Assembly (NCBI GenBank): GCA_903840385.1
Contig: CAIMFT010000105.1
Coordinates: 1 to 64,000 of the forward strand
DNA length: 64,000 nucleotides
Direction: 5' to 3'
From: an uncultured Holophagaceae bacterium
GTDB lineage: Bacteria > Acidobacteriota > Holophagae > Holophagales > Holophagaceae
In this document: one piece after another, positions 1 through 64,000 of the stretch
Position numbering within the stretch: position 1 is the stretch's first letter
How the letters are laid out: each line of letters starts with the position of its first letter
Made by a program: the position numbers and the translations under genes
Notes under the pieces: generated by a model
Seen by the model: only the letters and a program-made list of their open reading frames with translations
The model's database searches: none
What the model was told of the DNA's origin: nothing

Positions 1-808
1 CCTGGAGCAGGGGGTTGGCACTGCCGGACCCCTGGGGCGGGTTCCCCCGGACGGTCACAGTGTTCACCACGGGGTGGGCCTGACGCAGGATCCCGGCACC
101 GATGGCGCAGTGCTCCCGGACGATGGACCACTCCTCCGCATCCAGTCGCCCAGGCTTGAGGAGGATGCGGTCTGGGATGCCGATCTTCCCCAGGTCGTGG
201 AGGGCGCTGGTGACAAAGAGCCGGTCGCAAGTCTCAGCATCCAGGCCCAGGGCCTGGGCCACCGGCTGAGTGTAGTGGCTCACCCGCAGGACGTGGTTGC
301 CGGTTTCCTCATCCCGGTACTCCGCCGCCCGGGCCAGGCGTAGCACCACTTCCCGCTGGGAGTGCTCCAGCTCCCGGGTCCGCTCCCGGACCCGAATCTC
401 CAGTGCCTCGTTCTGCCGCTGGAGCTGTTCCTGGTAGTCCCGGATGCGCAGCACGTTGCGGAGGCGGGCCAGCAGGTCCTCGGGGTCCACGGGCTTGGTG
501 AGGAGGTCGAAGGCCCCGAGGTCGAGGGCCCGCCGCTTCAGATCGCTGTCCTGGAGGCCTGTGACGATGATGACCGGGAGGCTCCCCCAGCCCGGCTGGG
601 ACACGGCGCCCAGCAGCTCCAGACCGTCCATGCCCGGCATCTTCACATCCGTCACCACCACATCGGCGCTGTGGGTCTTGAGGAAGTCCAGGGCCAGCTC
701 ACCCCCAGTGAAGTACTGGAAGGCCCAGTCTGGATGGACGCCGTGCAGGATGCGCCGGTAGGCGTTCAGCACACTCTGTTCGTCGTCCACAAAGAGGATT
801 GTGCGCAT
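1..808 (-). CDS. response regulator with HD/HD-GYP-type output domain (3' end off the window)
   Basis: This reading frame enters from the left edge and is not in the ORF track because it has no stop in the window. It starts at the ATG read leftward from 808 (MRTILFVDDEQSVL). The first ~120 residues are a receiver domain: acidic pair in FVDDE, phospho-acceptor Asp in VVVTDVKMPGMDG, and the conserved Lys in LLTKPVD. A coiled linker (QLQRQNEALEIRVRERTRELEHSQ) leads into an HD phosphohydrolase domain with NHVLRVSHYT and ALHDLGKIGIPD. This architecture is typical of cyclic-di-GMP phosphodiesterase regulators (RpfG-like). The GYP segment lies beyond the edge, so catalytic completeness cannot be judged. 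No partner kinase is visible. It is the next gene after lysA on the same strand, with a 114-bp AT-richer gap that could hold its own promoter. Confidence 0.9.
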   Translation of the reverse strand, partial: MRTILFVDDEQSVLNAYRRILHGVHPDWAFQYFTGGELALDFLKTHSADVVVTDVKMPGMDGLELLGAVSQPGWGSLPVIIVTGLQDSDLKRRALDLGAFDLLTKPVDPEDLLARLRNVLRIRDYQEQLQRQNEALEIRVRERTRELEHSQREVVLRLARAAEYRDEETGNHVLRVSHYTQPVAQALGLDAETCDRLFVTSALHDLGKIGIPDRILLKPGRLDAEEWSIVREHCAIGAGILRQAHPVVNTVTVRGNPPQGSGSANPLLQ

Positions 809-922
809 GAAACTGGCTGCTCCCGGTTCGTCCCTGATCATAGGTTCATTTGTATGTTGGTTGGAGTAAATTTTCCTACCCGTGCAGTTGCTGCCCACCG
901 ACTGGTCCGCCCTTGGGGGCGC

Positions 923-2077
923 TCAACCCACGCCGATCTCCGGGGGCACAGGATGGCTGAGGAAGTGGGTCATGCCCTCGCTGAACCCATAGGCCCCAGT
1001 GGCCCCAAAGGCCAGGAGGTCCCCCGGGGCCAGGGCCGGCAGCACCACCTCCCCCAGGCGGTCCAGGCTGGTGCAGAGGGGTCCAGCCAGGGTGGTGGGG
1101 TGGCTCCCCCCAGCTTGGCCGACGGCCTTCACAGGGAAGGCCTGGCCCGTGAGGAGGGGCCGCAGCAGGTGGTTGATGCCCCCCTCCAGGATGGCGAAGC
1201 GGGTGCCCCGGCTCTCCTTGGTGCGCACCACCCGGGCCAGATAGACCCCACAAGGGCCCACCAAGAAGCGGCCGGGTTCCAGGATCAGCTCCCCTGTAAA
1301 CCAGGGGTGGCGAGCCAGGAGGTCGGCCAGGCCGTGACCCAGAGCCGAGAGCTCCAGGGGGGTTTCCTCCGGTGCATAGGGGATGCCCAAGCCGCCGCCC
1401 AGGTCGATCTGTTCCAGGACCATCCCGTGCTGGTCGCGCAGGCGCTGGGCCAGGTCCAGCACCGCCGCGTGGGTGGCCAGCAGCTTGGAGGCGTCCCGCT
1501 GGTTGCTGGCCGCGAAGACATGGAGGCCCCGGATGCGCACGTGGCGCAGGCTGGCAGCCCTGGCTAGCAGGGCGGGCACGTCCTCCTCGTCCACACCAAA
1601 GGCCGAGGGTCCGCTGCCGCCGATGATGCGATTCCCTTCCGCCACCTCGAAGGCCGGGTGCACCCGCAGGTTGACCGCCACCTCGGCCTGGGCCAGCGCC
1701 TCGATGCGGGCCAGATCCTCCCAGCCCTCCGCCTGGATGCGGACCCCCATGGCCAGGGCCTTGGCCAGCTCTGGTTCCCGCTTGCCGGGCCCGGCGAAGA
1801 AGGTGCGCTGGGGCGGCAAGGCCAAGGCCGCCACCTTCTCCAGCTCACCGATGGAGGCGCAGTCGAAGCTGGCGCCCAGGGCGGCAAAGCGCTTCAGCAG
1901 GCTGGGGTGCGAGTTGGCCTTCACCGCAAAGGCAATGCGCACCCGCTGGGGCAGCGCCGCGCGGAGGGCCTGAAACTGGGCTTCTGCCACCCCCGCCGAG
2001 TAAGCGAAGCACGGCGTGCCATGCGCCTCCGCCAAGGCTTGGCACTGCGCATCGTCGAAGGCGAACAAAGGGTTCAT
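923..2077 (-). CDS. lysA: diaminopimelate decarboxylase-like PLP enzyme (last gene of lysine operon)
   Basis: Fold-type III PLP decarboxylase; in this context it would convert meso-diaminopimelate to L-lysine. Visible motifs are the PLP lysine in IAFAVKANSHPS, the glycine-rich IDLGGGLGIPY, the phosphate/arginine motif LILEPGRFLVG and the GPLCTSLD segment. The 500-residue track ORF is over-extended: the ATG at 2077 (MNPLFAFDD) overlaps the aminotransferase stop as ATGA, giving 384 residues, somewhat short for LysA (usually ~410-420). The C-terminus reads GAYGFSEGMTHFLSHPVPPE, unlike the SxSNYN(S)R pattern of classic LysA, so substrate specificity rests mainly on its position at the end of a complete lysine operon. 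A related type III decarboxylase with another substrate is the alternative. Confidence 0.85.
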   Translation of the reverse strand: MNPLFAFDDAQCQALAEAHGTPCFAYSAGVAEAQFQALRAALPQRVRIAFAVKANSHPSLLKRFAALGASFDCASIGELEKVAALALPPQRTFFAGPGKREPELAKALAMGVRIQAEGWEDLARIEALAQAEVAVNLRVHPAFEVAEGNRIIGGSGPSAFGVDEEDVPALLARAASLRHVRIRGLHVFAASNQRDASKLLATHAAVLDLAQRLRDQHGMVLEQIDLGGGLGIPYAPEETPLELSALGHGLADLLARHPWFTGELILEPGRFLVGPCGVYLARVVRTKESRGTRFAILEGGINHLLRPLLTGQAFPVKAVGQAGGSHPTTLAGPLCTSLDRLGEVVLPALAPGDLLAFGATGAYGFSEGMTHFLSHPVPPEIGVG

Positions 2078-3198
2078 GGTCGTTGCTTCCAGTACGGCGC
2101 CAAGCGCTTGATGCCTTCTTGCAGTTGCTCGGGGGTGGCGGCGAAGCTGAGGCGCAGGTGGCCGCGGCCACCCTCGCCGAAGGCCAGGCCTGGGATCGCC
2201 ACCACGCCGGCCTCGTCCCGCAGACGCAGGGCAAAAGCCACGGGATCCGCATGGGCCTCCGGGGGCAGGGGCATGAAGTGGTAGAAGGTCCCGTCCGGCG
2301 GCGTCACCGTCTGGCCCAGCTCCCGGCGCAGGGCCGCAGCCAGGGCCTCCCAGCGCTCCAGGATGGCGGCCCGGGCTTCGGCCAGGATGGCGTCGGAGTG
2401 CTCGATGAGTGCCAGTGCCGCCCACTGGGCCGGCGTGGCGGTGCCTGTCACCGCATAGCCGTGCACCACCCGCGCAGGCGTCAGCCAGGCGGGGTCGCCG
2501 ATGGCCCAGCCCACCCGCAGGCCGGGGGCGCCCCAGCCCTTGCTGACGGAGCTCACCACCACGCCGCAGTCGGTCACGTCCCGCAGGCCCGGGGGGCGCA
2601 CGCCGAAGTGCAGGTCCCGATAGACCTCGTCCGAGATCAGCAGCAGGCCCCGGGCCTCACAGGCCGCAGCCACCCGCCGCAGCGCCGCCAGGTCCCCGCC
2701 GCCGCCGGTGGGGTTGGAGGGCAGGTTGAGGAGCACCGCCGAGGCGTCGGGAGTGGCTTCCAGCACCGTGATCAGCGCCTCGGCGTCCAGGCGGAAGCGG
2801 TCCGGCGAGAGGGGGTAGGGCACGGGCACCGCACCCGCCATGCGGGCCAGGGCCGGGTAGGCCACAAAGCCTGGATCCGGAACCAGCACCTTCGTGCCGG
2901 GCTCCACCCAGGCCTGGAACAGGGAGAAGAGCGCCCCCTGGGAGCCGGTGGTGATGAGCACCTCATCCACCGTGGCGCCATGAAAAGCCGCCACGGCCTT
3001 GCGCAGGTCCAGCAGTCCCACATGAGGCACATAGCCGCAGGGACCGGCAGGGCGCAGCAGCGCCAGGCGAGCCGGTTCCGGCAGCGCCCAGGTGGGCTCG
3101 CCCAGACCCAGGGGAATGGCCCCAGGCGGCGTCCCATCCGTGATGGCCCGGATGGGCGAAGGCTTCAGCAGCGAGAGCCTGGACGCGGGCTGGATCAT
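2074..3198 (-). CDS. dapC: class I/II PLP aminotransferase, probable N-succinyl-L,L-diaminopimelate aminotransferase
   Basis: Fold-type I aminotransferase of 374 residues. The PLP lysine is in VSSVSKGWGAPGLRVGW, the LPSNPTGG and ISDEVYRDL motifs are present, and a C-terminal Arg sits in GHLRLSFA. Its place between dapD and lysA, with stop/start overlaps on both sides, supports transamination of N-succinyl-2-amino-6-ketopimelate, the step between DapD and DapE. The family itself is broad and sequence alone does not fix the substrate. No other aminotransferase occurs in the operon, and the presence of both dapD (succinylase branch) and dapE argues against the one-step DapL route. Confidence 0.8.
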   Translation of the reverse strand: MIQPASRLSLLKPSPIRAITDGTPPGAIPLGLGEPTWALPEPARLALLRPAGPCGYVPHVGLLDLRKAVAAFHGATVDEVLITTGSQGALFSLFQAWVEPGTKVLVPDPGFVAYPALARMAGAVPVPYPLSPDRFRLDAEALITVLEATPDASAVLLNLPSNPTGGGGDLAALRRVAAACEARGLLLISDEVYRDLHFGVRPPGLRDVTDCGVVVSSVSKGWGAPGLRVGWAIGDPAWLTPARVVHGYAVTGTATPAQWAALALIEHSDAILAEARAAILERWEALAAALRRELGQTVTPPDGTFYHFMPLPPEAHADPVAFALRLRDEAGVVAIPGLAFGEGGRGHLRLSFAATPEQLQEGIKRLAPYWKQRP

Positions 3199-4016
3199 CG
3201 CAGAGCCTGCTCCAGCGCCGTGGCAGCATCGGTCTTGTCGTCGCGGTACTTGACGATGCAGGGTGCAGACAGCTGGAGGCCGTGGCTGCGGGCGAAGTCG
3301 CCAGAGGCGGGCCGTGAGCCCGGCACCACGACGGCACCCTCGGGCACTTCCGCACGAAGCTCCCGGCCATGCACGAGGTCGTAGATCACGGTGCTGCCGG
3401 TGATCACCACACCGGAGGCCAGCACGGCGCGCCGGCGCACCACGATGCCCTCAAAGAGACCCACCAGGCCGCCCACAAAGGCGTCGTCCTCCACCACCAC
3501 CGGACGGGCCCCTGCGGGCTCCAGCACGCCACCGATCTGGGCGGCGGCCGACAGGTGCACCCGCTTGCCGATCTGGGCACAGCTGCCCACCAGGGCGTGG
3601 CTGTCCACCATGGTGCCCTCGTCCACAAAGGCGCCGACGTTCACATAGGCAGGGGGCATGAGCACCACGCTGCGGGCGATGTAGGCCCCACGGCGCACGG
3701 CGGTGCCACCGGGTACCAGGCGCACCGCATCCTCCAGGTTGAAGTGGCGCGGCGGGTAGGCGGTCTTGTCGAACATGGGGAAGCCGGGACCCGGCATCTC
3801 CACCAGGCTGGTGCGGCGGAACCCACAGAGGATCGCCTGCTTCACCCAGGCGTTGGCCCGCCAGGTGCCATCCTCGTGGCGCTCCGCGGCCCGGACCACG
3901 CCGGCCTCCAGGGCCGCCAGCAGCACCTGGTGCATGCCGGGCGCTTCCGGGTCCCCAACCAGCTCCTCGGCGGGTCGGTCGAAAAAGGCGCGAATGGAGG
4001 GCAGGTCGAGAACCAT
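3195..4016 (-). CDS. dapD: tetrahydrodipicolinate N-succinyltransferase
   Basis: 273 residues, the usual DapD length. An N-terminal helical domain ([18 protein letters not shown]) is followed by a left-handed beta-helix of hexapeptide repeats (from about residue 105) with [23 protein letters not shown]-like and [22 protein letters not shown]-like segments typical of the family. It transfers succinyl from succinyl-CoA to tetrahydrodipicolinate in the cytoplasm and commits the cell to the succinylase branch of DAP synthesis. The ATG overlaps the dapA stop by one base (TGATG) and its stop overlaps the next start (ATGA), so translational coupling is likely. Confidence 0.95.
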   Translation of the reverse strand: [273 protein letters not shown]

Positions 4017-4918
4017 CAGGAGACTCCAGGAAGGAGGGCACCGCTGGCCAGGGCCAGACCCTCAGTGAGCTTGGTGCGGGTGGCGGCCGAGGCTGGCGTA
4101 AGGGGCAGGCGCAGACCGTCGCCGCCGAAGCCCATCTGAGCGAGCAGGGCCTTCAGGGGGATGGGGTTGCTCTCCAGGAACAGGGCGTCGATGAGGGGCA
4201 GCAGGCGCTGGTGCAGGCGCAGGGCCTCGGCCCGATCGCCCCGGAGGGCGGCGGCCACGAGGGCGGCGGTCTCCCGGGGCACGGCATTGCCCAGCACCGA
4301 GATGAGGCCCGAGGCACCCACGGCGATGGCGGCCACGGCGAGGATGTCATCCCCAGCCAGCAGCGTCTTCCCGGCGGGCAGGGTGCGGGCCACTTCAGCG
4401 ATCTGGGGCAGGCTGCCGCTGCACTCCTTGATGGCCACCACCTGGGGGTTCTCCCAGAGGCGGGTCAGCATGGCGGGGGTCACATTCAGCGCGGTGCGGC
4501 CCGGCACGTTGTAGGCGATGAGGGGCAGGCCCGGGGCGGCCTCGGCCACGGCGGCGTAGTGGGCCACCAGGCCATCCGCCGTGGGCTTGTTGTAGTAGGG
4601 CGTCACCAAAAGGGCACCACTGGCGCCGAGCTCCTGGGCGCGGCGGGTCATGGCGGCGGCCTTGTGGGTGGCGTTGGAGCCCGTGCCCACCACCACCGGG
4701 CGACTGCCGCACTCCTCGAGGGTGGCGGCGATGATGGCGTCCCGCTCCGCGTCCAGCAGGGTCGAGGCTTCGCCGGTGGTGCCGAGCGGGATCAGGGTGT
4801 CGACGCCGCCTGCCACCACGTGGCGCACGAGGCGGCGGAAGGCGGGGAAGTCCACCTCGCCTGCAGGGGTCAGGGGGGTGGCCAGAGCCACGGCCAGGCC
4901 GGTGAGGTTCAGGGTCAT
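4016..4918 (-). CDS. dapA: 4-hydroxy-tetrahydrodipicolinate synthase
   Basis: 300-residue class I aldolase barrel condensing pyruvate with aspartate semialdehyde. The Schiff-base lysine is in VVAIKECSGSLPQ, the catalytic Tyr in LIAYNVPGRTALN, and the pyruvate-binding loop in LIPLGTTGEASTL. It is the first committed step of lysine/DAP synthesis, in the middle of the operon, overlapping dapB by 4 bases and dapD by 1. Length and motifs match DapA rather than N-acetylneuraminate lyase or KDPG aldolase relatives, and the surrounding dap genes settle the assignment. Confidence 0.96.
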   Translation of the reverse strand: MTLNLTGLAVALATPLTPAGEVDFPAFRRLVRHVVAGGVDTLIPLGTTGEASTLLDAERDAIIAATLEECGSRPVVVGTGSNATHKAAAMTRRAQELGASGALLVTPYYNKPTADGLVAHYAAVAEAAPGLPLIAYNVPGRTALNVTPAMLTRLWENPQVVAIKECSGSLPQIAEVARTLPAGKTLLAGDDILAVAAIAVGASGLISVLGNAVPRETAALVAAALRGDRAEALRLHQRLLPLIDALFLESNPIPLKALLAQMGFGGDGLRLPLTPASAATRTKLTEGLALASGALLPGVS

Positions 4919-5637
4919 GGCTGACCTCCAAAGGTGAAGAGCGGGTCCAGCAGGTCTGCCGCCAGGTCATCCATGCCGAAGACCCCCTTGCGGCCGTGGA
5001 GCCAGCGGGCTGCGGCCAGGGCACCCTGGGCGAAGGGGGCCCGGGAGCGGGCGGTGTGGGTGAGCTCCAGCACCTCGGCAGCGGAGTCCAGGCCCACAGT
5101 GTGGGTGCCGAACTCCACACCAGCGCGCACCACGCCGATGTTCAGCTGGTGCGGTGCCGGGGTGCCCAGGGTCCACTCGGTCTTGCGGGGGCAGCCGGCG
5201 AGCACGGCTGCTGCCAGGGTCTTCGCTGTGCCCGAGGGCGCATCGGCCTTCATGCGGTGGTGGTGCTCCAGCAGGTAGGGATCCCGGTTCGGGTCGAGGG
5301 CGGCGTAGCGGCCCAGCACCATGGAGAGCCGCGCCATGAGGGCCACGGTGAGGGAGAAGTTGGAAGCGGCCAGCACGCCGATGCGGCCGGCAACGCGGGC
5401 CTCCAGGCCGGGCAGACGCCAGCCCGTGGCACCGATCACCAGATCGGTGCCGGTCGCCAGGGCCCAGGCCAGATGGGCCTCCACGGCTTCGGCCACGCTG
5501 GCATCAATGGCCACATCCACAGTGGCCGAGGGGGACTCGCCCATGTCCACAGTCCACACGATGCTGTCCCCGGCTTCCGCCGCGATGGCAGAGCCCAGGC
5601 GACCCCGCCCGAAGAGGCCGATGCGTGGCGCGCTCAC
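4915..5637 (-). CDS. dapB: 4-hydroxy-tetrahydrodipicolinate reductase
   Basis: 240 residues. The N-terminal dinucleotide-binding motif is GLFGRGRLGSAIA, and the signature EHHHRMKADAPSGTAK carries the catalytic His and Lys. It reduces the DapA product to tetrahydrodipicolinate with NAD(P)H. It is shorter than the E. coli enzyme (273), in line with compact DapB forms; the N-terminal domain seems trimmed (for example DMGESPSATVDVAIDASV directly after the Rossmann strand). Starts and ends with 4-base ATGA overlaps within the operon. Confidence 0.94.
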   Translation of the reverse strand: MSAPRIGLFGRGRLGSAIAAEAGDSIVWTVDMGESPSATVDVAIDASVAEAVEAHLAWALATGTDLVIGATGWRLPGLEARVAGRIGVLAASNFSLTVALMARLSMVLGRYAALDPNRDPYLLEHHHRMKADAPSGTAKTLAAAVLAGCPRKTEWTLGTPAPHQLNIGVVRAGVEFGTHTVGLDSAAEVLELTHTARSRAPFAQGALAAARWLHGRKGVFGMDDLAADLLDPLFTFGGQP

Positions 5638-6974
5638 GGCGTTCCCCCCACCAGCACGCGGTGCAGGCGGCGCAGGGCTTCGGAGGTGCTCTCCTGCTTC
5701 ACCACCAGGCTGAGGTTGATCTCATTGGCACCCATGCTGATCATCTCGACGTTGATGTCACCCAGGGAGCTGAGCAGCTGAGCGCCCACACCAGGGGTGG
5801 ACTTCAGGCGCTCACCCACAGCGGCGATGATGGCCCGGCCTTCGTGGACCTCCACCTTGGCGAAGACCGAGAGGTCCTGGAGCAGGGCCTTGAGGGGCAC
5901 GTCGGCTTCCACGGTGAGGGACACGCTGACCTCGGCGGTGGCCACCAGATCCACGCTGACCTCCCGGCGCCCGAACACCTCGAAGAGCCGCGCCAGGAAG
6001 CCGCTCTGGGCGAGCATCCGGGAGCTGCTCACAGTGAGCACCGTGACCGGGCCCCGGCTGGCGAGGGCGGTGATGGGGCGGCCCGTCTGCACCTCGGCAG
6101 AGATCGTCGTGAAGCGTCCCTCCGGCTTCTGGGTGTGGCGGACGGTCACCGGGATGCCGGCCTCCACCGCAGGCTGGATGGTGGCGGGGTGGAGCACCTT
6201 GGCCCCGAAGGCCGCCAGCTCCGCAGCCTCGGCAAAGCTCAGGTCGGAGATGGGCAGGGCCTCGGGCACGATGCGGGGGTCGCAGGTGAGCACACCCTCC
6301 ACGTCGGTCCAGATCTGCACCTCCTCCGCCCCCAGCGCAGCCCCGAAGAGCGCCGCAGAGTAGTCGCTGCCCCCCCGACCCAGGGTGGTGGTGAGGCCAC
6401 TCTCGGTGGCGCCGATGTAGCCCTGGGTCACCACGGCCCGACCCGGCCCCAGGTGGGGGGCAAGGTAGCGCGCCGCCAGCTCGCGGACGGCCTCGGGCTG
6501 AGGAGCGCCTTCGCCGAACACCGCATCGGTGCGCATCACCGTGCGGGCATCCACCCAGACGCCCTCCATGTAGGCGGCGAAGATCCGCGTGGACAGCCGC
6601 TCGCCCAGGGAGGCGATGGCGTCCATGCTCCGGGGGCTCAGCTCCCGCAGCATGCCCACGCCCTTCAGCAGCAGCTCCAGCTCACCGAACAGCTCGGCGA
6701 TGGCTGCCTCCAGGGCTTCGGGGGGGGCGCCATCAAACAGCTCGATGGCGGCCTTGCGATGGGCGGCCAGGAGGGTGCGGTGGCGGTCCAGGGCGAGGGG
6801 GAGGTCGCCGGCCTCGGCGGCCTTGGCGGCATCAAAGAGGCCGTTGGTGGTCTTGCCCATGGCGGAGAGCACCACCAGGGGCGAGCGGGGCAGGGCTGCG
6901 CCCACCAGGAACGCCACCTGGCGCATGCACGCTGCGTCTGCGACGCTGCTGCCGCCGAACTTGAGGACGATCAT
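5634..6974 (-). CDS. lysC: aspartate kinase, monofunctional with C-terminal ACT domains
   Basis: 446 residues. Kinase domain with the N-terminal KFGGSSVADAACMRQV, the glycine-rich GRGGSDYSAALFG, and EVQIWTDVEGVLTCDPR. The C-terminal ~150 residues (VTVLTVSSSRMLAQSGFL and VGVNINMIS-like GDINVEMISMG) look like paired ACT domains. It is closest in style to lysine-sensitive LysC/aspartokinase III, which supports feedback inhibition by lysine in addition to the riboswitch control of the transcript. It phosphorylates aspartate, feeding the asd gene just upstream in the same operon. No homoserine dehydrogenase fusion is present. Confidence 0.95.
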   Translation of the reverse strand: MIVLKFGGSSVADAACMRQVAFLVGAALPRSPLVVLSAMGKTTNGLFDAAKAAEAGDLPLALDRHRTLLAAHRKAAIELFDGAPPEALEAAIAELFGELELLLKGVGMLRELSPRSMDAIASLGERLSTRIFAAYMEGVWVDARTVMRTDAVFGEGAPQPEAVRELAARYLAPHLGPGRAVVTQGYIGATESGLTTTLGRGGSDYSAALFGAALGAEEVQIWTDVEGVLTCDPRIVPEALPISDLSFAEAAELAAFGAKVLHPATIQPAVEAGIPVTVRHTQKPEGRFTTISAEVQTGRPITALASRGPVTVLTVSSSRMLAQSGFLARLFEVFGRREVSVDLVATAEVSVSLTVEADVPLKALLQDLSVFAKVEVHEGRAIIAAVGERLKSTPGVGAQLLSSLGDINVEMISMGANEINLSLVVKQESTSEALRRLHRVLVGGTP

Positions 6975-8026
6975 CGGAGGTATCCCTTCGCGTGGGCCAG
7001 CTCGGCGTTGAGGATGCTGCCACCGGCGGCACCGCGCTCAGTGTTGTGGCCCAGCAGGGCGAACTTGATGCCGAGGATGGGGCAGACCCGCAGGCGGCCC
7101 ACATGGACACTCATGCCACCATCCACTTCCACGTCCCGGCGCACCTGGGGACGATCCTCCAGGGTGTGCACGTGGACCGGGACGGCCGGGGCGGAGAAGA
7201 GGCCCAGGCGCTGGGGCTCGGGCCGCCAGTTCAGCCAGGCATCGCGCACCGCCTCCAGGGAGGGGTTACCCTTGAGCTTCACGCTCACGGCCTCGGTGTG
7301 GCCCTCGATGACAGGCACCCGGTGGCAGAGGGCGCTCACGACCATGGCTGCGTGCTCAACGGAGTCGCCCGTCCAGCGGCCCAGCATCTTGGGGGTCTCC
7401 TCCTCGACCTTGGGCTCCTCGTTGCGGATGAAGGGGATCACGTTGCCCATGATGTCGAGGCTGGGGACGCCCGGGTACCCGGCGCCGCTGATGGCCTGCA
7501 TGGAGGTCATCATCACGGCCTCGATGCCGAAGGCCTCGTGCAGCGGGGCCAGGGCCATCACCAGCACGGTGGCCGTGCAGTTGGCGTTGGTCACGATGCC
7601 CCCGGTCCAGCCGTGGTGGTGGCGCTGGATCTTCAGCAGGCCCAGGTGGTCGGCATTGACCTCGGGCACCAGCAGGGGCACCTCGGGGGACATGCGGAAG
7701 GCGCCAGCGTTGGAGAACACCAGGGCACCGGCCTTGGCGAACTGGGGCTCCAGCTCCAGGGCGGGAGCGGTGTCCAGGGCGCTGAAGACCACCGGGGACA
7801 GGGCGAACTCCGGCGTGCCGTCGGCCATGATCTGGTCGCCCAGACCGCCGTAGGGCTCACCATCCAGGCGCCAGGCACAGGCATCCCGGTAGCGCTTGCC
7901 AGCGCTGCGCTCGCTGGCGGCGAGGTGCTCAACCCGGAAGAGGGGGTGGTTGGCCAGGCGCCGCACAAAGCGCTGGCCGACGACGCCGGTGGCGCCGAGA
8001 ACGGTGACGGGAATCTTGGTGGTCAT
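6971..8026 (-). CDS. asd: aspartate-semialdehyde dehydrogenase, archaeal/fungal-type subfamily
   Basis: 351 residues. N-terminal NADP-binding motif VTVLGATGVVGQRFV; catalytic Cys in IVTNANCTATVLVMALAPL; substrate-binding region SGAGYPGVPSLDIMGNVIPF; a downstream His in VPVIEGHTEAVSV. The spacing and the long insert (NEEPKVEEETPKML) resemble the Asd form common in archaea and fungi rather than the E. coli or Bacillus type. It reduces aspartyl phosphate to the semialdehyde used by DapA. It begins 3 bases after the dapE stop and overlaps lysC as ATGA. A second, degenerate Asd-like gene lies at 21519-22346. Confidence 0.95.
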   Translation of the reverse strand: MTTKIPVTVLGATGVVGQRFVRRLANHPLFRVEHLAASERSAGKRYRDACAWRLDGEPYGGLGDQIMADGTPEFALSPVVFSALDTAPALELEPQFAKAGALVFSNAGAFRMSPEVPLLVPEVNADHLGLLKIQRHHHGWTGGIVTNANCTATVLVMALAPLHEAFGIEAVMMTSMQAISGAGYPGVPSLDIMGNVIPFIRNEEPKVEEETPKMLGRWTGDSVEHAAMVVSALCHRVPVIEGHTEAVSVKLKGNPSLEAVRDAWLNWRPEPQRLGLFSAPAVPVHVHTLEDRPQVRRDVEVDGGMSVHVGRLRVCPILGIKFALLGHNTERGAAGGSILNAELAHAKGYLR

Positions 8027-8029
8027 GGG

Positions 8030-9064
8030 TCAGTCTCCAAGGAAGTGAAGGGCCAGGCGGCGGTTGAGGTCCACCCCGGCTTCCAGATCGGCGAGGGCAA
8101 GGTGCTCGTCCAGGGTGTGGGCCACGGTGATGCTGCCGGGGCCCGCGAGGACCACGGTGCGGTCGGGCACCAGGATCCGCAGGGCGGGGGCATCCGAGCC
8201 AAAGGGCATGGCGGCCATGGGGAAGCCAGGGACCTCGGGGTAGGTGTCGGGGGGCTCGTCCAGGCGCAGCTCCACGGTGGCCTCCGGCGGAGCCAGACGG
8301 CGGATCTCCTCCAGCAGGACGCTGCCCGGGACGGTGCGGGCCAGCAGGTGGGCCTCGGCCTCGGCCGGCACGGAGTTGAGGGCCTGCCCCGCCTTGAGCA
8401 GCCCCAGGTTCCACAGCTCGGGCCCCAGGAGCGGGTCTTCGGGACGCGGCTGCTCGCGCAGGCGCTGCAGCCAGTCCAGCAGGGGCCAGGTGGCGTTCTG
8501 GCCCAGCTCTGGGCTGCCGCTGTGGGCGGCGCGGCCCCGGCAGTGGAGGCACACGTGCTGTGCTCCACGCTGGCCAGTGCCCAGCTTCAGGTCCGTGGGC
8601 TCGCCATTGATGAGTACCCGCAGGTCCAGCAGGCGGTCGGCCAGGCCCAGGGCGGCGGCGGCCCCGGCGCTGTCGGTCTCCTCACCCACCACACCCAGCC
8701 AGGCCAGGCCGTCGTGGCCCTGGTCCAGCAGGCTGCGCACCGCCGCCAGCTGGGCGACGATCTGGCCCTTGGCATCGCAGGAACCCCGACCCCATAGCAC
8801 ATCGCCCTCCAGGCGAGGCGGCACATGGGGGGGCACGGTGTCGAGGTGGGTGGAGAAGAGCACCCTGGGGCGACCCCAAAGGGCCAGGATATTGGTGCAG
8901 CCGGGGGCCACGGGCTGCTCCACCACGGTGGCACCCAGCTCCACCAGCCAGGACCGCAGGTCCGGCAGGCCGGCGTCCTCGTGGCCCGAGGGAGTCTCGA
9001 CCGCGCACAGGGCCATCAGCCTGGCGGCGAGCCGGCTATGGGTGTCTGCGGGGGATGCACTCAT
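8030..9064 (-). CDS. dapE: M20-family deacylase, probable succinyl-diaminopimelate desuccinylase (first gene of lysine operon)
   Basis: 344 residues. Metal and catalytic motifs of the M20 family are present: LFSTHLDTVPP, LWGRGSCDAKGQIV and VGEETDSAGAAA, with a dimerisation-domain His in GRAAHSG and a late H in TVAHTLDEHLALA. In this operon it should remove succinate from N-succinyl-L,L-DAP. Acetyl-ornithine or acetyl-lysine deacetylases (ArgE/LysK) share these motifs and are the alternative, but the succinylase dapD nearby favours DapE. The ATG at 9064 follows a GAGG Shine-Dalgarno and lies ~60 bases downstream of the lysine riboswitch. Confidence 0.88.
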   Translation of the reverse strand: MSASPADTHSRLAARLMALCAVETPSGHEDAGLPDLRSWLVELGATVVEQPVAPGCTNILALWGRPRVLFSTHLDTVPPHVPPRLEGDVLWGRGSCDAKGQIVAQLAAVRSLLDQGHDGLAWLGVVGEETDSAGAAAALGLADRLLDLRVLINGEPTDLKLGTGQRGAQHVCLHCRGRAAHSGSPELGQNATWPLLDWLQRLREQPRPEDPLLGPELWNLGLLKAGQALNSVPAEAEAHLLARTVPGSVLLEEIRRLAPPEATVELRLDEPPDTYPEVPGFPMAAMPFGSDAPALRILVPDRTVVLAGPGSITVAHTLDEHLALADLEAGVDLNRRLALHFLGD

Positions 9065-9123
9065 GGGAACCTCGGCGTGCCGATGGTGCCCTCAGGAACG
9101 CAGTGGGAACAGCCCCGCCGCAG

Positions 9124-9280
9124 CGCCTCAGGCCCTCCATTCCGGGTGACCGGAACGACAGCCGCCGGGCTTTCGCCTCGACGTCCAGGGGCCGCATCGA
9201 TGAGCTGCGAACCCTTCGGCGATTCTCCCCTTTCGCAACAGGTCATCAGGTTCATCACCCTCGCCGCCACTACTGATGGG
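9124..9280 (-). promoter_or_regulatory. lysine (L-box) riboswitch in the leader of the dap/lys operon
   Basis: Read leftward, the leader contains the strongly conserved aptamer pieces in order: a TGATGA-type kink-turn segment of P2, then CGAAAGGGGAGAAUCGCCGAAG of the P3 region (compare GAAAGGGGAG...CGCCGAAG in known L-boxes; seen here as GAAAGGGGAG then TCGCCGAAG), GGCTGTCG, and the closing GGAGGGCC. The order, spacing and total size (~155 nt) fit the lysine riboswitch family. P1 is only partly convincing (TCAG pairing with CTGA), so the ends are approximate. No U-tract terminator follows before dapE, so control is more likely at translation initiation, through the GAGG site before the ATG. 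Confidence 0.9.
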
Positions 9281-9338
9281 AACCGCTCCTCCATCGGAAC
9301 TTCAACGATCCCACATCCAGGGCCCCTGGCGCAACCCG

Positions 9339-9866
9339 CTAGCGGAGTTCGGCGAGCAGGGCCTCGCCCTGTTTCCAGGGCCCATGGCCGCTGGCGACGT
9401 TCAGGTGTCCCACCTCGCCCAGGTCCACCCGGCGGGCCCCCCAGGCCTCGGCCAGGGCCACCGCCCGGTCATGGGTCATGAACACATCGTTGGCGGAAGC
9501 CGCCAGGATGGCTGGGAAGGGCAGCCTCTGCTGGGGGATGGGACCGAAGGGCCGGAGCGCCTCCAGGCCACCGGGGCGGTCCACATCCGCCGGCGCCGCC
9601 AGGAGGGCCCCATGGATGGGCGCTGTCGGTTGGAGGGCCCAGCGCACGATGGCGATACAGCCCAGGGAGTGCCCCACGAGGATCGGCGCCTCGGCGCAGG
9701 CAGCCACGGCCGCAGCCAGGGCAGCGATCCAGCCCTCGGGCTCCGGGTGCTCCCAGTCGGGCATGACCACGCGCCGAGCATCCGGCAGGGCCTGCTCCCA
9801 GAGAGTCTGCCAGTGGGTGGGACCCGAGCCCTGGTAGCCGGGCACGATCAGCACGGGCCGAGTCAC
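9339..9866 (-). CDS. RBBP9/YdeN-like small serine hydrolase
   Basis: 175-residue alpha/beta hydrolase of the RBBP9/YdeN family. The N-terminus has the family signature VLIVPGYQGSGPTHWQTLWE, the nucleophile elbow is VGHSLGCIA, the acidic residue is probably in ASANDVFMTHD, and the catalytic His is in VGHLNVASGHGPW. The substrate is unknown for most of the family. The start is GTG (at 9866), overlapping the TetR stop as GTGA, so it is co-translated with the regulator. It may be under the same operator as tetR. Confidence 0.85.
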   Translation of the reverse strand: MTRPVLIVPGYQGSGPTHWQTLWEQALPDARRVVMPDWEHPEPEGWIAALAAAVAACAEAPILVGHSLGCIAIVRWALQPTAPIHGALLAAPADVDRPGGLEALRPFGPIPQQRLPFPAILAASANDVFMTHDRAVALAEAWGARRVDLGEVGHLNVASGHGPWKQGEALLAELR

Positions 9867-10450
9867 GGCGTCGGCACCAGCGCATCCGCCAGCCGGCGCA
9901 CATAGCTGCTCAGGTCGGTCACCTCGGTCACCGCTTCGGGGGTGGTGCGCAGGAGCTGGAAGTAGCCAGCATAGGCGGCATAGGCCAAGAGGGCCCGCTG
10001 GCGGGCATCTTCGTCGTTGAAGCCCAGGGCCAGGAAGGCCTCCCGGCCCAACTCCAGGCGGCGCGCCGTGGCCCGCCGGAGGTGGGGTTGCACCCGGGGG
10101 TCCTCGCTGGAGGCTGCTAGCGCGGCGAAGATCCGGCCGTTCTCGGTGTCCTCAAAGGCCGCAAAGAGCAGCACCCGCAGGCGCCGACGAGGGTCCTCGA
10201 TGCCCTGGTAGCGGGTCACCACATCCAGGCTCTGGTCCTGCTCCCAAGCGTCCAGCACGGCCTGGATGAGGTCGTCACGGTTGCTGAAGTGCCAGTAAAA
10301 GCTGCCCTTGGTGACCCCCAGAACCTGGGCCAGGGGCTCCACTGCCACGGCCCGGAGGCCCTCCTGGGCCACGGCATTCATGGCTGCCCGCACCCAGGCG
10401 TCCCGGGAGAGAGGGGTGGTGCTGCGGGAGGTTTTTTTGGGGAGGGCCAT
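9863..10450 (-). CDS. TetR-family transcriptional regulator
   Basis: The helix-turn-helix domain is N-terminal (AVAVEPLAQVLGVTKGSFYWHFSNRDDLIQAVLDAW), followed by an all-alpha ligand/dimer domain. The track start is a TTG (10465) that sits inside the probable -35 of the divergent gene; the ATG at 10450 (MALPKKTSRS) is preferred and gives 195 residues. It lies head-to-head with a lipoprotein gene, with a perfect 19-bp palindrome in the gap, the normal arrangement for an autoregulating TetR repressor. The effector is not predictable from sequence. Confidence 0.9.
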   Translation of the reverse strand: MALPKKTSRSTTPLSRDAWVRAAMNAVAQEGLRAVAVEPLAQVLGVTKGSFYWHFSNRDDLIQAVLDAWEQDQSLDVVTRYQGIEDPRRRLRVLLFAAFEDTENGRIFAALAASSEDPRVQPHLRRATARRLELGREAFLALGFNDEDARQRALLAYAAYAGYFQLLRTTPEAVTEVTDLSSYVRRLADALVPTP

Positions 10451-10458
10451 GGGACGCC

Positions 10459-10487
10459 TTGACAAGGCCCAGGCAGTTTAACATACT
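10459..10487 (+). promoter_or_regulatory. probable sigma-70 promoter for the lipoprotein pair
   Basis: TTGACA (10459-10464) is a perfect -35 hexamer. With a 17-base spacer the -10 would be CATACT (10482-10487; 4/6 to TATAAT). The expected transcription start falls within the palindromic operator beginning at 10491, so a bound TetR dimer would block it. Confidence 0.6.
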
Positions 10488-10490
10488 TCA

Positions 10491-10509
10491 CCGTATGGAA
10501 TCCATACGG
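10491..10509. promoter_or_regulatory. TetR-type operator, 19-bp perfect palindrome
   Basis: CCGTATGGA-A-TCCATACGG is a perfect inverted repeat around a single central base, located between divergent tetR and the lipoprotein gene and at the predicted start of transcription. A further TTCCGTATTG partial half-site follows at ~10510. Size and place are typical for a TetR dimer. Confidence 0.8.
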
Positions 10510-10533
10510 TTCCGTATTGAGCCAGGAGGCATC

Positions 10534-11358
10534 ATGCGCAGCCCTGCCCTCACCGCCCTCGCCGCCGTGCTGTTGTTGGCCCTAGGGTGTGCCACCCCGG
10601 AATCTGTCCAGCGCCGCAGCAGCCTCACCGCCTACCTGGGGGGGAAGGACGCCGCCCCCCTCACCGCCAGCGGCCCGGCGAAGCTCCAGCTGCCCCTCCG
10701 CCTGGGGGTGGCCTTTGTGCCCAACGAGAGCAGCAAGCGCGCTGGCAACAACCTGGCCTGGGGCGGCGCTCAGTCTGGCCCAGGGGGCCTCATGCCCGCC
10801 GACCAGGAAGCTCGCCTCAACCAGCGGGTGGAAGAGGTCTTCAAGAGCAAGCCCTGGGCCCACTCCTTCAAGATCATCCCCAGCCAGTACCTCACCCTCA
10901 GCGGTGGCTTCGAGGACCTGGACCAGGTCTCCAAGACCTTTGGTGTGGATGTGATTGCCCTCATCAGCGTGGACATCCTGCAGTTCAGCGCCCCAACCTG
11001 GTACTCCTGGACCTACTGGACCCTGGTGGGGGCCTACGTCGTGCAGGGCGACAAGAACGACACCACCGCCCTCATGGACGCTGCGGTCTACCATGTGCCC
11101 AGCCGCACCTTCCTGTTCCGGGCCGGCGGTCTGGGGCAAGTGAAGGGCAGCAGCAGCTGGTCCAACCGGGAGGACGCCTTCCGCCAACAAGCCCAGCAGA
11201 GCCTCGAGCTGGCCATGAAGGACCTCTCCACCAACCTGGATGGCGGGGTGGTTGGCTTCAAGCAGGACATCATCAAGGGCGCCCGCAAGGACGTGGTCCT
11301 GGTGGACAAGGACGGCAACCCCGTCGGCTCAGCGGGCTACGACCCCACCAAGAAATAG
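10534..11358 (+). CDS. rhombotarget-like lipoprotein
   Basis: 274 residues from the ATG at 10534, which has a strong AGGAGG site 4 bases upstream; the track start (TTG 10459) lies in the promoter. The N-terminus is a lipoprotein signal with lipobox LLALGC. The body has LGVAFVPNES, FGVDVIALISVD, YWTLVGAYVVQGDKNDTTALMDAAVYHVPSRTFLFRAG and VKGSSS blocks that I recognise from the 'rhombotarget lipoprotein' family, often found with rhombosortase systems. No GlyGly-CTERM tail is present in this copy (it ends GSAGYDPTKK). The function is unknown. Probably co-transcribed with the next lipoprotein and repressed by the TetR. Confidence 0.8.
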   Translation: MRSPALTALAAVLLLALGCATPESVQRRSSLTAYLGGKDAAPLTASGPAKLQLPLRLGVAFVPNESSKRAGNNLAWGGAQSGPGGLMPADQEARLNQRVEEVFKSKPWAHSFKIIPSQYLTLSGGFEDLDQVSKTFGVDVIALISVDILQFSAPTWYSWTYWTLVGAYVVQGDKNDTTALMDAAVYHVPSRTFLFRAGGLGQVKGSSSWSNREDAFRQQAQQSLELAMKDLSTNLDGGVVGFKQDIIKGARKDVVLVDKDGNPVGSAGYDPTKK

Positions 11359-11390
11359 CCTGACGCCCCACCCCACACCCCGGAGGCACC

Positions 11391-12059
11391 ATGCGCTCGG
11401 CCGCCCTGACGCTTCTGCTCCTTGCTTCCCTGGCCTGCGCCCGGATCTACCGGCCTGTCGAACTGGCAACCGCCCGCCCCCAGCCCCAGGGCCAGGGCTT
11501 GGCCGGTACCCTGGTGCCCCAGCCCTGGGGCGACAACTCCCGCAACGAGGGAAAAGCTCAGTCGGCTCACCTCCGGGTGCTGGTCCTCGGCCTGGACAAC
11601 CCCTCTGCTGCCGGGCTGGAGGTTTTTCGCCTGGGCGTCCCCGAGGGGGTCACAGCCCTCTCGCCTGAGGCGGCCGCCGACCTGGTGAAGCAGTCCAGCA
11701 TGCTGCACCTCCTCTACCCACTGATCCCGGCCCTCCTGTCTGCAACCTCTACTGGCGGCGGGGGTGCCAACTACATCGGACCCACGCCCGCGATGGTCTT
11801 TGGAGCCATGGCCGTGGTGGGTCTTCTGATCGGGCTTCCCAACCTGGGCGTGGCCAACACCAGCAACCGCCGCCTGGCGGAGTTCTTCCAGACCCGGGCC
11901 TGGTCGCCAGGGCGACTGGAGCCGGGCCAGAGCCGACGTGGCCTCGTGTTCTTCCGCTGCCAGGACCCCGAAACAGCCTTCCCGGTCCAGCTCTTCTACC
12001 GCACCGGGGACAAAGAGCAGGTGCTGGATCTGACCTGTCCGGCGCCTGCACCCCGGTGA
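11391..12059 (+). CDS. hypothetical lipoprotein, second gene of TetR-controlled pair
   Basis: 222 residues, ATG preceded by GGAGG. Signal peptide with lipobox LASLAC. I do not recognise a family. The mature part begins with a short polar stretch, then [25 protein letters not shown], a hydrophobic glycine-rich middle ([31 protein letters not shown]) that may insert in or contact membrane, and a beta-rich end ([25 protein letters not shown]). It lies 32 bases after the rhombotarget-like gene, suggesting the two products act together in the envelope. Confidence 0.7.
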
Positions 12060-12100
12060 ACAAGCTTCCAGCGAGGCTAGACTGGAGCTTCGGAGCGCCC

Positions 12101-12877
12101 ATGTCCCTCGTCATCGCCGGCAAGACCCTCGAGAACCGCCTCGTCCTGGGGACGGGCAAGTACAAAGACTTCGCCACCATGCAGGCCTGCTATCGGGCCG
12201 CCAGGGTGGACATGGTGACCCTGGCGGTGCGCCGCTTCAACCTGGAGGCCCAGGGCGAGGAGAACATCCTCAACTGGATCCCCAAGGACATCGCCCTGCT
12301 GCCCAACACCGCGGGCTGCTATACCCGGGAGGACGCCCTGCGGGTGGCGCGCCTGGCCCGAGAGGCCCTCAACACCCCCTGGGTGAAGCTGGAGGTCATC
12401 GGGGACGCCAAGAGCCTCTACCCAGACAACGAAGAGACCCTGGAGGCCGCCAAGATCCTCGTCAAAGAGGGGTTCATCGTCCTGCCCTACGTGAATGCCG
12501 ACCCCATCCTGGCCAAGAAGCTCTGCGATGCCGGCTGTTCAGCGGTCATGCCCCTGGGCAGCGCCATCGGCTCGGGCCTCGGCGTCCAGAACCCCATGAC
12601 CCTGCTCCTCATCAAAGAGATCACGGACAGCTACGCCATTCCCATGATCGTGGACGCCGGGGTGGGTACCGCCTCCGATGCAGCCCTCGCCATGGAGCTG
12701 GGCGCTGACGGCGTGCTGCTGAACACCGCCGTGGCCGAGGCGGGCGACCCCATCCGCATGGCCCAGGCCATGGACCATGCCGTCCAGGCCGGCCGCCTGG
12801 CCTTCGAGAGCGGGCGCATGCCCAAGCGCCTCTTTGCCAGCGCCAGCAGCCCCATGACGGGCGTCATCGGGACCTAG
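12101..12877 (+). CDS. thiG: thiazole synthase
   Basis: 258 residues, starting at the ATG in GAGCGCCCATGTCC; the track GTG at 12056 overlaps the previous gene and adds non-family residues. ThiG hallmarks: [11 protein letters not shown] near the start, the Schiff-base lysine in [36 protein letters not shown], and phosphate-binding [27 protein letters not shown]. It builds the thiazole phosphate of thiamine from deoxyxylulose phosphate, dehydroglycine/iminoglycine and sulfur carried by ThiS. No other thiamine genes are adjacent; a thiS lies ~28 kb away at 40943. Confidence 0.96.
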
Positions 12878-12881
12878 CGCC

Positions 12882-13517
12882 ATGATCCAGAACGACCTGA
12901 GTCCCCTCGAATGCCGTGTCCTGGGCTGCCTCCTGGAGAAACAGCTCAGCACGCCCGACATCTATCCCTTGTCCCTGAACGCCCTGCTGAATGCCTGCAA
13001 CCAGTCCAGCAACCGCGAGCCTGTCCTGGCGCTCACCGAGCCTGAGCTCCAGGCGACCGTGGCGGAGCTGGTGACCCGGGGCCTGGCCGAGCACTGGCCG
13101 GGCCGGGTGCTCAAGGTCGCCCACACCGCCAAGCCCACCTGGAACCTCTCCGTGCAGGAGGCGGCCCTTCTGGGTGAGCTGCTGCTGCGCGGTCCCCAGA
13201 CGCCCGGGGAGCTGCGCACCAACACCCGGCGCATGTATGCCTTCCCCGATCTGGACGAGGTGGAAGCCTGCCTGGGTGTCCTCCTGGAGGCGGAGCCGCC
13301 CCTGGTGGTACGGCTGCCCAGGGCCCCAGGGTCCCGGGAAGCCCGGGTGGCTCACCTGCTGTCCGGCCCGCCGACAGAAGGCAGCGCCCCCCAGGCCGCA
13401 GAGAGCGGCGCGGTGCGCACCGGCCGACTGGACCAGCTGGAGGCCGAGGTCGGCGCCCTCAGGGCCGAGCTGGCAGACCTCCGCCAGGCCTTCGAGGCCT
13501 TCCGGGATCAGTTCTAG
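12882..13517 (+). CDS. YceH-family (UPF0502/DUF480) protein
   Basis: 211 residues starting 4 bases after thiG. The N-terminus LSPLECRVLGCLLEKQLSTPDIYPLSLNALLNACNQSSNREP is a strong family signature; the fold is a tandem winged helix. A second block LLLRGPQTPGELRTNTRRMY is also conserved. The C-terminal ~40 residues (TGRLDQLEAEVGALRAELADLRQAFEAF) form a coiled coil. The function is not established; a DNA-binding role is suggested only by fold. Confidence 0.9.
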   Translation: MIQNDLSPLECRVLGCLLEKQLSTPDIYPLSLNALLNACNQSSNREPVLALTEPELQATVAELVTRGLAEHWPGRVLKVAHTAKPTWNLSVQEAALLGELLLRGPQTPGELRTNTRRMYAFPDLDEVEACLGVLLEAEPPLVVRLPRAPGSREARVAHLLSGPPTEGSAPQAAESGAVRTGRLDQLEAEVGALRAELADLRQAFEAFRDQF

Positions 13518-13525
13518 GCTGGCCC

Positions 13526-14608
13526 TCAGGCCCCCAGACTCGAATAGTCCGTGTAGCCCTTCTCCCCCGGCGTGTAGAAGGCGCTCATGTCCGGGCTGGC
13601 CAGTGGGGCGCCCGAGGCCAGGCGGGCGGGCAGGTCCGGGTTGGCGAGGAAGGGCCGACCGAAGGCGATGAGGTCGCCCTTGCCCGAGGCCAGGTCCGCC
13701 TCGGCCCGGCTGCGGTCGTAGCCGCCGCTCAGGAGGAGGGTGCCGTGGTAGGCCGCCTTGATGCGCGCCACTGTGGCGGGCGCCGGGGCCGGCGCACCCA
13801 TGGCGCTGTGGTCCACCAGGTGGAGGTAGACCAGGCCCAGGGCGTCGATTTCCGCCGCGAGGTGGCTGTAGGCCTCCTCGGTCTCGGGGAAGGTGGCGAT
13901 GTCGTTGAACACACCGTGGGGGGACAGGCGAATACCCACGCAGTCCTTGCCGATGGCGGCCACGGCGGCGGCGGCGACTTCCAGCACGAAGCGGGCCCGC
14001 TTCTGGTGGCTGCCACCGTAGGCGTCGGTGCGCACATTGGAGCCCGGGTTCAGGAACTGCTCCAGGAGGTAGCCGTTGGCGGCGTGCAGCTCCACACCAT
14101 CGAAGCCCGCCGCCACTGCGTTGCGGCAGCCCTGGGCAAAGGCCGCCACGGCCCGCTGAATGTCTGCTTCCGTCATCGCCCGAGGTACCGGGTGCGGCTG
14201 CATGCCCTGGGTGTCGGTCCAGATTTCTCCCGCAGCGGCCACAGCGGAGGGCGCCAGCACCTCGGCCCCGGGGGCGAGGTTGGCTGCGTGGCCGATGCGG
14301 CCGGTGTGCATCATCTGCAGGAAGATGTGCCCGCCCTGGGCGTGCACGGCCGCCGTCACAGCCTGCCAGCCGGCGATCTGCTCCGCTGAGAAGATGCCGG
14401 GAATGCGGGGGTAGCCCAGCCCGTCAGGCGCAGGCGAGGTCCCCTCGCTGACGATCAGGCCGGCGCTGGCGCGCTGGCCGTAATAGGTGGCCACCAGCTC
14501 ACCAGGGATGTTGCCCAGGGAGCGGTTGCGGGTCATGGGGGCCATGACGATGCGGTTGCTCAGGGTGATGCGCCCCAGGGGGGCAGGGCTGAAGAGATCG
14601 CGGCTCAC
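13526..14608 (-). CDS. Old Yellow Enzyme-family NADH:flavin oxidoreductase
   Basis: 360-residue TIM barrel of the N-ethylmaleimide reductase/xenobiotic reductase type. Motifs: LSNRIVMAPMTRNR near the start, the active-site HGRI-like HTGRIGH, GFDGVELHAANGYLLEQFLNPGSNVRTDAYGG with the conserved His/Asn pair, and the flavin-phosphate site LIAFGRPFLANPDLP. It reduces activated alkenes such as quinones or nitro compounds with NAD(P)H and FMN. It faces yceH convergently, 8 bases between stops. Confidence 0.93.
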   Translation of the reverse strand: MSRDLFSPAPLGRITLSNRIVMAPMTRNRSLGNIPGELVATYYGQRASAGLIVSEGTSPAPDGLGYPRIPGIFSAEQIAGWQAVTAAVHAQGGHIFLQMMHTGRIGHAANLAPGAEVLAPSAVAAAGEIWTDTQGMQPHPVPRAMTEADIQRAVAAFAQGCRNAVAAGFDGVELHAANGYLLEQFLNPGSNVRTDAYGGSHQKRARFVLEVAAAAVAAIGKDCVGIRLSPHGVFNDIATFPETEEAYSHLAAEIDALGLVYLHLVDHSAMGAPAPAPATVARIKAAYHGTLLLSGGYDRSRAEADLASGKGDLIAFGRPFLANPDLPARLASGAPLASPDMSAFYTPGEKGYTDYSSLGA

Positions 14609-14676
14609 AGAGACTCCTTGTTAAGACAGGGTCTCAGCATAGGCTGGAAAGCAAACTAGGTGTTCAAACTTTTATT

Positions 14677-15075
14677 TTACCAGCCCATGGCCCGAAGACC
14701 GGCTTCCAGCTCGGGGAGCTTGTCGGGCTCCGTGTGGAGGAGCACCCGGAAGGGGCGCGGGGCCAGGTCCTCGGCCACGACCGCCAGCACGGCCAGCCAG
14801 GTGGTACCGGCGGAAGGCGGGGCCTCCTGCAGCAGTCGATCCGCCTCCAGGATCAGGAAGGTGCCCCCCTCGGGGAGGTCCGCCAGGGCATCCCGGAAGG
14901 CATCCCAGGTGCCCCCGAAGTGCGAGGGGAAGCCCGCCGCTGCCGCCCACTCGGCCAGCAGGGCGTCCCGGGTGGTCATGTGGGCACCCCGGAGGGTCCA
15001 GAGGGGCCCCGGAAAGAGGGCCGCCAGAGCCTCGGCGGCCACCGGCCCAGGCCAGGCCAGGACCGGCCCTGTCAT
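14677..15075 (-). CDS. barstar-family ribonuclease inhibitor
   Basis: 132 residues, no signal peptide, hence cytoplasmic. The central block FPSHFGGTWDAFRDALADL matches the barstar core (FPxYYGxNxDALxDxL); Asp58 and Asp62 correspond to barstar Asp35 and Asp39, which plug the ribonuclease active site. Surrounding strands (LWTLRGAHMTTRDALL, TFLILEADRLLQ, FRVLLHTEP) fit the barstar alpha/beta fold. Its ATG overlaps the stop of the ribonuclease gene (ATGA), so toxin and inhibitor are translationally coupled. It ends at a TAA about 70 bases before nemA-like 13526-14608 begins on the same strand. Confidence 0.9.
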   Translation of the reverse strand: MTGPVLAWPGPVAAEALAALFPGPLWTLRGAHMTTRDALLAEWAAAAGFPSHFGGTWDAFRDALADLPEGGTFLILEADRLLQEAPPSAGTTWLAVLAVVAEDLAPRPFRVLLHTEPDKLPELEAGLRAMGW

Positions 15076-15485
15076 CGGACTTCGACGAAGGAGCGGTAGT
15101 GGTCAGCGGTGTACCAGGCCCGCCCATCGCTGCCGGTCACCAGGCGCTCGGCGCCGCGGTGCTTGCCCACGGCCCGGGGCCGCACATCCCACTCGCGGTA
15201 CTCGATGCGCTTGCGCCGGCCGTCGTAGCGGGGCAGCAACCCCTCATAGTTCCCAAAGACCCGGCCGCCCACGTAGCCCGGCGCCGGGAAGCCATGCTTG
15301 CGGACATAGGCCAAGGTCTCCCGCACCTGGGCCGGAACAGGGTCGCGGGGTGCTGGCTGGACCTGGGCCACCAGCAAGGTCTGCGGCAGCGGCGCCTGGG
15401 CCGCACGGAGCACCCCGGGCAGGAGGACGCCCAGGCAGACCAGGCCCACAGCCAGGTATGCCAGGAGCCTTCGCCAGTGGGTCAT
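15072..15485 (-). CDS. secreted barnase/RNase Sa-like guanyl-specific ribonuclease
   Basis: 137 residues from the ATG at 15485, which has a strong GGAGGA site; the longer track start is spurious. Residues 1-31 are a signal peptide (basic start, hydrophobic core LLAYLAVGLVCLGVLLPGVL, then AAQA). The mature ~100 residues match microbial N1/T1-type ribonucleases: YVGGRVFGNYEGLLP, EYREWDV with catalytic Glu98, GAERLVTGSDGRAWYTADHYRSF with Arg114 and His129, equivalent to barnase Glu73, Arg87 and His102. All catalytic residues are intact. The inhibitor gene follows with a 4-base overlap; the MFS gene ends 31 bases upstream on the same strand, so the three may share a transcript. Confidence 0.93.
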   Translation of the reverse strand: MTHWRRLLAYLAVGLVCLGVLLPGVLRAAQAPLPQTLLVAQVQPAPRDPVPAQVRETLAYVRKHGFPAPGYVGGRVFGNYEGLLPRYDGRRKRIEYREWDVRPRAVGKHRGAERLVTGSDGRAWYTADHYRSFVEVR

Positions 15486-15516
15486 GGGTCCTCCACGATG
15501 ACGGCAGTTTACCGCC

Positions 15517-16839
15517 TCAGCGCTCCTCCGGTCGCCCAGCCTCCAGGATCCCCCCCTGGCGGCGGTCCGCCCGGAGGAGCAGGACTGCGAAGATGAGCCC
15601 AGCCACCCCCAGCCCCGCAAACATGACCTGGGTGGCGGTGTAGGTTCCGGTGGCGTCCCGCAGCTTGCCATTCAGGAGGGGAAACAGGCCCAGCCCCAGG
15701 TTCTGAATGGCTGTCATCAGGCCGAAGGCGGTGCCCACACGCTTCTCCTCCACAATCATGGGCACCGAGGGCCACATGGCCGCGGGCACCAGCACAAAAG
15801 CCGCTCCCAGCAGCACCATCATGGGGATGGGGTTCCAGTGGGTGAGGCCCATGATGAGGTGGGCCGGGATCAGGACCACGGAGCCCAGCACCATGAGGGA
15901 GGCGCGCTTGCCGATGCGGTCCACCAGGTCCCCAGCGAAGGGGGCGAAGACCATGGACGCCGCGATCACGATGCTGGTGACGCCGGGCGCCGTGTTGAAC
16001 ATGTGGGTGAAGTTGTAGAACACCTGGGAGAGGAAGCCACCGGAGCTGGCGCTCACCAAAGGAAGGCCCCACTTGTCATGGAACATGTCCGGAGCGAGGG
16101 CGGTGAAGGGGAAGATGGCGCTGTAGAAGGTCACACACAGGAGCACCACGAACCAGAAGGATGGGGTGAACTTCCGGATGTCCGAGAAGACGATGCGGTC
16201 CCCGGCGTCGGGCTTGGCAAGGTCCAGGACCTCCTCCCCATGGCGGTCCATGACGTTGAAGACCAGGTTGCACAGCACGGAGAGCAGGCAGAAGCCTGCG
16301 GCGGCCCAGAGGGCCACCCGGAAGCTGCCGAAGTAGGTGGCGATGAGCTCCTCAATGTTGAAGCTGAAGAGCGTCCCAATCCGGCTGATGGTCAGCGTGA
16401 TGCCAAAAGCCATGGCGATTTCCTTGCCCTTGAACCAGCGGCTGACGATGGCGCTCTGCACCACGATCAGAGCCTCGGAGCCCGCCCCGAAGACCAGACG
16501 CCCGGTGAAGAGCATCCACTTGGTTGTAGCCATGGCCACCATGACCGCGCCAATCAGGACCAGCAAGCTGAAGAGGAGGCTGGCCCGGCGGGGCCCCAGG
16601 ACGTCGTAGAGCATCCCGCCGAAGAAGACGATGCCAATGGCTGCCACCGAGTAGGCGGTGTAGAGGTTGCCGATGTCGCTGCGGTCCAGGTGCAGCTCCC
16701 GCATCAGGGTGGGGCCAAGGGCCCCGATGCTGTCGTAGGCGAAGTAGCTGCCGAAGGCCAGCAGGCTGATGAAGAGCAGAATGGTGAAGCGGTAGAGCCG
16801 GGTGCTCGGATGGAAAGCACCGAGGGTCTCGGTCGTCAT
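15517..16839 (-). CDS. MFS transporter, MFSD1-like
   Basis: 440 residues from the ATG at 16839 (MTTETLGAFHPSTRLYRF), with a GAGG site; the track start adds 32 unlikely residues. Twelve hydrophobic segments are visible, with the MFS signature after TM2 (GGMLYDVLGPRRASLL) and a second in the C-half (GDLVDRIGKRASLM). The first helix region FGSYFAYDSIGALGPTLMRELHL resembles bacterial relatives of MFSD1, for which some animal members carry dipeptides; the substrate here is unknown. It precedes the ribonuclease-barstar pair on the same strand. Confidence 0.85.
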   Translation of the reverse strand: MTTETLGAFHPSTRLYRFTILLFISLLAFGSYFAYDSIGALGPTLMRELHLDRSDIGNLYTAYSVAAIGIVFFGGMLYDVLGPRRASLLFSLLVLIGAVMVAMATTKWMLFTGRLVFGAGSEALIVVQSAIVSRWFKGKEIAMAFGITLTISRIGTLFSFNIEELIATYFGSFRVALWAAAGFCLLSVLCNLVFNVMDRHGEEVLDLAKPDAGDRIVFSDIRKFTPSFWFVVLLCVTFYSAIFPFTALAPDMFHDKWGLPLVSASSGGFLSQVFYNFTHMFNTAPGVTSIVIAASMVFAPFAGDLVDRIGKRASLMVLGSVVLIPAHLIMGLTHWNPIPMMVLLGAAFVLVPAAMWPSVPMIVEEKRVGTAFGLMTAIQNLGLGLFPLLNGKLRDATGTYTATQVMFAGLGVAGLIFAVLLLRADRRQGGILEAGRPEER

Positions 16840-16982
16840 GGGAAACCTCGTCAGCCGGGACTCAGGGATGGGGTTCCCGGAGCCAAGCCCCGATGGTCCC
16901 ATGGCGTCCCGGGGCCGGGGCGGGACAAATTCCACTCGGGCGGCATTCCGCTGTGCCCCAAGTTGTCGGATAGTTAGTACCC

Positions 16983-17708
16983 ATGGTCGTCCCCCCCCGC
17001 CGAGTCTGTCCCAGCTGCCAGCACGCCCTGCCGGCCCTGGCGGCAGAGTGCCCGGAGTGCGGCCTGACCCTGGCCCCGCCCCAGCAGCCGGGACGGCGCA
17101 TGCTCTTCCAGGCTTCCGCCCTGGCCCAGGCCACCTTCGAGCCTCCCTCCCGGGCCCTCATGGCGCCGGCCCTGGGCCGCGTGACCCCGGTGGCCGTGGA
17201 CGTGAGCCCCGAGGAACTGGTCGCCACTGACCTGCCAGCCCTGCCACTGGCAGCACCAGAACCCACCATGCCAGCCGCCCTGGGCTTCACAGAGCATGTC
17301 TCCAGCTTCGCCCCCCTCCTGTGGGTGGAGCTGTCGGATGCCCTCCTGCTGGCGGTGGTTCAGGGTCTGGCGCTGACCCTGCCTGCTTTGGCCCTCGGGG
17401 TGTCACCCCTCCGCCTGGCCTCGGAGGCCTGGGTCTATGTGATCCCCTACCTGCTGGTGGTGTCCTGGTTCCTGTTCCTGGCCCCCCTGCTGCTCATCGG
17501 GCAGACGCCCAGCATGGGGTTCTTCGGCGTGGCCCTCCCGGAGAACGCCCCCCACCGCCGCGCCATCTACTCCCTGGCGCACCTGGTCTCGGTGTGCTGC
17601 TTCCCCATCAGCCTGCTCTGCATGGTCCTGGGCGAGCGCCACCAGACCCTGGCGGAGATCCTCACCGGACAGGAGCTTCTCGCCCTGCCGACACCCCGCC
17701 TGCGCTGA
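16983..17708 (+). CDS. zinc-ribbon plus RDD-like membrane protein
   Basis: 241 residues. The N-terminus carries a four-cysteine zinc ribbon (CPSCQHALPALAAECPECG), then ~80 residues of low-complexity linker rich in Ala/Pro/Leu, and a membrane part with about four hydrophobic segments. The end LLLIGQTPSMGFFGVALPEN ... GERHQTLAEILTGQELL resembles RDD-family proteins, in which the last motif follows the final helix. The role is unknown. It stands divergent from the MFS gene and convergent with kimA. Confidence 0.7.
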   Translation: MVVPPRRVCPSCQHALPALAAECPECGLTLAPPQQPGRRMLFQASALAQATFEPPSRALMAPALGRVTPVAVDVSPEELVATDLPALPLAAPEPTMPAALGFTEHVSSFAPLLWVELSDALLLAVVQGLALTLPALALGVSPLRLASEAWVYVIPYLLVVSWFLFLAPLLLIGQTPSMGFFGVALPENAPHRRAIYSLAHLVSVCCFPISLLCMVLGERHQTLAEILTGQELLALPTPRLR

Positions 17709-17717
17709 GGGTCGGAC

Positions 17718-19661
17718 CTACTCCACCAAGGGTTCCAGGTGGTAGGGGATGGAGATGACCACGGTCTTGGGCTTGAGGAGCAGGGCGCCCTTGATGCGCC
17801 AGGCCGTCTGGTTGTGCAGGATGTTGGCCCACCAGTGGCCGGTCACGAACTCCGGCAGGATCACGGTGATGGTGTACTCGGGCTCCACCCGCCGCATGCG
17901 GTCCAGCTCGTCGGTGATGGGCTCCACGATCTTCCGGTAGGGACTCTCAATGGACCGCAGGGGGATCCCCTCGCAGTAGTGCGGCCAGTCGGAGCGGAGC
18001 TTCTGGAGGGCCGCACTCTCCCGGCCGTGCTCATCCGGGAAGTCCACCGTGAGGGCCTCCACGTCGCCGTGGGCAGCGATGACCTTGGCGTAGTTGAGGG
18101 CCTGCACCACGCCTGAGTGGATGCCCGAGACCAGCACCACCACACGGTTGCGCCGATGCGGCAGGAACTCGGTGCGGCTGCCCGCCAGGATCGACTTCAC
18201 CCGGATGTAGTGCCGGTGGATCTTCAGGAACATCCAGACCATGATCGGGATCAGCAGGACCACCAGCCAGGCACCATGGATGAACTTGGTGACGGCGATG
18301 TCGGCCATGACGATGCCCGCCGCAGCCATGCCGATGCCGTTGATCACGGCCTTGGAGACCCAGCGTGGTTCCGCACGCCGGAGCCGATACCAGTGCATCA
18401 CCATGCCCGCCTGGGAGATGGTGAAGCCCGTGAACACGCCCAGGGCGTAGAGGGGCAGCAGTAGATCTGTGTTGGCGTGGAGGACAAAGACCAGGAAGCA
18501 ACTGACGGAGGTCAGGATGACGATGCCGTTGGAGAACACCAGGCGGTCGCCCTGGCTGGCGAACTGGCGGGGCAGGTAGTTGTCCCGACCCATGAGCGCC
18601 GCCAGGCGCGGGAAGTCAGCATAGGCCGTGTTGGCGGCCACCACCAGGATGGCGAAGGTGAAGCCCTGGGTAAGGTAGTACATGAGCTTGGGCAGGCCGT
18701 GGGTGACATCCCCATAGATGGCCTTCTCCAGCTTCGAGAGCAGGGTCTCCGGCACCACCGTGGGATCCAGGCTGTGCTGATAGACCACGCCCAGCCGATG
18801 GGCCAGCAGGGTGATGCCGAGGAACATGATGCCCAACAGCAGGACCATCCAGATCATGGTCTTGGAGGCGTTTTGTTCCGCGGGATCCTTGAAGGCCTGG
18901 ACGCCGTTGGAGATGGCCTCCACCCCCGTCAGGGCGGTACACCCTGCAGAGTAGGCCCGCATGAAGATCCAGATCATGGCCAGGCCACCAAAGCGCTGGG
19001 TGTGCTCCACCGCCGTGTGCACCTGGACCGGCGTGGGACCGCCCCCCAGGAAGGTCTTGAGGGTCCCGTAGCCGATCATGATCAGCATCAGGGCCACGAA
19101 GCCGTAGGTGGGCACCGCAAAGAAGGCACCGCTCTCCTTCACGCCCCGCAGGTTGGCCAGGGCAATGAGGACAATGCAGACAATGGTGATGAAGACGTTG
19201 TGGCCGTCCAGGCTGGGCAGAGCGGCCGTGATGGCCGCGACCCCCGAAGACACGGAGGTCGCCACCGTCAGGATGTAGTCGAGGAGCAGGCTGGCGCCCG
19301 CCACCAGGGCGGCGCTCTCACCCAGGTTCTCCTTGGCAACGATGTAGGCGCCGCCCCCGGAGGGGTAGGCCAGGATGGTCTGGCGGTAGCTGATGCCCAA
19401 AATCACCAGCAGGCCGACGATGCCCAACGCCACTGGCACCGACAGGCCAAAGAGCGGGTGCACCGCGGCCACGGCCACCAGGGCCCCCACGCTGTGCAGG
19501 TTGCTGGACAGGCTGGCCATGATCTCCTGAGTGGCGTAGGCCACGGAGGAGAGGGCGTCCGAGCTGAACACTGACAGGCCGATGACGTTGCTGACCTTGG
19601 TGTGTTGGCTCTCGACGCTGGACAAGCGCCGACCCAAGAGGATGCGTCGAAGGTTGGGCAT
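17718..19661 (-). CDS. kimA: KimA-type potassium transporter (APC superfamily)
   Basis: 647 residues. The N-terminal two thirds hold ~12 membrane helices with strong resemblance to Bacillus KimA (YdaO): VIGLSVFSSDALSSVAYATQEI, ISYRQTILAYPSGGGAYIVAKENLG, SAGCTALTGVEAISNGVQAFKDP, and NTAYADFPRLAALMGRDNYLPRQF. The C-terminal ~160 residues are cytosolic with a universal-stress-like fold, ending in a TGHWWANILHNQTAWRIK block as in KimA. In Bacillus this is a proton-coupled high-affinity K+ importer controlled by c-di-AMP; control here is not shown. I could not find a convincing c-di-AMP riboswitch upstream. An amino-acid permease role is the less likely alternative. Confidence 0.88.
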   Translation of the reverse strand: MPNLRRILLGRRLSSVESQHTKVSNVIGLSVFSSDALSSVAYATQEIMASLSSNLHSVGALVAVAAVHPLFGLSVPVALGIVGLLVILGISYRQTILAYPSGGGAYIVAKENLGESAALVAGASLLLDYILTVATSVSSGVAAITAALPSLDGHNVFITIVCIVLIALANLRGVKESGAFFAVPTYGFVALMLIMIGYGTLKTFLGGGPTPVQVHTAVEHTQRFGGLAMIWIFMRAYSAGCTALTGVEAISNGVQAFKDPAEQNASKTMIWMVLLLGIMFLGITLLAHRLGVVYQHSLDPTVVPETLLSKLEKAIYGDVTHGLPKLMYYLTQGFTFAILVVAANTAYADFPRLAALMGRDNYLPRQFASQGDRLVFSNGIVILTSVSCFLVFVLHANTDLLLPLYALGVFTGFTISQAGMVMHWYRLRRAEPRWVSKAVINGIGMAAAGIVMADIAVTKFIHGAWLVVLLIPIMVWMFLKIHRHYIRVKSILAGSRTEFLPHRRNRVVVLVSGIHSGVVQALNYAKVIAAHGDVEALTVDFPDEHGRESAALQKLRSDWPHYCEGIPLRSIESPYRKIVEPITDELDRMRRVEPEYTITVILPEFVTGHWWANILHNQTAWRIKGALLLKPKTVVISIPYHLEPLVE

Positions 19662-19797
19662 GGCTCAGGGATCCTGCATCAATGGTGGCACCGGCCTGGG
19701 GTCGGCGACGATGGGAACGGGGCCCATGGGTCTCGGGGGCGGGTGCCGCACGAGAAGGGTGGCCAGAGAGATGACGAGGCCGGGGTTGCCTTTCTTA

Positions 19798-19841
19798 AGC
19801 CATCTATTATGGCTGTTACGGGGAGCCTTGGGGAAAAGGCT
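19798..19841. other. two tandem short hairpins in the kimA-lipA divergent gap
   Basis: The 293-bp gap between kimA and lipA contains no gene. AGCCAT-CTATT-ATGGCT (19798-19814) and AGCCTT-GGGGAA-AAGGCT (19824-19841) are perfect 6-bp stems placed 9 bases apart. They could be leader structure for either gene; a CATAAT-like -10 sits in the first stem on the minus strand. No known riboswitch consensus was recognised. Confidence 0.45.
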
Positions 19842-19954
19842 TGAGGGCTGGGACAAGGAATTTTTCCCTTTTTTTGCCCCCGCTTGAGCTTGGGGGGGCA
19901 CAGGGGCTGTCCGCCACCCCTCCCCTGCGAGAGACTGGAACCCCAGGAGCCTGC

Positions 19955-20866
19955 ATGCCCCGATATGCCCGCCGTGTTGGCCGCGAAGTCCTGGAAGGGC
20001 ATCCCCGGCTCCCGCCCTGGATTGCCCAGGAGCGCGTGCGCCTCGGCGACCTCCATCGCATGAAGACCGACCTGCGAACCTCGGGTCTGCACACGGTGTG
20101 CGAGGAGGCCCGCTGCCCCAACCGCACCCACTGCTTCACCCTGGGCACCGCCACCTTCCTGCTCATGGGGGGCGTCTGCACCCGGGCCTGCGGATTCTGC
20201 AGCATCCAGAGCGGGCAACCCAAGGCGCTGAACCCCCTGGAGCCCCAGGAGACCGCCGAGCGTGTGGCGGCGCTGAACCTCCGCTTCGCCGTGCTCACCT
20301 CGGTGAACCGGGATGACCTGCCGGACGGCGGGGCGGCCCACTTCGCCGAGACCATCCTGGCCATCCGCCGCCGCAACCCGGGCGTCGGCGTGGAGGTGCT
20401 GGTGCCGGACTTCCTCGGTGACCTGGAGGCCGTGGCCCGCGTGGTCGCTGCCGGTCCCGAGGTGTTCAACCACAACACCGAGACCGTTCCCAGCCTGTAC
20501 AAGGAGGTACGGCCTGCGGGGCGCTTCGAGCGCAGCCTGGCTGTGCTCCGCCACGCCAAAACCCTGGGCACCGCTCTCTACGGCCCCGGCTTCCGCACCA
20601 AGAGCGGCCTCATGCTGGGCCTCGGTGAGACCGAGGCGGAGCTGTTGACCACCTTCCAGGCTCTCGTGGCGGTCGGCGTGGACATCCTCACCCTGGGCCA
20701 GTACCTGCGGCCCACGCGCCACCAGCTGCCCGTGAAGCGCTATGTCCCCCCGGAGGAATTCGAGGCCCTGGCTGAGCAGGCCCGGGTCCTGGGCTTCCGC
20801 ACCGTCCACGCCGGCCCCATGGTGCGCTCCAGTTACCACGCCGAAGAGGTGGCAGCCCAGGGCTGA
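19955..20866 (+). CDS. lipA: lipoyl synthase
   Basis: 303 residues from the ATG at 19955 with a CAGGAG site; the track start is too long. Radical-SAM enzyme with two clusters: auxiliary-cluster cysteines in CEEARCPNRTHC and the SAM cluster in CTRACGFC. Also seen: TATFLLMGG, LTSVNRDDLPDGG, FNHNTETVPSLY, TKSGLMLGLGE, LTLGQYLRPT and the C-terminal RSSYHAEE. It inserts two sulfurs into octanoyl groups on lipoyl domains. No lipB neighbour. Its stop and the stop of the convergent ferredoxin gene abut within a 14-bp palindrome (GGGCTGATCAGCCC). Confidence 0.97.
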   Translation: MPRYARRVGREVLEGHPRLPPWIAQERVRLGDLHRMKTDLRTSGLHTVCEEARCPNRTHCFTLGTATFLLMGGVCTRACGFCSIQSGQPKALNPLEPQETAERVAALNLRFAVLTSVNRDDLPDGGAAHFAETILAIRRRNPGVGVEVLVPDFLGDLEAVARVVAAGPEVFNHNTETVPSLYKEVRPAGRFERSLAVLRHAKTLGTALYGPGFRTKSGLMLGLGETEAELLTTFQALVAVGVDILTLGQYLRPTRHQLPVKRYVPPEEFEALAEQARVLGFRTVHAGPMVRSSYHAEEVAAQG

Positions 20867-21514
20867 TCAGCCCCGGCGGGGCTCCACCACGATGGCTGCG
20901 GGCTCCGAAGGACAAGCAAAGACACACAGGCCGCACCCTGTACAGAACGCGCTGTCCACCACGGGATGACCATAGGGCTCACCTTCTCCGGGGGGCGCCA
21001 GGCGCAGGGCCTCGTCGGGGTAGGGGCAGCGGTCCACGCAGATGCGGCAGTCCCGGGGCTCCCGGTCCAGGGTGCCCCAGGTGACACAGAGGGCTGGCTT
21101 CACCCGGGCAGTACCCATGCGCACAGCCTTGGGCCCTTCCAACACCGTGCCATCGGCACGGACCAGCCGGGGCCAGATCAGAGCATTGTCCTCACACTCC
21201 GCGATGCAGGGCAGGGTGGTGCAGAGGAAGCAGGGGATGGCGCGGGGGTCGATGTAGGGGGTCCGCAGGGCCAGGCCCGCCGTGGCGGGTGCCTTGAGGA
21301 TGGCGTTCTCGGGACAGGCCCGGATGCACTTGTCGCAGCGGGTGCACTGGGTGAGAAACTCGAACTCGTCCAGGGCACCAGGCGGGCGCAGCAGCTTCGG
21401 CCCCAGGCTGGTCACGGCATCGTCCACCCGATTGGCCACGAACCCGGCAAACAAAGTCCCCAGGGACTTGAAGAAGTCCCCGCGCTCCTGGGGTTCGTCG
21501 AGCTTCTTCGCCAT
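20867..21514 (-). CDS. multi-cluster 4Fe-4S ferredoxin-type protein (NapG/MauM-like)
   Basis: 215 residues with several cysteine clusters: CTRCDKCIRACP, then CFLCTTLPCIAEC, CVTW...CRICVDRCP and CTGCGLCVFACP, enough for up to four 4Fe-4S centres in the order typical of NapG/MauM quinol-linked ferredoxins. There is no N-terminal signal or Tat motif, so it should be cytoplasmic. Electron partners are unknown. It is 4 bases downstream of the Asd-like gene and probably in one operon with it, an unusual pairing. Confidence 0.8.
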   Translation of the reverse strand: MAKKLDEPQERGDFFKSLGTLFAGFVANRVDDAVTSLGPKLLRPPGALDEFEFLTQCTRCDKCIRACPENAILKAPATAGLALRTPYIDPRAIPCFLCTTLPCIAECEDNALIWPRLVRADGTVLEGPKAVRMGTARVKPALCVTWGTLDREPRDCRICVDRCPYPDEALRLAPPGEGEPYGHPVVDSAFCTGCGLCVFACPSEPAAIVVEPRRG

Positions 21515-21518
21515 GGGC

Positions 21519-22346
21519 CTACATCAGCCCCAGGACTCGCAAGGCGGGCCAGAGGGTGCCCCACAGCACGGGGTCGAAGCCCAGGGTCAGCACCGCCGCC
21601 CGGCCGTCCGCCGTGAGCTCCGCGTGGGCCAGGAGCTCGGGGCTCACCGCCACCTCCCGGGAGCTGGGTGGGGCCCCCACCCACTTCACGCCGGTGGGGG
21701 CGTCCTTCTTGGCCAGGGCGGCCCCATCCTGGGCCCGCACCTGGAGCACCAGCAGGTCGCCATGGAAGGAGGGGATGCGGATCTCCAGCAGGCGGCCCTT
21801 GCCGACCACAGGAGGGACCGGCACCATCTCGAAGGCCTGCCGGTAGCCCAGCAGTTTCTCGTCGGGATCCTCGCCGTTGAGGACGGACAAGGTCTGCGCC
21901 ACCAGGCCATCCAGGCCCCGGTCGCCGAGCCACGCAATGGAACGGAGGTGAACACCGCCCACCTCGCCCACGTTGCTGAGCAGGGACGGCACCTGGGCCA
22001 GCACCTGCTCCAGAGCGGGTCGCCCCCGCAGGATCCGTGCGCCGGCGGGCCAAGCACCAGCCAGGGGCAGGGGCTCTGCCGCCGGATCAGGCTCGGGGCG
22101 GAGGTCCAGGATTCGTCCAGGGAAGGCCGACACCAGGCCTGGGTCCGGGGTCGCCACCAGGATCACCACATCCATGCCCTCCAGCAGGGCAGGGTCGGGG
22201 GCGAAGACCACCAGGTCGCCCTCCTCCTCGGCCACGGTGAGGGCACCGACTGACAGGGGTACCACCGAGGCATCGCGGGCCTCGAGGGCACCCACCAACT
22301 CCCGGCCCAAAAGTGTCTGGGCACCGATTACGGCGAGTTTCAACAT
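21519..22346 (-). CDS. degenerate aspartate-semialdehyde dehydrogenase-like protein lacking the catalytic cysteine
   Basis: 275 residues from the ATG at 22346 (SD GAGGGG); the track TTG start adds five residues. The N-terminal Rossmann motif LAVIGAQTLLGRELVGALEAR and the C-terminal IRIPSFHGDLLVLQV segment resemble Asd/USG-1 proteins (compare VRVPVFRGH in true Asd). The expected NxNC(T/S) active-site motif is replaced by SLLSNVGEVGGVHL, and the protein from the preferred start has no Cys. Enzymatic activity is thus unlikely. A role as a scaffold or partner of the downstream Fe-S protein is speculation. Confidence 0.7.
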   Translation of the reverse strand: MLKLAVIGAQTLLGRELVGALEARDASVVPLSVGALTVAEEEGDLVVFAPDPALLEGMDVVILVATPDPGLVSAFPGRILDLRPEPDPAAEPLPLAGAWPAGARILRGRPALEQVLAQVPSLLSNVGEVGGVHLRSIAWLGDRGLDGLVAQTLSVLNGEDPDEKLLGYRQAFEMVPVPPVVGKGRLLEIRIPSFHGDLLVLQVRAQDGAALAKKDAPTGVKWVGAPPSSREVAVSPELLAHAELTADGRAAVLTLGFDPVLWGTLWPALRVLGLM

Positions 22347-22389
22347 GTCACAACCCCTCAATTCCGTTTTTCACCTAAACAACCGACAC

Positions 22390-23841
22390 CTACACCCGCA
22401 CTGGGGCTGAGTCTGCGGGTACATGGTCCTGAAGCGCCTGGGCTACGGGGCCCGCGAGGAACTGGCGCACCTGCTCACCGGCCCGGCCCGTGAAGCGGTT
22501 GGCATCCAGCAGGGTGGTGAGCTCGGCTTCGGTCATGGCCCAGGCGGGATCGGCCGCCAGCAGGGTGAGCAGCTCGTTGGGACGCCCCTCCGCCTTGATG
22601 CGGTGGCCGGCTTCCAGCGCAGACAGCCGGAAGCGCTCGTGCAGGTCCTGGCGGTCGCCGCCCCGCTTCACAGCCTCCATGAGCAGGACCTCGGCGGCCA
22701 TGAAGGGCAGCTCCTGGGCGAGGCGGGCCTCGATCATCCGGGGGTAGACCACCAGGCCGGAGGCGACGTTGCGGCAGAGCACGAGGATGGCGTCCACGGC
22801 CATGAGGCCCTGGCTGAGGGTGAGGCGGCGGTGGGCGCTGTCATCCAGGGTCCGCTCCATCCACTGCGTGGCGCTGGTCTGGTAGGTGGAGGGCATAAGG
22901 CCGAGGACAAAGCGGGCCAGGCTGTTGATGCGCTCCGAGCGCATGGGGTTGCGCTTGTAGGGCATGGCGCTGGAGCCGATCTGCTGGGCCTCGAAGGGCT
23001 CCTCCACCTCCTTGAGGTGCTGGAGCAGGCGCATGTCACAGGCGAACTTGGAGGCCGAGGCGGCGATGCCACAGAGCACCTGACCGATGCGGTCCTCCAG
23101 CTTGCGAGTGGCCGTCTGGCCCGAGACAGGGATGGCCGGGAAGCCCACCTTGGCGCAGAAGCGCAACTCCAGGGCCTCCACCTTGGCGCCGTCGCCGTCG
23201 AACAGCTCCAGGAAGCTGGCCTGGGTGCCCGTGGTGCCCTTGATGCCGCGCACCGGGGTGGTGCGCACCAGGTGGTCCAGGTCCTCCAGGTCCAGGAGCA
23301 GGTCCTGGATCCAGAGGCAGGCCCGCTTACCAACGGTGGTGGGCTGGGCGGGCTGGAAGTGGGTGAAGCCCAGGGTTGCCTGGTCCTGCCACTGGGCCGC
23401 AAAGACCCCCAGAGCGGCGATCAGGTCCTGGATGCGCCGCCGCAGCAGGCCCAGGGCCTCCTGCGCGATGAGGAGGTCGCCGTTGTCGGTGACAAAGCAG
23501 CTGGTCGCGCCGAGGTGGATCACAGGACGGGCGCCCGGGGCCTGCTCGCCCCAGGCGTGGATGGCGGCCATGACGTCATGGCGCAGGGCGGCCTCGTGGC
23601 GGGCAATGGTGGGCAGGTCCACCGCATCCTGGGTGGCGCGCAGCTCCTGGAGCTGGGCTGCCGTGATGGGCAGGCCCAGTTCGGCCTCGGCCTCCGCCAG
23701 GGCGACCCAGAGCCGCCGCCAGACGCGCTGTCGGTAGAGGGGAGAGAGCAGCCGCACCATGGCCTTGCTGGCGTAGCGACTGGCCAGGGGGTGCTCGAAG
23801 CGCTCCAGCTCGGGGCCCTCGTGGGGGGGAAGGAAGGACAT
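22390..23841 (-). CDS. purB: adenylosuccinate lyase
   Basis: 483 residues from the ATG at 23841 ([15 protein letters not shown]); the 940-residue track ORF reads through the divergent glyA region and is an artefact. Fumarase/aspartase superfamily motifs: [30 protein letters not shown] with the catalytic His, and the flexible signature loop [17 protein letters not shown]. It acts twice in purine synthesis (SAICAR and adenylosuccinate cleavage). Divergent from glyA across a 117-bp gap; both feed purine/one-carbon metabolism, so shared control is plausible, but no PurR-like operator is seen. Confidence 0.96.
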
Positions 23842-23958
23842 GGGAACTCCGTGCCTCCAGTGTCGCATGGCCGCAGGACTGTGATCCCGCTCACGAAGAG
23901 GGCCCATTTGCAGCGACTGGCCGCGGCTAGGATAGGGGCATCCCTGGGAGTCCTCGCC

Positions 23959-25197
23959 ATGTATGAAGTGATCCGAACCTCTGATCCCGCCGTGTTTCAG
24001 GCCCTCGAGCTCGAGGTCCAGCGGCAGCGGCATCACCTCGAGCTGATCGCCTCTGAGAACTACGCCTCCCGCGCCGTCATGCAGACCATGGGCTCGCACT
24101 TCACCAACAAGTACGCCGAGGGCTACCCCGGAAAGCGCTACTACGGCGGCTGTGGGCAGGTCGACATCATCGAGAACCTGGCCCGCGACCGGGCCAAGCA
24201 GATCTTCGGGGCGGAGCACGCCAATGTGCAGCCCCACAGCGGCGCCCAGGCCAACATGGCCGTCTACCTCGCGGCCCTCAAGCCCGGCGACACAGTGCTT
24301 GGGTTGGACCTCGCCCACGGCGGTCACCTCACGCACGGCCACCCCCTGAACAGCTCCGGCATCCTGTACAACTTTGTCCCGTATCACGTCCGCCAGGAGG
24401 ACGAGCGGGTGGACATGGACGAGGTCCGCAGCCTCGCCCTCCAGCACCGCCCCAAGATGATCGTTGTGGGTGCCTCGGCCTACAGCCGCACCTGGAACTT
24501 CCCCCTCTTCCGCCAGATCTGCGACGAGGTTGACGCCCTGCTCATGGTGGACATGGCCCACATCGCGGGCCTCGTGGCCACGGGCCACCACCCCAGCCCG
24601 GTGCCCCATGCGGACTTCGTGACCACCACCACCCACAAGACCCTGCGTGGGCCTCGCGGAGGCTTCATCCTGTGTAAGTCTCAGTTTGCCAAGGATATAG
24701 ATAGAGCGCTGTTCCCTGGCGTCCAGGGCGGCCCCCTCATGCACATCATCGCGGCGAAAGCCGTGGCCCTGCATGAAGTCATGCAGCCGGAGTTCAAGGC
24801 CTACAGCGGCCAGGTGATCCGCAATGCCCATGCCCTTGCCAAGGGCCTGCAGGAGCGGGGCTGGCGCATCGTCAGCGGCGGCACCGATAACCACCTGTTC
24901 CTGGTGGACTTGCGTGACCATGGGCTCCTGGGCAACGAGGCCGAACTGTGCCTCCACCGGGCGGGCATGACCACCAACAAGAATGGCATCCCCTTCGATC
25001 CCAACCCCCCCTTGAAGCCCTCCGGCGTGCGGCTGGGCTCCCCGGCCCTGACCACCCGCGGCATGAAGGAGGAGGAGATGGACCACATCGCCCGCTTCTT
25101 CGACCTGACCCTGCGCCACCGGGCCGACGAGAGCACCTTCGCCCGGGTCCGCCAGGAGGTCTTCCACCTCACGGACCAGTTCCCCATTCCTGAGTAG
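23959..25197 (+). CDS. glyA: serine hydroxymethyltransferase
   Basis: 412 residues from the ATG at 23959 (GGGAG site); the 924-residue track ORF is over-extended. Family blocks: [62 protein letters not shown]-binding lysine in [15 protein letters not shown], and the late [12 protein letters not shown]. Converts serine and tetrahydrofolate to glycine and methylene-tetrahydrofolate. Followed by a strong intrinsic terminator at 25219-25256. Confidence 0.98.
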
Positions 25198-25218
25198 GTC
25201 CCGACCAAGCATTGGACT

Positions 25219-25256
25219 GCAGCCAAAACGCCTTGCGTTTTGGCTGTATGTTTTTT
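25219..25256 (+). terminator. Rho-independent terminator of glyA
   Basis: AGCCAAAACGC-CTT-GCGTTTTGGCT gives an 11-bp perfect stem with a 3-base loop, extendable by two pairs, followed after TGTATG by six T. It lies 21 bases after the glyA stop and just before the next gene. Confidence 0.85.
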
Positions 25257-25266
25257 AGGGGTGGTC

Positions 25267-25695
25267 ATGGAGCCGGATGGGCTGTTTGTCTATGGGACGC
25301 TGCGCGAGGGTGGCTCGAACCACGCCTGGCTGCTGCGGACCCATCCGGAGGGGCTCTGCCGCGCCTGGACCGGGGGCCGACTGTTCCACCTCCCCGCCGG
25401 TTATCCCGCCCTGGTCGCCCAGCCTGCACCGCCGGACCCACCCGGCTCACCCGGTTGGGTCCGCGGCGACTTCGTGGGCTATGAGGACTTCGCCGACCTG
25501 GACCAGGCCCTGGCGGACCTGGACCCCCTGGAGGGCGTCGAGGAGGGCCTCTTCACCCGCGAGGTGATCCCCTTGCTGCTCGAAGGAGGGCGCTCCTGCT
25601 GGGCCTGGGCCTATGTGTTCCATGTGGAACGCCTCCCGAGGTTGAGTCGGGAGGCGGTGGAAATTCCGAGCGGAGACTGGGGGGCCTACTTGTAG
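25267..25695 (+). CDS. gamma-glutamylcyclotransferase-like (AIG2/YtfP family) protein
   Basis: 142 residues from the ATG at 25267 (MEPDGLFVYGTLREGG); the track start lies in the glyA terminator. The FVYGTLREG motif is the substrate-binding signature of the cyclotransferase fold, and LDPLEGVEEGLFTREVIPL carries the expected catalytic Glu region. The substrate (gamma-glutamyl amines or peptides) is unknown. A parS-like sequence lies inside the gene, where VFHVER is encoded. Confidence 0.85.
   Translation: MEPDGLFVYGTLREGGSNHAWLLRTHPEGLCRAWTGGRLFHLPAGYPALVAQPAPPDPPGSPGWVRGDFVGYEDFADLDQALADLDPLEGVEEGLFTREVIPLLLEGGRSCWAWAYVFHVERLPRLSREAVEIPSGDWGAYL
25616..25631. promoter_or_regulatory. parS-like site (one mismatch), inside the cyclotransferase gene
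   Basis: TGTTCCATGTGGAACG differs at one core base from the GTTCCACGTGGAAC core found at three other places in this window and from the bacterial parS consensus TGTTNCACGTGNAACA. Position near gyrA and oriC fits a ParB-binding site; the mismatch lowers confidence. Confidence 0.5.
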
Positions 25696-25707
25696 GTCGA
25701 GCCCGGA

Positions 25708-28314
25708 TCAGAGGCCCAGCGAGGGCTGCTCACCACTCTCGTCAGGACCCGGGTGGGCCAGGTCGGTCTCCGGCAGGTCCTCTTCCTCGTCCAGGGCCAT
25801 GGCGCTGGCGTCGATCTTGGCCAGACCCACCACCCGGTCATCGGCACTGGCGAGCTTGAGCAAGCTCACACCCTGGGCGGCCCGACCGGTCTTCCGGACC
25901 TCGTCGATGAGGAAGCGGATGACCATGCCCTCCTGGCTGATGAGGAGGCAGCCCTCACCCGGCTTGACGAGTTTGAAGCCCACCACCCGGCCGTTGCGGA
26001 CCCCAGCCCGGATGTTGATGACACCCGTGCCGCCCCGACCCTGGAGCCGGTAGTGCTGGAGCATGCTCTGTTTGCCGTAGCCCTTTTCGCACACAGTGAG
26101 CAGCCGGCCGTGGTCCTCGGTGCTCTTGTCGGGCTCCACACCTTCGGGCAGATCCGGCAGGGCATCCGCCACTTCCATGTCCACGATGTGGTCACCCTTG
26201 GCCAGCTTCATGCCGCGAACGCCCGTGGTGGCACGGCCCGTGGCCCGGACATCCTCCTCTGAGAAGCGGATCGCCTTGCCCAGAGCAGTGGCCAGGACAA
26301 TCTGCTGCTGGCCTGTGGAGCGACGCACCGTCACCAGGCTGTTGTCATCGTCGATGTTGAGGGCGATGAGGCCATTGGCGCGGATGTTGGCATAGGCCGC
26401 GAGACTGCTGCGCTTGACGGTACCGTCACTGGTCGCAAACACGAGGCACTCACCCTCGGGGAAGTCCCGAAGGGCCATCAGGGTCACCACGCTCTCCCCA
26501 TCCTTCAGGGAGATGAGGTTCCGGATGTGCTTGCCCCGGGTGGAGGCGGCCGCTTCGGGCAGATCGTAGACCTTGAGGGCGTAGACAATGCCCTTGTCGG
26601 TGAAGGCCATGAGGGTGTCGTGAGCCTTGGTGATGAAGAGCTGCTCGACGAAGTCCTCGTCCTTGGTCTTCATGCCGACTTTGCCCTTGCCCCCGCGCCG
26701 CTGGCGGCGGTAGGCGTTCAGATCGGTCCGCTTGATGTAGCCGGCCTTGGACATGGTGACGACCATGGGATCGTCGGGGACCACGTCCTCCATGCGGATC
26801 TCGCCGGTGTAGCCGACGATCTCGGTGCGGCGGTCGTTGCCAAACTGCTCAGCCACCTGCTGGAGCTCTTCTTTGATCACCTTCAGGAGCAGACTCTCGT
26901 CAGCCAGGATGGCATTGAGCTTCGCGATGGTCTTCTCCAGCTCGGCCAGCTCGTCGAGGATCTTGTCCCGCTCCAGGCCGGTGAGGCGCTGGAGGCGCAT
27001 GTCCAGGATGGCCTGGGCCTGCACGGCCGACAGACAGAGCCAGGGGCTCTTCTTGATGGCCGCAGCGGTGGCAAAGGCGCCCGCCATGAGGCCGGCTTTG
27101 GCTTCTTCGGGGCTCTTGGCGGCGCGGATGAGCTTGATGACCGCATCCAGGTGGTCCAGGGCGATCTTGAGGCCCATGAGGATGTGGTGGCGCTCCTCGG
27201 CCTTCCGCAGCTGGAAGAGGGTCCGGCGGGTGACCACCTCGCGGCGGAAGCCGATGAACTCCTGGAGCACCTCCCGGAGGGTGCAGACCCGGGGCTGACC
27301 ATTCACGATGGCCAGCATGGTGATGGGGAAGCTGTTCTGGAGCTGGGTCTGCTGGTAGAGCTGGTTGAGCACGATGTCCGTGGGCTCGTTCTTCTTCAGT
27401 TCCACCACCAGGCGGATGCCTTCGCGGTCGCTCTCGTCCCGCAAGTCACTGATTCCGTCGATCTTCTTCTCGCGGACCAGCTCGGCGATCTTCTCGGTGA
27501 GGGTGGCCTTGTTCACCTGGTAGGGCAGCTCGGTGAAGACGATCTGCTCGCGGTCTCCAGCTCGCCGGATCTGCTCGATGTGGGACTTGGCGCGCACCAC
27601 ACAGCGGCCGCGGCCGGTGCGGTAGGCATCCACCACACCCTCGGTGCCCAGCATGAGGCCGCCGCCAGGGAAGTCGGGCCCCTTGATGTGGGCCATCAGG
27701 CCTTCCAGGGCCAGGGTCGGGTTGTCGATGAGGTCGACCAGGGCGCGGCAGCACTCCCGCAGGTTGTGCGGCGGAATGCTGGTGGCCATGCCCACGGCGA
27801 TGCCCTGGGAGCCGTTGACCAGCAGGTTGGGGAAGCGGGAGGGCAGGACGAGGGGCTCCTCCATGCTGCCGTCGTAGTTGGGGCCGAAGTCCACCGTGTC
27901 CTGGTCGATATCGCCCATGAGCTCGTTGGCGAGCCGGGACAGGCGCGCCTCGGTGTAGCGCATGGCGGCCGCGGAGTCGCCGTCGATGGAGCCGAAGTTG
28001 CCCTGGCCATCCACCAGCACGTGGCGCATGGAGAAAGGCTGGGCCATGCGCACCAGGGTGTCGTAGATGGCTGAGTCGCCATGGGGATGGTACTTACCCA
28101 TGACATCACCGACGGTGCGGGCAGACTTCTTGTAGGCCCGGTTCCACTCGTTGCCCGACTCCTTCATGGCAAACATGACCCGGCGATGCACGGGCTTGAG
28201 ACCGTCGCGGACATCGGGCAGGGCCCGGCCCACGATCACGCTCATCGCATAGTCCAGATAGGACTTGCGCATCTCTTTTTCGATTTCCAGGGGCTCAATA
28301 CGGTTCTGGGTCAT
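25708..28314 (-). CDS. gyrA: DNA gyrase subunit A
   Basis: 868 residues. N-terminal breakage-reunion domain with [22 protein letters not shown], the [17 protein letters not shown] region and catalytic Tyr120 in AMRYTEARL. The C-terminal beta-pinwheel contains the GyrA box [11 protein letters not shown], which separates it from ParC. Acidic tail [22 protein letters not shown]. Ser81 and Asp85 are the wild-type residues at positions matching E. coli 83 and 87. It follows gyrB on the same strand after a 151-bp gap holding a parS core and a long hairpin directly before the ribosome-binding site. Confidence 0.98.
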
Positions 28315-28325
28315 GGTCTCTCGTT

Positions 28326-28358
28326 ACACAGGAATCGGCCGTTGGCCGATTCCTGTGT
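28326..28358 (-). promoter_or_regulatory. 15-bp hairpin in the gyrA leader
   Basis: A perfect inverted repeat (ACACAGGAATCGGCC, 3-base loop, then its complement) ends 11 bases before the gyrA ATG on the minus strand. It has no T-run after it, so it is not a classical terminator for gyrB; it may modulate gyrA translation or transcript stability, or be a protein-binding palindrome. Confidence 0.7.
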
Positions 28359-28397
28359 TGATACAAATGAAAGGGATTTACAGGGCTGGATCATTAG

Positions 28398-28413
28398 GGT
28401 TCCACGTGGAACA
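28398..28413. promoter_or_regulatory. parS site in the gyrB-gyrA gap
   Basis: GGTTCCACGTGGAACA contains the perfect 14-bp palindrome GTTCCACGTGGAAC and matches the parS consensus TGTTNCACGTGNAACA at all but the first base. It is intergenic, ~4 kb from oriC, where ParB would load for chromosome segregation. parA and parB genes are not in this window. Confidence 0.85.
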
Positions 28414-28465
28414 GTTCTGGGGTTGTTAACTCGCGCGGAATTTGGCCGAAGGTCAAACTCCGAAA

Positions 28466-31063
<2,598 letters not shown>

Positions 31064-31073
31064 TCAGCGCGGA

Positions 31074-32207
31074 TCAGGCCTGGGCGCTGTTGGCGAAACG
31101 AACGGGCATGAGGACGTAGCGGAAGCTGAAGTCCTCGAGGCTGGGACTCATGAAGACACCCTGGCCCACTTCATCCTTGAACTGGTACACGACCTCTTCG
31201 CCAGGCAGCCGCTCCAGCAGCTCGGTGAGGTAGTCGATGTTGAAGGCCAGCTCGAAGGGCTGCTCTTCGCCCGAGAACGGCAGGGTCGCCTGGTTCACGC
31301 CCTCGTCGGGGTGCTGGAAGACCGTGCGCAGGTTGGGGAATTCGTAGAAAAGACGGACGTTCTTGTTGTAGTCGTCCTTCTTTAAGCCGACGAAGCGCAG
31401 GGTGCGCAGGAAGCCTTCCCGGTCCACGATCACCCGCTTGGGCAGCTCCGCCGGAAGCACCTTCTCGTAGGCGGGATAGTTGCCTGTGACCAGGCGGGTG
31501 CTGAACTTGAGACCGGGCTGATCCAGGAACAGCGTGGTCCCATCCCAACAGAGCTCCACCTCGCCCTCGTCGCCGAGGAGGGTGGGGATCAGGTCGAGGG
31601 CCCGCTTGGGTACGATCAGGCGGACATCATCCTTGAGGCTCGTCTCACAGGGCACTTCGGCCACTGCGAGGCGGAAACCGTCCGTAGAGACAACGCGGAC
31701 GTGGTGCTTGGACAGATGCAGCAGCACGGCCGAGAGCGTCGGCTTGGTGGCATCCCGGCTCACGGCGATGGCACCCAGCTGGATGGCGCGCTTGAGGCGC
31801 AGCACAGGGATCCGCACCACCGGCAGGTCCTGGTTCGGAGACGGCAGCTCGGGGAAGCCCTCGCCAGGCTGGATGTTGTGCTCGGAGTTCATGCCCTTGG
31901 CGCGCAGCCACAGGCGACCACCGGCTTCGGGACACTCGAGGCTGAGGATGCCCTCGGGGAACACGCGCACGGTCTCGATGAACTTCTTGCCGGGAACAGC
32001 CATGGTCCACTGCCCCTGACCTTCACCGGGGACCGTGGCTTCGAAGGCCAGCTCCATGTCCGTGGCCTTGAGGACGACTTCCTTGGGACGAACGTCCACG
32101 AGGATGTGCTGGAGGATGGGAAGGGTGACCCGTCGGTCCAGAGCATGCCTCAACAGGGCCAGTGTCCGGTCCAGACGTTCCTTAGAAACCTGTAACTGAA
32201 GACTCAT
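31074..32207 (-). CDS. dnaN: DNA polymerase III beta sliding clamp
   Basis: 377 residues, three repeated clamp domains. Recognisable parts are LPILQHILVDV, AMVPGKKF-like AVPGKKFIETVR, the TDGFRLAV motif and the C-terminal YVLMPVRF, which forms part of the partner-binding pocket. It tethers polymerase to DNA. It lies between oriC and gyrB and starts at ATG 32207. The gap to gyrB is 49 bases. Confidence 0.97.
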   Translation of the reverse strand: MSLQLQVSKERLDRTLALLRHALDRRVTLPILQHILVDVRPKEVVLKATDMELAFEATVPGEGQGQWTMAVPGKKFIETVRVFPEGILSLECPEAGGRLWLRAKGMNSEHNIQPGEGFPELPSPNQDLPVVRIPVLRLKRAIQLGAIAVSRDATKPTLSAVLLHLSKHHVRVVSTDGFRLAVAEVPCETSLKDDVRLIVPKRALDLIPTLLGDEGEVELCWDGTTLFLDQPGLKFSTRLVTGNYPAYEKVLPAELPKRVIVDREGFLRTLRFVGLKKDDYNKNVRLFYEFPNLRTVFQHPDEGVNQATLPFSGEEQPFELAFNIDYLTELLERLPGEEVVYQFKDEVGQGVFMSPSLEDFSFRYVLMPVRFANSAQA

Positions 32208-32422
32208 GTATCACCCTTGATGATGCTGAGGAGCGGGCCAACCTGTGGAAAGGCTTGTCAAAGCCCTATCCTACCGGACTTTCCCTGCTCAGGACAGGCT
32301 GTGGAAAGGGGCCTGGGAAGGGCACAGAGGGGGCGCGCATCCCCGGACAGCTCCCCCAGGAAGGGTCCCTTGTGGACTGGGACCGCACCCACCCTGTGGA
32401 TAACAACAGAAGACCAATTAAA
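32208..32422. other. oriC: probable chromosomal replication origin (oriC)
   Basis: 215-bp non-coding gap between dnaN and dnaA. It contains one perfect DnaA box TGTGGATAA (32395-32403, complement of TTATCCACA) and TGTGG variants all in one orientation: TGTGGAAAG at 32244 and at 32300, TGTGGACTG at 32371. Directly beside the perfect box is an AT-rich stretch (32402-32441, for example ACCAATTAAATCAGTGAATACTATTC) suitable as unwinding element, partly entering the dnaA 3' end. Gene directions diverge around here. No DnaA boxes were seen in the dnaA-rpmH gap. Confidence 0.8.
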
Positions 32423-33805
32423 TCAGTGAATACTATTCAAGAGGGCCTGGACCATCCTGTGGAATTCGGGATCCCGCTTCATGCGCTCCCGAACGGACCC
32501 GATGGCATTCATCACCGTCGAGTGGTGCATGTTGAACGCCCGCCCGATGTCCGTGAAGGCCTGGGAGGCAATTTCCCGGGCGAGGTACATGGCCACCTGG
32601 CGAGGCAGCAGGATGGCCTGGGTCCGGGAGCGCTTCTTCATGAGATCGGCGTAGGAGACGTTGAAGGTCTCGGCGGTCATGCGGTAGATGCGCTCGGGCG
32701 GAATAGGGGCAGAGGCTTCCTCTCCACTCTGGCCCTGGAAGGCCGCATGGGCCACCTCGAGGGTGGGGGGAATCCCCAGCAGGCTGGCCTGGAAGATCAC
32801 CCGCGTGAGGAAGCCCTCCAGGTCCCGCACGCTCCCCTTGGCCTTGTGGGCGATGAAGGTGAGCACGTCCTCGGGGATGGGGGGCACGTTCTTGAAGTCA
32901 GCATCCTCAAGCTTTTTCCGCAGGATGGCGATGCGGGTCTCGAAGTCGGGGGGCTGGATGTCGGCGGTGAGGCCCCACTTGAAGCGGGTGATCAGCCGCT
33001 CGTGGCAGCCTTCGAGCTTCTGGGGGGGCTTGTCCGAGGTGATGACGATCTGTTTCCCATGCTGGAGCAGGTGCTCAAGGATGTAGAAGATCTCCTCCTG
33101 GGTCCGCTCCATCTTGCCCAGCGTCTGTACGTCATCCAGGAGGAGGACGTCGTTCTGCTGGTACTTCTTGCGCATGGGCTCGGTGTTCTTGACGCGGATG
33201 GCCACCGTCAGCTCGTTGAAGAAGTTGTCCACCTTGACGTAGGCCACCCGCAGTCCCGGGTTGCTCTCCAGCAGGCCCTTGCCGATCCCCACCATCAAGT
33301 GGGTCTTGCCGAGGCCGGTGCCGCCATAGATGAACAGCGGGTTCATGCTGAGCGGCGTCGCCGCCTTGCCGTGGTTGTCCACCACGGCCCGGGCCGCAGC
33401 AAAGGCCAGCTGGCTGCCAGGGCCCACCACGAAGCGGTCCAGGGTGTAGCGGTTGAAGAGGGAGGGCAGCGCGGCCTGGCCCTCGGCAGCCTCCACGGGG
33501 GCTGCCGTCGCGCGCTTGGCGGGCTTGGAGGCAACCTTGGGGGCCCCATCCACCCGGAACTCCAGGCGCAGGTCCGCCAGGCCAGCCAGGGCCAAGGCGT
33601 CACTGAACTCCTCGGGTAGCTGCTGCTCGATCCACAGCTTGGCGGCCGCGCTGGGGACCTGCACCCACAGCGTTCCGTCCTTCAACTGGAGGGGCGCACA
33701 GGGGGCGATCCACTCGCGGAAGCTGGCTTCTGGAAGCTGCTTGGCCAGCCCTTGGCGGATGGTTTCCCAGAGGGCGGCGGGGTCTGTCGAACGCATCGTG
33801 TTCAC
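32423..33805 (-). CDS. dnaA: chromosomal replication initiator DnaA
   Basis: 460 residues. Domain I at the N-terminus, AAA+ domain with Walker A YGGTGLGKTHLMVGIG, Walker B DVLLLDDVQTLGK, sensor regions and the C-terminal DNA-binding domain with TDIGRAFNMHHSTVMNAIGSV, the DnaA signature that reads the DnaA boxes. The start is GTG (33805) or the ATG three codons later; neither has a clear Shine-Dalgarno. dnaA and rpmH diverge, as in many bacteria, with ~196 bp between them. Confidence 0.97.
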   Translation of the reverse strand: MNTMRSTDPAALWETIRQGLAKQLPEASFREWIAPCAPLQLKDGTLWVQVPSAAAKLWIEQQLPEEFSDALALAGLADLRLEFRVDGAPKVASKPAKRATAAPVEAAEGQAALPSLFNRYTLDRFVVGPGSQLAFAAARAVVDNHGKAATPLSMNPLFIYGGTGLGKTHLMVGIGKGLLESNPGLRVAYVKVDNFFNELTVAIRVKNTEPMRKKYQQNDVLLLDDVQTLGKMERTQEEIFYILEHLLQHGKQIVITSDKPPQKLEGCHERLITRFKWGLTADIQPPDFETRIAILRKKLEDADFKNVPPIPEDVLTFIAHKAKGSVRDLEGFLTRVIFQASLLGIPPTLEVAHAAFQGQSGEEASAPIPPERIYRMTAETFNVSYADLMKKRSRTQAILLPRQVAMYLAREIASQAFTDIGRAFNMHHSTVMNAIGSVRERMKRDPEFHRMVQALLNSIH

Positions 33806-34001
33806 CGGGGAGCGGCCACTGAGCGCGCCGTCGGCCGGGGCGCCACACGCGCTCCAACCACGCCATGCTCGCGGGGGGAACCCAATCTAGCATCCTCGGG
33901 GCGGGGTTGGGCGGATGGAAATGCCCTTGAGTGAGGCGAACACCGCTGATATCGTTGAAGGTTCGTCCTCCCCCCCGGGAGGGGACCCCCGAGGTGGAAC
34001 C

Positions 34002-34136
34002 ATGAAGCGTACCTTTCAGCCCAACAATCGTCGCCGCGCCAAGACCCACGGGTTCCTGAGCCGCATGAAGACCAAGAACGGCCGCCTGGTGCTCAAGCGC
34101 CGGCGCGCGAAGGGCCGCCACGTCCTGGCGCTCTAG
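34002..34136 (+). CDS. rpmH: 50S ribosomal protein L34
   Basis: 44 residues, [18 protein letters not shown]...[15 protein letters not shown], the full conserved L34. ATG at 34002 with GAGGTGG upstream; the track ORF begins too early. First gene of the rightward rpmH-rnpA-yidC-jag-mnmE group. Confidence 0.98.
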
Positions 34137-34158
34137 AACGCCGGCCGGGCTTCGCCCC

Positions 34159-34527
34159 GTGATCTTCAAGGGCCGATTCCGCACGGTCCGCCACAAGGAC
34201 CACGCGGTTCCCGCACCCCTGCCCCGGCCCCTGCTGGGGCATTCGTCGTGTCTGGACATCCGCGCCTGGCAACACCCCGGCGCAGAGGGTCCCTTGCTGC
34301 TGGTGACCTCCCCCAAGAAGTGTGGGCCAGCGGTGCAGCGCAACGGCTTTCGGCGCAGGGTGCGCATGGCCTTCCTCGCAGGTCTGGACCCCATTCAGGG
34401 GCACCCCTGGGTGGTCTGGGTACGCCCCAGTCGGACCGCCCCGCCTGTTGAGGGCATCCGCATCCAGGACATCGCCACGCAGTTGCAGCTGGCCCTCCGC
34501 CGACTCCCCACCCTGGATACCCCATGA
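34159..34527 (+). CDS. rnpA: ribonuclease P protein component
   Basis: 122 residues with a GTG start. The RNR-type motif is RNGFRRRVRMAF, preceded by LLVTSPKKCGPAVQ, equivalent to the usual GxSVSKKVGxAVxRN. It binds the RNase P RNA for tRNA 5' maturation. The sequence is divergent (for example NGFRR in place of NRxKR), which is common for this small protein. Its stop overlaps the yidC start by 4 bases. Confidence 0.9.
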   Translation: MIFKGRFRTVRHKDHAVPAPLPRPLLGHSSCLDIRAWQHPGAEGPLLLVTSPKKCGPAVQRNGFRRRVRMAFLAGLDPIQGHPWVVWVRPSRTAPPVEGIRIQDIATQLQLALRRLPTLDTP

Positions 34528-36077
34528 ACAATCGGAATGTCATCTACTTCGTCATCGGCAGCATGATCCTGCTGGGCGGCCAGTTCTGGCTGTCCTCGCG
34601 CTACCCCAAGGCTGCGCCGGTGGCCGAGGCAAAGGTCGCTGCCCCCGCTCAGGCCCAGGCTACGGCGGCTCCTGCCACTGCCGCTGCACCAGTGGCTTCG
34701 GCTGCTGCCCCCGCTGCTGGCGCCACCAAGGTGGCCGATCCCGCCGCCACCTTTTCCGTGGCCAACAACGAGCTGGCCCTCACTTGGCAGGTGTCCACCG
34801 GGGCGCTGAAGCAGGTGGTCTGGCGCCAGGACGGCACGAAGTTCTTCCCCGCCTCCTTCCCTGGCCTCGCGGCCTTCCGGGGGACCGGCTTTGAGGGCGT
34901 CCGGCAAGAGGAAATGGGTACCAGGGGCACCGCCGTGATCTTCGAGAACGCCTCGGGCGAGCGCTTGTCCTACCTGGTCCCCCCCCGCGGCCACGTGCTC
35001 CAGGTGGAGGGTGCCTCTCCCCGCGGCGCCGCCGTCCTGCTCATTGCCAACCCCGCCACCGAGGAACCCGTCAAGCACCTGGGCCGCCTGTTCACCCTCA
35101 GCGACAAGGGCGTGGAGGCCGTGACCTGGACCGAAATGCTGAACGATCCGTTCTTCAGCTTCCTGGGCTCCAAGCGCAAGGTCCTGCCCCCCGCCGCCGA
35201 GCGCCTGGGCCTGGATGCCGGCCTCGAAAAGGATGAGAAGAACCAGCGCAATCACTACTTTGCAGCCCTCTGGAAGCTGCCGCGCCCCGCTGCCACGGAT
35301 GCCGCAGGCTACCTCCTGGTACCCCAGACCGCCCAACCCCTGGGCTCGCTCTACCTGGGACCCAAGCGAGACGAGCCCCTGTTGGCCTTTGAGAAGCCCT
35401 TCACTCAAGTCATCGACTACGGCTTCTTTGGCGCCGTGGCCCAGGGCCTGTTCTGGATCCTGAAGAAGCTCCATGCCCTCGTTGGCAACTGGGGTTGGGC
35501 CATCGTGATCTTCACGATCGTCATCCGCCTCGCCACCTGGCACTTGAACACCAAGCAGACCATCTCCATGCTCCGCATGAAGGACTTTGAGCCGCACCAG
35601 AAGGCCCTCCAGGCCAAGTACGAGAAGTTCGGCAACGACATGACCAAGAAGGCCGAGATGAACAAGGAGCTCATGGAGCTCTACAAGAAGAACGGCCACA
35701 ACCCAATGGGCGGCTGCCTGCCCATGCTGCTGCAGATGCCCATCTTCCTGGCCCTGTGGTCCATGCTGAATGCCGTCTTCGAGCTGCGCCAGGCCCCCTT
35801 CTTTGGCTGGATCACCGACCTGTCCGGCAAGGACCCCTACTTCATCTACCCCGTGCTCATGGGCGCCTCCATGTTCGCCCAGCAGTACGTGACACCCGCC
35901 GTGGGGGACCCCGCCCAGCGCAAGATGATGCTGGTGCTCATGCCGGTCATGATGACCTTCATGTTCGCCTCGAGTCCCGCCGGGCTTACGATCTACTACT
36001 TCGTGTTCAACATGATCGGCCTGGGTCAGACCTGGTGGATCATGCGGTCCTACCAGCCTGAACCCATCAAGCTCTAG
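34524..36077 (+). CDS. yidC: membrane protein insertase YidC
   Basis: 517 residues. N-terminal membrane anchor (VIYFVIGSMILLGGQFWL), an Ala/Pro-rich linker, a large periplasmic beta domain as in Gram-negative YidC, then the conserved five-helix core: NWGWAIVIFTIVIRLATW, MKDFEPHQKALQAKYEK coiled segment, NPMGGCLPMLLQMPIFLALWSML, and LTIYYFVFNMIGLGQTWW. Inserts and folds inner-membrane proteins with or without SecYEG. The periplasmic domain supports a two-membrane envelope. The downstream jag gene is its usual partner. Confidence 0.97.
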   Translation: MNNRNVIYFVIGSMILLGGQFWLSSRYPKAAPVAEAKVAAPAQAQATAAPATAAAPVASAAAPAAGATKVADPAATFSVANNELALTWQVSTGALKQVVWRQDGTKFFPASFPGLAAFRGTGFEGVRQEEMGTRGTAVIFENASGERLSYLVPPRGHVLQVEGASPRGAAVLLIANPATEEPVKHLGRLFTLSDKGVEAVTWTEMLNDPFFSFLGSKRKVLPPAAERLGLDAGLEKDEKNQRNHYFAALWKLPRPAATDAAGYLLVPQTAQPLGSLYLGPKRDEPLLAFEKPFTQVIDYGFFGAVAQGLFWILKKLHALVGNWGWAIVIFTIVIRLATWHLNTKQTISMLRMKDFEPHQKALQAKYEKFGNDMTKKAEMNKELMELYKKNGHNPMGGCLPMLLQMPIFLALWSMLNAVFELRQAPFFGWITDLSGKDPYFIYPVLMGASMFAQQYVTPAVGDPAQRKMMLVLMPVMMTFMFASSPAGLTIYYFVFNMIGLGQTWWIMRSYQPEPIKL

Positions 36078-36087
36078 GAGTCCCGCC

Positions 36088-36552
36088 ATGCGCAGAAGCA
36101 GCGCCAGTCTGGAATCCGTGCCCGAGCTCATCGCCCGCTGGGGGGCCCACCTGGGCCTCGCCGTGGAGGCGAAGTTCGTCCCCTCCGGCGACGAGGAGGC
36201 CTTCCCCAACCGCGTGCTGGTGGGGGGCCCTGACGCCGCCCTGCTGGGTGCCAACCGGGGTGCAGCCCTGGATGCCCTCCAGTTCCTGGTCCACGAGGCC
36301 CAGGGCGAGCGGGAGGATCTGAAGCTGGCCTACCTGGATGTGCGGGGCGCCCGCCTCTTCCGCATGCAGGAGGTCATGGCCATGGGCCTCTTTGCCGCCC
36401 AGAAGGCCCGCGAGCTGGGCAGCCATACCTTGGGGGCCCTGAGTGCCCGGGAGCGCCGCTGGGTGCACCTGGTGGTCAGCCGTGAAGAGGGCCTGGGTAC
36501 CGAGAGCGAGGGTGTCGGCACCTTCAAGCCCGTCAAGGTCTTCCGGAAGTAG
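36088..36552 (+). CDS. jag: Jag/KhpB-like RNA-binding protein (KH-like plus R3H)
   Basis: 154 residues, shorter than typical Jag (~200+), lacking the N-terminal Jag-N domain. The middle (AALLGANRGAALDALQFLVHEA) matches the KH portion with its LIGxxGxTLxxLQ equivalent, and the C-terminal R3H domain ends LGALSARERRWVHLVVSREEGLGTESEGVGTFKPVKVF. Binds RNA and acts in cell-envelope/division control in Gram-positives. Start ATG with GGAG upstream; 10 bases after yidC. Confidence 0.88.
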   Translation: MRRSSASLESVPELIARWGAHLGLAVEAKFVPSGDEEAFPNRVLVGGPDAALLGANRGAALDALQFLVHEAQGEREDLKLAYLDVRGARLFRMQEVMAMGLFAAQKARELGSHTLGALSARERRWVHLVVSREEGLGTESEGVGTFKPVKVFRK

Positions 36553-36561
36553 ACTGGGCGG

Positions 36562-37869
36562 GTGAGTCTCCTCCCTGATCCCATCTGTGCCCCGGCCACC
36601 CCGCTGTTTCCCTCGGCGGTGGCCGTGGTGCGGGTGTCGGGCCCCGGCCTCCAGTCCGTGCTGGCGCCCCTGCTGCACCTGCCCGCGCCCCGCCGGGCGG
36701 AGGTGCGGACCCTGCGCTGGGGCGGGTTCCAGGAGAAGGCCCTGGTGCTTTTCTTTGCGGCCCCCGCCAGCTACACGGGGGAGGACCTGGTGGAGCTCCA
36801 GGTCCACGGCAACCCCCTCCTGGTGCGCCGCCTCCTGGCCCACCTGGGCAGCCTGGGGGTGCGCCCGGCCGAACCCGGTGAGTTCACCCGGCGGGCCCTC
36901 TGCAACGGCAAACAGGGACTGCTGGAGGCCGAGGCCCTGGGGGACCTGGTGGCCGCCGAGACCGACACCCAGCTGCGCTTGGCCCAGGCCCGGGCCGGGG
37001 CCCAGCCCCTGTGGATCAAAGAGGGCCGAGCGCTCCTGACGCCCTGGATGGCGCGAGCTGAGGCGGTGGTGGACTACGGTGAAGAAGAGGGTATTGCGCT
37101 GAATTTAGACGAGTTAAAAATCGAGTTATCCGACCTATGCACCCGGTTCCACGTGGAACAGAGCCGCTGCCGGGCCGCTCGCCACCTGCGGGACGGCATC
37201 CGCCTGGCCCTGGTGGGTCGCCCCAATGCCGGGAAGAGCGCCCTCTTTAATGCCCTGGCCGGCGAGGACCGGGCCATCGTCACTGACACCCCGGGCACCA
37301 CCCGGGATGTCCTGGAGGTCCGCTGTGAGTGGCGGGGCCTGCCCCTGCGCCTCTTTGACACGGCGGGGGTGCGGGCGACCCAGGACCCCCTGGAGTCCCT
37401 GGGCATCGCCCGGGTGGCACCGGTCCTGGAGGCTGCGGACCTCGTGCTCCACCTGCTCCCAACCCAGGATGCGGAGGTGGATCCTGCCCTGGCCGCAGCC
37501 CTGGCCCCCTTTGTGGGCAAGGTCCTGGAGATTCGGACCTTCGGCGACCTGGGCACCGCCCCCGGGACCGTTGTTTCGGCCCTGACGGGGGATCTGGATG
37601 CCCTGGAAGAGGCCCTCCGGGAGCGTCTGCTGGGAGGCTTGGCCCCGGATGCCTGCTTCGGCGCCCTGGCCACCGAGCGTCAGTCTGCCCTCCTGGCTGA
37701 CCTCGTCCGGCAGGTGGAGCTCTTGTTGGGTCTCCCTGCCGAGTGTCCCCCCGAGCTACCGGCCTCGCTCCTTCAGGGGGTCTGGGCCCTGCTGGCCCGC
37801 CTGACAGGCGAGGACCGCACGGACACGGCCTTGGACGCCTTGTTCCAAGGGTTCTGTCTCGGGAAGTAG
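36562..37869 (+). CDS. mnmE: tRNA uridine-5-carboxymethylaminomethyl modification GTPase MnmE
   Basis: 435 residues with a GTG start. N-terminal folate-binding domain (TGEDLVELQVHGNPLLVRRLL, GEFTRRALCNGKQGLLEAEALGDLV), a G domain inserted after residue ~205 with G1 LVGRPNAGKSALFNAL, G2/G3 DTPGTTRD and DTAGVR, and the essential C-terminal FCLGK. Modifies U34 of tRNAs with MnmG, which is not in this window. A parS core is embedded in the codons for RFHVEQ (37146-37159). Confidence 0.96.
   Translation: MSLLPDPICAPATPLFPSAVAVVRVSGPGLQSVLAPLLHLPAPRRAEVRTLRWGGFQEKALVLFFAAPASYTGEDLVELQVHGNPLLVRRLLAHLGSLGVRPAEPGEFTRRALCNGKQGLLEAEALGDLVAAETDTQLRLAQARAGAQPLWIKEGRALLTPWMARAEAVVDYGEEEGIALNLDELKIELSDLCTRFHVEQSRCRAARHLRDGIRLALVGRPNAGKSALFNALAGEDRAIVTDTPGTTRDVLEVRCEWRGLPLRLFDTAGVRATQDPLESLGIARVAPVLEAADLVLHLLPTQDAEVDPALAAALAPFVGKVLEIRTFGDLGTAPGTVVSALTGDLDALEEALRERLLGGLAPDACFGALATERQSALLADLVRQVELLLGLPAECPPELPASLLQGVWALLARLTGEDRTDTALDALFQGFCLGK
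37145..37160. promoter_or_regulatory. parS site inside mnmE
   Basis: GGTTCCACGTGGAACA, the same 16-mer as in the gyrB-gyrA gap, lies within coding sequence. Identity over 16 bases with an intergenic copy 8.7 kb away, in a gene whose family does not conserve this peptide, argues that it is a selected DNA site for ParB. Confidence 0.85.
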
Positions 37870-37902
37870 GCTGGGTCGAAGTAGACTGGCTCGGGAGGCG
37901 GG

Positions 37903-39363
37903 ATGCGGCCAGGCTTTGAGGCGGTGATCGGGTTGGAGGTCCATGTTCAGTTGCGGACCCAGTCCAAGATGTTCTGCGCCTGTCGCAACACGGCGGGCGC
38001 CCCCCCGAACACACTCACCTGCCCGGTCTGCCTGGGTCTGCCCGGAGCCCTGCCGGTGCTCAATGCTGAGGCCGTCCGCATGGCCCTGGCCCTGGGTCTG
38101 GCCACCGAGGCCCGCCTCCAGCCCCGCAGCACCTTCTACCGCAAGCAGTACTTCTACCCAGACCTGCCCAAGGGCTACCAGATCACCCAGGGCCCCGTGG
38201 CCATCGTGGAGGGTGGGCACCTGGACATCCCCGGAGACCCAGCGGTGCGCAGCGGCGATGGCCCGGTGCGGATCCACCTGGAGCGGGCCCACCTGGAGGA
38301 GGATGCGGGCAAGAGCCAGCACGACCCCAGTGGGAACACCAGCGTCGTGGACCTGAATCGGGCCGGGGTTCCCCTCCTGGAGATCGTCGGCGCCCCGGAC
38401 CTGCGCAGCGCCCAGGAGGCCTCGGACTGCATGAAGGCGCTGCACCGCTTGGTGGTGGCCCTGGGCATCTGTGAGGGCAACCTGGAGGAGGGCAACTTCC
38501 GCTGCGACGCCAATGTGAGTGTGCGGAAAACCGGGGACCCAGTCCTGGGTACACGCGTGGAAGTGAAGAATCTAAACTCGTTCCGATTTTTGCGGCAGGC
38601 ACTCGACTTTGAAATTGAGCGGCAGAGCACCGTCCTGGAAGGGGGCGGTACCGTGGGGATGGAGACCCGCGGCTGGGACACCGAGGCTGGCGAGACCCGC
38701 CTCCAGCGCTCCAAGGAAGCGGCCATGGACTACCGCTACTTCCCGGAGCCGGACCTGCCGGTACTGACCGTGGACCCCGCCGAAGTCGAAGCTGTTCGAA
38801 GCACCCTGCCAGAGCTCCCGGAGCAGCGCATCCAGCGCTGGCGGACCGACCACGGCCTTGGCCTGGAGGAGGCCCAGACCCTGGCCCAGAGCCCGGCCTT
38901 CGCCGACTACTTCGAGCGCCTGAGTCGCCTCAGCGGGACGGGACGCGGGTCTGCGGCCTGGATGCTGGGCGAGGTGAGCCGGACGCTCAACACCACCGGG
39001 GCGGACATCACAGCCTTCCCACTCGCGCCAGAGGTCCTCGCGGGCCTGGTGCGGCTGGTGGAGGCCCGGACCCTCTCTTTTGGAGCCGCCAAAGACCAGG
39101 TCTTCCCCGCCCTGCTGGCGGGCGAGGGTGATGCGGACGCCGTGGTGGCCCGGCTGGGCTTGGCTCAGGTCCATAACCGCGAGGCCATCACCGTCCTGGT
39201 GGCCCAGATCCTGGAAGCCCACCCGGGACCCGTGGCCCTGGTCCGAGCCGGCAAGGACAGCCTCCGGGGCTTCCTGGTGGGGCAGGTCTTGAAGGCCGGC
39301 GGGGGTCGCCTGGACGCCAAGGTGGTGCAGGAAGTCTTGGCAGAGACCCTGGCCCGGAGCTGA
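37903..39363 (+). CDS. gatB: aspartyl/glutamyl-tRNA amidotransferase subunit B
   Basis: 486 residues. N-terminus FEAVIGLEVHVQLRTQSKMFCAC, then PNTLTCPVCLGLPGALPVLN with the zinc-type cysteines, RKQYFYPDLPKGYQITQ, LLEIVGAPDLRSAQEA, and the GatB/YqeY tail domain at the C-terminus. It forms GatCAB, converting misacylated Glu-tRNA(Gln)/Asp-tRNA(Asn). gatC and gatA are not adjacent. ATG at 37903; SD GGAGGCGGG. Confidence 0.97.
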   Translation: MRPGFEAVIGLEVHVQLRTQSKMFCACRNTAGAPPNTLTCPVCLGLPGALPVLNAEAVRMALALGLATEARLQPRSTFYRKQYFYPDLPKGYQITQGPVAIVEGGHLDIPGDPAVRSGDGPVRIHLERAHLEEDAGKSQHDPSGNTSVVDLNRAGVPLLEIVGAPDLRSAQEASDCMKALHRLVVALGICEGNLEEGNFRCDANVSVRKTGDPVLGTRVEVKNLNSFRFLRQALDFEIERQSTVLEGGGTVGMETRGWDTEAGETRLQRSKEAAMDYRYFPEPDLPVLTVDPAEVEAVRSTLPELPEQRIQRWRTDHGLGLEEAQTLAQSPAFADYFERLSRLSGTGRGSAAWMLGEVSRTLNTTGADITAFPLAPEVLAGLVRLVEARTLSFGAAKDQVFPALLAGEGDADAVVARLGLAQVHNREAITVLVAQILEAHPGPVALVRAGKDSLRGFLVGQVLKAGGGRLDAKVVQEVLAETLARS

Positions 39364-39384
39364 GTCCGGCCCCATGCTGGGGAC

Positions 39385-39672
39385 ATGACCCACGAGATCC
39401 CCTCCGCCCTGCAGGCCTACCACCCCGGAGTGGCGCATATCTGCCAGGGGTGTGGCTCTTCGGTGGTGGATGCGGTCATGACCGAGGGGGAACCCTTCCA
39501 CTGCCTGAGCTGTCGGGGCCTGGTTGCGCCGCCCGAGGATGAGCTCACCCGCGCTGCGCTGGAGGATGCGGCCCCCCATGCCATCGAGGAGAGCGGGCCC
39601 ACCATGTGGCGCCTGGTGGCCATCCTGACCTTTGCGGTGGGCGCCCTGGCCTTCGTGTTCTGGCGGCGCTAA
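39385..39672 (+). CDS. small zinc-ribbon protein with C-terminal membrane anchor
   Basis: 95 residues. Two CxxC knuckles (ICQGCGSS and FHCLSCRG) 27 residues apart suggest a zinc ribbon, followed by an acidic linker and a single C-terminal hydrophobic helix (MWRLVAILTFAVGALAFVFWRR) ending in RR, so a tail-anchored inner-membrane topology is likely. No family recognised. Lies 21 bases after gatB, on the same strand. Confidence 0.7.
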   Translation: MTHEIPSALQAYHPGVAHICQGCGSSVVDAVMTEGEPFHCLSCRGLVAPPEDELTRAALEDAAPHAIEESGPTMWRLVAILTFAVGALAFVFWRR

Positions 39673-39752
39673 GACCTTCGATGAGCTGGTGAGGCGCTGC
39701 CGGGCGGTGACCCGGGCCGCCGGAGCCCCTATGCTGGGGACTGGAGCTGACC

Positions 39753-40946
39753 ATGCCCAGACCCTGGGGACCCACCACCACCGCCATCCACGCCGGGAAG
39801 CACTTCAACACCACCCGGGCCGTGACCACCCCCATCTTCCAGACCTCGGTCTTTCAGCTCATGGAAAACCACGAGGGGGCCCAGTTCTCCGCCAGCGTCG
39901 AGCCGCCGGCCTTCTACACCCGCTGGGGGAACCCCAACAGCAGCGAGGTGGAGGCCGTACTGGCGGGCCTGGAGGGCGCCGAGCGCGCCCTGGTGACAGC
40001 CTCGGGCATGGCGGCCTTCGCCCTGGTCTTCGAGGCCTTCCTCCACACCGGGGATCACATCGTGGCCCCTGCGGCCATCTATCTGGGGACAGAGCAGCTT
40101 ATCCGGCGCTGGGAGGCCGAGCGGGGCCTCCTGGTGACCTGGATCCAGAACACCCTGGACCTGGAGGAGTGGGCCGCTGCCATCCGCCCGGAGACGCGCC
40201 TGCTCTGGGTGGAGACCCCCTCCAACCCCACCCTGGCCCTGACGGACCTGGCTGGCGTGGCGGCCCTCGGCAAGCAGCATGGCATCCGGACCGCGGCCGA
40301 CAACACCTTCCCCAGCCCCATCCACACCCGGCCCCTGGACCTCGGCATCGACCTGAGTGTGGCCTCGGCCACCAAGTACCTGGCGGGCCACTCGGATGTG
40401 GTGGCTGGCGTCATTGCGGGCAGCGAGGCCGACATCGTCGCCTGCTGGCACTTGACCAAGCTCCTGGGCCCCACGCTGGACCCGATGGCTGCCTGGCTCC
40501 TGCACCGGGGCCTCAAGACCCTGCCCCTCCGCATGCGCCGGGCCTCGGACAATGCCCAGTCCCTGGCCCAGTGGCTGCTCTGGCAGCCCCAGGTGGGCCG
40601 GGTGGACTACCCGGGCCTCCCCACCCATCCGGGCCATGCGGTGGCCCAGCGCCAGATGCAGCAGGGCTTTGGGGCCATGATCGGCTTCGAGCTGCGGGCC
40701 GGCCTCCTGGCGGGTCAGCGCTTCTGTGAGGTCCTGGAGGTCATCACCCGGGGCGTTAGCCTGGGGGGCGTGGAGAGCCTCATCCAGCACCCGGCCAGCA
40801 TGAGCCACCTGCGCACGGCCCCGGAGGTCAAGGCCCGCCTGGGCATCACCGACGGCCTGTTGCGCTTCTCGGTGGGGATCGAGGACGAGCCCGATCTGGT
40901 CGCTGACCTGGCCAAGGGCTTCGAAGCCGCGGCGGAGGCCCGATGA
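39753..40946 (+). CDS. Cys/Met-metabolism PLP enzyme (cystathionine gamma-synthase / gamma-lyase / sulfhydrylase family)
   Basis: 397 residues. Family motifs: [34 protein letters not shown] (YxRxxNPT equivalent), [11 protein letters not shown] lysine in [18 protein letters not shown], and C-terminal [10 protein letters not shown] followed by [10 protein letters not shown]. These are shared by MetB, MetC, MetZ and gamma-lyases, so the exact reaction cannot be fixed. Its stop overlaps thiS by 4 bases (ATGA), suggesting a link between homocysteine/cysteine sulfur chemistry and the sulfur carrier. Confidence 0.88.
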
Positions 40947-41143
40947 AGCTGCACCTCAACGGTGAGTGGCGGGAGGCCCCAGAGCTGGCCACCCTGGCGG
41001 ACCTGGCGACCTGGCTGGACCTGCCAGCCTTCGGTAGTGCCATCGAGCTGAATGGCGAGGTCATCCGCCGCACCGATCACGCCACCACGCCCCTCAAGGA
41101 CGGAGACCACCTGGAGGTGGTGCGCCTCGTCGGGGGCGGCTGA
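40943..41143 (+). CDS. thiS: sulfur carrier protein ThiS
   Basis: 66 residues with a beta-grasp pattern: [53 protein letters not shown]. The C-terminal Gly-Gly is required for thiocarboxylation and the VGGG ending is like Bacillus ThiS. It would supply sulfur to ThiG (12101). Because it is translationally coupled to a trans-sulfuration enzyme rather than to thiG, an additional role in homocysteine or cysteine formation, as shown for ThiS-like carriers in some bacteria, is possible. Confidence 0.9.
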
Positions 41144-41151
41144 AGTGCAAT

Positions 41152-41192
41152 AAAAAAAGGGTTTACACACATGTTGCACAGATAAATAGCCC
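41152..41192 (-). terminator. weak candidate terminator downstream of ribD
   Basis: On the minus strand, GGGCTATTTA...TAAACCC can form an imperfect stem followed by seven T. It lies ~120 bases after the ribD stop in the 167-bp thiS-ribD convergent gap, which otherwise holds nothing recognisable. Confidence 0.4.
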
Positions 41193-41310
41193 TTGGCCGT
41201 GGATGCACGTGGAGTGGGTCGGCACCCAACTGTGGAAGCTTCGGAATCTGCGGTTCCGCCTTTGATCTTGGGGAGCTGCGGCTGAGCGAGGCCGATAGCC
41301 GGGTTCTGGC

Positions 41311-42444
41311 TCAGCCCGGCCGGCGGACTTCCCAGGTGCCGTGCTCCCAAGCAGCCCTGGCCTGGACCAGCCAGTCCTGGGTGCGGCGGTCGTCGATGGG
41401 TGCGCCACCGGCGGGTTGTTCCGCCTGGAACCGATGGTATTCATCGACCAAGCCTTGTTTCAGGAAGGCCTCGGCCAGGGTGCCGCCCCCCTCCACCAGG
41501 AGGCGGGCCGCGCCGCGAGCGGCCAGCTCATGCAGGAGGTGGCGCAGGCTGCAGCCTTGGCCTTCAGGGGGCAGGCGCAGGTCCTCCACGCCCCGGAGGG
41601 GGGCCGGATCGCCACTGACGGCTCGGTAGGCGGGCTGCCCCGCCACCGGAGACCAGACCCGGGCCGAGGCGGGGAGGCAGCCCCTGGGGTCCAGGACCAC
41701 CCGGGCAAAGGTCCGGTGGGGGGCCGTGGGGGCTGGCCAGCGGTCCGTGAGCTGGGGATCGTCCACGGCGATGGTCTTGCGGCCCACCAGGATGGCCTCG
41801 GAGGCCCGGCGGAGGGCATGGGCCAGGGACTGAACCTCGGGGGGCGTGACCCTGACAGGCTGTCCGGCCAGCCCCAGGGCACCATCGGAACCCAGTGCCA
41901 GCTTGAGGCTTACCCAAGGCAGGCCCGTGCGGATGAGCTTGAAAAAGGGGGCGTGAAAGCGGGCGCAGGCCTCGCCCAGAACGCCCTCCTCGACCTGCAG
42001 TCCCTGGGCTCGGAGGATGGCCAGGCCGCCCCCATCCACCCGGGGATTCGGGTCCTGGACCCCCACCACCACCCGGGCGATGCCGGCCTGGATGAGGGCT
42101 TGGGTGCAGGGGCCGGTGCGGCCCTGGTGGCAGCAGGGCTCGAGGGTCACATAGGCGGTGGCGCCCCGGGGGTCCTCCCCGCGACCCTCCGCATCCATGA
42201 GAGCCATGACCTCGCCGTGGGGGTCGCCGGCCCGGGTGTGGACCCCGGAACCAAGCACCCGCCCCGCTTTGACGAGGACGCAGCCCACCGGGGGGTTGGG
42301 GCTGGAGAGCCCCACACCTTTCCGGGCCTCCTGGAGCGCCAGGGCCATGAAGCGGGCGTCGCCAGTCAGGCTGTCGGGCTCCGGGAAGGGTCCGCCCGTG
42401 GCCAGGGCCCAGGCCGAGGCCGGGTTGAGGGGAACCTCAGACAT
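41311..42444 (-). CDS. ribD: bifunctional riboflavin biosynthesis deaminase/reductase
   Basis: 377 residues from the ATG at 42444 (MSEVPLNPASAW), overlapping the ftsY stop by 8 bases. The N-terminal deaminase domain has SSPNPPVGCVLV, the zinc motif HGE in GDPHGEVMALMDA (HAE in most) and EPCCHQGRTGPC. The C-terminal reductase domain has LKLALGSDGALGL, VGRKTIAVDDPQLT and LLVEGGGTLAEAFL. Catalyses steps 2 and 3 of riboflavin synthesis; ribF is at 60825. The nrdR-lon-ftsY neighbourhood upstream is on the same strand. Confidence 0.94.
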   Translation of the reverse strand: MSEVPLNPASAWALATGGPFPEPDSLTGDARFMALALQEARKGVGLSSPNPPVGCVLVKAGRVLGSGVHTRAGDPHGEVMALMDAEGRGEDPRGATAYVTLEPCCHQGRTGPCTQALIQAGIARVVVGVQDPNPRVDGGGLAILRAQGLQVEEGVLGEACARFHAPFFKLIRTGLPWVSLKLALGSDGALGLAGQPVRVTPPEVQSLAHALRRASEAILVGRKTIAVDDPQLTDRWPAPTAPHRTFARVVLDPRGCLPASARVWSPVAGQPAYRAVSGDPAPLRGVEDLRLPPEGQGCSLRHLLHELAARGAARLLVEGGGTLAEAFLKQGLVDEYHRFQAEQPAGGAPIDDRRTQDWLVQARAAWEHGTWEVRRPG

Positions 42445-43354
42445 CCAGCAAGCCATCCACGAAGGCCTCGGGATCAAAGGGCACCAGGTCGTCCAAGCCC
42501 TCCCCCACGCCCACGAAGGCGATGGGCAGCTTCAGGTGCTCCAGGATGGGCACCACCACGCCCCCCTTGGCACTGCCATCCAGCTTGGTGAGGACCAGAT
42601 CCGTGGCGCCAGCGGCCCGGATGAAGGCCTCGGCCTGCTGCAGTCCGTTCTGGCCCGTGGTGGCGTCCAGCACCAGGAGGACCCGGTGGGGCGCCTCGGG
42701 GATCACCTTCTGGAGGCTGCGCCGGATCTTGTCCAGCTCCTTCATGAGGTGGTCCTTGGTGTGCAGGCGGCCGGCGGTGTCGATGAGGACCCACGGCGTG
42801 CCCTTGGCTTTGGCGCTGGTGGCACCATCAAAGGCGATGGCGGCGGGGTCTCCGCCCATCTGGTTGCGGATGACGGGCACACCGGCCCGCTCGCCCCAGC
42901 GCTCCAGCTGATCAATGGCTGCGGCCCGGAAGGTATCGCCGGCCACCACCAGGACCTCCTCGCCCCGGGTCTTGAGGTGGGAGGCCAGCTTGCCCAGGGT
43001 GGTGGTCTTCCCGACCCCGTTGACGCCCACCAGCAGCATCACCTGGGTGCCCTGGGCCACGAAGGGGGCGGCGGGGGTCTGGCGCAGCAGGCGCAGTAGC
43101 TCCTCCCGGAGGATGGCCTTGGGGTCGATCTCGGAGCCGCCCTTCAGCTCGGTCCGCAGGCGGCCCATAAGCTGGGTCACGGCCTTCACGCCCAGATCGG
43201 CCTGGAGGAGCAGGTCTTCCAGCTCTTCCAGCTGGGCTTCGTCCAGGCGGCGCAGGCCCAGCAGGCGGCCCATGGGCGCCAGCACCAGGGTCTGGGTGCG
43301 CTTCAGGCCCTGCTTGAACTTGTTGAACAGCCCACCCAACAGACCCACGCCCAC
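42437..43354 (-). CDS. ftsY: signal recognition particle receptor FtsY
   Basis: 305 residues, NG domain only, without the long acidic A domain of E. coli. G1 is LLVGVNGVGKTTTLGKLA, followed by VAGDTFRAAAIDQLERW, LIDTAGRLHTK, LVLTKLDGSAKGG and a C-terminal VGVGEGLDDLVPFDPEAFVDGL. Receives SRP-ribosome complexes at the inner membrane. Start is one of two nearby GTG codons (43354 or 43348); the second has a better GAGG spacing. Confidence 0.96.
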   Translation of the reverse strand: MGVGLLGGLFNKFKQGLKRTQTLVLAPMGRLLGLRRLDEAQLEELEDLLLQADLGVKAVTQLMGRLRTELKGGSEIDPKAILREELLRLLRQTPAAPFVAQGTQVMLLVGVNGVGKTTTLGKLASHLKTRGEEVLVVAGDTFRAAAIDQLERWGERAGVPVIRNQMGGDPAAIAFDGATSAKAKGTPWVLIDTAGRLHTKDHLMKELDKIRRSLQKVIPEAPHRVLLVLDATTGQNGLQQAEAFIRAAGATDLVLTKLDGSAKGGVVVPILEHLKLPIAFVGVGEGLDDLVPFDPEAFVDGLLDV

Positions 43355-43439
43355 CTCACGAAACCCCAGTCTACCGAGGCGTTGGCGAGATCCTGAAGCT
43401 CAAAGCAGGGACGAGCGGAGTTGGGCGGGTAGCCACCTG

Positions 43440-43463
43440 CTCGGGTTCCACGTGGAACCCGAG
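43440..43463. promoter_or_regulatory. parS site within an extended 24-bp perfect palindrome
   Basis: The GTTCCACGTGGAAC core (43445-43458) is flanked by symmetric CTCGG/CCGAG arms, making a 24-bp perfect palindrome in the gap between ftsY and the small hypothetical gene. About 11 kb from oriC on the other side from gyrA. The remaining ~155-bp gap holds no gene. Confidence 0.82.
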
Positions 43464-43508
43464 ATGTAACCAATTTGTTCGTACGAATTTCCAGACGTCA
43501 ACAAGGGT

Positions 43509-43883
43509 TTAGCGCTGGCTGATGGGCGACGGTGGGGCCAGTGGGGGGATGAGGACCGGTGTGGCACCGTTCCGGCTCCAGACCCGCTGGGACCACGTGT
43601 CCTCGGACCAGGAACCGCCAGTGGCGGCCAGGGCGCCCAGCACCAGCAGGCCATCCACCAGGGGGTTCACCAGGTGGCGTTCCCGGGTAGGTCTGAGGTT
43701 ATGGGGGTCCACCGAGGCGTAGCCCGAGGAGACCGCGGCAGGCCAAGTGATGGGCCGGGGGCGGCCCAGGTCTCGGATCTCGCAGACCAGCTCCAGGGGC
43801 GGGCGGAAGGCCGGCGGGGGCAAGGCCGGCCCAAAGGTCAGGGGCGGCAGCTGGAGCAGCAGGGTGAGTGGCAGGGTCGGCAA
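43509..43883 (-). CDS. hypothetical protein between lon and ftsY
   Basis: Open frame of up to 139 codons without an ATG. A TTG at 43883 has an AGAGG site at good spacing and gives 124 residues (PTLPLTLLLQLPPLTF start). The protein has a moderately conserved-looking end: RERHLVNPLVDGLLVLGALAATGGSW followed by SQRVWSRNGATPVLIPPL. No family recognised. The in-line position in a same-strand gene run and a plausible ribosome site support it, but codon bias on GC-rich DNA makes chance ORFs common, so confidence is moderate. Confidence 0.5.
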   Translation of the reverse strand: MPTLPLTLLLQLPPLTFGPALPPPAFRPPLELVCEIRDLGRPRPITWPAAVSSGYASVDPHNLRPTRERHLVNPLVDGLLVLGALAATGGSWSEDTWSQRVWSRNGATPVLIPPLAPPSPISQR

Positions 43884-43931
43884 GGGACACCTCTGTACCC
43901 AAGATCGGCCCAGGGTGGGCCAAAGCAAGGG

Positions 43932-46337
43932 TCAGCGCTTGTGTGGCTTGGTTTTTTTCGGCATTTCGGGGCGAACCCAGCCCACCAGGGCCTGCTCGAA
44001 GACCTCCTCCACGTGCTTCACAGGGTGGAAGGTGAGCTGCTCCCGCAGCTCCGGGTCGATCTCCTCCAGGTCCTTCTGGTTGGCAAAGGGAATGAGGATG
44101 TCGTGGATCCCCACCCGCAGGGCCGCCAGGGCCTTCTCTTTGAGGCCGCCGATGGGCAGGGCCTCGCCGCGCAGGTCGATCTCGCCGGTCATGGCGACGG
44201 TGTTGCGGACCGGGACCCCCTTCAGCACCGAGAGCAGCACCGTGGCGATGGCCAGACCGGCACTGGGGCCGTCCTTGGGGATGGCACCCTCGGGGAAGTG
44301 GATGTGGATGTCCTGCTTCTGGAAGACTTCGGGATCAATCTGGAAGGCGTCGCCCCGGCTGCGGATGTAGCTGAGGGCCGCCTGGGCACTCTCCTTCATG
44401 ACATCACCCAGCTGTCCGGTGAGGATCAACAGGCCCTTCCCTGGCATCTTCAGGGCTTCGACAAAGAGGACGTCGCCGCCGACACTGGTCCAGGCCAGGC
44501 CGGTGACCACGCCCACCCGGGGCGCCTTCAGCCGCTCGTCCTGCAGGAGCTTCACAGGCCCCAACAGCTCGTGGAGGGCCTCATCCGTGAGGGCGAGCTT
44601 CCGCTTGAGGGTGCTCTCGGCCACGCGCCGGGCCACCTTGCGGCAGACGGCACCGATCTCGCGCTCCAACTGGCGCACGCCGGCCTCGCGGGTGTAGCCC
44701 GTGACGATGGCCTTCAGGGCCTTCTTGGAGATGGAGATGTGCTTGATGGTGATGCCGTGCTTCTCGAGCTGCTTGGGGATCAGGTACTGCTCGGCGATGC
44801 CGAGCTTCTCCTCCAGCGTGTAGCTGTTGAGGTAGATGATCTCCATGCGGTCCTTGAAGGCCGGGTGGATGGGCTCCAGTTCGTTGGCATTGGCCAGGAA
44901 GAGCACTTGGCTCAGGTCCAGGGGAACATTGAGGTAGTGGTCCCGGAAGGTGTTGTTCTGCTCGGGATCCAGCACCTCCAGCAGGGCCGCACTCGGGTCC
45001 CCGCGGGAGTCCCGCCCGATCTTGTCCACCTCGTCCAGCATGATCACTGGGTTCATGCTCTTGACCTGGTGCAGGGCCTGCACGATGCGGCCGGGCATGG
45101 CGCCCACGTAGGTCCGGCGATGGCCCCGGATCTCGCTCTCGTCGTGGACACCACCCAGGGAGATGCGGGAGTACTTGCGGCCCAGGGCCCGGGCGATGGA
45201 CTTGCCGAGGCTGGTCTTGCCCACGCCGGGCGGGCCCACGAAGCAGAGGATGGTGCCCCGGAGGTCGGGCTTCAGCTTGCGCACCGCCAGGAACTCCAGG
45301 ATGCGGTCCTTGATCTTCTGCAGGCCGTAGTGGTCCTCGTCCAGCACCTCTTTGGCCTTGACGAGGTCGAGGTTGTCCTCGGTGAGGCTGCCCCAGGGCA
45401 GCTCGGTCATCCACTCCAGGTAGGTCCGCGTCACCGCTGTCTCGCTGGAGTCCGGGTGCATGCGCTCAAGCTTCTTGAGGTTGCGCTCAATCTCGACCAG
45501 GGGCTCGTCCGGCACCTTCAGCTTGGCCAGCTTTTCGCGGAAGGCGGTGACCTCCTCGGCCAGCTCCGAGCCCTCGCCCAGCTCCTGCTGGATGGCCTTG
45601 AGCTGCTGGCGGAGGTAGTACTCCCGCTGGCTCTTGTCCATCTCGCCGCGGGCATCCATGGTGATCTTCTGCTGGACCTCCAGCAGCTGGATCTCCCGCA
45701 TGAGCAACTCGTTGACGCGCTTGAGGCGGAGGCCCGGATGGGCGATCTCCAGGACCTCCTGGGTCTGCTGCAGCTTCAGGTCCAGGTTGGAGGCCACCAG
45801 GTCTGCCAGGCGGCCAGGGTTGTCGAGGTTGCTGGCGATGACCAGGACCTCCTGGGGCAGTGTCTTGCCCAGGGCCACGGCCTTCTCCAGGGTCTGCTTG
45901 ACGCTGCGCAGGAGGGCGTCCTGCTCCAGGTCCGGGGACTCCATTTCGGGCTCAGTCAGGGGCTCCACCCGGGCCTTGAAGAGGTTCTCGGTCTCCGTGA
46001 AGTACTCCACGCGGACGCGCTGCAGACCCTGCACCAGGGCCCGGATGCGGCCATCCGGCAGCTTCAGGACCCGCATGATCAGGGCGGCGGTACCGACCTG
46101 GTACAGGTCCGAGGGCTTGGGGTTGTCCATCTCCACCTGCTTCTGCGAGAGCAGCAGGATCATGCGGTGCTCCACCAGGGCGGTGTCCACGGCCCGGATG
46201 GACTTCTCCCGGCTGATGCTGAGGGGGAGGATCACATAGGGATAGACCACCACATCCCGGAGGGGCAGTACCGGCAGTTCTTCCGGCAACTTGGGCTGCT
46301 CATCGGGTGGGGGGGGCAGGAGAATGTCGTCGGCCAC
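43932..46337 (-). CDS. lon: ATP-dependent protease Lon
   Basis: 801 residues from a GTG at 46337 with GAGG upstream; the track TTG two codons earlier is too close to that site. N-terminal substrate domain (LPVLPLRDVVVYPYVILPLSI), AAA+ domain with Walker A GPPGVGKTSLGKSIA and Walker B NPVIMLDEVDKIG, and protease domain with catalytic Ser in PKDGPSAGLA and Lys in GGLKEKALAA. LonA type. The basic tail PKKTKPHKR is not unusual. Cytoplasmic quality-control protease. Confidence 0.97.
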   Translation of the reverse strand: MADDILLPPPPDEQPKLPEELPVLPLRDVVVYPYVILPLSISREKSIRAVDTALVEHRMILLLSQKQVEMDNPKPSDLYQVGTAALIMRVLKLPDGRIRALVQGLQRVRVEYFTETENLFKARVEPLTEPEMESPDLEQDALLRSVKQTLEKAVALGKTLPQEVLVIASNLDNPGRLADLVASNLDLKLQQTQEVLEIAHPGLRLKRVNELLMREIQLLEVQQKITMDARGEMDKSQREYYLRQQLKAIQQELGEGSELAEEVTAFREKLAKLKVPDEPLVEIERNLKKLERMHPDSSETAVTRTYLEWMTELPWGSLTEDNLDLVKAKEVLDEDHYGLQKIKDRILEFLAVRKLKPDLRGTILCFVGPPGVGKTSLGKSIARALGRKYSRISLGGVHDESEIRGHRRTYVGAMPGRIVQALHQVKSMNPVIMLDEVDKIGRDSRGDPSAALLEVLDPEQNNTFRDHYLNVPLDLSQVLFLANANELEPIHPAFKDRMEIIYLNSYTLEEKLGIAEQYLIPKQLEKHGITIKHISISKKALKAIVTGYTREAGVRQLEREIGAVCRKVARRVAESTLKRKLALTDEALHELLGPVKLLQDERLKAPRVGVVTGLAWTSVGGDVLFVEALKMPGKGLLILTGQLGDVMKESAQAALSYIRSRGDAFQIDPEVFQKQDIHIHFPEGAIPKDGPSAGLAIATVLLSVLKGVPVRNTVAMTGEIDLRGEALPIGGLKEKALAALRVGIHDILIPFANQKDLEEIDPELREQLTFHPVKHVEEVFEQALVGWVRPEMPKKTKPHKR

Positions 46338-46365
46338 GGTCAAACCTCGGGGGTCCAGTGTAGCC

Positions 46366-46953
46366 CTACTTGCGCCGTCCCTTCAGGCGGGGGGCCTCCC
46401 CCAGGGTCTCGGGCGGGAAGAGGGGCTGGAGGCGGGGCTCAGAGGGGTCCGCTGTGGGCGGCGGCGCGGGTGCCGGGGCCGTGGCCCAGCCCGGGGCCGT
46501 CTCCTTGTGCATGAGGCCCTCCAGGGCCTTCACGAAGTCCGGCAGGTCCTTGAAGTCGCGGTAGACGCTGGCGAAGCGCACATAGGCCACCTGGTCCATG
46601 CCCTTGAGCTCATCCATGACCAGCTCGCCCATCTCCCGGCTGCGGATCTCCCGCTCCGAGCGCTCCATGAGCCGGGCGTGGATATCCGTCACCAGGTCCT
46701 CGATGCGGGCCAGGGAGACCGGTCGCTTCTGGCAGGCCAGCAGCAGGCCCTTCATGAGCTTCTGCCGCTCGAAGGGCTCTCGGCGGCCGTCCTTCTTGAC
46801 GATCACCAGGGGGACTTCCTCCACCCGCTCATAGCTGGTGAAGCGGCGGGCGCAGGACAGGCACTCCCGGCGGCGCCGGATGGAGTCGCCCTCCCGGGAC
46901 TCCCGGGAGTCCACGACCTTGTCTTCAAGGTGTCCACAGAAGGGACAGCGCAC
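46366..46953 (-). CDS. nrdR: transcriptional repressor NrdR
   Basis: 195 residues from a GTG with SD GGAG; the track joins it to an unrelated upstream frame. Zinc ribbon [38 protein letters not shown], then the ATP-cone domain from [21 protein letters not shown]. It represses ribonucleotide reductase genes in response to dATP/ATP. It is ~40 residues longer than usual owing to a Pro/Ala-rich C-terminal extension ([19 protein letters not shown]). 28 bases upstream of lon. Confidence 0.95.
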
Positions 46954-46961
46954 CGTGTCTC

Positions 46962-47408
46962 CTAGGCCTCGACGATGCGGGGCTCCATGACGGCCTCGCA
47001 GGTGACCGAGTTGGCCACGAAGCAGTACTTGTGGGCCTTCTCGAAGAGCTCCTCCACCTTGGCCTTGCTGGTCCCGGGAGCCACGCGAATGACCGGGCGC
47101 AGGATGACCTTGGTGATGCGGGTGACCTTGTCGACGGTGTCCAGGATGGCCTCCGCATGGTCCTCGTAGGCCTTCACCTCGAGCTTGGTCTTCGCGCAGA
47201 GGGCCAGGAAGGTGAGCATGTGGCAGGTGGCCAGGGCCGAGCCCAGCAGGTCTTCCGGGTTCCAGCGGGTGGGGTCGCCGGCGTACTCCGGGGCGCTGCT
47301 CACGGCCAGGGCGTGCTTGCCAGGGTTGGTGACGGTGGCATTGCGGTTGTAGGCACTGTCCAGGGTGCTGCCGGTCCAGCTTAGGGTGAGGGGATAGCTG
47401 TGGGCCAT
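46962..47408 (-). CDS. OsmC-family peroxiredoxin-like protein
   Basis: 148 residues. The two family cysteines are in [18 protein letters not shown] and FVANSVTC, and the [15 protein letters not shown] stretch is diagnostic. OsmC/Ohr proteins reduce organic hydroperoxides with a Cys-Cys pair; OsmC-like members of this length may also act on other thiol-reactive compounds. First gene of the leftward nrdR-lon run (8 bases before nrdR) and divergent from rsmB. Confidence 0.92.
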
Positions 47409-47522
47409 GGTCGCTCCATGCGAAGTCCGCCCTCAGGATGCCACCCCGACGGCCCCGGGGCGAGGCCGGGTGTGGCGAGTCGCCATTGGGCTGGGGCCGT
47501 TTTCCCGCCATGATGGGACTCC

Positions 47523-48812
47523 ATGCCTACTCCCGCCCGCATCCATGTCGCCCACGCCCTGCATGAGGTCTTCGGAGAAGGCGGCCGGGTGCCGGATGTC
47601 TGGGACCGGGGCCTGGGCGAGGACGCCACCCTGGCGCAGGCCCTCCTGGGGCTCTGCCTGCGCCGCTGGGGCCGCCTGCAGGCCTGGGTGAAGCCCAACC
47701 TCAAGGACTCGGCCCGGGGCATCCCCCTGGGTACCCGGGTGGCCCTGGCCATGGGGCTGGCTCAGCTGGCCTGGCTGCCCGGCGTGAGCGACCACGCTGC
47801 CGTGAATGAGTCTGTGGAGCTGGCCGGGGACCGGGAGCTGGGCTTCGTCCCCCACAAAGGCCTGGTGAACGCCATCCTGCGCCGGGCCGCCAAGGACCGG
47901 GTGGCCCTGGCCGCCGCCCTGGACGCCCTGCCCCCTGCCCTGGACCGGGCCCCGGCGGTGGAGCGGGCCCTGCAGGCCGCCCTGGCCCCCCACGGGGCCG
48001 AGGGCGAGCTCGAGCCGCTGTGGCAGAAGCTCCAGCAGCCCCCGCGCCCCGCCTTTCGCCAATTGATGGGCCCCCTGCCGGAAGGCCTGGTGGACGATCC
48101 TGACCTGGCGGGCTGTCTGCGCCTCGAAGAGGGCGCTTCCTTCCCCCGGACCTGGCTGGAGTCCGGTGCCGGCATGGTCCAGGACCGCAGCTCCCAGGCC
48201 CTGCTGGCCTATGAATGGAACCAGCCCGTGACCCGGATCCTCGATGCCTGCGCCGCCCCCGGGGGCAAGACCACGGCCCTGGCCATCCGCCACTCGGAGG
48301 CCGACATCACAGCCCTGGAGGTCCATCCCCGCCGGGCCGCCCGCCTGCGCCAGACCCTCCGGCAGCGGGCGCTGAAGGTGCGGGTGATCCAGGCTGATGC
48401 GGCGGAGTGGCTCGAGGCTCACGAAGGGACCTTCGACCTCATCCTGCTGGACGCCCCCTGCAGCGGCAGTGGCACCCTCCAGAAGCACCCGGAGTGGCCC
48501 TGGATCGCCCATGACGAGCTGCCCCGCCTCACAGACCTGCAGCGCCGCCTGCTGGCCGCCGCCGCCGAGCGCCTGGCCCCCGGTGGCCTCCTCATCTACG
48601 CCGTGTGCTCCTGGCTGCCCGAGGAGGGGTTGGCCCATTCGGAGTGGCTCGCCACTGCTCGGCCGGACCTGCGCCCGGCCGAGGTCTGGCCTGCGGCCAT
48701 GTTGGCTGCTTCGGAGGCTGCTGTGGGTGCCACGGCCTTCTTCCGCCCCCACCCCCTCCGGTGGGAGGGGGAAGGGTTTCAGGCCTTTGCGGTGATGGCG
48801 GGGCCTCGCTGA
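47523..48812 (+). CDS. rsmB: 16S rRNA m5C967 methyltransferase RsmB-like
   Basis: 429 residues. N-terminal NusB-like helical domain ([32 protein letters not shown], then FVNAILRR-like [13 protein letters not shown]), then a Rossmann methyltransferase: [15 protein letters not shown] site [37 protein letters not shown] with the catalytic Cys of PCSGSG, and IYAVCSW with the second Cys. The two Cys of the RsmB/Nop2 family are intact. Target C967 is inferred from the NusB-like domain fusion. Confidence 0.93.
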
Positions 48813-48843
48813 GCGCGGTGGCTGGGGAAACCAGGAGGGCTGG

Positions 48844-51800
48844 TTACCAGGCGAAGTTTTGGGTCTTGGTGGTACCGGCAACGCCCATCACGATGTTGTC
48901 GAATTGCTGGGAGGGGCTGTTCCCGGGATTGGCGACAACGCGGGTGAGGGTAATCCCTGCGGGCAGGGTGACCGTGTAGGAGCCATCAGACTTGGTGCGG
49001 GTATTGACCAGCTTGGAGCTGCCAGCGGTGCTACCATACCGGACCTGGACCATGATGTTGGGGCGTCCCAGAGGGGGCGTGCTCGTGTCGCGGACATAGC
49101 CGGTCAGGATGGCCCCATCGGGGAGGGTGACGGTCCCCAGGTCCAGGCTGGCGGCCGAGGGGTCTGGTGAAATAAGGTTCGTAGCGGCGCTGATGGCAAT
49201 AGCGGCTCCGGTCTGGGTCCCGTTGTAGGCAGAGGAACCGAAGAACTCGTTGGTGTAGACCGAGAAGCCCAACTTCACGGTCTGGGCGGGGGTTGTTGTG
49301 TACATTTCCAGGATGCCTTCAGAGTTGGAGATCTCCTGGCTCAGTCCATTCCAGGTGGTTCCATCGTAGACGTAGAGATCGCCCCGGGCCTGGCTGATGG
49401 GATGGTTGCCGGAGTCCACCAGCTTCAGGGTGATCTTGCCCACAGAGGCGCTAAAGTTCTGAACCACGTCGTCGACGCCTGCATTGAGTGGGGGGGTCGT
49501 GGACTGGCCTCGGCAGAGGGCATTGTAGCTGCCGGGTTGGAGCCACAGGCGGTACTGACCGTCCACATCGGTCCGGGTGCTCTCGGCTCCCGGCGTATTC
49601 AGGCCCGCGGTTGCGTCCTGAAAGCGGACCGGGATCCCGACCACCGGTGAGCCACCGCTGTTCGTTAACACGGTGCCCGAGATCTTGTGGCCCGGCCACA
49701 GCCTCATGCTGCCCCACTGGGTGCCTCCTGCTGTAACGGTGATCTTGGTGGCCTGGGTGCTGTTTTTGCCACCACCGGTACCCACAGGGGGGGTGTCCAT
49801 GAAGTTGGCAGAGCCATAGGGCACATAGCGGGTCTTGTTGCGGACGCTCACGTAGTAGGTCCCTGGGGCCACATTGAAGACGAAGGTGCCGTCGGGGCCA
49901 GTGCTGGCAGAAGCAAGGGTCTGGCCCGAGCCGAAATCGCAGAGGGCGATCTGCATGCCGGGGAGGGGCACATCGGTTGGAGTGGCTATGCCTGTGAGGC
50001 TCCCAGACAACCGTCCACCCGCTATCAGGGCGAAGTCCTTGGTCACCATGGCAGCGCTCACAGTGACCTTCCCGGCCTTGAACTGGCTGGAGACGGGCCC
50101 AGTGGCGGACCACCAGCCACTGGCGGCGAAGCTGGCGGTGCCCAGGTTCATGGCACCGACGACATAGTCGCCAGCGGGCACCCGGACCGTATAGGTGCCA
50201 TCTGCTGCGGTCTGCGTGACGCCCATGAGGGTGAGGCCGCCAAAGCTGCAGACCCCTACGCCAATCCCTGCCAGCGGCTCACCCGCCAGGTTCTTCACGG
50301 TGCCGGTGATGCCGAAGGGGGCGGCCAGGTTGGCCAGGGCGTTCTTCGATTCTTCATCTTGCGTCATGGCGATCTGAAGGGCCGTCAACATGGCGGAGGT
50401 TGTGAGTGCCGAGCTGGGGACGTTGCCCATGTTGCTGTACACGGTTCCCTGGATGGCGAGAACTGCGCCGTTGCCAAGGGACGCAAGGGTGCCTCCCCCG
50501 GTTGTGATGGAGGTCGTAACGAGACCAAAGGTTGCATGGGTGTAAGGATCGATGTTGTTGGCGGTGGTGCTGGTGACAAAGCTCAGGAGCGTAAAGGCGG
50601 GGGTGCTCCCATTGGCGGGGATCAGGGCCTGGACGGCGTGGCTGGGGCCAGGAACGAAGCCCGCTGGGGCCTGAAGGCTGTAGTTGCCGCTGGCATCCGT
50701 GAGGCAGGTGGCGATGACAGCGCCCACCTGGAGGCCGGCATTATCGATCTGGATGAGGTTGATGGTGATCCCGGCGCCCATGGGAGGTAGGGCTGTGGGG
50801 ATGGCAAATGATGCCGAGGCCAGAGATTCTTCCTGCGAACCCAACTTGGGGGACCGAATGGTTGCCGCAGGGCCCTCTGGAGCGGAGAGGTTGCCCGAGA
50901 TGGGAACCGGGGCAACCACTGTGGCGGTGATGCCGTAGGTCTTGGTGGGGTCGTCCACGGAGGTGGCGGTGATGGTGACGGTTCCGGCGGTGGCGGGGGC
51001 GGTCCAGGTGTTGCCGGACCAGGTACCCTGGCCGCTGGAGTCCCAGGTGACGGTGTTGGTGACGCCACCGGTAACGGTGGCTGTGAAGGCCTGGGTGTAG
51101 CCCGCCGTCACCGAGGGGGTGGCCGGGGTGATGCCTGTGAAGGCCACGGTCTGGGGAATGACGGACACGACGATGCTGGCGTCCCGGGCCCCGGCAGCGT
51201 TGGTGATGGTCAGGGTGTAGGCCCGAATGCCTGACCAGTCAGCGGTGATGGGGGCCGAGGGCAAACCAGAGGCTGGGCAGGCAATGGCAGGACCCGTGTT
51301 ACCGGCAATGCTGCCGACGCCGCCCTCATAGGTGGCCGTCAGGGTGAAGGTGGCCCCGTAGGCGGGGGAGGCCGTACTGGCTACAAAGCCGTACGCCACC
51401 GGGGCTGGGACGACCGTGACGGTGGCCGTGGTTGACACAGTGGAGCCCGCCGCATTGGTGACGGTGAGGGTGTAGGTGGTGGTGGCAGCAGGGGTGACGG
51501 TCTTGGCGGTGGCAGTGGTGACGACCCCCACGCTGTTGTCCACGGCGCCCGTGCCGTTGGTGAAGACGGGAGTGAGGGTGGTGCTGCTCCCGGCGGTGAT
51601 GGTGGCGGCGCCGGCGGCGAGGCTGGTGGCCACAGGGGCAGGAACCACGGTGACGGTGCAGGTAGCGACGGCAGTGCTACCCGCCGCGTTGGTGACAGTG
51701 AGGGTGTAGGTGGTGGTGGCAGCAGGGGTGACGGTCTTGGCGGTGGCGGTGGTCACGGTACCCACACTGTTGTTCACGGCCCCGGTGCCATTGGCAAAGA

Positions 51801-53172
51801 CGGCGGTGAGGGTGGTGCTGGCACCAGCCGTTAGGGTCGACTGGGCAGCGCTAAAGCTGCTGATGGCTGGGGCGGCCACGACGGTGACGGTGGTGGCGGC
51901 GGTCTTGCTGGTGTCATCCGAAGAGGTGGCGGTGATGGTGTAGGTGCCGGGCGTGGCCGGCGCCGTCCAGGTGCTGCCAGACCAGGTGCCCCCAGTGGAG
52001 GACCAGACCAGGGCGTTGGTGGCCCCGCCCGTGGCGGTGGTGGAGAAGGCTTGGGTCGCGCCAACGGTGACGGTGGGTGCCCCTGCGGTAAAGGCCGCAA
52101 CAGCCACAGTCTGAGGAGTGACGGCTGTGGTGGCGGTTGCTGTGGTGCCGGCAGCATTGGTGACGGTCAGGGTGTAGGTGCGGGCACCACTCCAGTTGGC
52201 CGCGATGGCCCCGGAGGCCACGCCCGTGGGGGGGCAGGCGACAGTGTTGCTGAGGGTGCCGGTGCCGTTGGCGTAGGTGGGCGTCAAGGTAAAGGTGGTG
52301 CCATAGGCCGGGGTCTGGGTGGAGGCCACGAGGCCGGTGGCCACCGGGGCGGCGACCGTTGTGACGGTGGTGGTGGTCTTGGCGCTGGGGTCATCGCTGG
52401 AGGTGGCCGTGATGGTGGCCGTCCCGACGGTGGCCGGGGCTGTCCAGACGCCACCGGAGGTGATGGTGCCGGCGGTGGCAGACCAGGTGACGGTGTTGGT
52501 GGCACCCCCGCTCACCAGGACACTGAAGGTCTTGGTGGTCCCGGTGGTGACCGTCGGGCTGCCAGGAGAGATGGTGCCGAGGCTCACGCCCACGGGGGTC
52601 AGGGTCAGGCTCTTGGTGGCCGTGGTCCCCAGGCTGTTGGTGACGGTGAGGGTGAAGGTCTTGGCGGCCGTGATGGGCCCCGAGCTGAAGGGGACGCCAT
52701 TGGTGACGACGCCGACTCCCTGGTCCACGCTTCCGGTGCCAGCACTGAAGGTTGGGGTGATGGTGGTGGAGCCGCCGTAGAGCTCTGGGTTCATGGTGGC
52801 CCAGAGGCTGGTGGCCACAGGGGCCGGCACCAGCGTCACGCGGGTGCTGGACTTGGCGACCATGCCAGCGGTGTTGATGACCGTGAGGATGTAGGTGGTG
52901 TCCGCCACAGGGGTGACACTGACGGGCGCTCCAGAGGCCACGGCGCCGACATCCTGGTCAATGGTGCCCGCCCCATTGGTGAAGGTGGCCACCAGGGTGG
53001 TGCTGGTACCGGCGGTGATGGGTGAGCGGGTGGCGGTGAAGTTGGCGATGAGGGGGGGAGGGGGCGCCGGGGTACCGCCACAGGCGACCAGAAGGAGCAG
53101 CCCCCCGAGTGCGGTCAGAAGGCCAAGGCCTGAGGCCAGCAAGCCCAAGCGAAGAGAGCGCACGCGACCCAT
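48844..53172 (-). CDS. large Ig-like-repeat lipoprotein
   Basis: 1442 residues from the ATG at 53172 (SD GGAGG); the track start is 18 codons too early. Lipoprotein signal with lipobox LLVAC (Cys31). Residues ~40-800 hold about nine bacterial Ig-like modules of ~75-85 residues in two types: one with TITAGSSTTLTPVFTNGTG and TTTYTLTVTNAAGS, another with VTWSS..GTWSGNTWTAPATAGTVTITATS. Modules 6 and 7 are nearly identical. The C-terminal half has several carboxypeptidase-regulatory-like segments (DASGNYSLQAPAG, AADGTYTVRVPAGDY, GPDGTFVFNVAPGTYYV, DVDGQYRLWLQPGSY, KSDGSYTVTLPAG). Probably an outer-surface protein for adhesion or polymer contact; the ligand is unknown. It stands alone between rsmB and gap. 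Confidence 0.88.
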   Translation of the reverse strand: MGRVRSLRLGLLASGLGLLTALGGLLLLVACGGTPAPPPPLIANFTATRSPITAGTSTTLVATFTNGAGTIDQDVGAVASGAPVSVTPVADTTYILTVINTAGMVAKSSTRVTLVPAPVATSLWATMNPELYGGSTTITPTFSAGTGSVDQGVGVVTNGVPFSSGPITAAKTFTLTVTNSLGTTATKSLTLTPVGVSLGTISPGSPTVTTGTTKTFSVLVSGGATNTVTWSATAGTITSGGVWTAPATVGTATITATSSDDPSAKTTTTVTTVAAPVATGLVASTQTPAYGTTFTLTPTYANGTGTLSNTVACPPTGVASGAIAANWSGARTYTLTVTNAAGTTATATTAVTPQTVAVAAFTAGAPTVTVGATQAFSTTATGGATNALVWSSTGGTWSGSTWTAPATPGTYTITATSSDDTSKTAATTVTVVAAPAISSFSAAQSTLTAGASTTLTAVFANGTGAVNNSVGTVTTATAKTVTPAATTTYTLTVTNAAGSTAVATCTVTVVPAPVATSLAAGAATITAGSSTTLTPVFTNGTGAVDNSVGVVTTATAKTVTPAATTTYTLTVTNAAGSTVSTTATVTVVPAPVAYGFVASTASPAYGATFTLTATYEGGVGSIAGNTGPAIACPASGLPSAPITADWSGIRAYTLTITNAAGARDASIVVSVIPQTVAFTGITPATPSVTAGYTQAFTATVTGGVTNTVTWDSSGQGTWSGNTWTAPATAGTVTITATSVDDPTKTYGITATVVAPVPISGNLSAPEGPAATIRSPKLGSQEESLASASFAIPTALPPMGAGITINLIQIDNAGLQVGAVIATCLTDASGNYSLQAPAGFVPGPSHAVQALIPANGSTPAFTLLSFVTSTTANNIDPYTHATFGLVTTSITTGGGTLASLGNGAVLAIQGTVYSNMGNVPSSALTTSAMLTALQIAMTQDEESKNALANLAAPFGITGTVKNLAGEPLAGIGVGVCSFGGLTLMGVTQTAADGTYTVRVPAGDYVVGAMNLGTASFAASGWWSATGPVSSQFKAGKVTVSAAMVTKDFALIAGGRLSGSLTGIATPTDVPLPGMQIALCDFGSGQTLASASTGPDGTFVFNVAPGTYYVSVRNKTRYVPYGSANFMDTPPVGTGGGKNSTQATKITVTAGGTQWGSMRLWPGHKISGTVLTNSGGSPVVGIPVRFQDATAGLNTPGAESTRTDVDGQYRLWLQPGSYNALCRGQSTTPPLNAGVDDVVQNFSASVGKITLKLVDSGNHPISQARGDLYVYDGTTWNGLSQEISNSEGILEMYTTTPAQTVKLGFSVYTNEFFGSSAYNGTQTGAAIAISAATNLISPDPSAASLDLGTVTLPDGAILTGYVRDTSTPPLGRPNIMVQVRYGSTAGSSKLVNTRTKSDGSYTVTLPAGITLTRVVANPGNSPSQQFDNIVMGVAGTTKTQNFAW
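51476..51943 (-). repeat. tandem 234-bp coding repeat in the Ig lipoprotein gene
   Basis: Two adjacent 234-bp units are nearly the same at DNA level (for example TGACGGTCTTGGCGGTGG at about 51496 and 51730). They encode consecutive Ig modules and explain the two equal-length antisense ORFs in the track. High DNA identity suggests recent duplication. Confidence 0.8.
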
Positions 53173-53214
53173 ACAGCCTCCAGGGCGCCAAAAAACCAAT
53201 GGCGGATGTTGAGT

Positions 53215-53242
53215 TGTATAGGTCATTCGGTTATTGGTGCAA
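53215..53242 (-). promoter_or_regulatory. probable promoter of the Ig-repeat lipoprotein gene
   Basis: Read leftward: TTGCAC, 16 bases, TATACA, about 43 bases before the ATG, in an AT-rich patch. It is the best sigma-70-like match in the 319-bp gap 53173-53491, which otherwise holds no gene besides the gap terminator. Confidence 0.5.
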
Positions 53243-53385
53243 TAAGTTCAATTACTTAGCTTCCCCGGCCACAAGCCACCCCTGGCGCTACACGTTTTTC
53301 CCGCCGGGCCGTGGTCGTTCCCCTTAACTCAACCAACAGGTGGTAATTAGGGCCTTTTGCATTACGCCCACAAGGAGAATTCCAA

Positions 53386-53417
53386 GAAAAAAACGCCCCC
53401 AACCAGGGTCGGGGGCG
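53386..53417 (-). terminator. Rho-independent terminator of gap
   Basis: On the minus strand CGCCCCC...GGGGGCG closes an about 10-bp stem (with GACC/GGTT inner pairs), followed by seven T. It lies ~75 bases after the gap stop. Confidence 0.85.
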
Positions 53418-53491
53418 GGATCAGTTTACCTGTGGGGGGGGTTAATAAATATTTCTAAAACATTGCTAACGCAACCTAAAAGACGACTCGG

Positions 53492-54517
<1,026 letters not shown>

Positions 54518-54573
54518 CTACCTCCATCGGCAAACCCCAGCTAAAGGCAAACAAAAGATCATTTTAAATTGTG

Positions 54574-54610
54574 AAAAAAAGCACAAGGCCACCCCTTGGG
54601 TGGCCTTGTG
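54574..54610 (-). terminator. Rho-independent terminator of the long GAPDH gene
   Basis: On the minus strand CACAAGGCCACC...GGTGGCCTTGTG is a 12-bp perfect stem with a 5-base loop, followed by C and seven T. It is 21 bases after the stop codon at 54631. Confidence 0.92.
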
Positions 54611-54630
54611 GGGGCGGGTATTCGGGCAGG

Positions 54631-56073
54631 CTAGGGCAGGGACGGCAGCTCGATCCCGGCCATCCTCTGCACCATGCGGACCACCTGGCAGCTGTAGCCG
54701 AACTCGTTGTCGTACCAGACGTAGAGCACGATGCGGTTGCCCTGGGCGATGGTCGCCAGGGAGTCCACCACGCCCGCATGGCGGGAGCCCACGAAGTCGC
54801 TGGAGACCACCTCGGGGGAGTTGGTGTAGTCGATCTGCTTGTGCAGGGGCGACTCCAGGGACATGCCGCGCAGGTAGCTGTTGAGGTCCGCCACGGTCAC
54901 TTCCTGGTTCAGCTCCAGGTTGAGGATCGCTAAGGACACGTTGGGGGTCGGCACCCGGATGGCGTTGCCGGTCAGCTTCCCACCCAGCTCGGGAATGACC
55001 TTGGCCACGGCCTTGGCGGCGCCGGTCTCGGTGATGACCATGTTGAGCGGCGCACTGCGGCCTCGCCGAGAGGACTTGTGGTAGTTGTCGATGAGGTTCT
55101 GGTCATTGGTGTAGGAGTGGCAGGTCTCGATGTGGCCGTGGGAGATGCCGTACCGGTCATGGAGGGCCTTGAGCACTGGCACGATGGCGTTGGTGGTGCA
55201 GCTGGCGGCCGAGAAGATCTGTTCCTGCTCCGTGATCAGCTCATCGTTGACCCCGGCCACCACGTTGGGGATGTCGCCCTTGCCCGGTGCGGTGAGGATG
55301 ACCTTGGCGATGCCCTGGGCCTGGAGGTGCCGACTCAGCCCGGCCCGGTCCCGCCACTTGCCTGTGTTGTCGATGAGGATGGCGTTGCGGATGCCGTACT
55401 GGGTGTAGTCCACACTCTCGGGGCTGTCGGCGTAGATCATGCGGATCATGTTGCCGTTGGCGATGATGGCGTTCTCTTCCTCGTCGACGGTGATGATCCC
55501 GTTGAAGGGGCCGTGGACCGAGTCGCGGCGCAGCAGGCTGGCGCGCTTGAGGAGGTCATCGGCGGCGCCCTTGCGCACCACGGCGGCCTTGAGGCGGAAC
55601 TTCTCGCCGCTGCCGGCCTTCTCGATGAGGAGGCGGGCCAACAGGCGGCCGATGCGGCCGAACCCGTAGAGCACGATGTCCTGCGGCTCGTCCAGGATGG
55701 GACTCACGCCGGTGTGGACGCTGGCCAGCTCCCGGAGCACGTAGTCATCCAGGGGCAGGCCCTCCCCCTCGTTGCAGTAGTGGAAGGTCAGCTTGCCCAG
55801 GTCGATGCGGGACGGCGCCAGCTCCAGCCGGCTGATGGCCTCCAGCAGGGGCCAGGAGTCCAGGACCGACAGCTCGTTGTCGAGGATCTGCCGGGCGAAG
55901 CGGTGGGCCTTGAGGATGTCGATGGCCGTGCAGTGGACCAGGGAGCGTCCGTAGACGGTGATCACGATGTTCTTGTCCCGGTAGAGGCTGCCGATGACCG
56001 GCAGCATCTGCTCGGCCGTGGCTTCCTGGATCTGCCAGTCCTTGAGGTAGCTGTCCTGCTTTGAGGCGTTCAT
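54631..56073 (-). CDS. long-form glyceraldehyde-3-phosphate dehydrogenase with N-terminal extension
   Basis: 480 residues from the ATG at 56073 (MNASKQDSYLKDWQ); the track start is too long. The first ~125 residues are an extra helical domain absent from ordinary GAPDH (for example VITVYGRSLVHCTAIDILKAHRFARQILDNEL). Then a GAPDH fold: IVLYGFGRIGRLLARLL, catalytic Cys in FSAASCTTNAIVPV, His in GHIETCHSYTNDQN, and LYVWYDNEFGYSCQVVRM. This ~480-residue class is known in some marine and other bacteria and may favour the gluconeogenic direction; that is inference here. Divergent from pfk, which would fit opposing use. Confidence 0.9.
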   Translation of the reverse strand: MNASKQDSYLKDWQIQEATAEQMLPVIGSLYRDKNIVITVYGRSLVHCTAIDILKAHRFARQILDNELSVLDSWPLLEAISRLELAPSRIDLGKLTFHYCNEGEGLPLDDYVLRELASVHTGVSPILDEPQDIVLYGFGRIGRLLARLLIEKAGSGEKFRLKAAVVRKGAADDLLKRASLLRRDSVHGPFNGIITVDEEENAIIANGNMIRMIYADSPESVDYTQYGIRNAILIDNTGKWRDRAGLSRHLQAQGIAKVILTAPGKGDIPNVVAGVNDELITEQEQIFSAASCTTNAIVPVLKALHDRYGISHGHIETCHSYTNDQNLIDNYHKSSRRGRSAPLNMVITETGAAKAVAKVIPELGGKLTGNAIRVPTPNVSLAILNLELNQEVTVADLNSYLRGMSLESPLHKQIDYTNSPEVVSSDFVGSRHAGVVDSLATIAQGNRIVLYVWYDNEFGYSCQVVRMVQRMAGIELPSLP

Positions 56074-56137
56074 GGTGGACCTGTCTCCTGAGAGAAATTC
56101 AGCGTGGAGGGCTGGACACGATCTAATCCCTTCATTT

Positions 56138-56153
56138 TGACCGCATTTGGTCA
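56138..56153. promoter_or_regulatory. inverted repeats in the GAPDH-pfk divergent gap
   Basis: TGACC-GCATTT-GGTCA (56138-56153) overlaps a second TTTGG...CCAAA symmetry just downstream. They lie in the 221-bp gap between the divergent long GAPDH and phosphofructokinase genes and could be an operator for both. No gene is seen in the gap. Confidence 0.45.
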
Positions 56154-56294
56154 GTTCGGCCAAACGATGCTTCCACCCACAGGGAGGCCAAATCCGCCCG
56201 CCGGGCAATCCCGCCAGTGGGTCCTATGGGCCGCTATTTGCGTCAAAGCGCCCATCTTCCGATACCCTCAACAGTTGTCCGAGGATGTGTTGCC

Positions 56295-57404
56295 ATGTCG
56301 AACGGGATCCGTCGCATTGCCATCTGTACCGGGGGAGGGGACGCCCCGGGGCTGAACGCAGTCATCCGGGCCGTGGTCATCGCCGCCACCAACCTGGGCT
56401 GGGAGTGCTACGGCATCCACGAGGGCTACAACGGCATCCTCTTCCCGGAGCGCTACCCGGATGGCGGGGTCTTCAAGCTCACCCGGGACCGGGTGCGGGG
56501 CATCGCCCACCTGGGGGGGACCATCCTGGGCACCACCAACAAGGGCAACCCCCTGCACTTCCCGGTGCGGATGCCCGACGGCACCGTCAAGGAAGTGGAC
56601 CGCACAGACGAGATCCTGGAGTTCTTCGGCCGCCGGGAGCTGGACGCCCTGGTGTCCATCGGCGGGGACGGCTCCCTGACCATCGCCCATGCCCTGGCCA
56701 AGAAGGGCCTGCGGGTGGTGGGTGTCCCCAAGACCATCGACAACGACCTGGATAAGACCAACACGACCTTCGGCTTTGACACCGCCGTGAGCTTCGCCAC
56801 CGAGTGCCTGGACCGCCTGCACAGCACCGCCGAGAGCCACCAGCGGGTGATCGTGGTGGAGGTCATGGGCCGCTATGCGGGCTGGATCGCCCTCCATGCG
56901 GGCATCTCCGGGGGCTCCCACGCCATCCTCATCCCCGAGATCCCCTTCGATTTGACCAAGGTGGCCGCCAAGATCCGGGAGCGGGACAACCAGGGCCGCC
57001 TCTACAGCCTGGTGACCGTCGCCGAGGGCGCCCGGCCCGCTGACGGCCACCGCGCCGTCCTGGAAGCCGCTGAGATCGGCCACGAGGAGCGCCTGGGGGG
57101 TGAGGGTGACCGCGTGGCCCGGACCCTGCAGGAGCTCACCGGCAAGGACGCCCGGGTGGTGGTGCTCGGCCACCTGCTCCGGGGCGGCAGTCCCACCACC
57201 TTCGACCGCCTGGCCGCCCTCCGCTTCGGCGCCGCCGCCGTGCGGGCCCTGGCCGAAGGGCACAGCGGCGTCATGGTGGCCCTGGCCTCGCCCAACGTGA
57301 ACTACGTGCCCCTGGAAGAGGTTGCCGGCCGCATGAAGGCCGTGCCCCTGGACGGCGACACCATCCAGACCGGCCGGGACCTGGGCATCTGCTTCGGGGA
57401 CTAG
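56295..57404 (+). CDS. pfkA: 6-phosphofructokinase
   Basis: 369 residues from the ATG at 56295 (SD GAGG); the track start is 26 codons too early. ICTGGGDAPGLNAVIR binds nucleotide; GGDGS (Gly126) is the ATP-type residue while PKTIDNDL (Lys146) is the type seen in PPi-dependent and group III enzymes. Catalytic Asp149 is in TIDND, and VEVMGRYAGWIALHAG is conserved. The Gly/Lys combination occurs in ATP-using group III members, so ATP is the likelier phosphoryl donor. Divergent from the long GAPDH and convergent with the M28 peptidase. Confidence 0.93.
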   Translation: MSNGIRRIAICTGGGDAPGLNAVIRAVVIAATNLGWECYGIHEGYNGILFPERYPDGGVFKLTRDRVRGIAHLGGTILGTTNKGNPLHFPVRMPDGTVKEVDRTDEILEFFGRRELDALVSIGGDGSLTIAHALAKKGLRVVGVPKTIDNDLDKTNTTFGFDTAVSFATECLDRLHSTAESHQRVIVVEVMGRYAGWIALHAGISGGSHAILIPEIPFDLTKVAAKIRERDNQGRLYSLVTVAEGARPADGHRAVLEAAEIGHEERLGGEGDRVARTLQELTGKDARVVVLGHLLRGGSPTTFDRLAALRFGAAAVRALAEGHSGVMVALASPNVNYVPLEEVAGRMKAVPLDGDTIQTGRDLGICFGD

Positions 57405-57407
57405 GCT

Positions 57408-59006
57408 TCAGCGGGCCCCGACAGGCTTCAGGAAGCGGGGCTTCTCGGGGGCGTTGGCGACGGCTTGGCCCAGGTCGAAGGTGAACTGGGCCTGCTGGAC
57501 CATGCCGCCCAGGTCCCAACTGGGGTCGTACTCGTCGGTCACCTGGTGGTAGCGGGCGCCCATGGTGGCGGCCTTGGCCCGGAGGGCGGCGGGGTCGGGG
57601 CCGAGGAAGTCCCGGCCACCCCCCACGGAGAGGGCCGGCACGCCTGCCTGGACAAAGCTGTAGTGGTCGGAGCGGAAGTAGCCCCCGGCGGTGTCTGGGC
57701 GCGGCGGTGCCACCGTCAGCCCCTGGGCCTTGGCCAGGGCTCGGCCGGTCTCCCCCAGGGTGCTGCGGTCGCCGAAGGGCAGGCCGATGTCCCGGGTGGG
57801 GGCCACCCAGTTGAGGCTGTCCAGGTTGAGGTCCGCGGCGGTCTTGGCCAGGGGCCAGAGGGGGGCGACTGCATAGCCCCGGGAGCCCAGGAGGCCCTGC
57901 TCCTCGGCGCAGACGAACAGGAACATCTGGCTGCGCCGGGCCGGGGTGCTCATGGCCACCTGGGCCATGGCCAGGAGGGCCGCACAGCCCGAGGCATTGT
58001 CCACGGCTCCGTTGTAGATGCTGTCCGGCCCATGGCCGGGGTGGGTGTCCACCGCAGGGGTGGTGCCCTGGCCCAGGTGGTCCCAGTGGGCGCTGTAGAT
58101 GACCAGCTCTTCCTTGAGGGTGGGGTCGGTACCCGGGACCACACCCGCCACATTGAACTGCGGCACGGTGCGGACCGTGCTGGTGAGCTGACCCTTGAGG
58201 GTGAGGGCCAGGGGCACCGGGCGGAAGTCCCGGCGCTGGGCCAGGGCCCGCAGGGTGTCCAGGTCCTGCCCGCCCTGCTTCACCAGGGTCCGGGCAAGAT
58301 CCTCGGTGACCCAACCCTGAATGGGGGTGCCCGGGGCCTCGTGGGCGAGGCTGAAGCGCTCCCCATCCCAGCCGTTGCGGACCACGGCCCAGCCGTAACT
58401 GGCGGAGGCGGTGGTGTGCACCAGCAGCACCCCAGCGGCGCCATGCCGGGCGGCCATCTCGAACTTGGTGGTCCAGCGCCCATAGATGCTCAGGTTGGGG
58501 CCATCGAACAGGCCCGGCTCCTCCGCCGTGGGAGGGGGCTCGTTCACCAGCAGGAGCAGCACCTTGCCCTTCAGGTCCAGGCCTTTGTAGTCGTCCCAGC
58601 GCTCCCCCGGCGCATCGATGCCGAAGCCGCCGAAGACCACAGGGGCATCGAAGGCCTGGTCGGCCTGGGCGATGCCGGCGCCGTAGACGAACTCAGTCCC
58701 AAAGGCCGGGGTGAGGCAGGCACCGGGGGTCATGAAGCTCAGGGTGCTGCGCTGGGGCAGGGTCTTCAGGCCAAGCAGGGTCACGGGCTGTCGGTAGGAC
58801 CCCCCGGGGGCCGGGCGGAGGCCCAGGGCCTGCAGCTGGGACTCGAGGTAGCGCACCGTGAGGTCCCCGCCCCGCTGCCCAGTGCCGCGGCCCTCAAACA
58901 GGTCGTCGGAGAGGAAGGCGAGGTGGGCCCGGAGGGGAGGCTCCTGGACCTTCGGGGCCTGGGCGCTGAGGCTGGCCACGGCCAGAAGGGCGAAGAGTGC
59001 ACGCAT
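57408..59006 (-). CDS. secreted M28-family zinc peptidase with PA domain
   Basis: 532 residues with a cleavable signal peptide (MRALFALLAVASLSAQA). A protease-associated insert is visible at ~160-260 (AARHGAAGVLLVHTTASASYGWA). All five M28 zinc ligands/catalytic residues appear in order: SAHWDHLG, NGAVDNASG, CAEEQGLLGS, DLNLDSLN and YFRSDHYSF. Probably an aminopeptidase acting outside the cytoplasm. Follows rsmE by 59 bases on the same strand; its 3' end meets pfk. Confidence 0.92.
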   Translation of the reverse strand: MRALFALLAVASLSAQAPKVQEPPLRAHLAFLSDDLFEGRGTGQRGGDLTVRYLESQLQALGLRPAPGGSYRQPVTLLGLKTLPQRSTLSFMTPGACLTPAFGTEFVYGAGIAQADQAFDAPVVFGGFGIDAPGERWDDYKGLDLKGKVLLLLVNEPPPTAEEPGLFDGPNLSIYGRWTTKFEMAARHGAAGVLLVHTTASASYGWAVVRNGWDGERFSLAHEAPGTPIQGWVTEDLARTLVKQGGQDLDTLRALAQRRDFRPVPLALTLKGQLTSTVRTVPQFNVAGVVPGTDPTLKEELVIYSAHWDHLGQGTTPAVDTHPGHGPDSIYNGAVDNASGCAALLAMAQVAMSTPARRSQMFLFVCAEEQGLLGSRGYAVAPLWPLAKTAADLNLDSLNWVAPTRDIGLPFGDRSTLGETGRALAKAQGLTVAPPRPDTAGGYFRSDHYSFVQAGVPALSVGGGRDFLGPDPAALRAKAATMGARYHQVTDEYDPSWDLGGMVQQAQFTFDLGQAVANAPEKPRFLKPVGAR

Positions 59007-59065
59007 GGGGACTCCGGGAAGCCCCCATTATGCCTCGCAACATGGGGGCCGGACCGCTGGAGGTT

Positions 59066-59797
59066 TTAGGCCTGGGGCCCCGGCTGGGCATGGAGGAGGA
59101 ACTGCACCGCACCCAGGAGGGCCACCGGGGCTGTCACGGCCCGGAGGATGCTGCGCCCCAGGGACACCGGTTGCCACCCGGCGGCGGCGAGGGCTGCAAA
59201 CTCGGCCTCGGTGATGCCCCCCTCGGGGCCACTGGTGAAGGCCAGGGGACCGGGTTGCAGGCTGGGATTGGCGCGGTCCGTGGCCAGCTCATAGGCCACC
59301 CAGCGCTGGGGGGTCGCCCAGGCTATGAGGGCCTCGAAGGGGATGGGCGGGCCCAGGTCGGGCCGGCGGCTCCGGTGGCTCTGCTCGCAGGCGGAGTGGA
59401 TGATCCGGGTCCAGCGCTCCATGCGGGCGGCGGTCTTGGCAGGGTCATACTCGCTGCGGGCATAGACCACGGGCTGGATTCGAGTGACCCCCAGCTCCAC
59501 CAGGGGCGCCAGCCACTCATCGAACAAGCTGAGCTGGGCCGGCAGGGGCAGGCAGGCCTCCAGGGCAAAGGGGGTCTCCCGGTCCTCGCTGAGGGGGGCC
59601 ACCAGGCGGGCCGTGGCCTTGGCCCGGTCCAGCTCCGCCAGGTCGGCGGACCAGGGCTGGTCACCCAGGACGACCTCCAGGGCATCCCCGGGCCGGAGGC
59701 GCAGGGCCTTGAGGTGGCGGGCCGCCTCGGCGCCCAGGGCCACCAGGGTGTTTTCCGCCGCAGGGCGGACAGCGAGGAAGAAGCGGGGCAGGCTCAC
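59066..59797 (-). CDS. rsmE: 16S rRNA m3U1498 methyltransferase
   Basis: 243 residues if the GTG at 59797 is used (MSLPRFFLAVRPAAENT), matching family length; the track start adds 24 residues. N-terminal PUA-like region (HLKALRLRPGDALEVVLG) and a SPOUT knot with FTSGPEGGITEAEFAAL and PVSLGRSILRAVTA, where the family usually has ILRAETA. Methylates U1498 in the 30S decoding region. Divergent from terC with 59 bp between. Confidence 0.93.
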   Translation of the reverse strand: MSLPRFFLAVRPAAENTLVALGAEAARHLKALRLRPGDALEVVLGDQPWSADLAELDRAKATARLVAPLSEDRETPFALEACLPLPAQLSLFDEWLAPLVELGVTRIQPVVYARSEYDPAKTAARMERWTRIIHSACEQSHRSRRPDLGPPIPFEALIAWATPQRWVAYELATDRANPSLQPGPLAFTSGPEGGITEAEFAALAAAGWQPVSLGRSILRAVTAPVALLGAVQFLLHAQPGPQA

Positions 59798-59856
59798 CCC
59801 ACCATCATCCCACGCCACCCGCCCGGCCTGGATATGCTGGATGCCCTGGAGGATCT

Positions 59857-60825
59857 TTGGTCGACGCACTGCTCCAAGCCGCCCCGTGGTGGGCCTGGGC
59901 CGGATTTCACGGCTTTGTATTCCTGATGCTGGCCCTGGATCTGGGCGTCTTCAACCGCCGGGTCCATGCCCCCACCGTGCGCGAGGCGGGGATCTGGAGT
60001 GGCGTCTGGATCTGTCTGGCGCTGCTCTTCAATGGCCTCATCTTCCAGGCTGGGGGCGCCCAGAAGGGCATGGAGTGGTTCACAGGCTACGTCCTGGAGA
60101 AGTCTCTGAGTGTGGACAATCTCTTTGTCTTCGTGCTCGTGTTCCAGGGCTTCCAGGTGGACCTGCGCCACCAGCATCGGGTGCTGTTTTGGGGCGTGCT
60201 CGGGGCCCTGATCATGCGGGCCGTGATGATCCTGGCGGGAACAGCCCTCCTGAACCGCTTCGAGTGGATGATGTATGTCTTCGGCGGCTTCCTGATCTAC
60301 ACCGGCGTGAAGATGCTGTTGGTGGAGGAGCAGGAGTCCGACCCCACCCAGAACGCCCTGGTGCGGACCTTCCGGCGGTTCGTGCCCTTCGCCGAGGATG
60401 GCGGCCACGAGCGCTTCTGGATCCGCCGAGAGGGGCGCCGTCTGGCCACCCCCATGCTGTTGGTGCTGATCACCATCGAAGTCACGGACCTGGTCTTCGC
60501 TGTGGACTCCATTCCTGCGGTGCTCGCGGTCACCCGGGACCCCTTCGTGGTCTACACCTCCAACATCTTCGCCATCATGGGCCTGCGGAGCCTCTACTTC
60601 CTGCTGGCCAAGATGATGGACCGCTTCCACCGCCTCAAGATTGGCCTGGCCGTGGTGCTGGCCTTTGTGGGCATCAAGATGTGTCTGGCCAAGTGGCTCA
60701 AGACCGGCCTGGGCATCTCGGAGCACACCCTCATCTGGACGAGCCTCGTCTTCATTGCTGCAGTGCTGGCGGGCAGCATCGTCGCCAGCCTGGCCTGGCC
60801 GGCTGAGCACGACGGGGCCGAGTGA
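59857..60825 (+). CDS. TerC/Alx-family membrane protein
   Basis: 322 residues with a TTG start supported by a GGAGGA site. About nine membrane helices. Family signatures: the first conserved acidic segment EKSLSVDNLFVFVLVFQGF and the second IEVTDLVFAVDSIPAVLAVTRDPFVVYTSNIFAIMGLRSLYF. TerC-like proteins handle metal ions, with recent evidence for manganese export in Alx relatives and for metalation of secreted proteins; the precise role here is not shown. Overlaps ribF by one base (TGATG). Confidence 0.92.
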   Translation: MVDALLQAAPWWAWAGFHGFVFLMLALDLGVFNRRVHAPTVREAGIWSGVWICLALLFNGLIFQAGGAQKGMEWFTGYVLEKSLSVDNLFVFVLVFQGFQVDLRHQHRVLFWGVLGALIMRAVMILAGTALLNRFEWMMYVFGGFLIYTGVKMLLVEEQESDPTQNALVRTFRRFVPFAEDGGHERFWIRREGRRLATPMLLVLITIEVTDLVFAVDSIPAVLAVTRDPFVVYTSNIFAIMGLRSLYFLLAKMMDRFHRLKIGLAVVLAFVGIKMCLAKWLKTGLGISEHTLIWTSLVFIAAVLAGSIVASLAWPAEHDGAE

Positions 60826-61781
60826 TGCGGGTCTGGCGCCATGCCCTGGAGGATGCCCCGGCCGAGGGTCCCTTCGTGGTGACCCTGGGGACCTTCGACG
60901 GCGTGCATGCGGGACACCGACGCCTCCTCCGGCAGGCCGCTGAGCGGGCCCGCAGCATCGGCCAGCAGGCGGCGGTGGTGACCTTCGACCCCCACCCCAC
61001 GGTGGTGGTGGCGCCCCAGCGCCGCCCCCGGCTCCTCATGACCCTGGAGCAGCGCCTGGAGGCCTTCCGCTCCGAAGGGGTGGATCTGGCCTGGGTGATC
61101 CCCTTCAGCCGGACCTTCTCGGAGCTGGAGCCCCTGGCCTTCCTGGACCGCATCCAGCAGGTGCTCTCCCCTGTGGAGCTGCATGTGGGCCGGGCCTTCT
61201 GTTTTGGCCGGGACCGCAGCGGGACCGTGGAGACCCTCGAGGCCTGGGGTGCCGCCCACGGCTGCCAGGTCCACACCCTGGCCCTGCGGGCGCCGGATGG
61301 CGGCCGCCTGTCCAGCACCCGGGTGCGGGAGGCCCTGGACCAGGGGAACGTGGAGGAGGCGGCCAGCTTCCTGGGCCACCCCTACACCCTGACGGGCGTG
61401 GTGGTGGAGGGCGACCGACGCGGCCGCCACCTGGGCTTCCCCACGGCCAACCTGGCCTGGGAGCAGGAGCAGCTGCCGGGCTATGGGGTCTACGTCACCG
61501 AGGCGGTGCTGCCCAACCATGGGGGCTCCCACCTGGGGCTCACCAACGTGGGCGAGAAGCCCACCTTCGAAGGCCAGCGCCTCACGGTGGAGACCCACCT
61601 GCCAGGCTTCGTGGATGACCTCTATGGCGCCCGCATGTCCCTGCGGTTCCTGCATCGGCTGCGGGGCGAAGTGCGCTTTGCCACCGTGGATGAGCTGCGG
61701 GCCCAGATCATCGTGGACGTCGCCACGGGCACGGAATGGTGGAAGGCCCAGGGGCCAGGACAGGGCCCACAGGAGGCCTGA
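60825..61781 (+). CDS. ribF: bifunctional riboflavin kinase/FAD synthetase
   Basis: 318 residues from ATG 60825 (the track GTG is one codon earlier). FAD synthetase domain: VTLGTFDGVHAGHRRLL (HxGH nucleotidylyltransferase motif), VTFDPHPTVVV, and LSSTRVREAL. Riboflavin kinase domain from ~180: GVVVEGDRRGRHLGFPTANL, YGVYVTEAV, LTNVGEKPTF with VETHLPGF. Makes FMN and FAD in the cytoplasm; completes the pathway fed by ribD at 41311. Confidence 0.96.
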   Translation: MRVWRHALEDAPAEGPFVVTLGTFDGVHAGHRRLLRQAAERARSIGQQAAVVTFDPHPTVVVAPQRRPRLLMTLEQRLEAFRSEGVDLAWVIPFSRTFSELEPLAFLDRIQQVLSPVELHVGRAFCFGRDRSGTVETLEAWGAAHGCQVHTLALRAPDGGRLSSTRVREALDQGNVEEAASFLGHPYTLTGVVVEGDRRGRHLGFPTANLAWEQEQLPGYGVYVTEAVLPNHGGSHLGLTNVGEKPTFEGQRLTVETHLPGFVDDLYGARMSLRFLHRLRGEVRFATVDELRAQIIVDVATGTEWWKAQGPGQGPQEA

Positions 61782-61802
61782 GGGCCGAAGGTGGGGTGGC
61801 GC

Positions 61803-62003
61803 TCAGCTGGCGACGTCGACCCGCCAGCGGGCCAGGGGGCGCTCGGAGAGGTCCCAGAGCTGGAAGCCCTGGGGCAGGCGGCTGACACCGAGTCTTTGCC
61901 GGACCAGGGTCCGGGCGGCCTCCAGGTTGTCGGCCTCAATGGGGCCGTACTCCATGAAGTAGCCGCTGAACTTGTAGCCGTAGCTGCGAGGGGAGGTCGG
62001 CAT
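61803..62003 (-). CDS. small hypothetical protein
   Basis: 66 residues, ATG with CGGAGA upstream. Sequence is polar and globular-looking (YGYKFSGYFMEYGPIEADNLEAARTLVRQRLGV...FQLWDLSERPLARWRVDV), with no signal or membrane helix. No family recognised. The good ribosome site and non-repetitive composition support a real gene; it faces ribF convergently. The 160-bp gap upstream (62004-62163) holds a short T-rich stretch and nothing else recognisable. Confidence 0.65.
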   Translation of the reverse strand: MPTSPRSYGYKFSGYFMEYGPIEADNLEAARTLVRQRLGVSRLPQGFQLWDLSERPLARWRVDVAS

Positions 62004-62163
62004 GGGGTCTCCGGGGTTGCTGAGAATGTAATATTCGCCTTTTTTTCGTGTCTGTCAAGGCCCCCCTCAATCTTTTTTGGCAGGCCAGATTCCCCCAGTT
62101 TGGGGCATACGGCGTGACATCAGGTGTCCAATCGGGCGACCCGGAGACCCCGGCCTGGGTCGG

Positions 62164-62781
62164 TCAGCCCTGGTTCCGGCGGTCGCCCACCACCACGGCC
62201 GGCACCCCGGCCACGATGCTCCAGGCGGGGACATCCCGGGTCACCACGGCGCCCATGGCCACCACGGCGTGGTCCCCGATGGCGACCCCGTCGGTCACGC
62301 CGGCATTGGCGCCGATCCACACATCCTGGCCCAGGGTGATCCCCCGGGAGCGGACCGGCTGGTCCCGGATGGTGCGGTCCGGCGCCAGTCCATGGTCGAA
62401 GGCATAGAGGGCCGCCCCGCTGGCGATGCGGGTGCCGTCGCCGATGGTGATGCCCTTCCGGCCGCCGTCCAGGCGGGCCCCGGCGTTGATGCTCACGTCG
62501 CAGCCCAGGGTGAGGGGGCCATGCAGGAAGGCCTGGGCCGCCACCGCACAGCGGTCCCCGATACGGACGGGTCGGCCCGGCTCACCGAAGATGGCCGCCT
62601 CCGGGGCGATGAAGCACCCGACGCCCAGCTCGACGGTCTCCATGGCCAAGAGGCGGGCCTGCACCTCGGCCTGCCAGGCCTCGGCCCAGGCTCGGTTCCG
62701 GGGCTTGAGGACGAAGTAGAGCCAGGGCATCCAGGCCAGTCGGCGCTGGTGCTGCTCTCTCAGGGCCAGGGGATCCCGCAT
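62164..62781 (-). CDS. hexapeptide-repeat acyltransferase (LbH family)
   Basis: 205 residues. The N-terminal ~60 residues are helical; from ~65 onward there are left-handed beta-helix repeats (IGDRCAVAAQAFLHGPLTLGCDVSINAGARLDGG) and a C-terminal GITLGQDVWIGANAGVTDGVAIGDHAVVAMGAVVTRDVPAWSIVAGVPA typical of maltose/galactoside/WcaF-type O-acetyltransferases. A His in LYAFDHG is the candidate catalytic base. The acceptor is unknown; no polysaccharide cluster is nearby. Confidence 0.88.
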   Translation of the reverse strand: MRDPLALREQHQRRLAWMPWLYFVLKPRNRAWAEAWQAEVQARLLAMETVELGVGCFIAPEAAIFGEPGRPVRIGDRCAVAAQAFLHGPLTLGCDVSINAGARLDGGRKGITIGDGTRIASGAALYAFDHGLAPDRTIRDQPVRSRGITLGQDVWIGANAGVTDGVAIGDHAVVAMGAVVTRDVPAWSIVAGVPAVVVGDRRNQG

Positions 62782-62805
62782 GGCCTCATGGTAGCGTCCC
62801 CAGCC

Positions 62806-63345
62806 CTACCGGAGCGCGGCCTCGATGGCACTGCGAAGCTCGGTGCCGCCCGGGGTGACCTTGCTGGGGAAGGCCTTGAGCACCTGCCCATCCCGGCCCA
62901 CCAGGTACTTGTGGAAGTTCCAGGCGGGCTCGCCGTGGTGGGCGGTGAGGAACCGGTACACCGGGGCCTGGGCGGGACCCTTCACGTCCACCTTCTCGAA
63001 GAGGGGGAAGGTCACGCCGTAGTTCTTTTTGCAGAAGGCGCCGATCTGGGCTGGCGTTCCAGGCTCCTGCGCACCGAACTGGTTGCAGGGGAAGCCCAGC
63101 ACCACCAGGCCCCGGTCGGCATAGTCGGCGGAGAGCTTCTGCAGGCCCTCGTACTGGGGGGTGTAGCCGCACTCGCTGGCCACGTTCACGGCGAGGACCA
63201 CCTTCCCCTTGTAGGCGGACAGAGCCTGGGGTCGGCCGTCCAGGGTGTTGAGGGTGAGCTCATGGAGGGACATGGGGACCTTCCTTTCCTGGGCGGGCAG
63301 CAGCAGGGTGGCGGACAGGACGGCGAGGGCAAGGATTGGGCGCAC
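62806..63345 (-). CDS. glutathione peroxidase-family protein (Cys type), with signal peptide
   Basis: 179 residues if started at the GTG at 63345, which has an AGGAG site at good spacing; the track ATG (63366) lacks one. Signal-like start MRPILALAVLSATLLLPAQ suggests export. Family motifs: NVASECGYTPQYEGLQKL with peroxidatic Cys in place of selenocysteine, GFPCNQFGAQEPG, and WNFHKYLVGRDG. Cys-type members usually draw electrons from thioredoxin rather than glutathione. Confidence 0.9.
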   Translation of the reverse strand: MRPILALAVLSATLLLPAQERKVPMSLHELTLNTLDGRPQALSAYKGKVVLAVNVASECGYTPQYEGLQKLSADYADRGLVVLGFPCNQFGAQEPGTPAQIGAFCKKNYGVTFPLFEKVDVKGPAQAPVYRFLTAHHGEPAWNFHKYLVGRDGQVLKAFPSKVTPGGTELRSAIEAALR

Positions 63346-63405
63346 GAGGGCTCCTGGCTGTTGCATTGGGTGCCACCCACAGCCCTGCCGTTCCGTGGCT
63401 CCGGG

Positions 63406-64000
63406 CTACTTGCGCAGCTTGAGCAGGTCCATGACGATCACGAGGAGCATGAGGGAGGCCAGCAGCAGGAAGCCCGCCGTGAGGATCTTTTCCTTCAGCT
63501 CGATGGTGAGGTCCTTCCGGCGCAGCCGCTCGAAGGTCAGCATGGCCATGTGGCCGCCGTCCAGGGCCGGGATGGGCAGGGCATTGAGAATGGCCAGCTG
63601 CAGGCTGATGGCACCACACATGAACAGGAAGACATCCCAGCCGGTCTTGGCGGCGCGGCTGCCCTGGCGGATGATGCCGATGGGCCCGGACACCTCGGCG
63701 CTGCGGGCCTGGAAGGTGACCAGCTTGCGCAGGAAGCCGAAGACCTGGCCACTCAGCTGCCAGGACTTGAGCACGGCATAGCGGCCGCCCTCCAGGAAGT
63801 CCCCAGGGCGGTAGGCCCGGCGCTCCAGGGCGAGGGGCACAGGCACGGGCATGAAGCCCAGGCGCCCCTTGCCCCCATCCAGGCGCGGGGTGAGGGGCAG
63901 CTCCAGGGGCTTGCCTTCCCGGGTGATGGAGAACAGCACGGACTCGCCGGGATGGGCCTGGATGTAGCTCACAGCCTCTTCCCACAGGGAGCCGGGAAAG
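63406..64000 (-). CDS. RseP-like site-2 intramembrane protease, C-terminal part (5' end off the window)
   Basis: The frame continues past the right edge upstream of the track GTG (..FPGSLWEEAVSYIQ), so the start is outside. Visible parts are the end of a PDZ domain (HPGESVLFSITREGKPLELPLTP), a conserved VSGPIGIIRQGS segment, and the second zinc-ligand motif NALPIPALDGGHMAML, followed by a last membrane helix. The N-terminal HExxH motif must lie off-window. RseP/RasP proteases cut membrane-embedded anti-sigma factors and signal-peptide remnants. Confidence 0.88.
   Translation of the reverse strand, partial: FPGSLWEEAVSYIQAHPGESVLFSITREGKPLELPLTPRLDGGKGRLGFMPVPVPLALERRAYRPGDFLEGGRYAVLKSWQLSGQVFGFLRKLVTFQARSAEVSGPIGIIRQGSRAAKTGWDVFLFMCGAISLQLAILNALPIPALDGGHMAMLTFERLRRKDLTIELKEKILTAGFLLLASLMLLVIVMDLLKLRK

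What the first reader, a model, noticed from the sequence alone, without database searches (positions are those of the whole stretch)
14677..15485. Overlapping secreted RNase Sa/barnase-like toxin and barstar immunity pair
The ribonuclease has a signal peptide and intact Glu98, Arg114 and His129 catalytic set; the next gene encodes a cytoplasmic barstar with both key Asp residues (58, 62). The 4-base ATGA overlap couples them. This is a compact two-gene antagonism or nutrient-RNA scavenging module, outside any polymorphic-toxin delivery cassette, in what looks like an environmental acidobacterium.
Basis: partly seen in the sequence, partly recalled or inferred. Interest (0 to 1): 0.75.

Follow-up and report, generated by a model that had tools for sequence, protein, structure and literature searches.

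The report
Conserved exported RNase–barstar pair in Geothrix
Two overlapping genes of a Geothrix species encode a barnase-type RNA-cutting enzyme made for export and the inhibitor that protects the cell from it; this well-known kind of pair sits at a fixed chromosomal place across the genus, usually with a lipid anchor that this species has lost.

Summary
15072-15485(-) encodes a PF00545 ribonuclease (E 4e-16) with a signal peptide, and 14677-15075(-) a PF01337 barstar (E 3e-12); they overlap by ATGA. Models match solved barnase/binase and barstar folds. Catalytic Glu98, Arg114 and His129 are invariant in 58 loci; barstar Asp58/Asp62 are conserved or conservatively replaced.

The organism is a Geothrix (Acidobacteriota). 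39 of 47 Geothrix genomes carry the RNase, exactly the same 39 the barstar; the rest lack both. Among 297 Acidobacteriota no RNase lacks a barstar, whereas nine genomes have a barstar alone, one beside a 3' stub of the lost RNase. The pair is single copy, syntenic and not polymorphic, with its own conserved -10 box. This fits a resident exported RNase with a cytosolic safety inhibitor, as in Bacillus, better than a mobile antagonism cassette.

One correction: in 32 of 35 Geothrix examined the RNase has a lipobox cysteine (predicted lipoprotein). The window species and its two nearest relatives have an ordinary signal-peptide end instead. 'Secreted' therefore means exported through the inner membrane; release from the cell is not shown. 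New member of a known kind.

The parts
15072..15485 (-). Exported guanyl-type ribonuclease (barnase/RNase Sa, PF00545), 137 aa; E81, E98, R110, R114, H129 active-site set
15396..15485 (-). N-terminal signal peptide MTHWRRLLAYLAVGLVCLGVLLPGVLRAAQ; lacks the lipobox Cys present in 32 of 35 Geothrix orthologues
   Evidence: sequence reading
14677..15075 (-). Barstar (PF01337), 132 aa, no export signal; D58 and D62 correspond to barstar D35 and D39
15072..15075 (-). ATGA overlap of RNase stop and barstar start; the start overlaps the stop by 4 bases in 22 and by 1 base in 12 of 35 Geothrix
15506..15511 (-). Conserved promoter -10-like box TAAACT (TANACT in 35/35 Geothrix, 24-31 bases before the RNase start codon)
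15490..15494 (-). Shine-Dalgarno GGAGG (GGAG in 35/35 Geothrix)

Best explanation
The pair is a resident two-gene operon. A short promoter after the MFS gene drives an mRNA on which the RNase is translated first and the barstar by stop-start coupling (inferred from the overlap). The RNase precursor is exported by the general secretory route; in most Geothrix it is then lipid-anchored, while in the window's clade the lipobox is lost and a soluble protein is released into the periplasm and perhaps beyond. Outside the cytosol it cuts RNA with guanyl preference using Glu98/His129 with Arg110/Arg114, most likely to degrade RNA from dead cells or the surroundings for nucleotides and phosphate. The barstar stays in the cytosol and blocks any RNase that folds before export by putting Asp62 (and Asp58) into the active site. 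Shown: genes, families, folds, residues, conservation, linkage. Inferred: activity, binding, export route, nutrient role.
For: Families and folds. Invariant catalytic residues; guanine-site Glu81 in 57/58. All 26 RNase-bearing Acidobacteriota in a sample of 297 also carry a barstar, nine have a barstar alone, none an RNase alone. Genus: the same 39 of 47 genomes carry both. Fixed synteny. In G115 the barstar survives beside a 3' stub of the RNase in ATGA overlap, as expected if only the RNase is harmful. RNase core mean difference 0.19 against 0.21 for YceH within the genus, so no sign of diversification. Own -10 box in 35/35. The genome also has two 5'-nucleotidase C-terminal domain matches, compatible with nucleotide salvage. 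A Bacillus relative is induced by phosphate starvation (PMC5021464).
Against: No activity or binding data. No phosphate-regulation motif was demonstrated. Release across the outer membrane is not shown: type II secretin matches stayed below the family cut-off. Eight genomes lack the pair, so it is dispensable. A lipid anchor is not what one expects of a freely diffusing scavenging enzyme, though it suits a periplasmic or surface one.
Confidence: 0.66

Rival explanations
1. Antagonism: the RNase is a bacteriocin-like toxin that enters neighbouring cells, and the barstar is the immunity protein of the producer.
For: Barnase domains serve as toxin tips with Imm-Barstar in polymorphic systems (PMC3482391); six of ten plasmid relatives are RHS toxin tips; toxin-then-immunity gene order with overlap.
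Against: No receptor-binding or translocation domain in the 137 aa; no toxin-delivery genes among the neighbours identified; single copy, syntenic and slowly evolving across the genus; no phage match.
Confidence: 0.17
2. A lipoprotein toxin transferred between cells by envelope contact, in the way of SitA lipoproteins of Myxococcus; the window clade has lost the anchor.
For: Lipobox Cys followed by Gly in 32 of 35 Geothrix orthologues, then a Pro/Ala/Gln-rich linker; SitA toxins are lipoproteins encoded with SitI, with disordered regions after the lipobox (PMC8546572).
Against: SitA families are polymorphic and often on mobile DNA; this pair is neither. No escort domain is visible. TraA/TraB were not searched for.
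Confidence: 0.07
3. An intracellular toxin-antitoxin module (stress or phage response) whose RNase acts inside the cell when the barstar is removed.
For: Two small overlapping genes, toxin and inhibitor; the barstar has no export signal.
Against: The RNase has an N-terminal signal or lipobox in all 35 Geothrix examined; no match in the PADLOC defence models; fixed locus near housekeeping genes.
Confidence: 0.05

Closest known systems
Barnase-barstar of Bacillus amyloliquefaciens
   Same: Fold of both proteins, catalytic Glu/Arg/His set, Asp35/Asp39 equivalents in the inhibitor; export signal on the RNase only.
   Different: Gram-negative host; the genes overlap in one operon; barstar Trp38 and Trp44 positions are Arg61 and Leu67; the usual genus form has a lipobox.
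Balifase and YrdF operon of Bacillus licheniformis (PMC5021464)
   Same: RNase and barstar orthologue in one operon; RNase made for export.
   Different: Phosphate induction is shown there, not here.
RNase Sa/Sa2/Sa3 of Streptomyces
   Same: Best sequence matches of the RNase among solved structures (E 2.8e-8 and 3.1e-8).
   Different: Different phylum; linkage to the inhibitor gene was not compared here.
Simple barnase-barstar gene pairs and Imm-Barstar of polymorphic toxin systems (PMC3482391)
   Same: Toxin-then-immunity order, same two families; the paper calls the simple pairs widely distributed and without notable polymorphism.
   Different: No delivery domains here.
SitA/SitI lipoprotein toxins of Myxococcus (PMC8546572)
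   Same: A lipoprotein nuclease-type toxin encoded with an immunity protein resembles the lipobox form in other Geothrix.
   Different: Different domains, no escort domain seen, not polymorphic, and the window copy lacks the lipobox.

Membership tests
Guanyl-specific N1/T1-type RNase (PF00545) | Profile match above the curated cut-off | tested here: met
   59.9 bits against 24
Guanyl-specific N1/T1-type RNase (PF00545) | Catalytic Glu, Arg and His plus guanine-site Glu | tested here: met
   E98, R114, H129 in 58/58; R110 and E81 in 57/58
Guanyl-specific N1/T1-type RNase (PF00545) | Fold of barnase/RNase Sa | tested here: met
   Foldseek prob 1.00, best E 2.8e-6 to binase, barnase next
Guanyl-specific N1/T1-type RNase (PF00545) | RNA cleavage after guanine | not testable with these tools
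   needs an enzyme assay
Barstar (PF01337) | Profile match above the curated cut-off and barstar fold | tested here: met
   46.7 bits against 23.4; prob 1.00, TM up to 0.82 on target
Barstar (PF01337) | Asp35/Asp39-equivalent contact residues | tested here: met
   D58: Asp in 62 of 64 (others Asn); D62: Asp in 51, Glu in 13 of 64
Barstar (PF01337) | Tight binding to the partner RNase | not testable with these tools
   complex prediction was not on offer; needs a binding assay
Polymorphic toxin system | Large N-terminal delivery region, variable C-terminal tip, immunity array | tested here: not met
   137-aa protein, conserved in the genus, no array
SitA-type transferred lipoprotein toxin | Lipobox | tested here: not met
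   absent in the window protein, present in 32 of 35 Geothrix examined
SitA-type transferred lipoprotein toxin | TraA/TraB-dependent transfer | not tested
   no search made

The most novel reading that the evidence does not exclude
Geothrix carries an outer-membrane-anchored barnase handed to neighbours on contact, with barstar as immunity, and the window's clade has turned it into a freely released enzyme by losing the lipobox.
Probability: 0.06. Interest if true: 0.6.

Novelty: new member of a known kind. Interest (0 to 1): 0.25.

Why it matters
It places a stable barnase-barstar operon in the Acidobacteriota, outside toxin cassettes, and gives a clean natural series (lipid-anchored form, soluble form, clean absence, inhibitor left behind after loss of the enzyme) for asking what such simple pairs are for. 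Geothrix type strains can be cultured, so export, RNA use and competition could be tested directly.

Tried and rejected
NCBIfam gave no family for either protein and PADLOC none. The barstar had no convincing PDB sequence hit; fold comparison was needed. Transcription only from the upstream MFS gene was considered but is not favoured, because a -10 box follows that gene in 35/35 genomes even where the upstream MFS is a different paralogue; no -35 consensus was seen. The type II secretin search was inconclusive. Distance correlation of RNase and barstar (0.67; 0.43 to 0.64 after controlling for thiG or yceH) suggests shared history but is no test of binding. Papers on a lipoprotein RNase of this family: none found. 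A phage origin found no support.

Full report
Observation. The RNase runs from 15485 down to 15072 and the barstar from 15075 down to 14677, sharing ATGA. Pfam assigns Ribonuclease (PF00545, 3.8e-16) and Barstar (PF01337, 3.1e-12), both far above the curated cut-offs. The RNase matches solved RNase Sa2, Sa3, binase and barnase by sequence. AlphaFold2 models from 17-row alignments (pLDDT 84 and 86.5) match binase/barnase and barstar as best hits. This is not a chance pair of ORFs.

Residues. In 58 loci (54 distinct; four genomes were fetched twice) Glu98, Arg114 and His129 never vary; Arg110 and the guanine-site Glu81 vary once each. In 64 barstars Asp58 is Asp in 62 and Asn in 2; Asp62 is Asp in 51 and Glu in 13. 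The barstar Trp38 and Trp44 positions are Arg61 and Leu67, so the contact surface is not a copy of the Bacillus one.

Organism and distribution. Relatives at 66-69% identity over the whole RNase lie in named Geothrix genomes. 39 of 47 genomes of the window's genus carry the RNase and exactly the same 39 the barstar; the other 8 lack both, four of them incomplete assemblies below 90%. In 297 Acidobacteriota 26 genomes carry the RNase, all with a barstar; 35 carry a barstar. Every RNase locus examined has the barstar directly downstream. Beyond the phylum the pair occurs in Gordonia, Dietzia, Rhodococcus, Saprospiraceae and Betaproteobacteria with the same order.

Locus. thiG-yceH-barstar-RNase-MFS-(window gene 16983-17708)-APC permease is kept across the genus, with insertions between. 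In G040, G268 and G305 yceH and the MFS gene adjoin with the pair absent; these three form one branch in a yceH/thiG tree, which fits one loss or an ancestral absence. In G115, another genus of the family, the barstar gene is intact near yceH and thiG, and the RNase is reduced to a 3' stub reading GDHYRTFTEVRP, ending in the ATGA overlap. The barstar thus outlives the enzyme, and never the reverse in this sample.

Expression. A TANACT box lies 24-31 bases before the RNase start in 35 of 35 Geothrix, against 0.016 expected per sequence from base shuffles, and GGAG precedes every start. The sequences are related, so the 35 are not independent. thiG in the window has the same arrangement, so this looks like an ordinary promoter of the genus. 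The barstar start overlaps the RNase stop by 4 bases in 22 and by 1 base in 12 of 35.

Export. All 35 Geothrix RNases begin M-[TIV]-x-W followed by a hydrophobic stretch; 32 have a Cys-Gly at the lipobox position. The window protein and its two nearest relatives (L078, L083; RNase cores 94-96% identical) instead read LRAAQA, ARASQA and VRAAQA there, like an ordinary signal-peptidase site. This is read from sequence, without SignalP. So the ancestral genus form is probably a lipoprotein and this clade has a soluble form. Whether either leaves the cell is unknown; secretin matches were below the family cut-off.

Function. RNase cores differ on average at 19% of positions within the genus, YceH at 21%, barstars at 32%, ThiG at 7%. 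Single copy, fixed locus and slow change argue for a resident function rather than an arms race. Barnase-type RNases of Bacillus are exported and some are induced by phosphate starvation (PMC5021464), and predicted secreted RNases are reported from activated-sludge genomes, mainly Burkholderiales (PMC11495043). I therefore favour extracytoplasmic RNA degradation with a cytosolic safety inhibitor (0.66) over antagonism (0.17), a transferred lipoprotein toxin (0.07) or an internal toxin-antitoxin role (0.05).

Novelty. Simple barnase-barstar pairs are described as widely distributed and non-polymorphic (PMC3482391), and an RNase-inhibitor operon is described in B. licheniformis (PMC5021464). The lipobox form was not found in the papers searched, but the window copy lacks it. 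New member of a known kind; modest interest.

Noticed in passing
L128:7190-7718 (genome G115): Barstar intact while the RNase is reduced to a short 3' stub in ATGA overlap: an inhibitor that outlived its enzyme.
   Followed up: partly
window 15396-15485; L078, L083: Loss of the lipobox Cys in the window clade, against 32 other Geothrix that keep it: a lipoprotein-to-soluble switch.
   Followed up: partly
window 12056-12877: TAGACTGG and GGAG precede an ATG at 12101 inside the listed ORF, so thiG probably starts at 12101 rather than 12056.
   Followed up: no
window 10459-11358: Rhombotarget lipoprotein (TIGR04179, 194 bits against 150), a part of a rhombosortase-type system.
   Followed up: no
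L126:4932-5231 (G298) and G320:C476:555-809: A second, lone, distant barstar of about 99 aa in two Geothrix genomes, beside neither the main pair nor a second PF00545 RNase.
   Followed up: no
L103-L122: The MFS gene upstream of the pair is one paralogue (74-86% identical) in some Geothrix and another (about 40%) in others, while the pair and its -10 box stay.
   Followed up: no

Follow-up and report, generated by a model that had tools for sequence, protein, structure and literature searches.

AsdL, the product of a gene that lies next to a polyferredoxin gene (Fdx) in Holophagaceae, is a shortened and fast-evolved member, specific to that family, of a clade of Asd/USG-1-like pseudoenzymes found throughout the Acidobacteriota. 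Sequence comparison, profile searches, a structural model and a phylogenetic tree all support this assignment. The protein is probably a dead enzyme that no longer carries out aspartate-semialdehyde reduction, and we tentatively favor the view that it serves the cytoplasmic Fdx as a non-catalytic partner or helps to assemble it.

The window, i.e. the whole stretch of 64,000 nucleotides that was analysed, derives from a soil or sediment bacterium with a Geothrix-type Holophagaceae genome; the relatives found are Geothrix and other Holophagaceae, of the phylum Acidobacteriota. AsdL is located upstream of Fdx with a spacing of 4 bp, and 43 bp separate it from purB, which lies upstream of AsdL and, in most Holophagaceae, is part of its transcription unit (Table 1). 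The short AsdL-Fdx spacing and the conserved linkage suggest that the two genes are co-transcribed; a promoter scan gave no signal above chance. The ATG start of AsdL (22346) is conserved in relatives. The window also carries dnaN, gyrB and the gyrA region, and a run of lysine-synthesis genes that includes a true Asd, which the first-pass annotation had placed correctly at 6971. The names dapA, dapB, lysC, dnaN and gyrB were assigned from sequence only. Elsewhere in the window (48844-53226, minus strand), a 1460-aa open reading frame has a lipoprotein-like start, LLLLVACGG.

Table 1. Positions and properties of the genes discussed, numbered along the window.
Feature	Coordinates	Strand	Description
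AsdL	21519..22346	-	275 aa, Cys-less; Asd/USG-1 fold, catalytic residues lost
Fdx	20867..21514	-	215 aa, cytoplasmic; NapG/MauM-like polyferredoxin with four tetra-Cys motifs (16 invariant Cys)
purB, adenylosuccinate lyase	22390..23895	-	Stop codon at 22390; start position approximate
lipA, lipoyl synthase	19841..20866	+	Convergent neighbour of Fdx
True Asd, EA type	6971..8026	-	NANC active site; in a dapA-dapB-lysC-asd run

As a single sequence, AsdL had no match in Pfam or in the PDB, and its best NCBIfam result was a marginal one to PRK05671 (Asd/USG-1; E = 0.011). The family as a whole is more informative. PRK05671 is matched by 23 of the 24 AsdL family members (best E = 3e-5), and a profile of the family finds four Asd/USG-1 chains in the PDB at 2e-5 to 2e-4. 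The AlphaFold2 model of AsdL (pLDDT 83.7, pTM 0.77; weak at residues 171-173 and 181-193) has as its top structural match the USG-1 protein of Pseudomonas aeruginosa, 2hjs (6.3e-13, probability 1.00), after which many Asd structures rank. The TM-scores are moderate (0.69) and the rmsd is high (7.8), values that fit two domains set at another angle and a deleted segment in AsdL. Judging from the model and from profile-profile matches to Usg and Asd, the protein combines a Rossmann domain with an Asd-type dimerisation domain, the fold of the Asd/USG-1 superfamily. Profile comparison thus places it in Asd/USG-1, as had been supposed at first pass, and not in an unrelated family. Its scores fall far below the curated cut-offs for USG-1/Usg (15.2 of 284 bits for PRK05671 and 11.6 of 273 bits for PRK08040). 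A match of 52 residues in Candidatus Methanodesulfokora (L034, E = 1e-4) was dismissed as chance.

To compare the active-site columns, AsdL was aligned to the Asd of E. coli and to true AsdB and AsdEA; residue numbers are those of E. coli. The column of the catalytic Cys135 is occupied by Pro, Ala, Ser or Gln in the 24 AsdL homologues, none of which has an NxNC-type motif, and the AsdL of the window contains no Cys anywhere. Gln162 is replaced by Arg (by Cys or Ser in two members) and His274 by Asp or Glu, and the segment of the catalytic-domain insert that bears Glu241 and Lys244 is deleted. Arg267 is retained in most homologues, is Lys in g3 and has been lost in g2. Thus, the catalytic and substrate residues Gln162, Glu241, Lys244, Arg267 and His274 do not survive as a set, and the catalytic Cys, Gln, Glu, Lys and His are gone from 24 of 24 homologues. 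Fold and domain order are shared with true Asd (asd_B, asd_EA and E. coli Asd), but all five of Cys135, Gln162, Glu241, Lys244 and His274 are missing from AsdL, whereas the genome's true Asd keeps every one of these catalytic residues. The first-pass annotation of 20867-22346, which had described an Asd-like product with a lost NxNC active site, was correct on this point.

Its further claim, that the Rossmann start is kept, stands for the fold alone. The dinucleotide loop of AsdL is degenerate, reading GAQTLLG where Asd has GATGxxG, and no GxxGxxG pattern is present. The first and last Gly of the loop (G8 and G14) are invariant, and the middle one has become Thr, Ser, Asp or Ala in all 24 homologues. 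Further, the segment of Asd that contacts the 2'-phosphate of NADP does not align with AsdL.

In its losses AsdL resembles the USG-1/Usg proteins (P. aeruginosa 2hjs; E. coli usg, b2319), which have the Asd fold but neither the catalytic Cys nor the Gln; E. coli Usg has Ser and Ile in these columns. Both kinds of gene reside in housekeeping operons, Usg with truA/pdxB in E. coli and AsdL with Fdx instead of truA. The differences are nonetheless considerable. Usg is about 336 aa long, as opposed to the 275 of AsdL, and retains GATGxVG; the E. coli protein also keeps Glu241 and His274, whereas AsdL lacks the Glu241/Lys244 segment and has Asp in the His274 column. A literature search on USG-1 with Asd and on Asd pseudoenzymes found no paper. 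In Proteus and Aeromonas (L141, L142), chromosomal usg and asd are found on "plasmid" records of 4-5 Mb that are probably chromosomes.

Outside Holophagaceae, the family profile (A1) gave only weak matches, in other Acidobacteriota. These were first taken as ordinary Asd; on full reading, nearly all proved to be without the catalytic Cys. They are proteins of 330-370 aa in which NxNC is replaced by NPHP, APHP, SPQP and similar sequences, the single exception among the members read being L133, whose PHC motif contains a Cys. At E <= 1e-10, a profile of this long family has matches in 122 of 297 genomes, a tally that includes any true Asd matches and is therefore an upper bound. The long family matches AsdL at 1.7e-20 in profile comparison, and the tabulated member of its alignment (A3) lies below all NCBIfam Asd cut-offs. 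In the tree, AsdL and the long Acidobacteriota proteins group together (100/100), apart from E. coli Usg and true Asd, and the nearest outsider is a USG-1-like protein of P. aeruginosa (95/94). The closest long relative of AsdL is L165 (96/92), although the Holophagaceae branch is long (2.95) and its exact placement unsure. The long proteins thus share with AsdL a common clade and the loss of the Cys, but they retain the C-terminal insert that AsdL has lost.

The genes for the long proteins have a neighbourhood of their own that is conserved across the phylum: they repeatedly adjoin DUF465 together with msbA/yicC/gmk/coaBC or pssA/psd (L148-L167), and at the loci examined they were never seen beside Fdx. 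Conversely, genomes of a sister family (f3) have Fdx homologues but no AsdL; in three of them (L119:5710-6987, L169 and L170) a class I/II aminotransferase gene precedes the Fdx homologue. In L119, likely 2-oxoacid:ferredoxin oxidoreductase genes are also nearby. Because AsdL relatives elsewhere sit in other loci and Fdx homologues occur without AsdL, the pairing is specific to Holophagaceae, and this separate occurrence implies that the two genes probably existed before they were brought together.

Fdx is closest to NapG (3.8e-33), then to the MauM/NapG model TIGR00397 (1.8e-24, residues 24-213) and to NapF (1e-9), scoring below the curated cut-offs for the first two (115 of 269 bits for NapG and 86.5 of 178.9 bits for TIGR00397). 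Its 16 Cys form four tetra-Cys motifs in the order of NapG and are invariant in 23 homologues, and an RPPGAL leader precedes the first cluster; the motifs and the leader are common to NapG/MauM and NapF. The N-terminus has one conserved Arg (R11), in R-G-x-F-F-K-S-L-G. A twin-arginine pair is not conserved among the homologues, and the open frame upstream allows only about three more residues; Fdx therefore has no export signal. Hence it is cytoplasmic like NapF, yet nearer in sequence to NapG, from which it differs in having no Tat signal. The R-G-x-F-F-K-S-L-G segment looks like the remnant of one. The first-pass description of a partner with four Cys clusters and no export signal is borne out in both respects. 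The predicted structure of Fdx is of very low confidence (pLDDT 43). Neither a NapH nor a NapA gene lies beside Fdx.

AsdL is present in 70 of the 77 family genomes (46 of the 48 good ones) and in all 11 genera, and Fdx stands beside it at every family locus examined whose contig extends far enough; rhodopsin-bearing genomes of 1.2 Mb are among the carriers of the pair. In two genomes with completeness of at least 94% (G022, G035), both genes seemed to have been lost together, but purB is missing there too, so that the absence is an assembly gap and no evidence of co-loss. The gene order permease-lipA-fdx-asdL-purB-glyA-gyrA is identical in Geothrix and g2 and is therefore probably ancestral. 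Around the pair, this order has frayed. Of the 9 testable genera outside Geothrix, 8 no longer have lipA next to fdx. In g3 purB has moved away and in g11 no purB adjoins the pair, yet AsdL-Fdx is retained in both. In g11, a TMP-TENI (ThiE/TenI-like) gene replaces purB directly upstream of AsdL (L077:3874-4482, L078:5360-6007, L079:5366-5932), overlapping the start of AsdL in L077 and L078. The pair is itself interrupted in g10 by a class I methyltransferase gene on the same strand (UbiE-like, 6e-19; L064:5141-6001), and its members are about 1.5 kb apart in g4. An extra few hundred bases separate the two genes at L004:6829-7181, L011:6832-7058 and L030:5720-6191. On the whole, the retention of AsdL-Fdx adjacency looks better than chance. 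Linkage elsewhere, whose absence the first-pass annotation would have taken as refutation, thus holds throughout the 11 Holophagaceae genera; outside the family neither gene requires the other.

Both genes are under purifying selection. The dN/dS of AsdL is 0.06-0.27 and that of Fdx 0.045-0.17, similar to purB, and approximately 60 columns of AsdL are invariant across 11 genera.

The pair also persists in organisms in which the enzyme itself was not found. The g2 genomes are of 1.2 Mb, are 96-97% complete and encode rhodopsin; they match the description of Acidiparvus, a streamlined Holophagaceae genus unable to make most amino acids (PMC11561045). Neither EA-type nor bacterial Asd was found in them, nor in two g11 genomes, and AsdL-Fdx is kept in all of these. 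This retention shows that the role of AsdL is independent of Asd and its pathway, and AsdL would accordingly not be a regulator of aspartate-semialdehyde reduction. One Holophagaceae genome (G053) has two EA-type Asd genes (C4:265919-266962 and C1:318458-319504) with 73-74% identity to the Asd of the window.

What, then, could AsdL do? The old dimerisation/active-site face of AsdL may bind Fdx, and AsdL might hold, load or position the polyferredoxin as a scaffold or as an assembly or regulatory subunit. Fdx, for its part, would be the donor, of electrons or of Fe-S clusters, for a housekeeping Fe-S enzyme presumably kept even in the 1.2-Mb relatives. The physical partnership and the donor role of Fdx are both inferred. 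A polyferredoxin acting via a binding partner has its precedent in NapF, a cytosolic four-cluster protein that binds NapA and helps to assemble its Fe-S cluster (review PMC10609526). We prefer the partner reading because the AsdL-Fdx adjacency outlives both fdx-lipA and purB-asdL, and because purifying selection on both genes, the loss of the catalytic residues and persistence without Asd all favor it. Against it are the separation of the genes in g10 and g4 and the existence, outside the family, of homologues of each without the other; also, genes that have nothing to do with each other can stay adjacent because they are expressed together. A more specific version, which we consider rather unlikely, is that a member of a phylum-specific class of Asd-fold pseudoenzymes was recruited in Holophagaceae as a subunit devoted to binding, loading or sensing the four-cluster Fdx, the two forming a module, kept even in streamlined genomes of 1.2 Mb, for Fe-S delivery or electron supply to an essential housekeeping enzyme.

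It is quite conceivable, if somewhat doubtful, that the two proteins are neighbors that never touch: AsdL would keep an ancestral USG-like job and Fdx a separate redox job, with only expression shared with purB. The occurrence of each gene without the other beyond Holophagaceae, the several operons in which AsdL relatives are found (DUF465/msbA/yicC/gmk and pssA/psd) and the usual inclusion of purB in the AsdL-Fdx unit all count in favor of such an arrangement. It accounts less readily for the survival of the pair in g11, where purB has given way to the TenI-like gene, and in g3, where purB is displaced, or for its survival where fdx-lipA is mostly lost.

The first-pass annotation had proposed a nucleotide-binding redox unit. 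The Asd/USG-1 ancestry, the dead active site and the four-cluster partner that it invoked have held up; nucleotide binding has not, given the lost middle Gly and the unaligned 2'-phosphate segment. A direct path of electrons from NADPH through AsdL to Fdx is unlikely without a flavin to split the hydride into single electrons. Neither AsdL nor Fdx has a flavin site or domain, and it is chemically unlikely that the pair by itself transfers electrons. It is improbable, therefore, that AsdL has kept its binding of NAD(P)H and makes up, with Fdx, a unit for electron transfer or redox sensing, even though the Rossmann fold of the model, the invariant G8 and G14 and the four clusters of the partner would suit one. 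The deletion of the Glu241/Lys244 insert also speaks against it. In Salmonella, the usg operon is induced by H2O2 and required for oxidative resistance, which would speak for a redox role, but truA alone complemented the usg mutant (PMC6358828), so Usg need not be a redox factor.

Nor is it probable, to an even lesser degree, that AsdL remains active through a new, cysteine-independent chemistry using R109, E113, R135, D197, S229-R230 and D258-W262. Conservation is indeed high among charged residues around the old active site, with R109, E113, S229, R230 and D258 invariant or nearly so in the 24 homologues. However, two g11 members have Cys or Ser in place of R135, one homologue has Glu for D197, the deletion removes part of the substrate site, and no pathway context fits. 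Finally, the near absence of family matches in single-sequence searches with AsdL could have signified a decaying pseudogene or a misread frame, a reading effectively eliminated by a gene that is intact in 70 of 77 genomes, its freedom from internal stops, its dN/dS of 0.06-0.27 and its confident predicted fold.

The kind of protein that AsdL represents is already known, namely the USG-1-like pseudoenzymes; the Holophagaceae form is a new variant, and the phenomenon is somewhat larger than first described. The Asd look-alikes of this phylum, almost all without the catalytic Cys, would be annotated as Asd by homology, and reconstructions of the lysine, threonine and methionine pathways that count them would be wrong. 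AsdL may have a housekeeping role as a non-catalytic partner. Because it persists where no Asd was found, it provides a new setting in which to test what USG-1-type proteins do, a question of long standing, and its conserved polyferredoxin neighbor offers a concrete candidate partner for such a protein.
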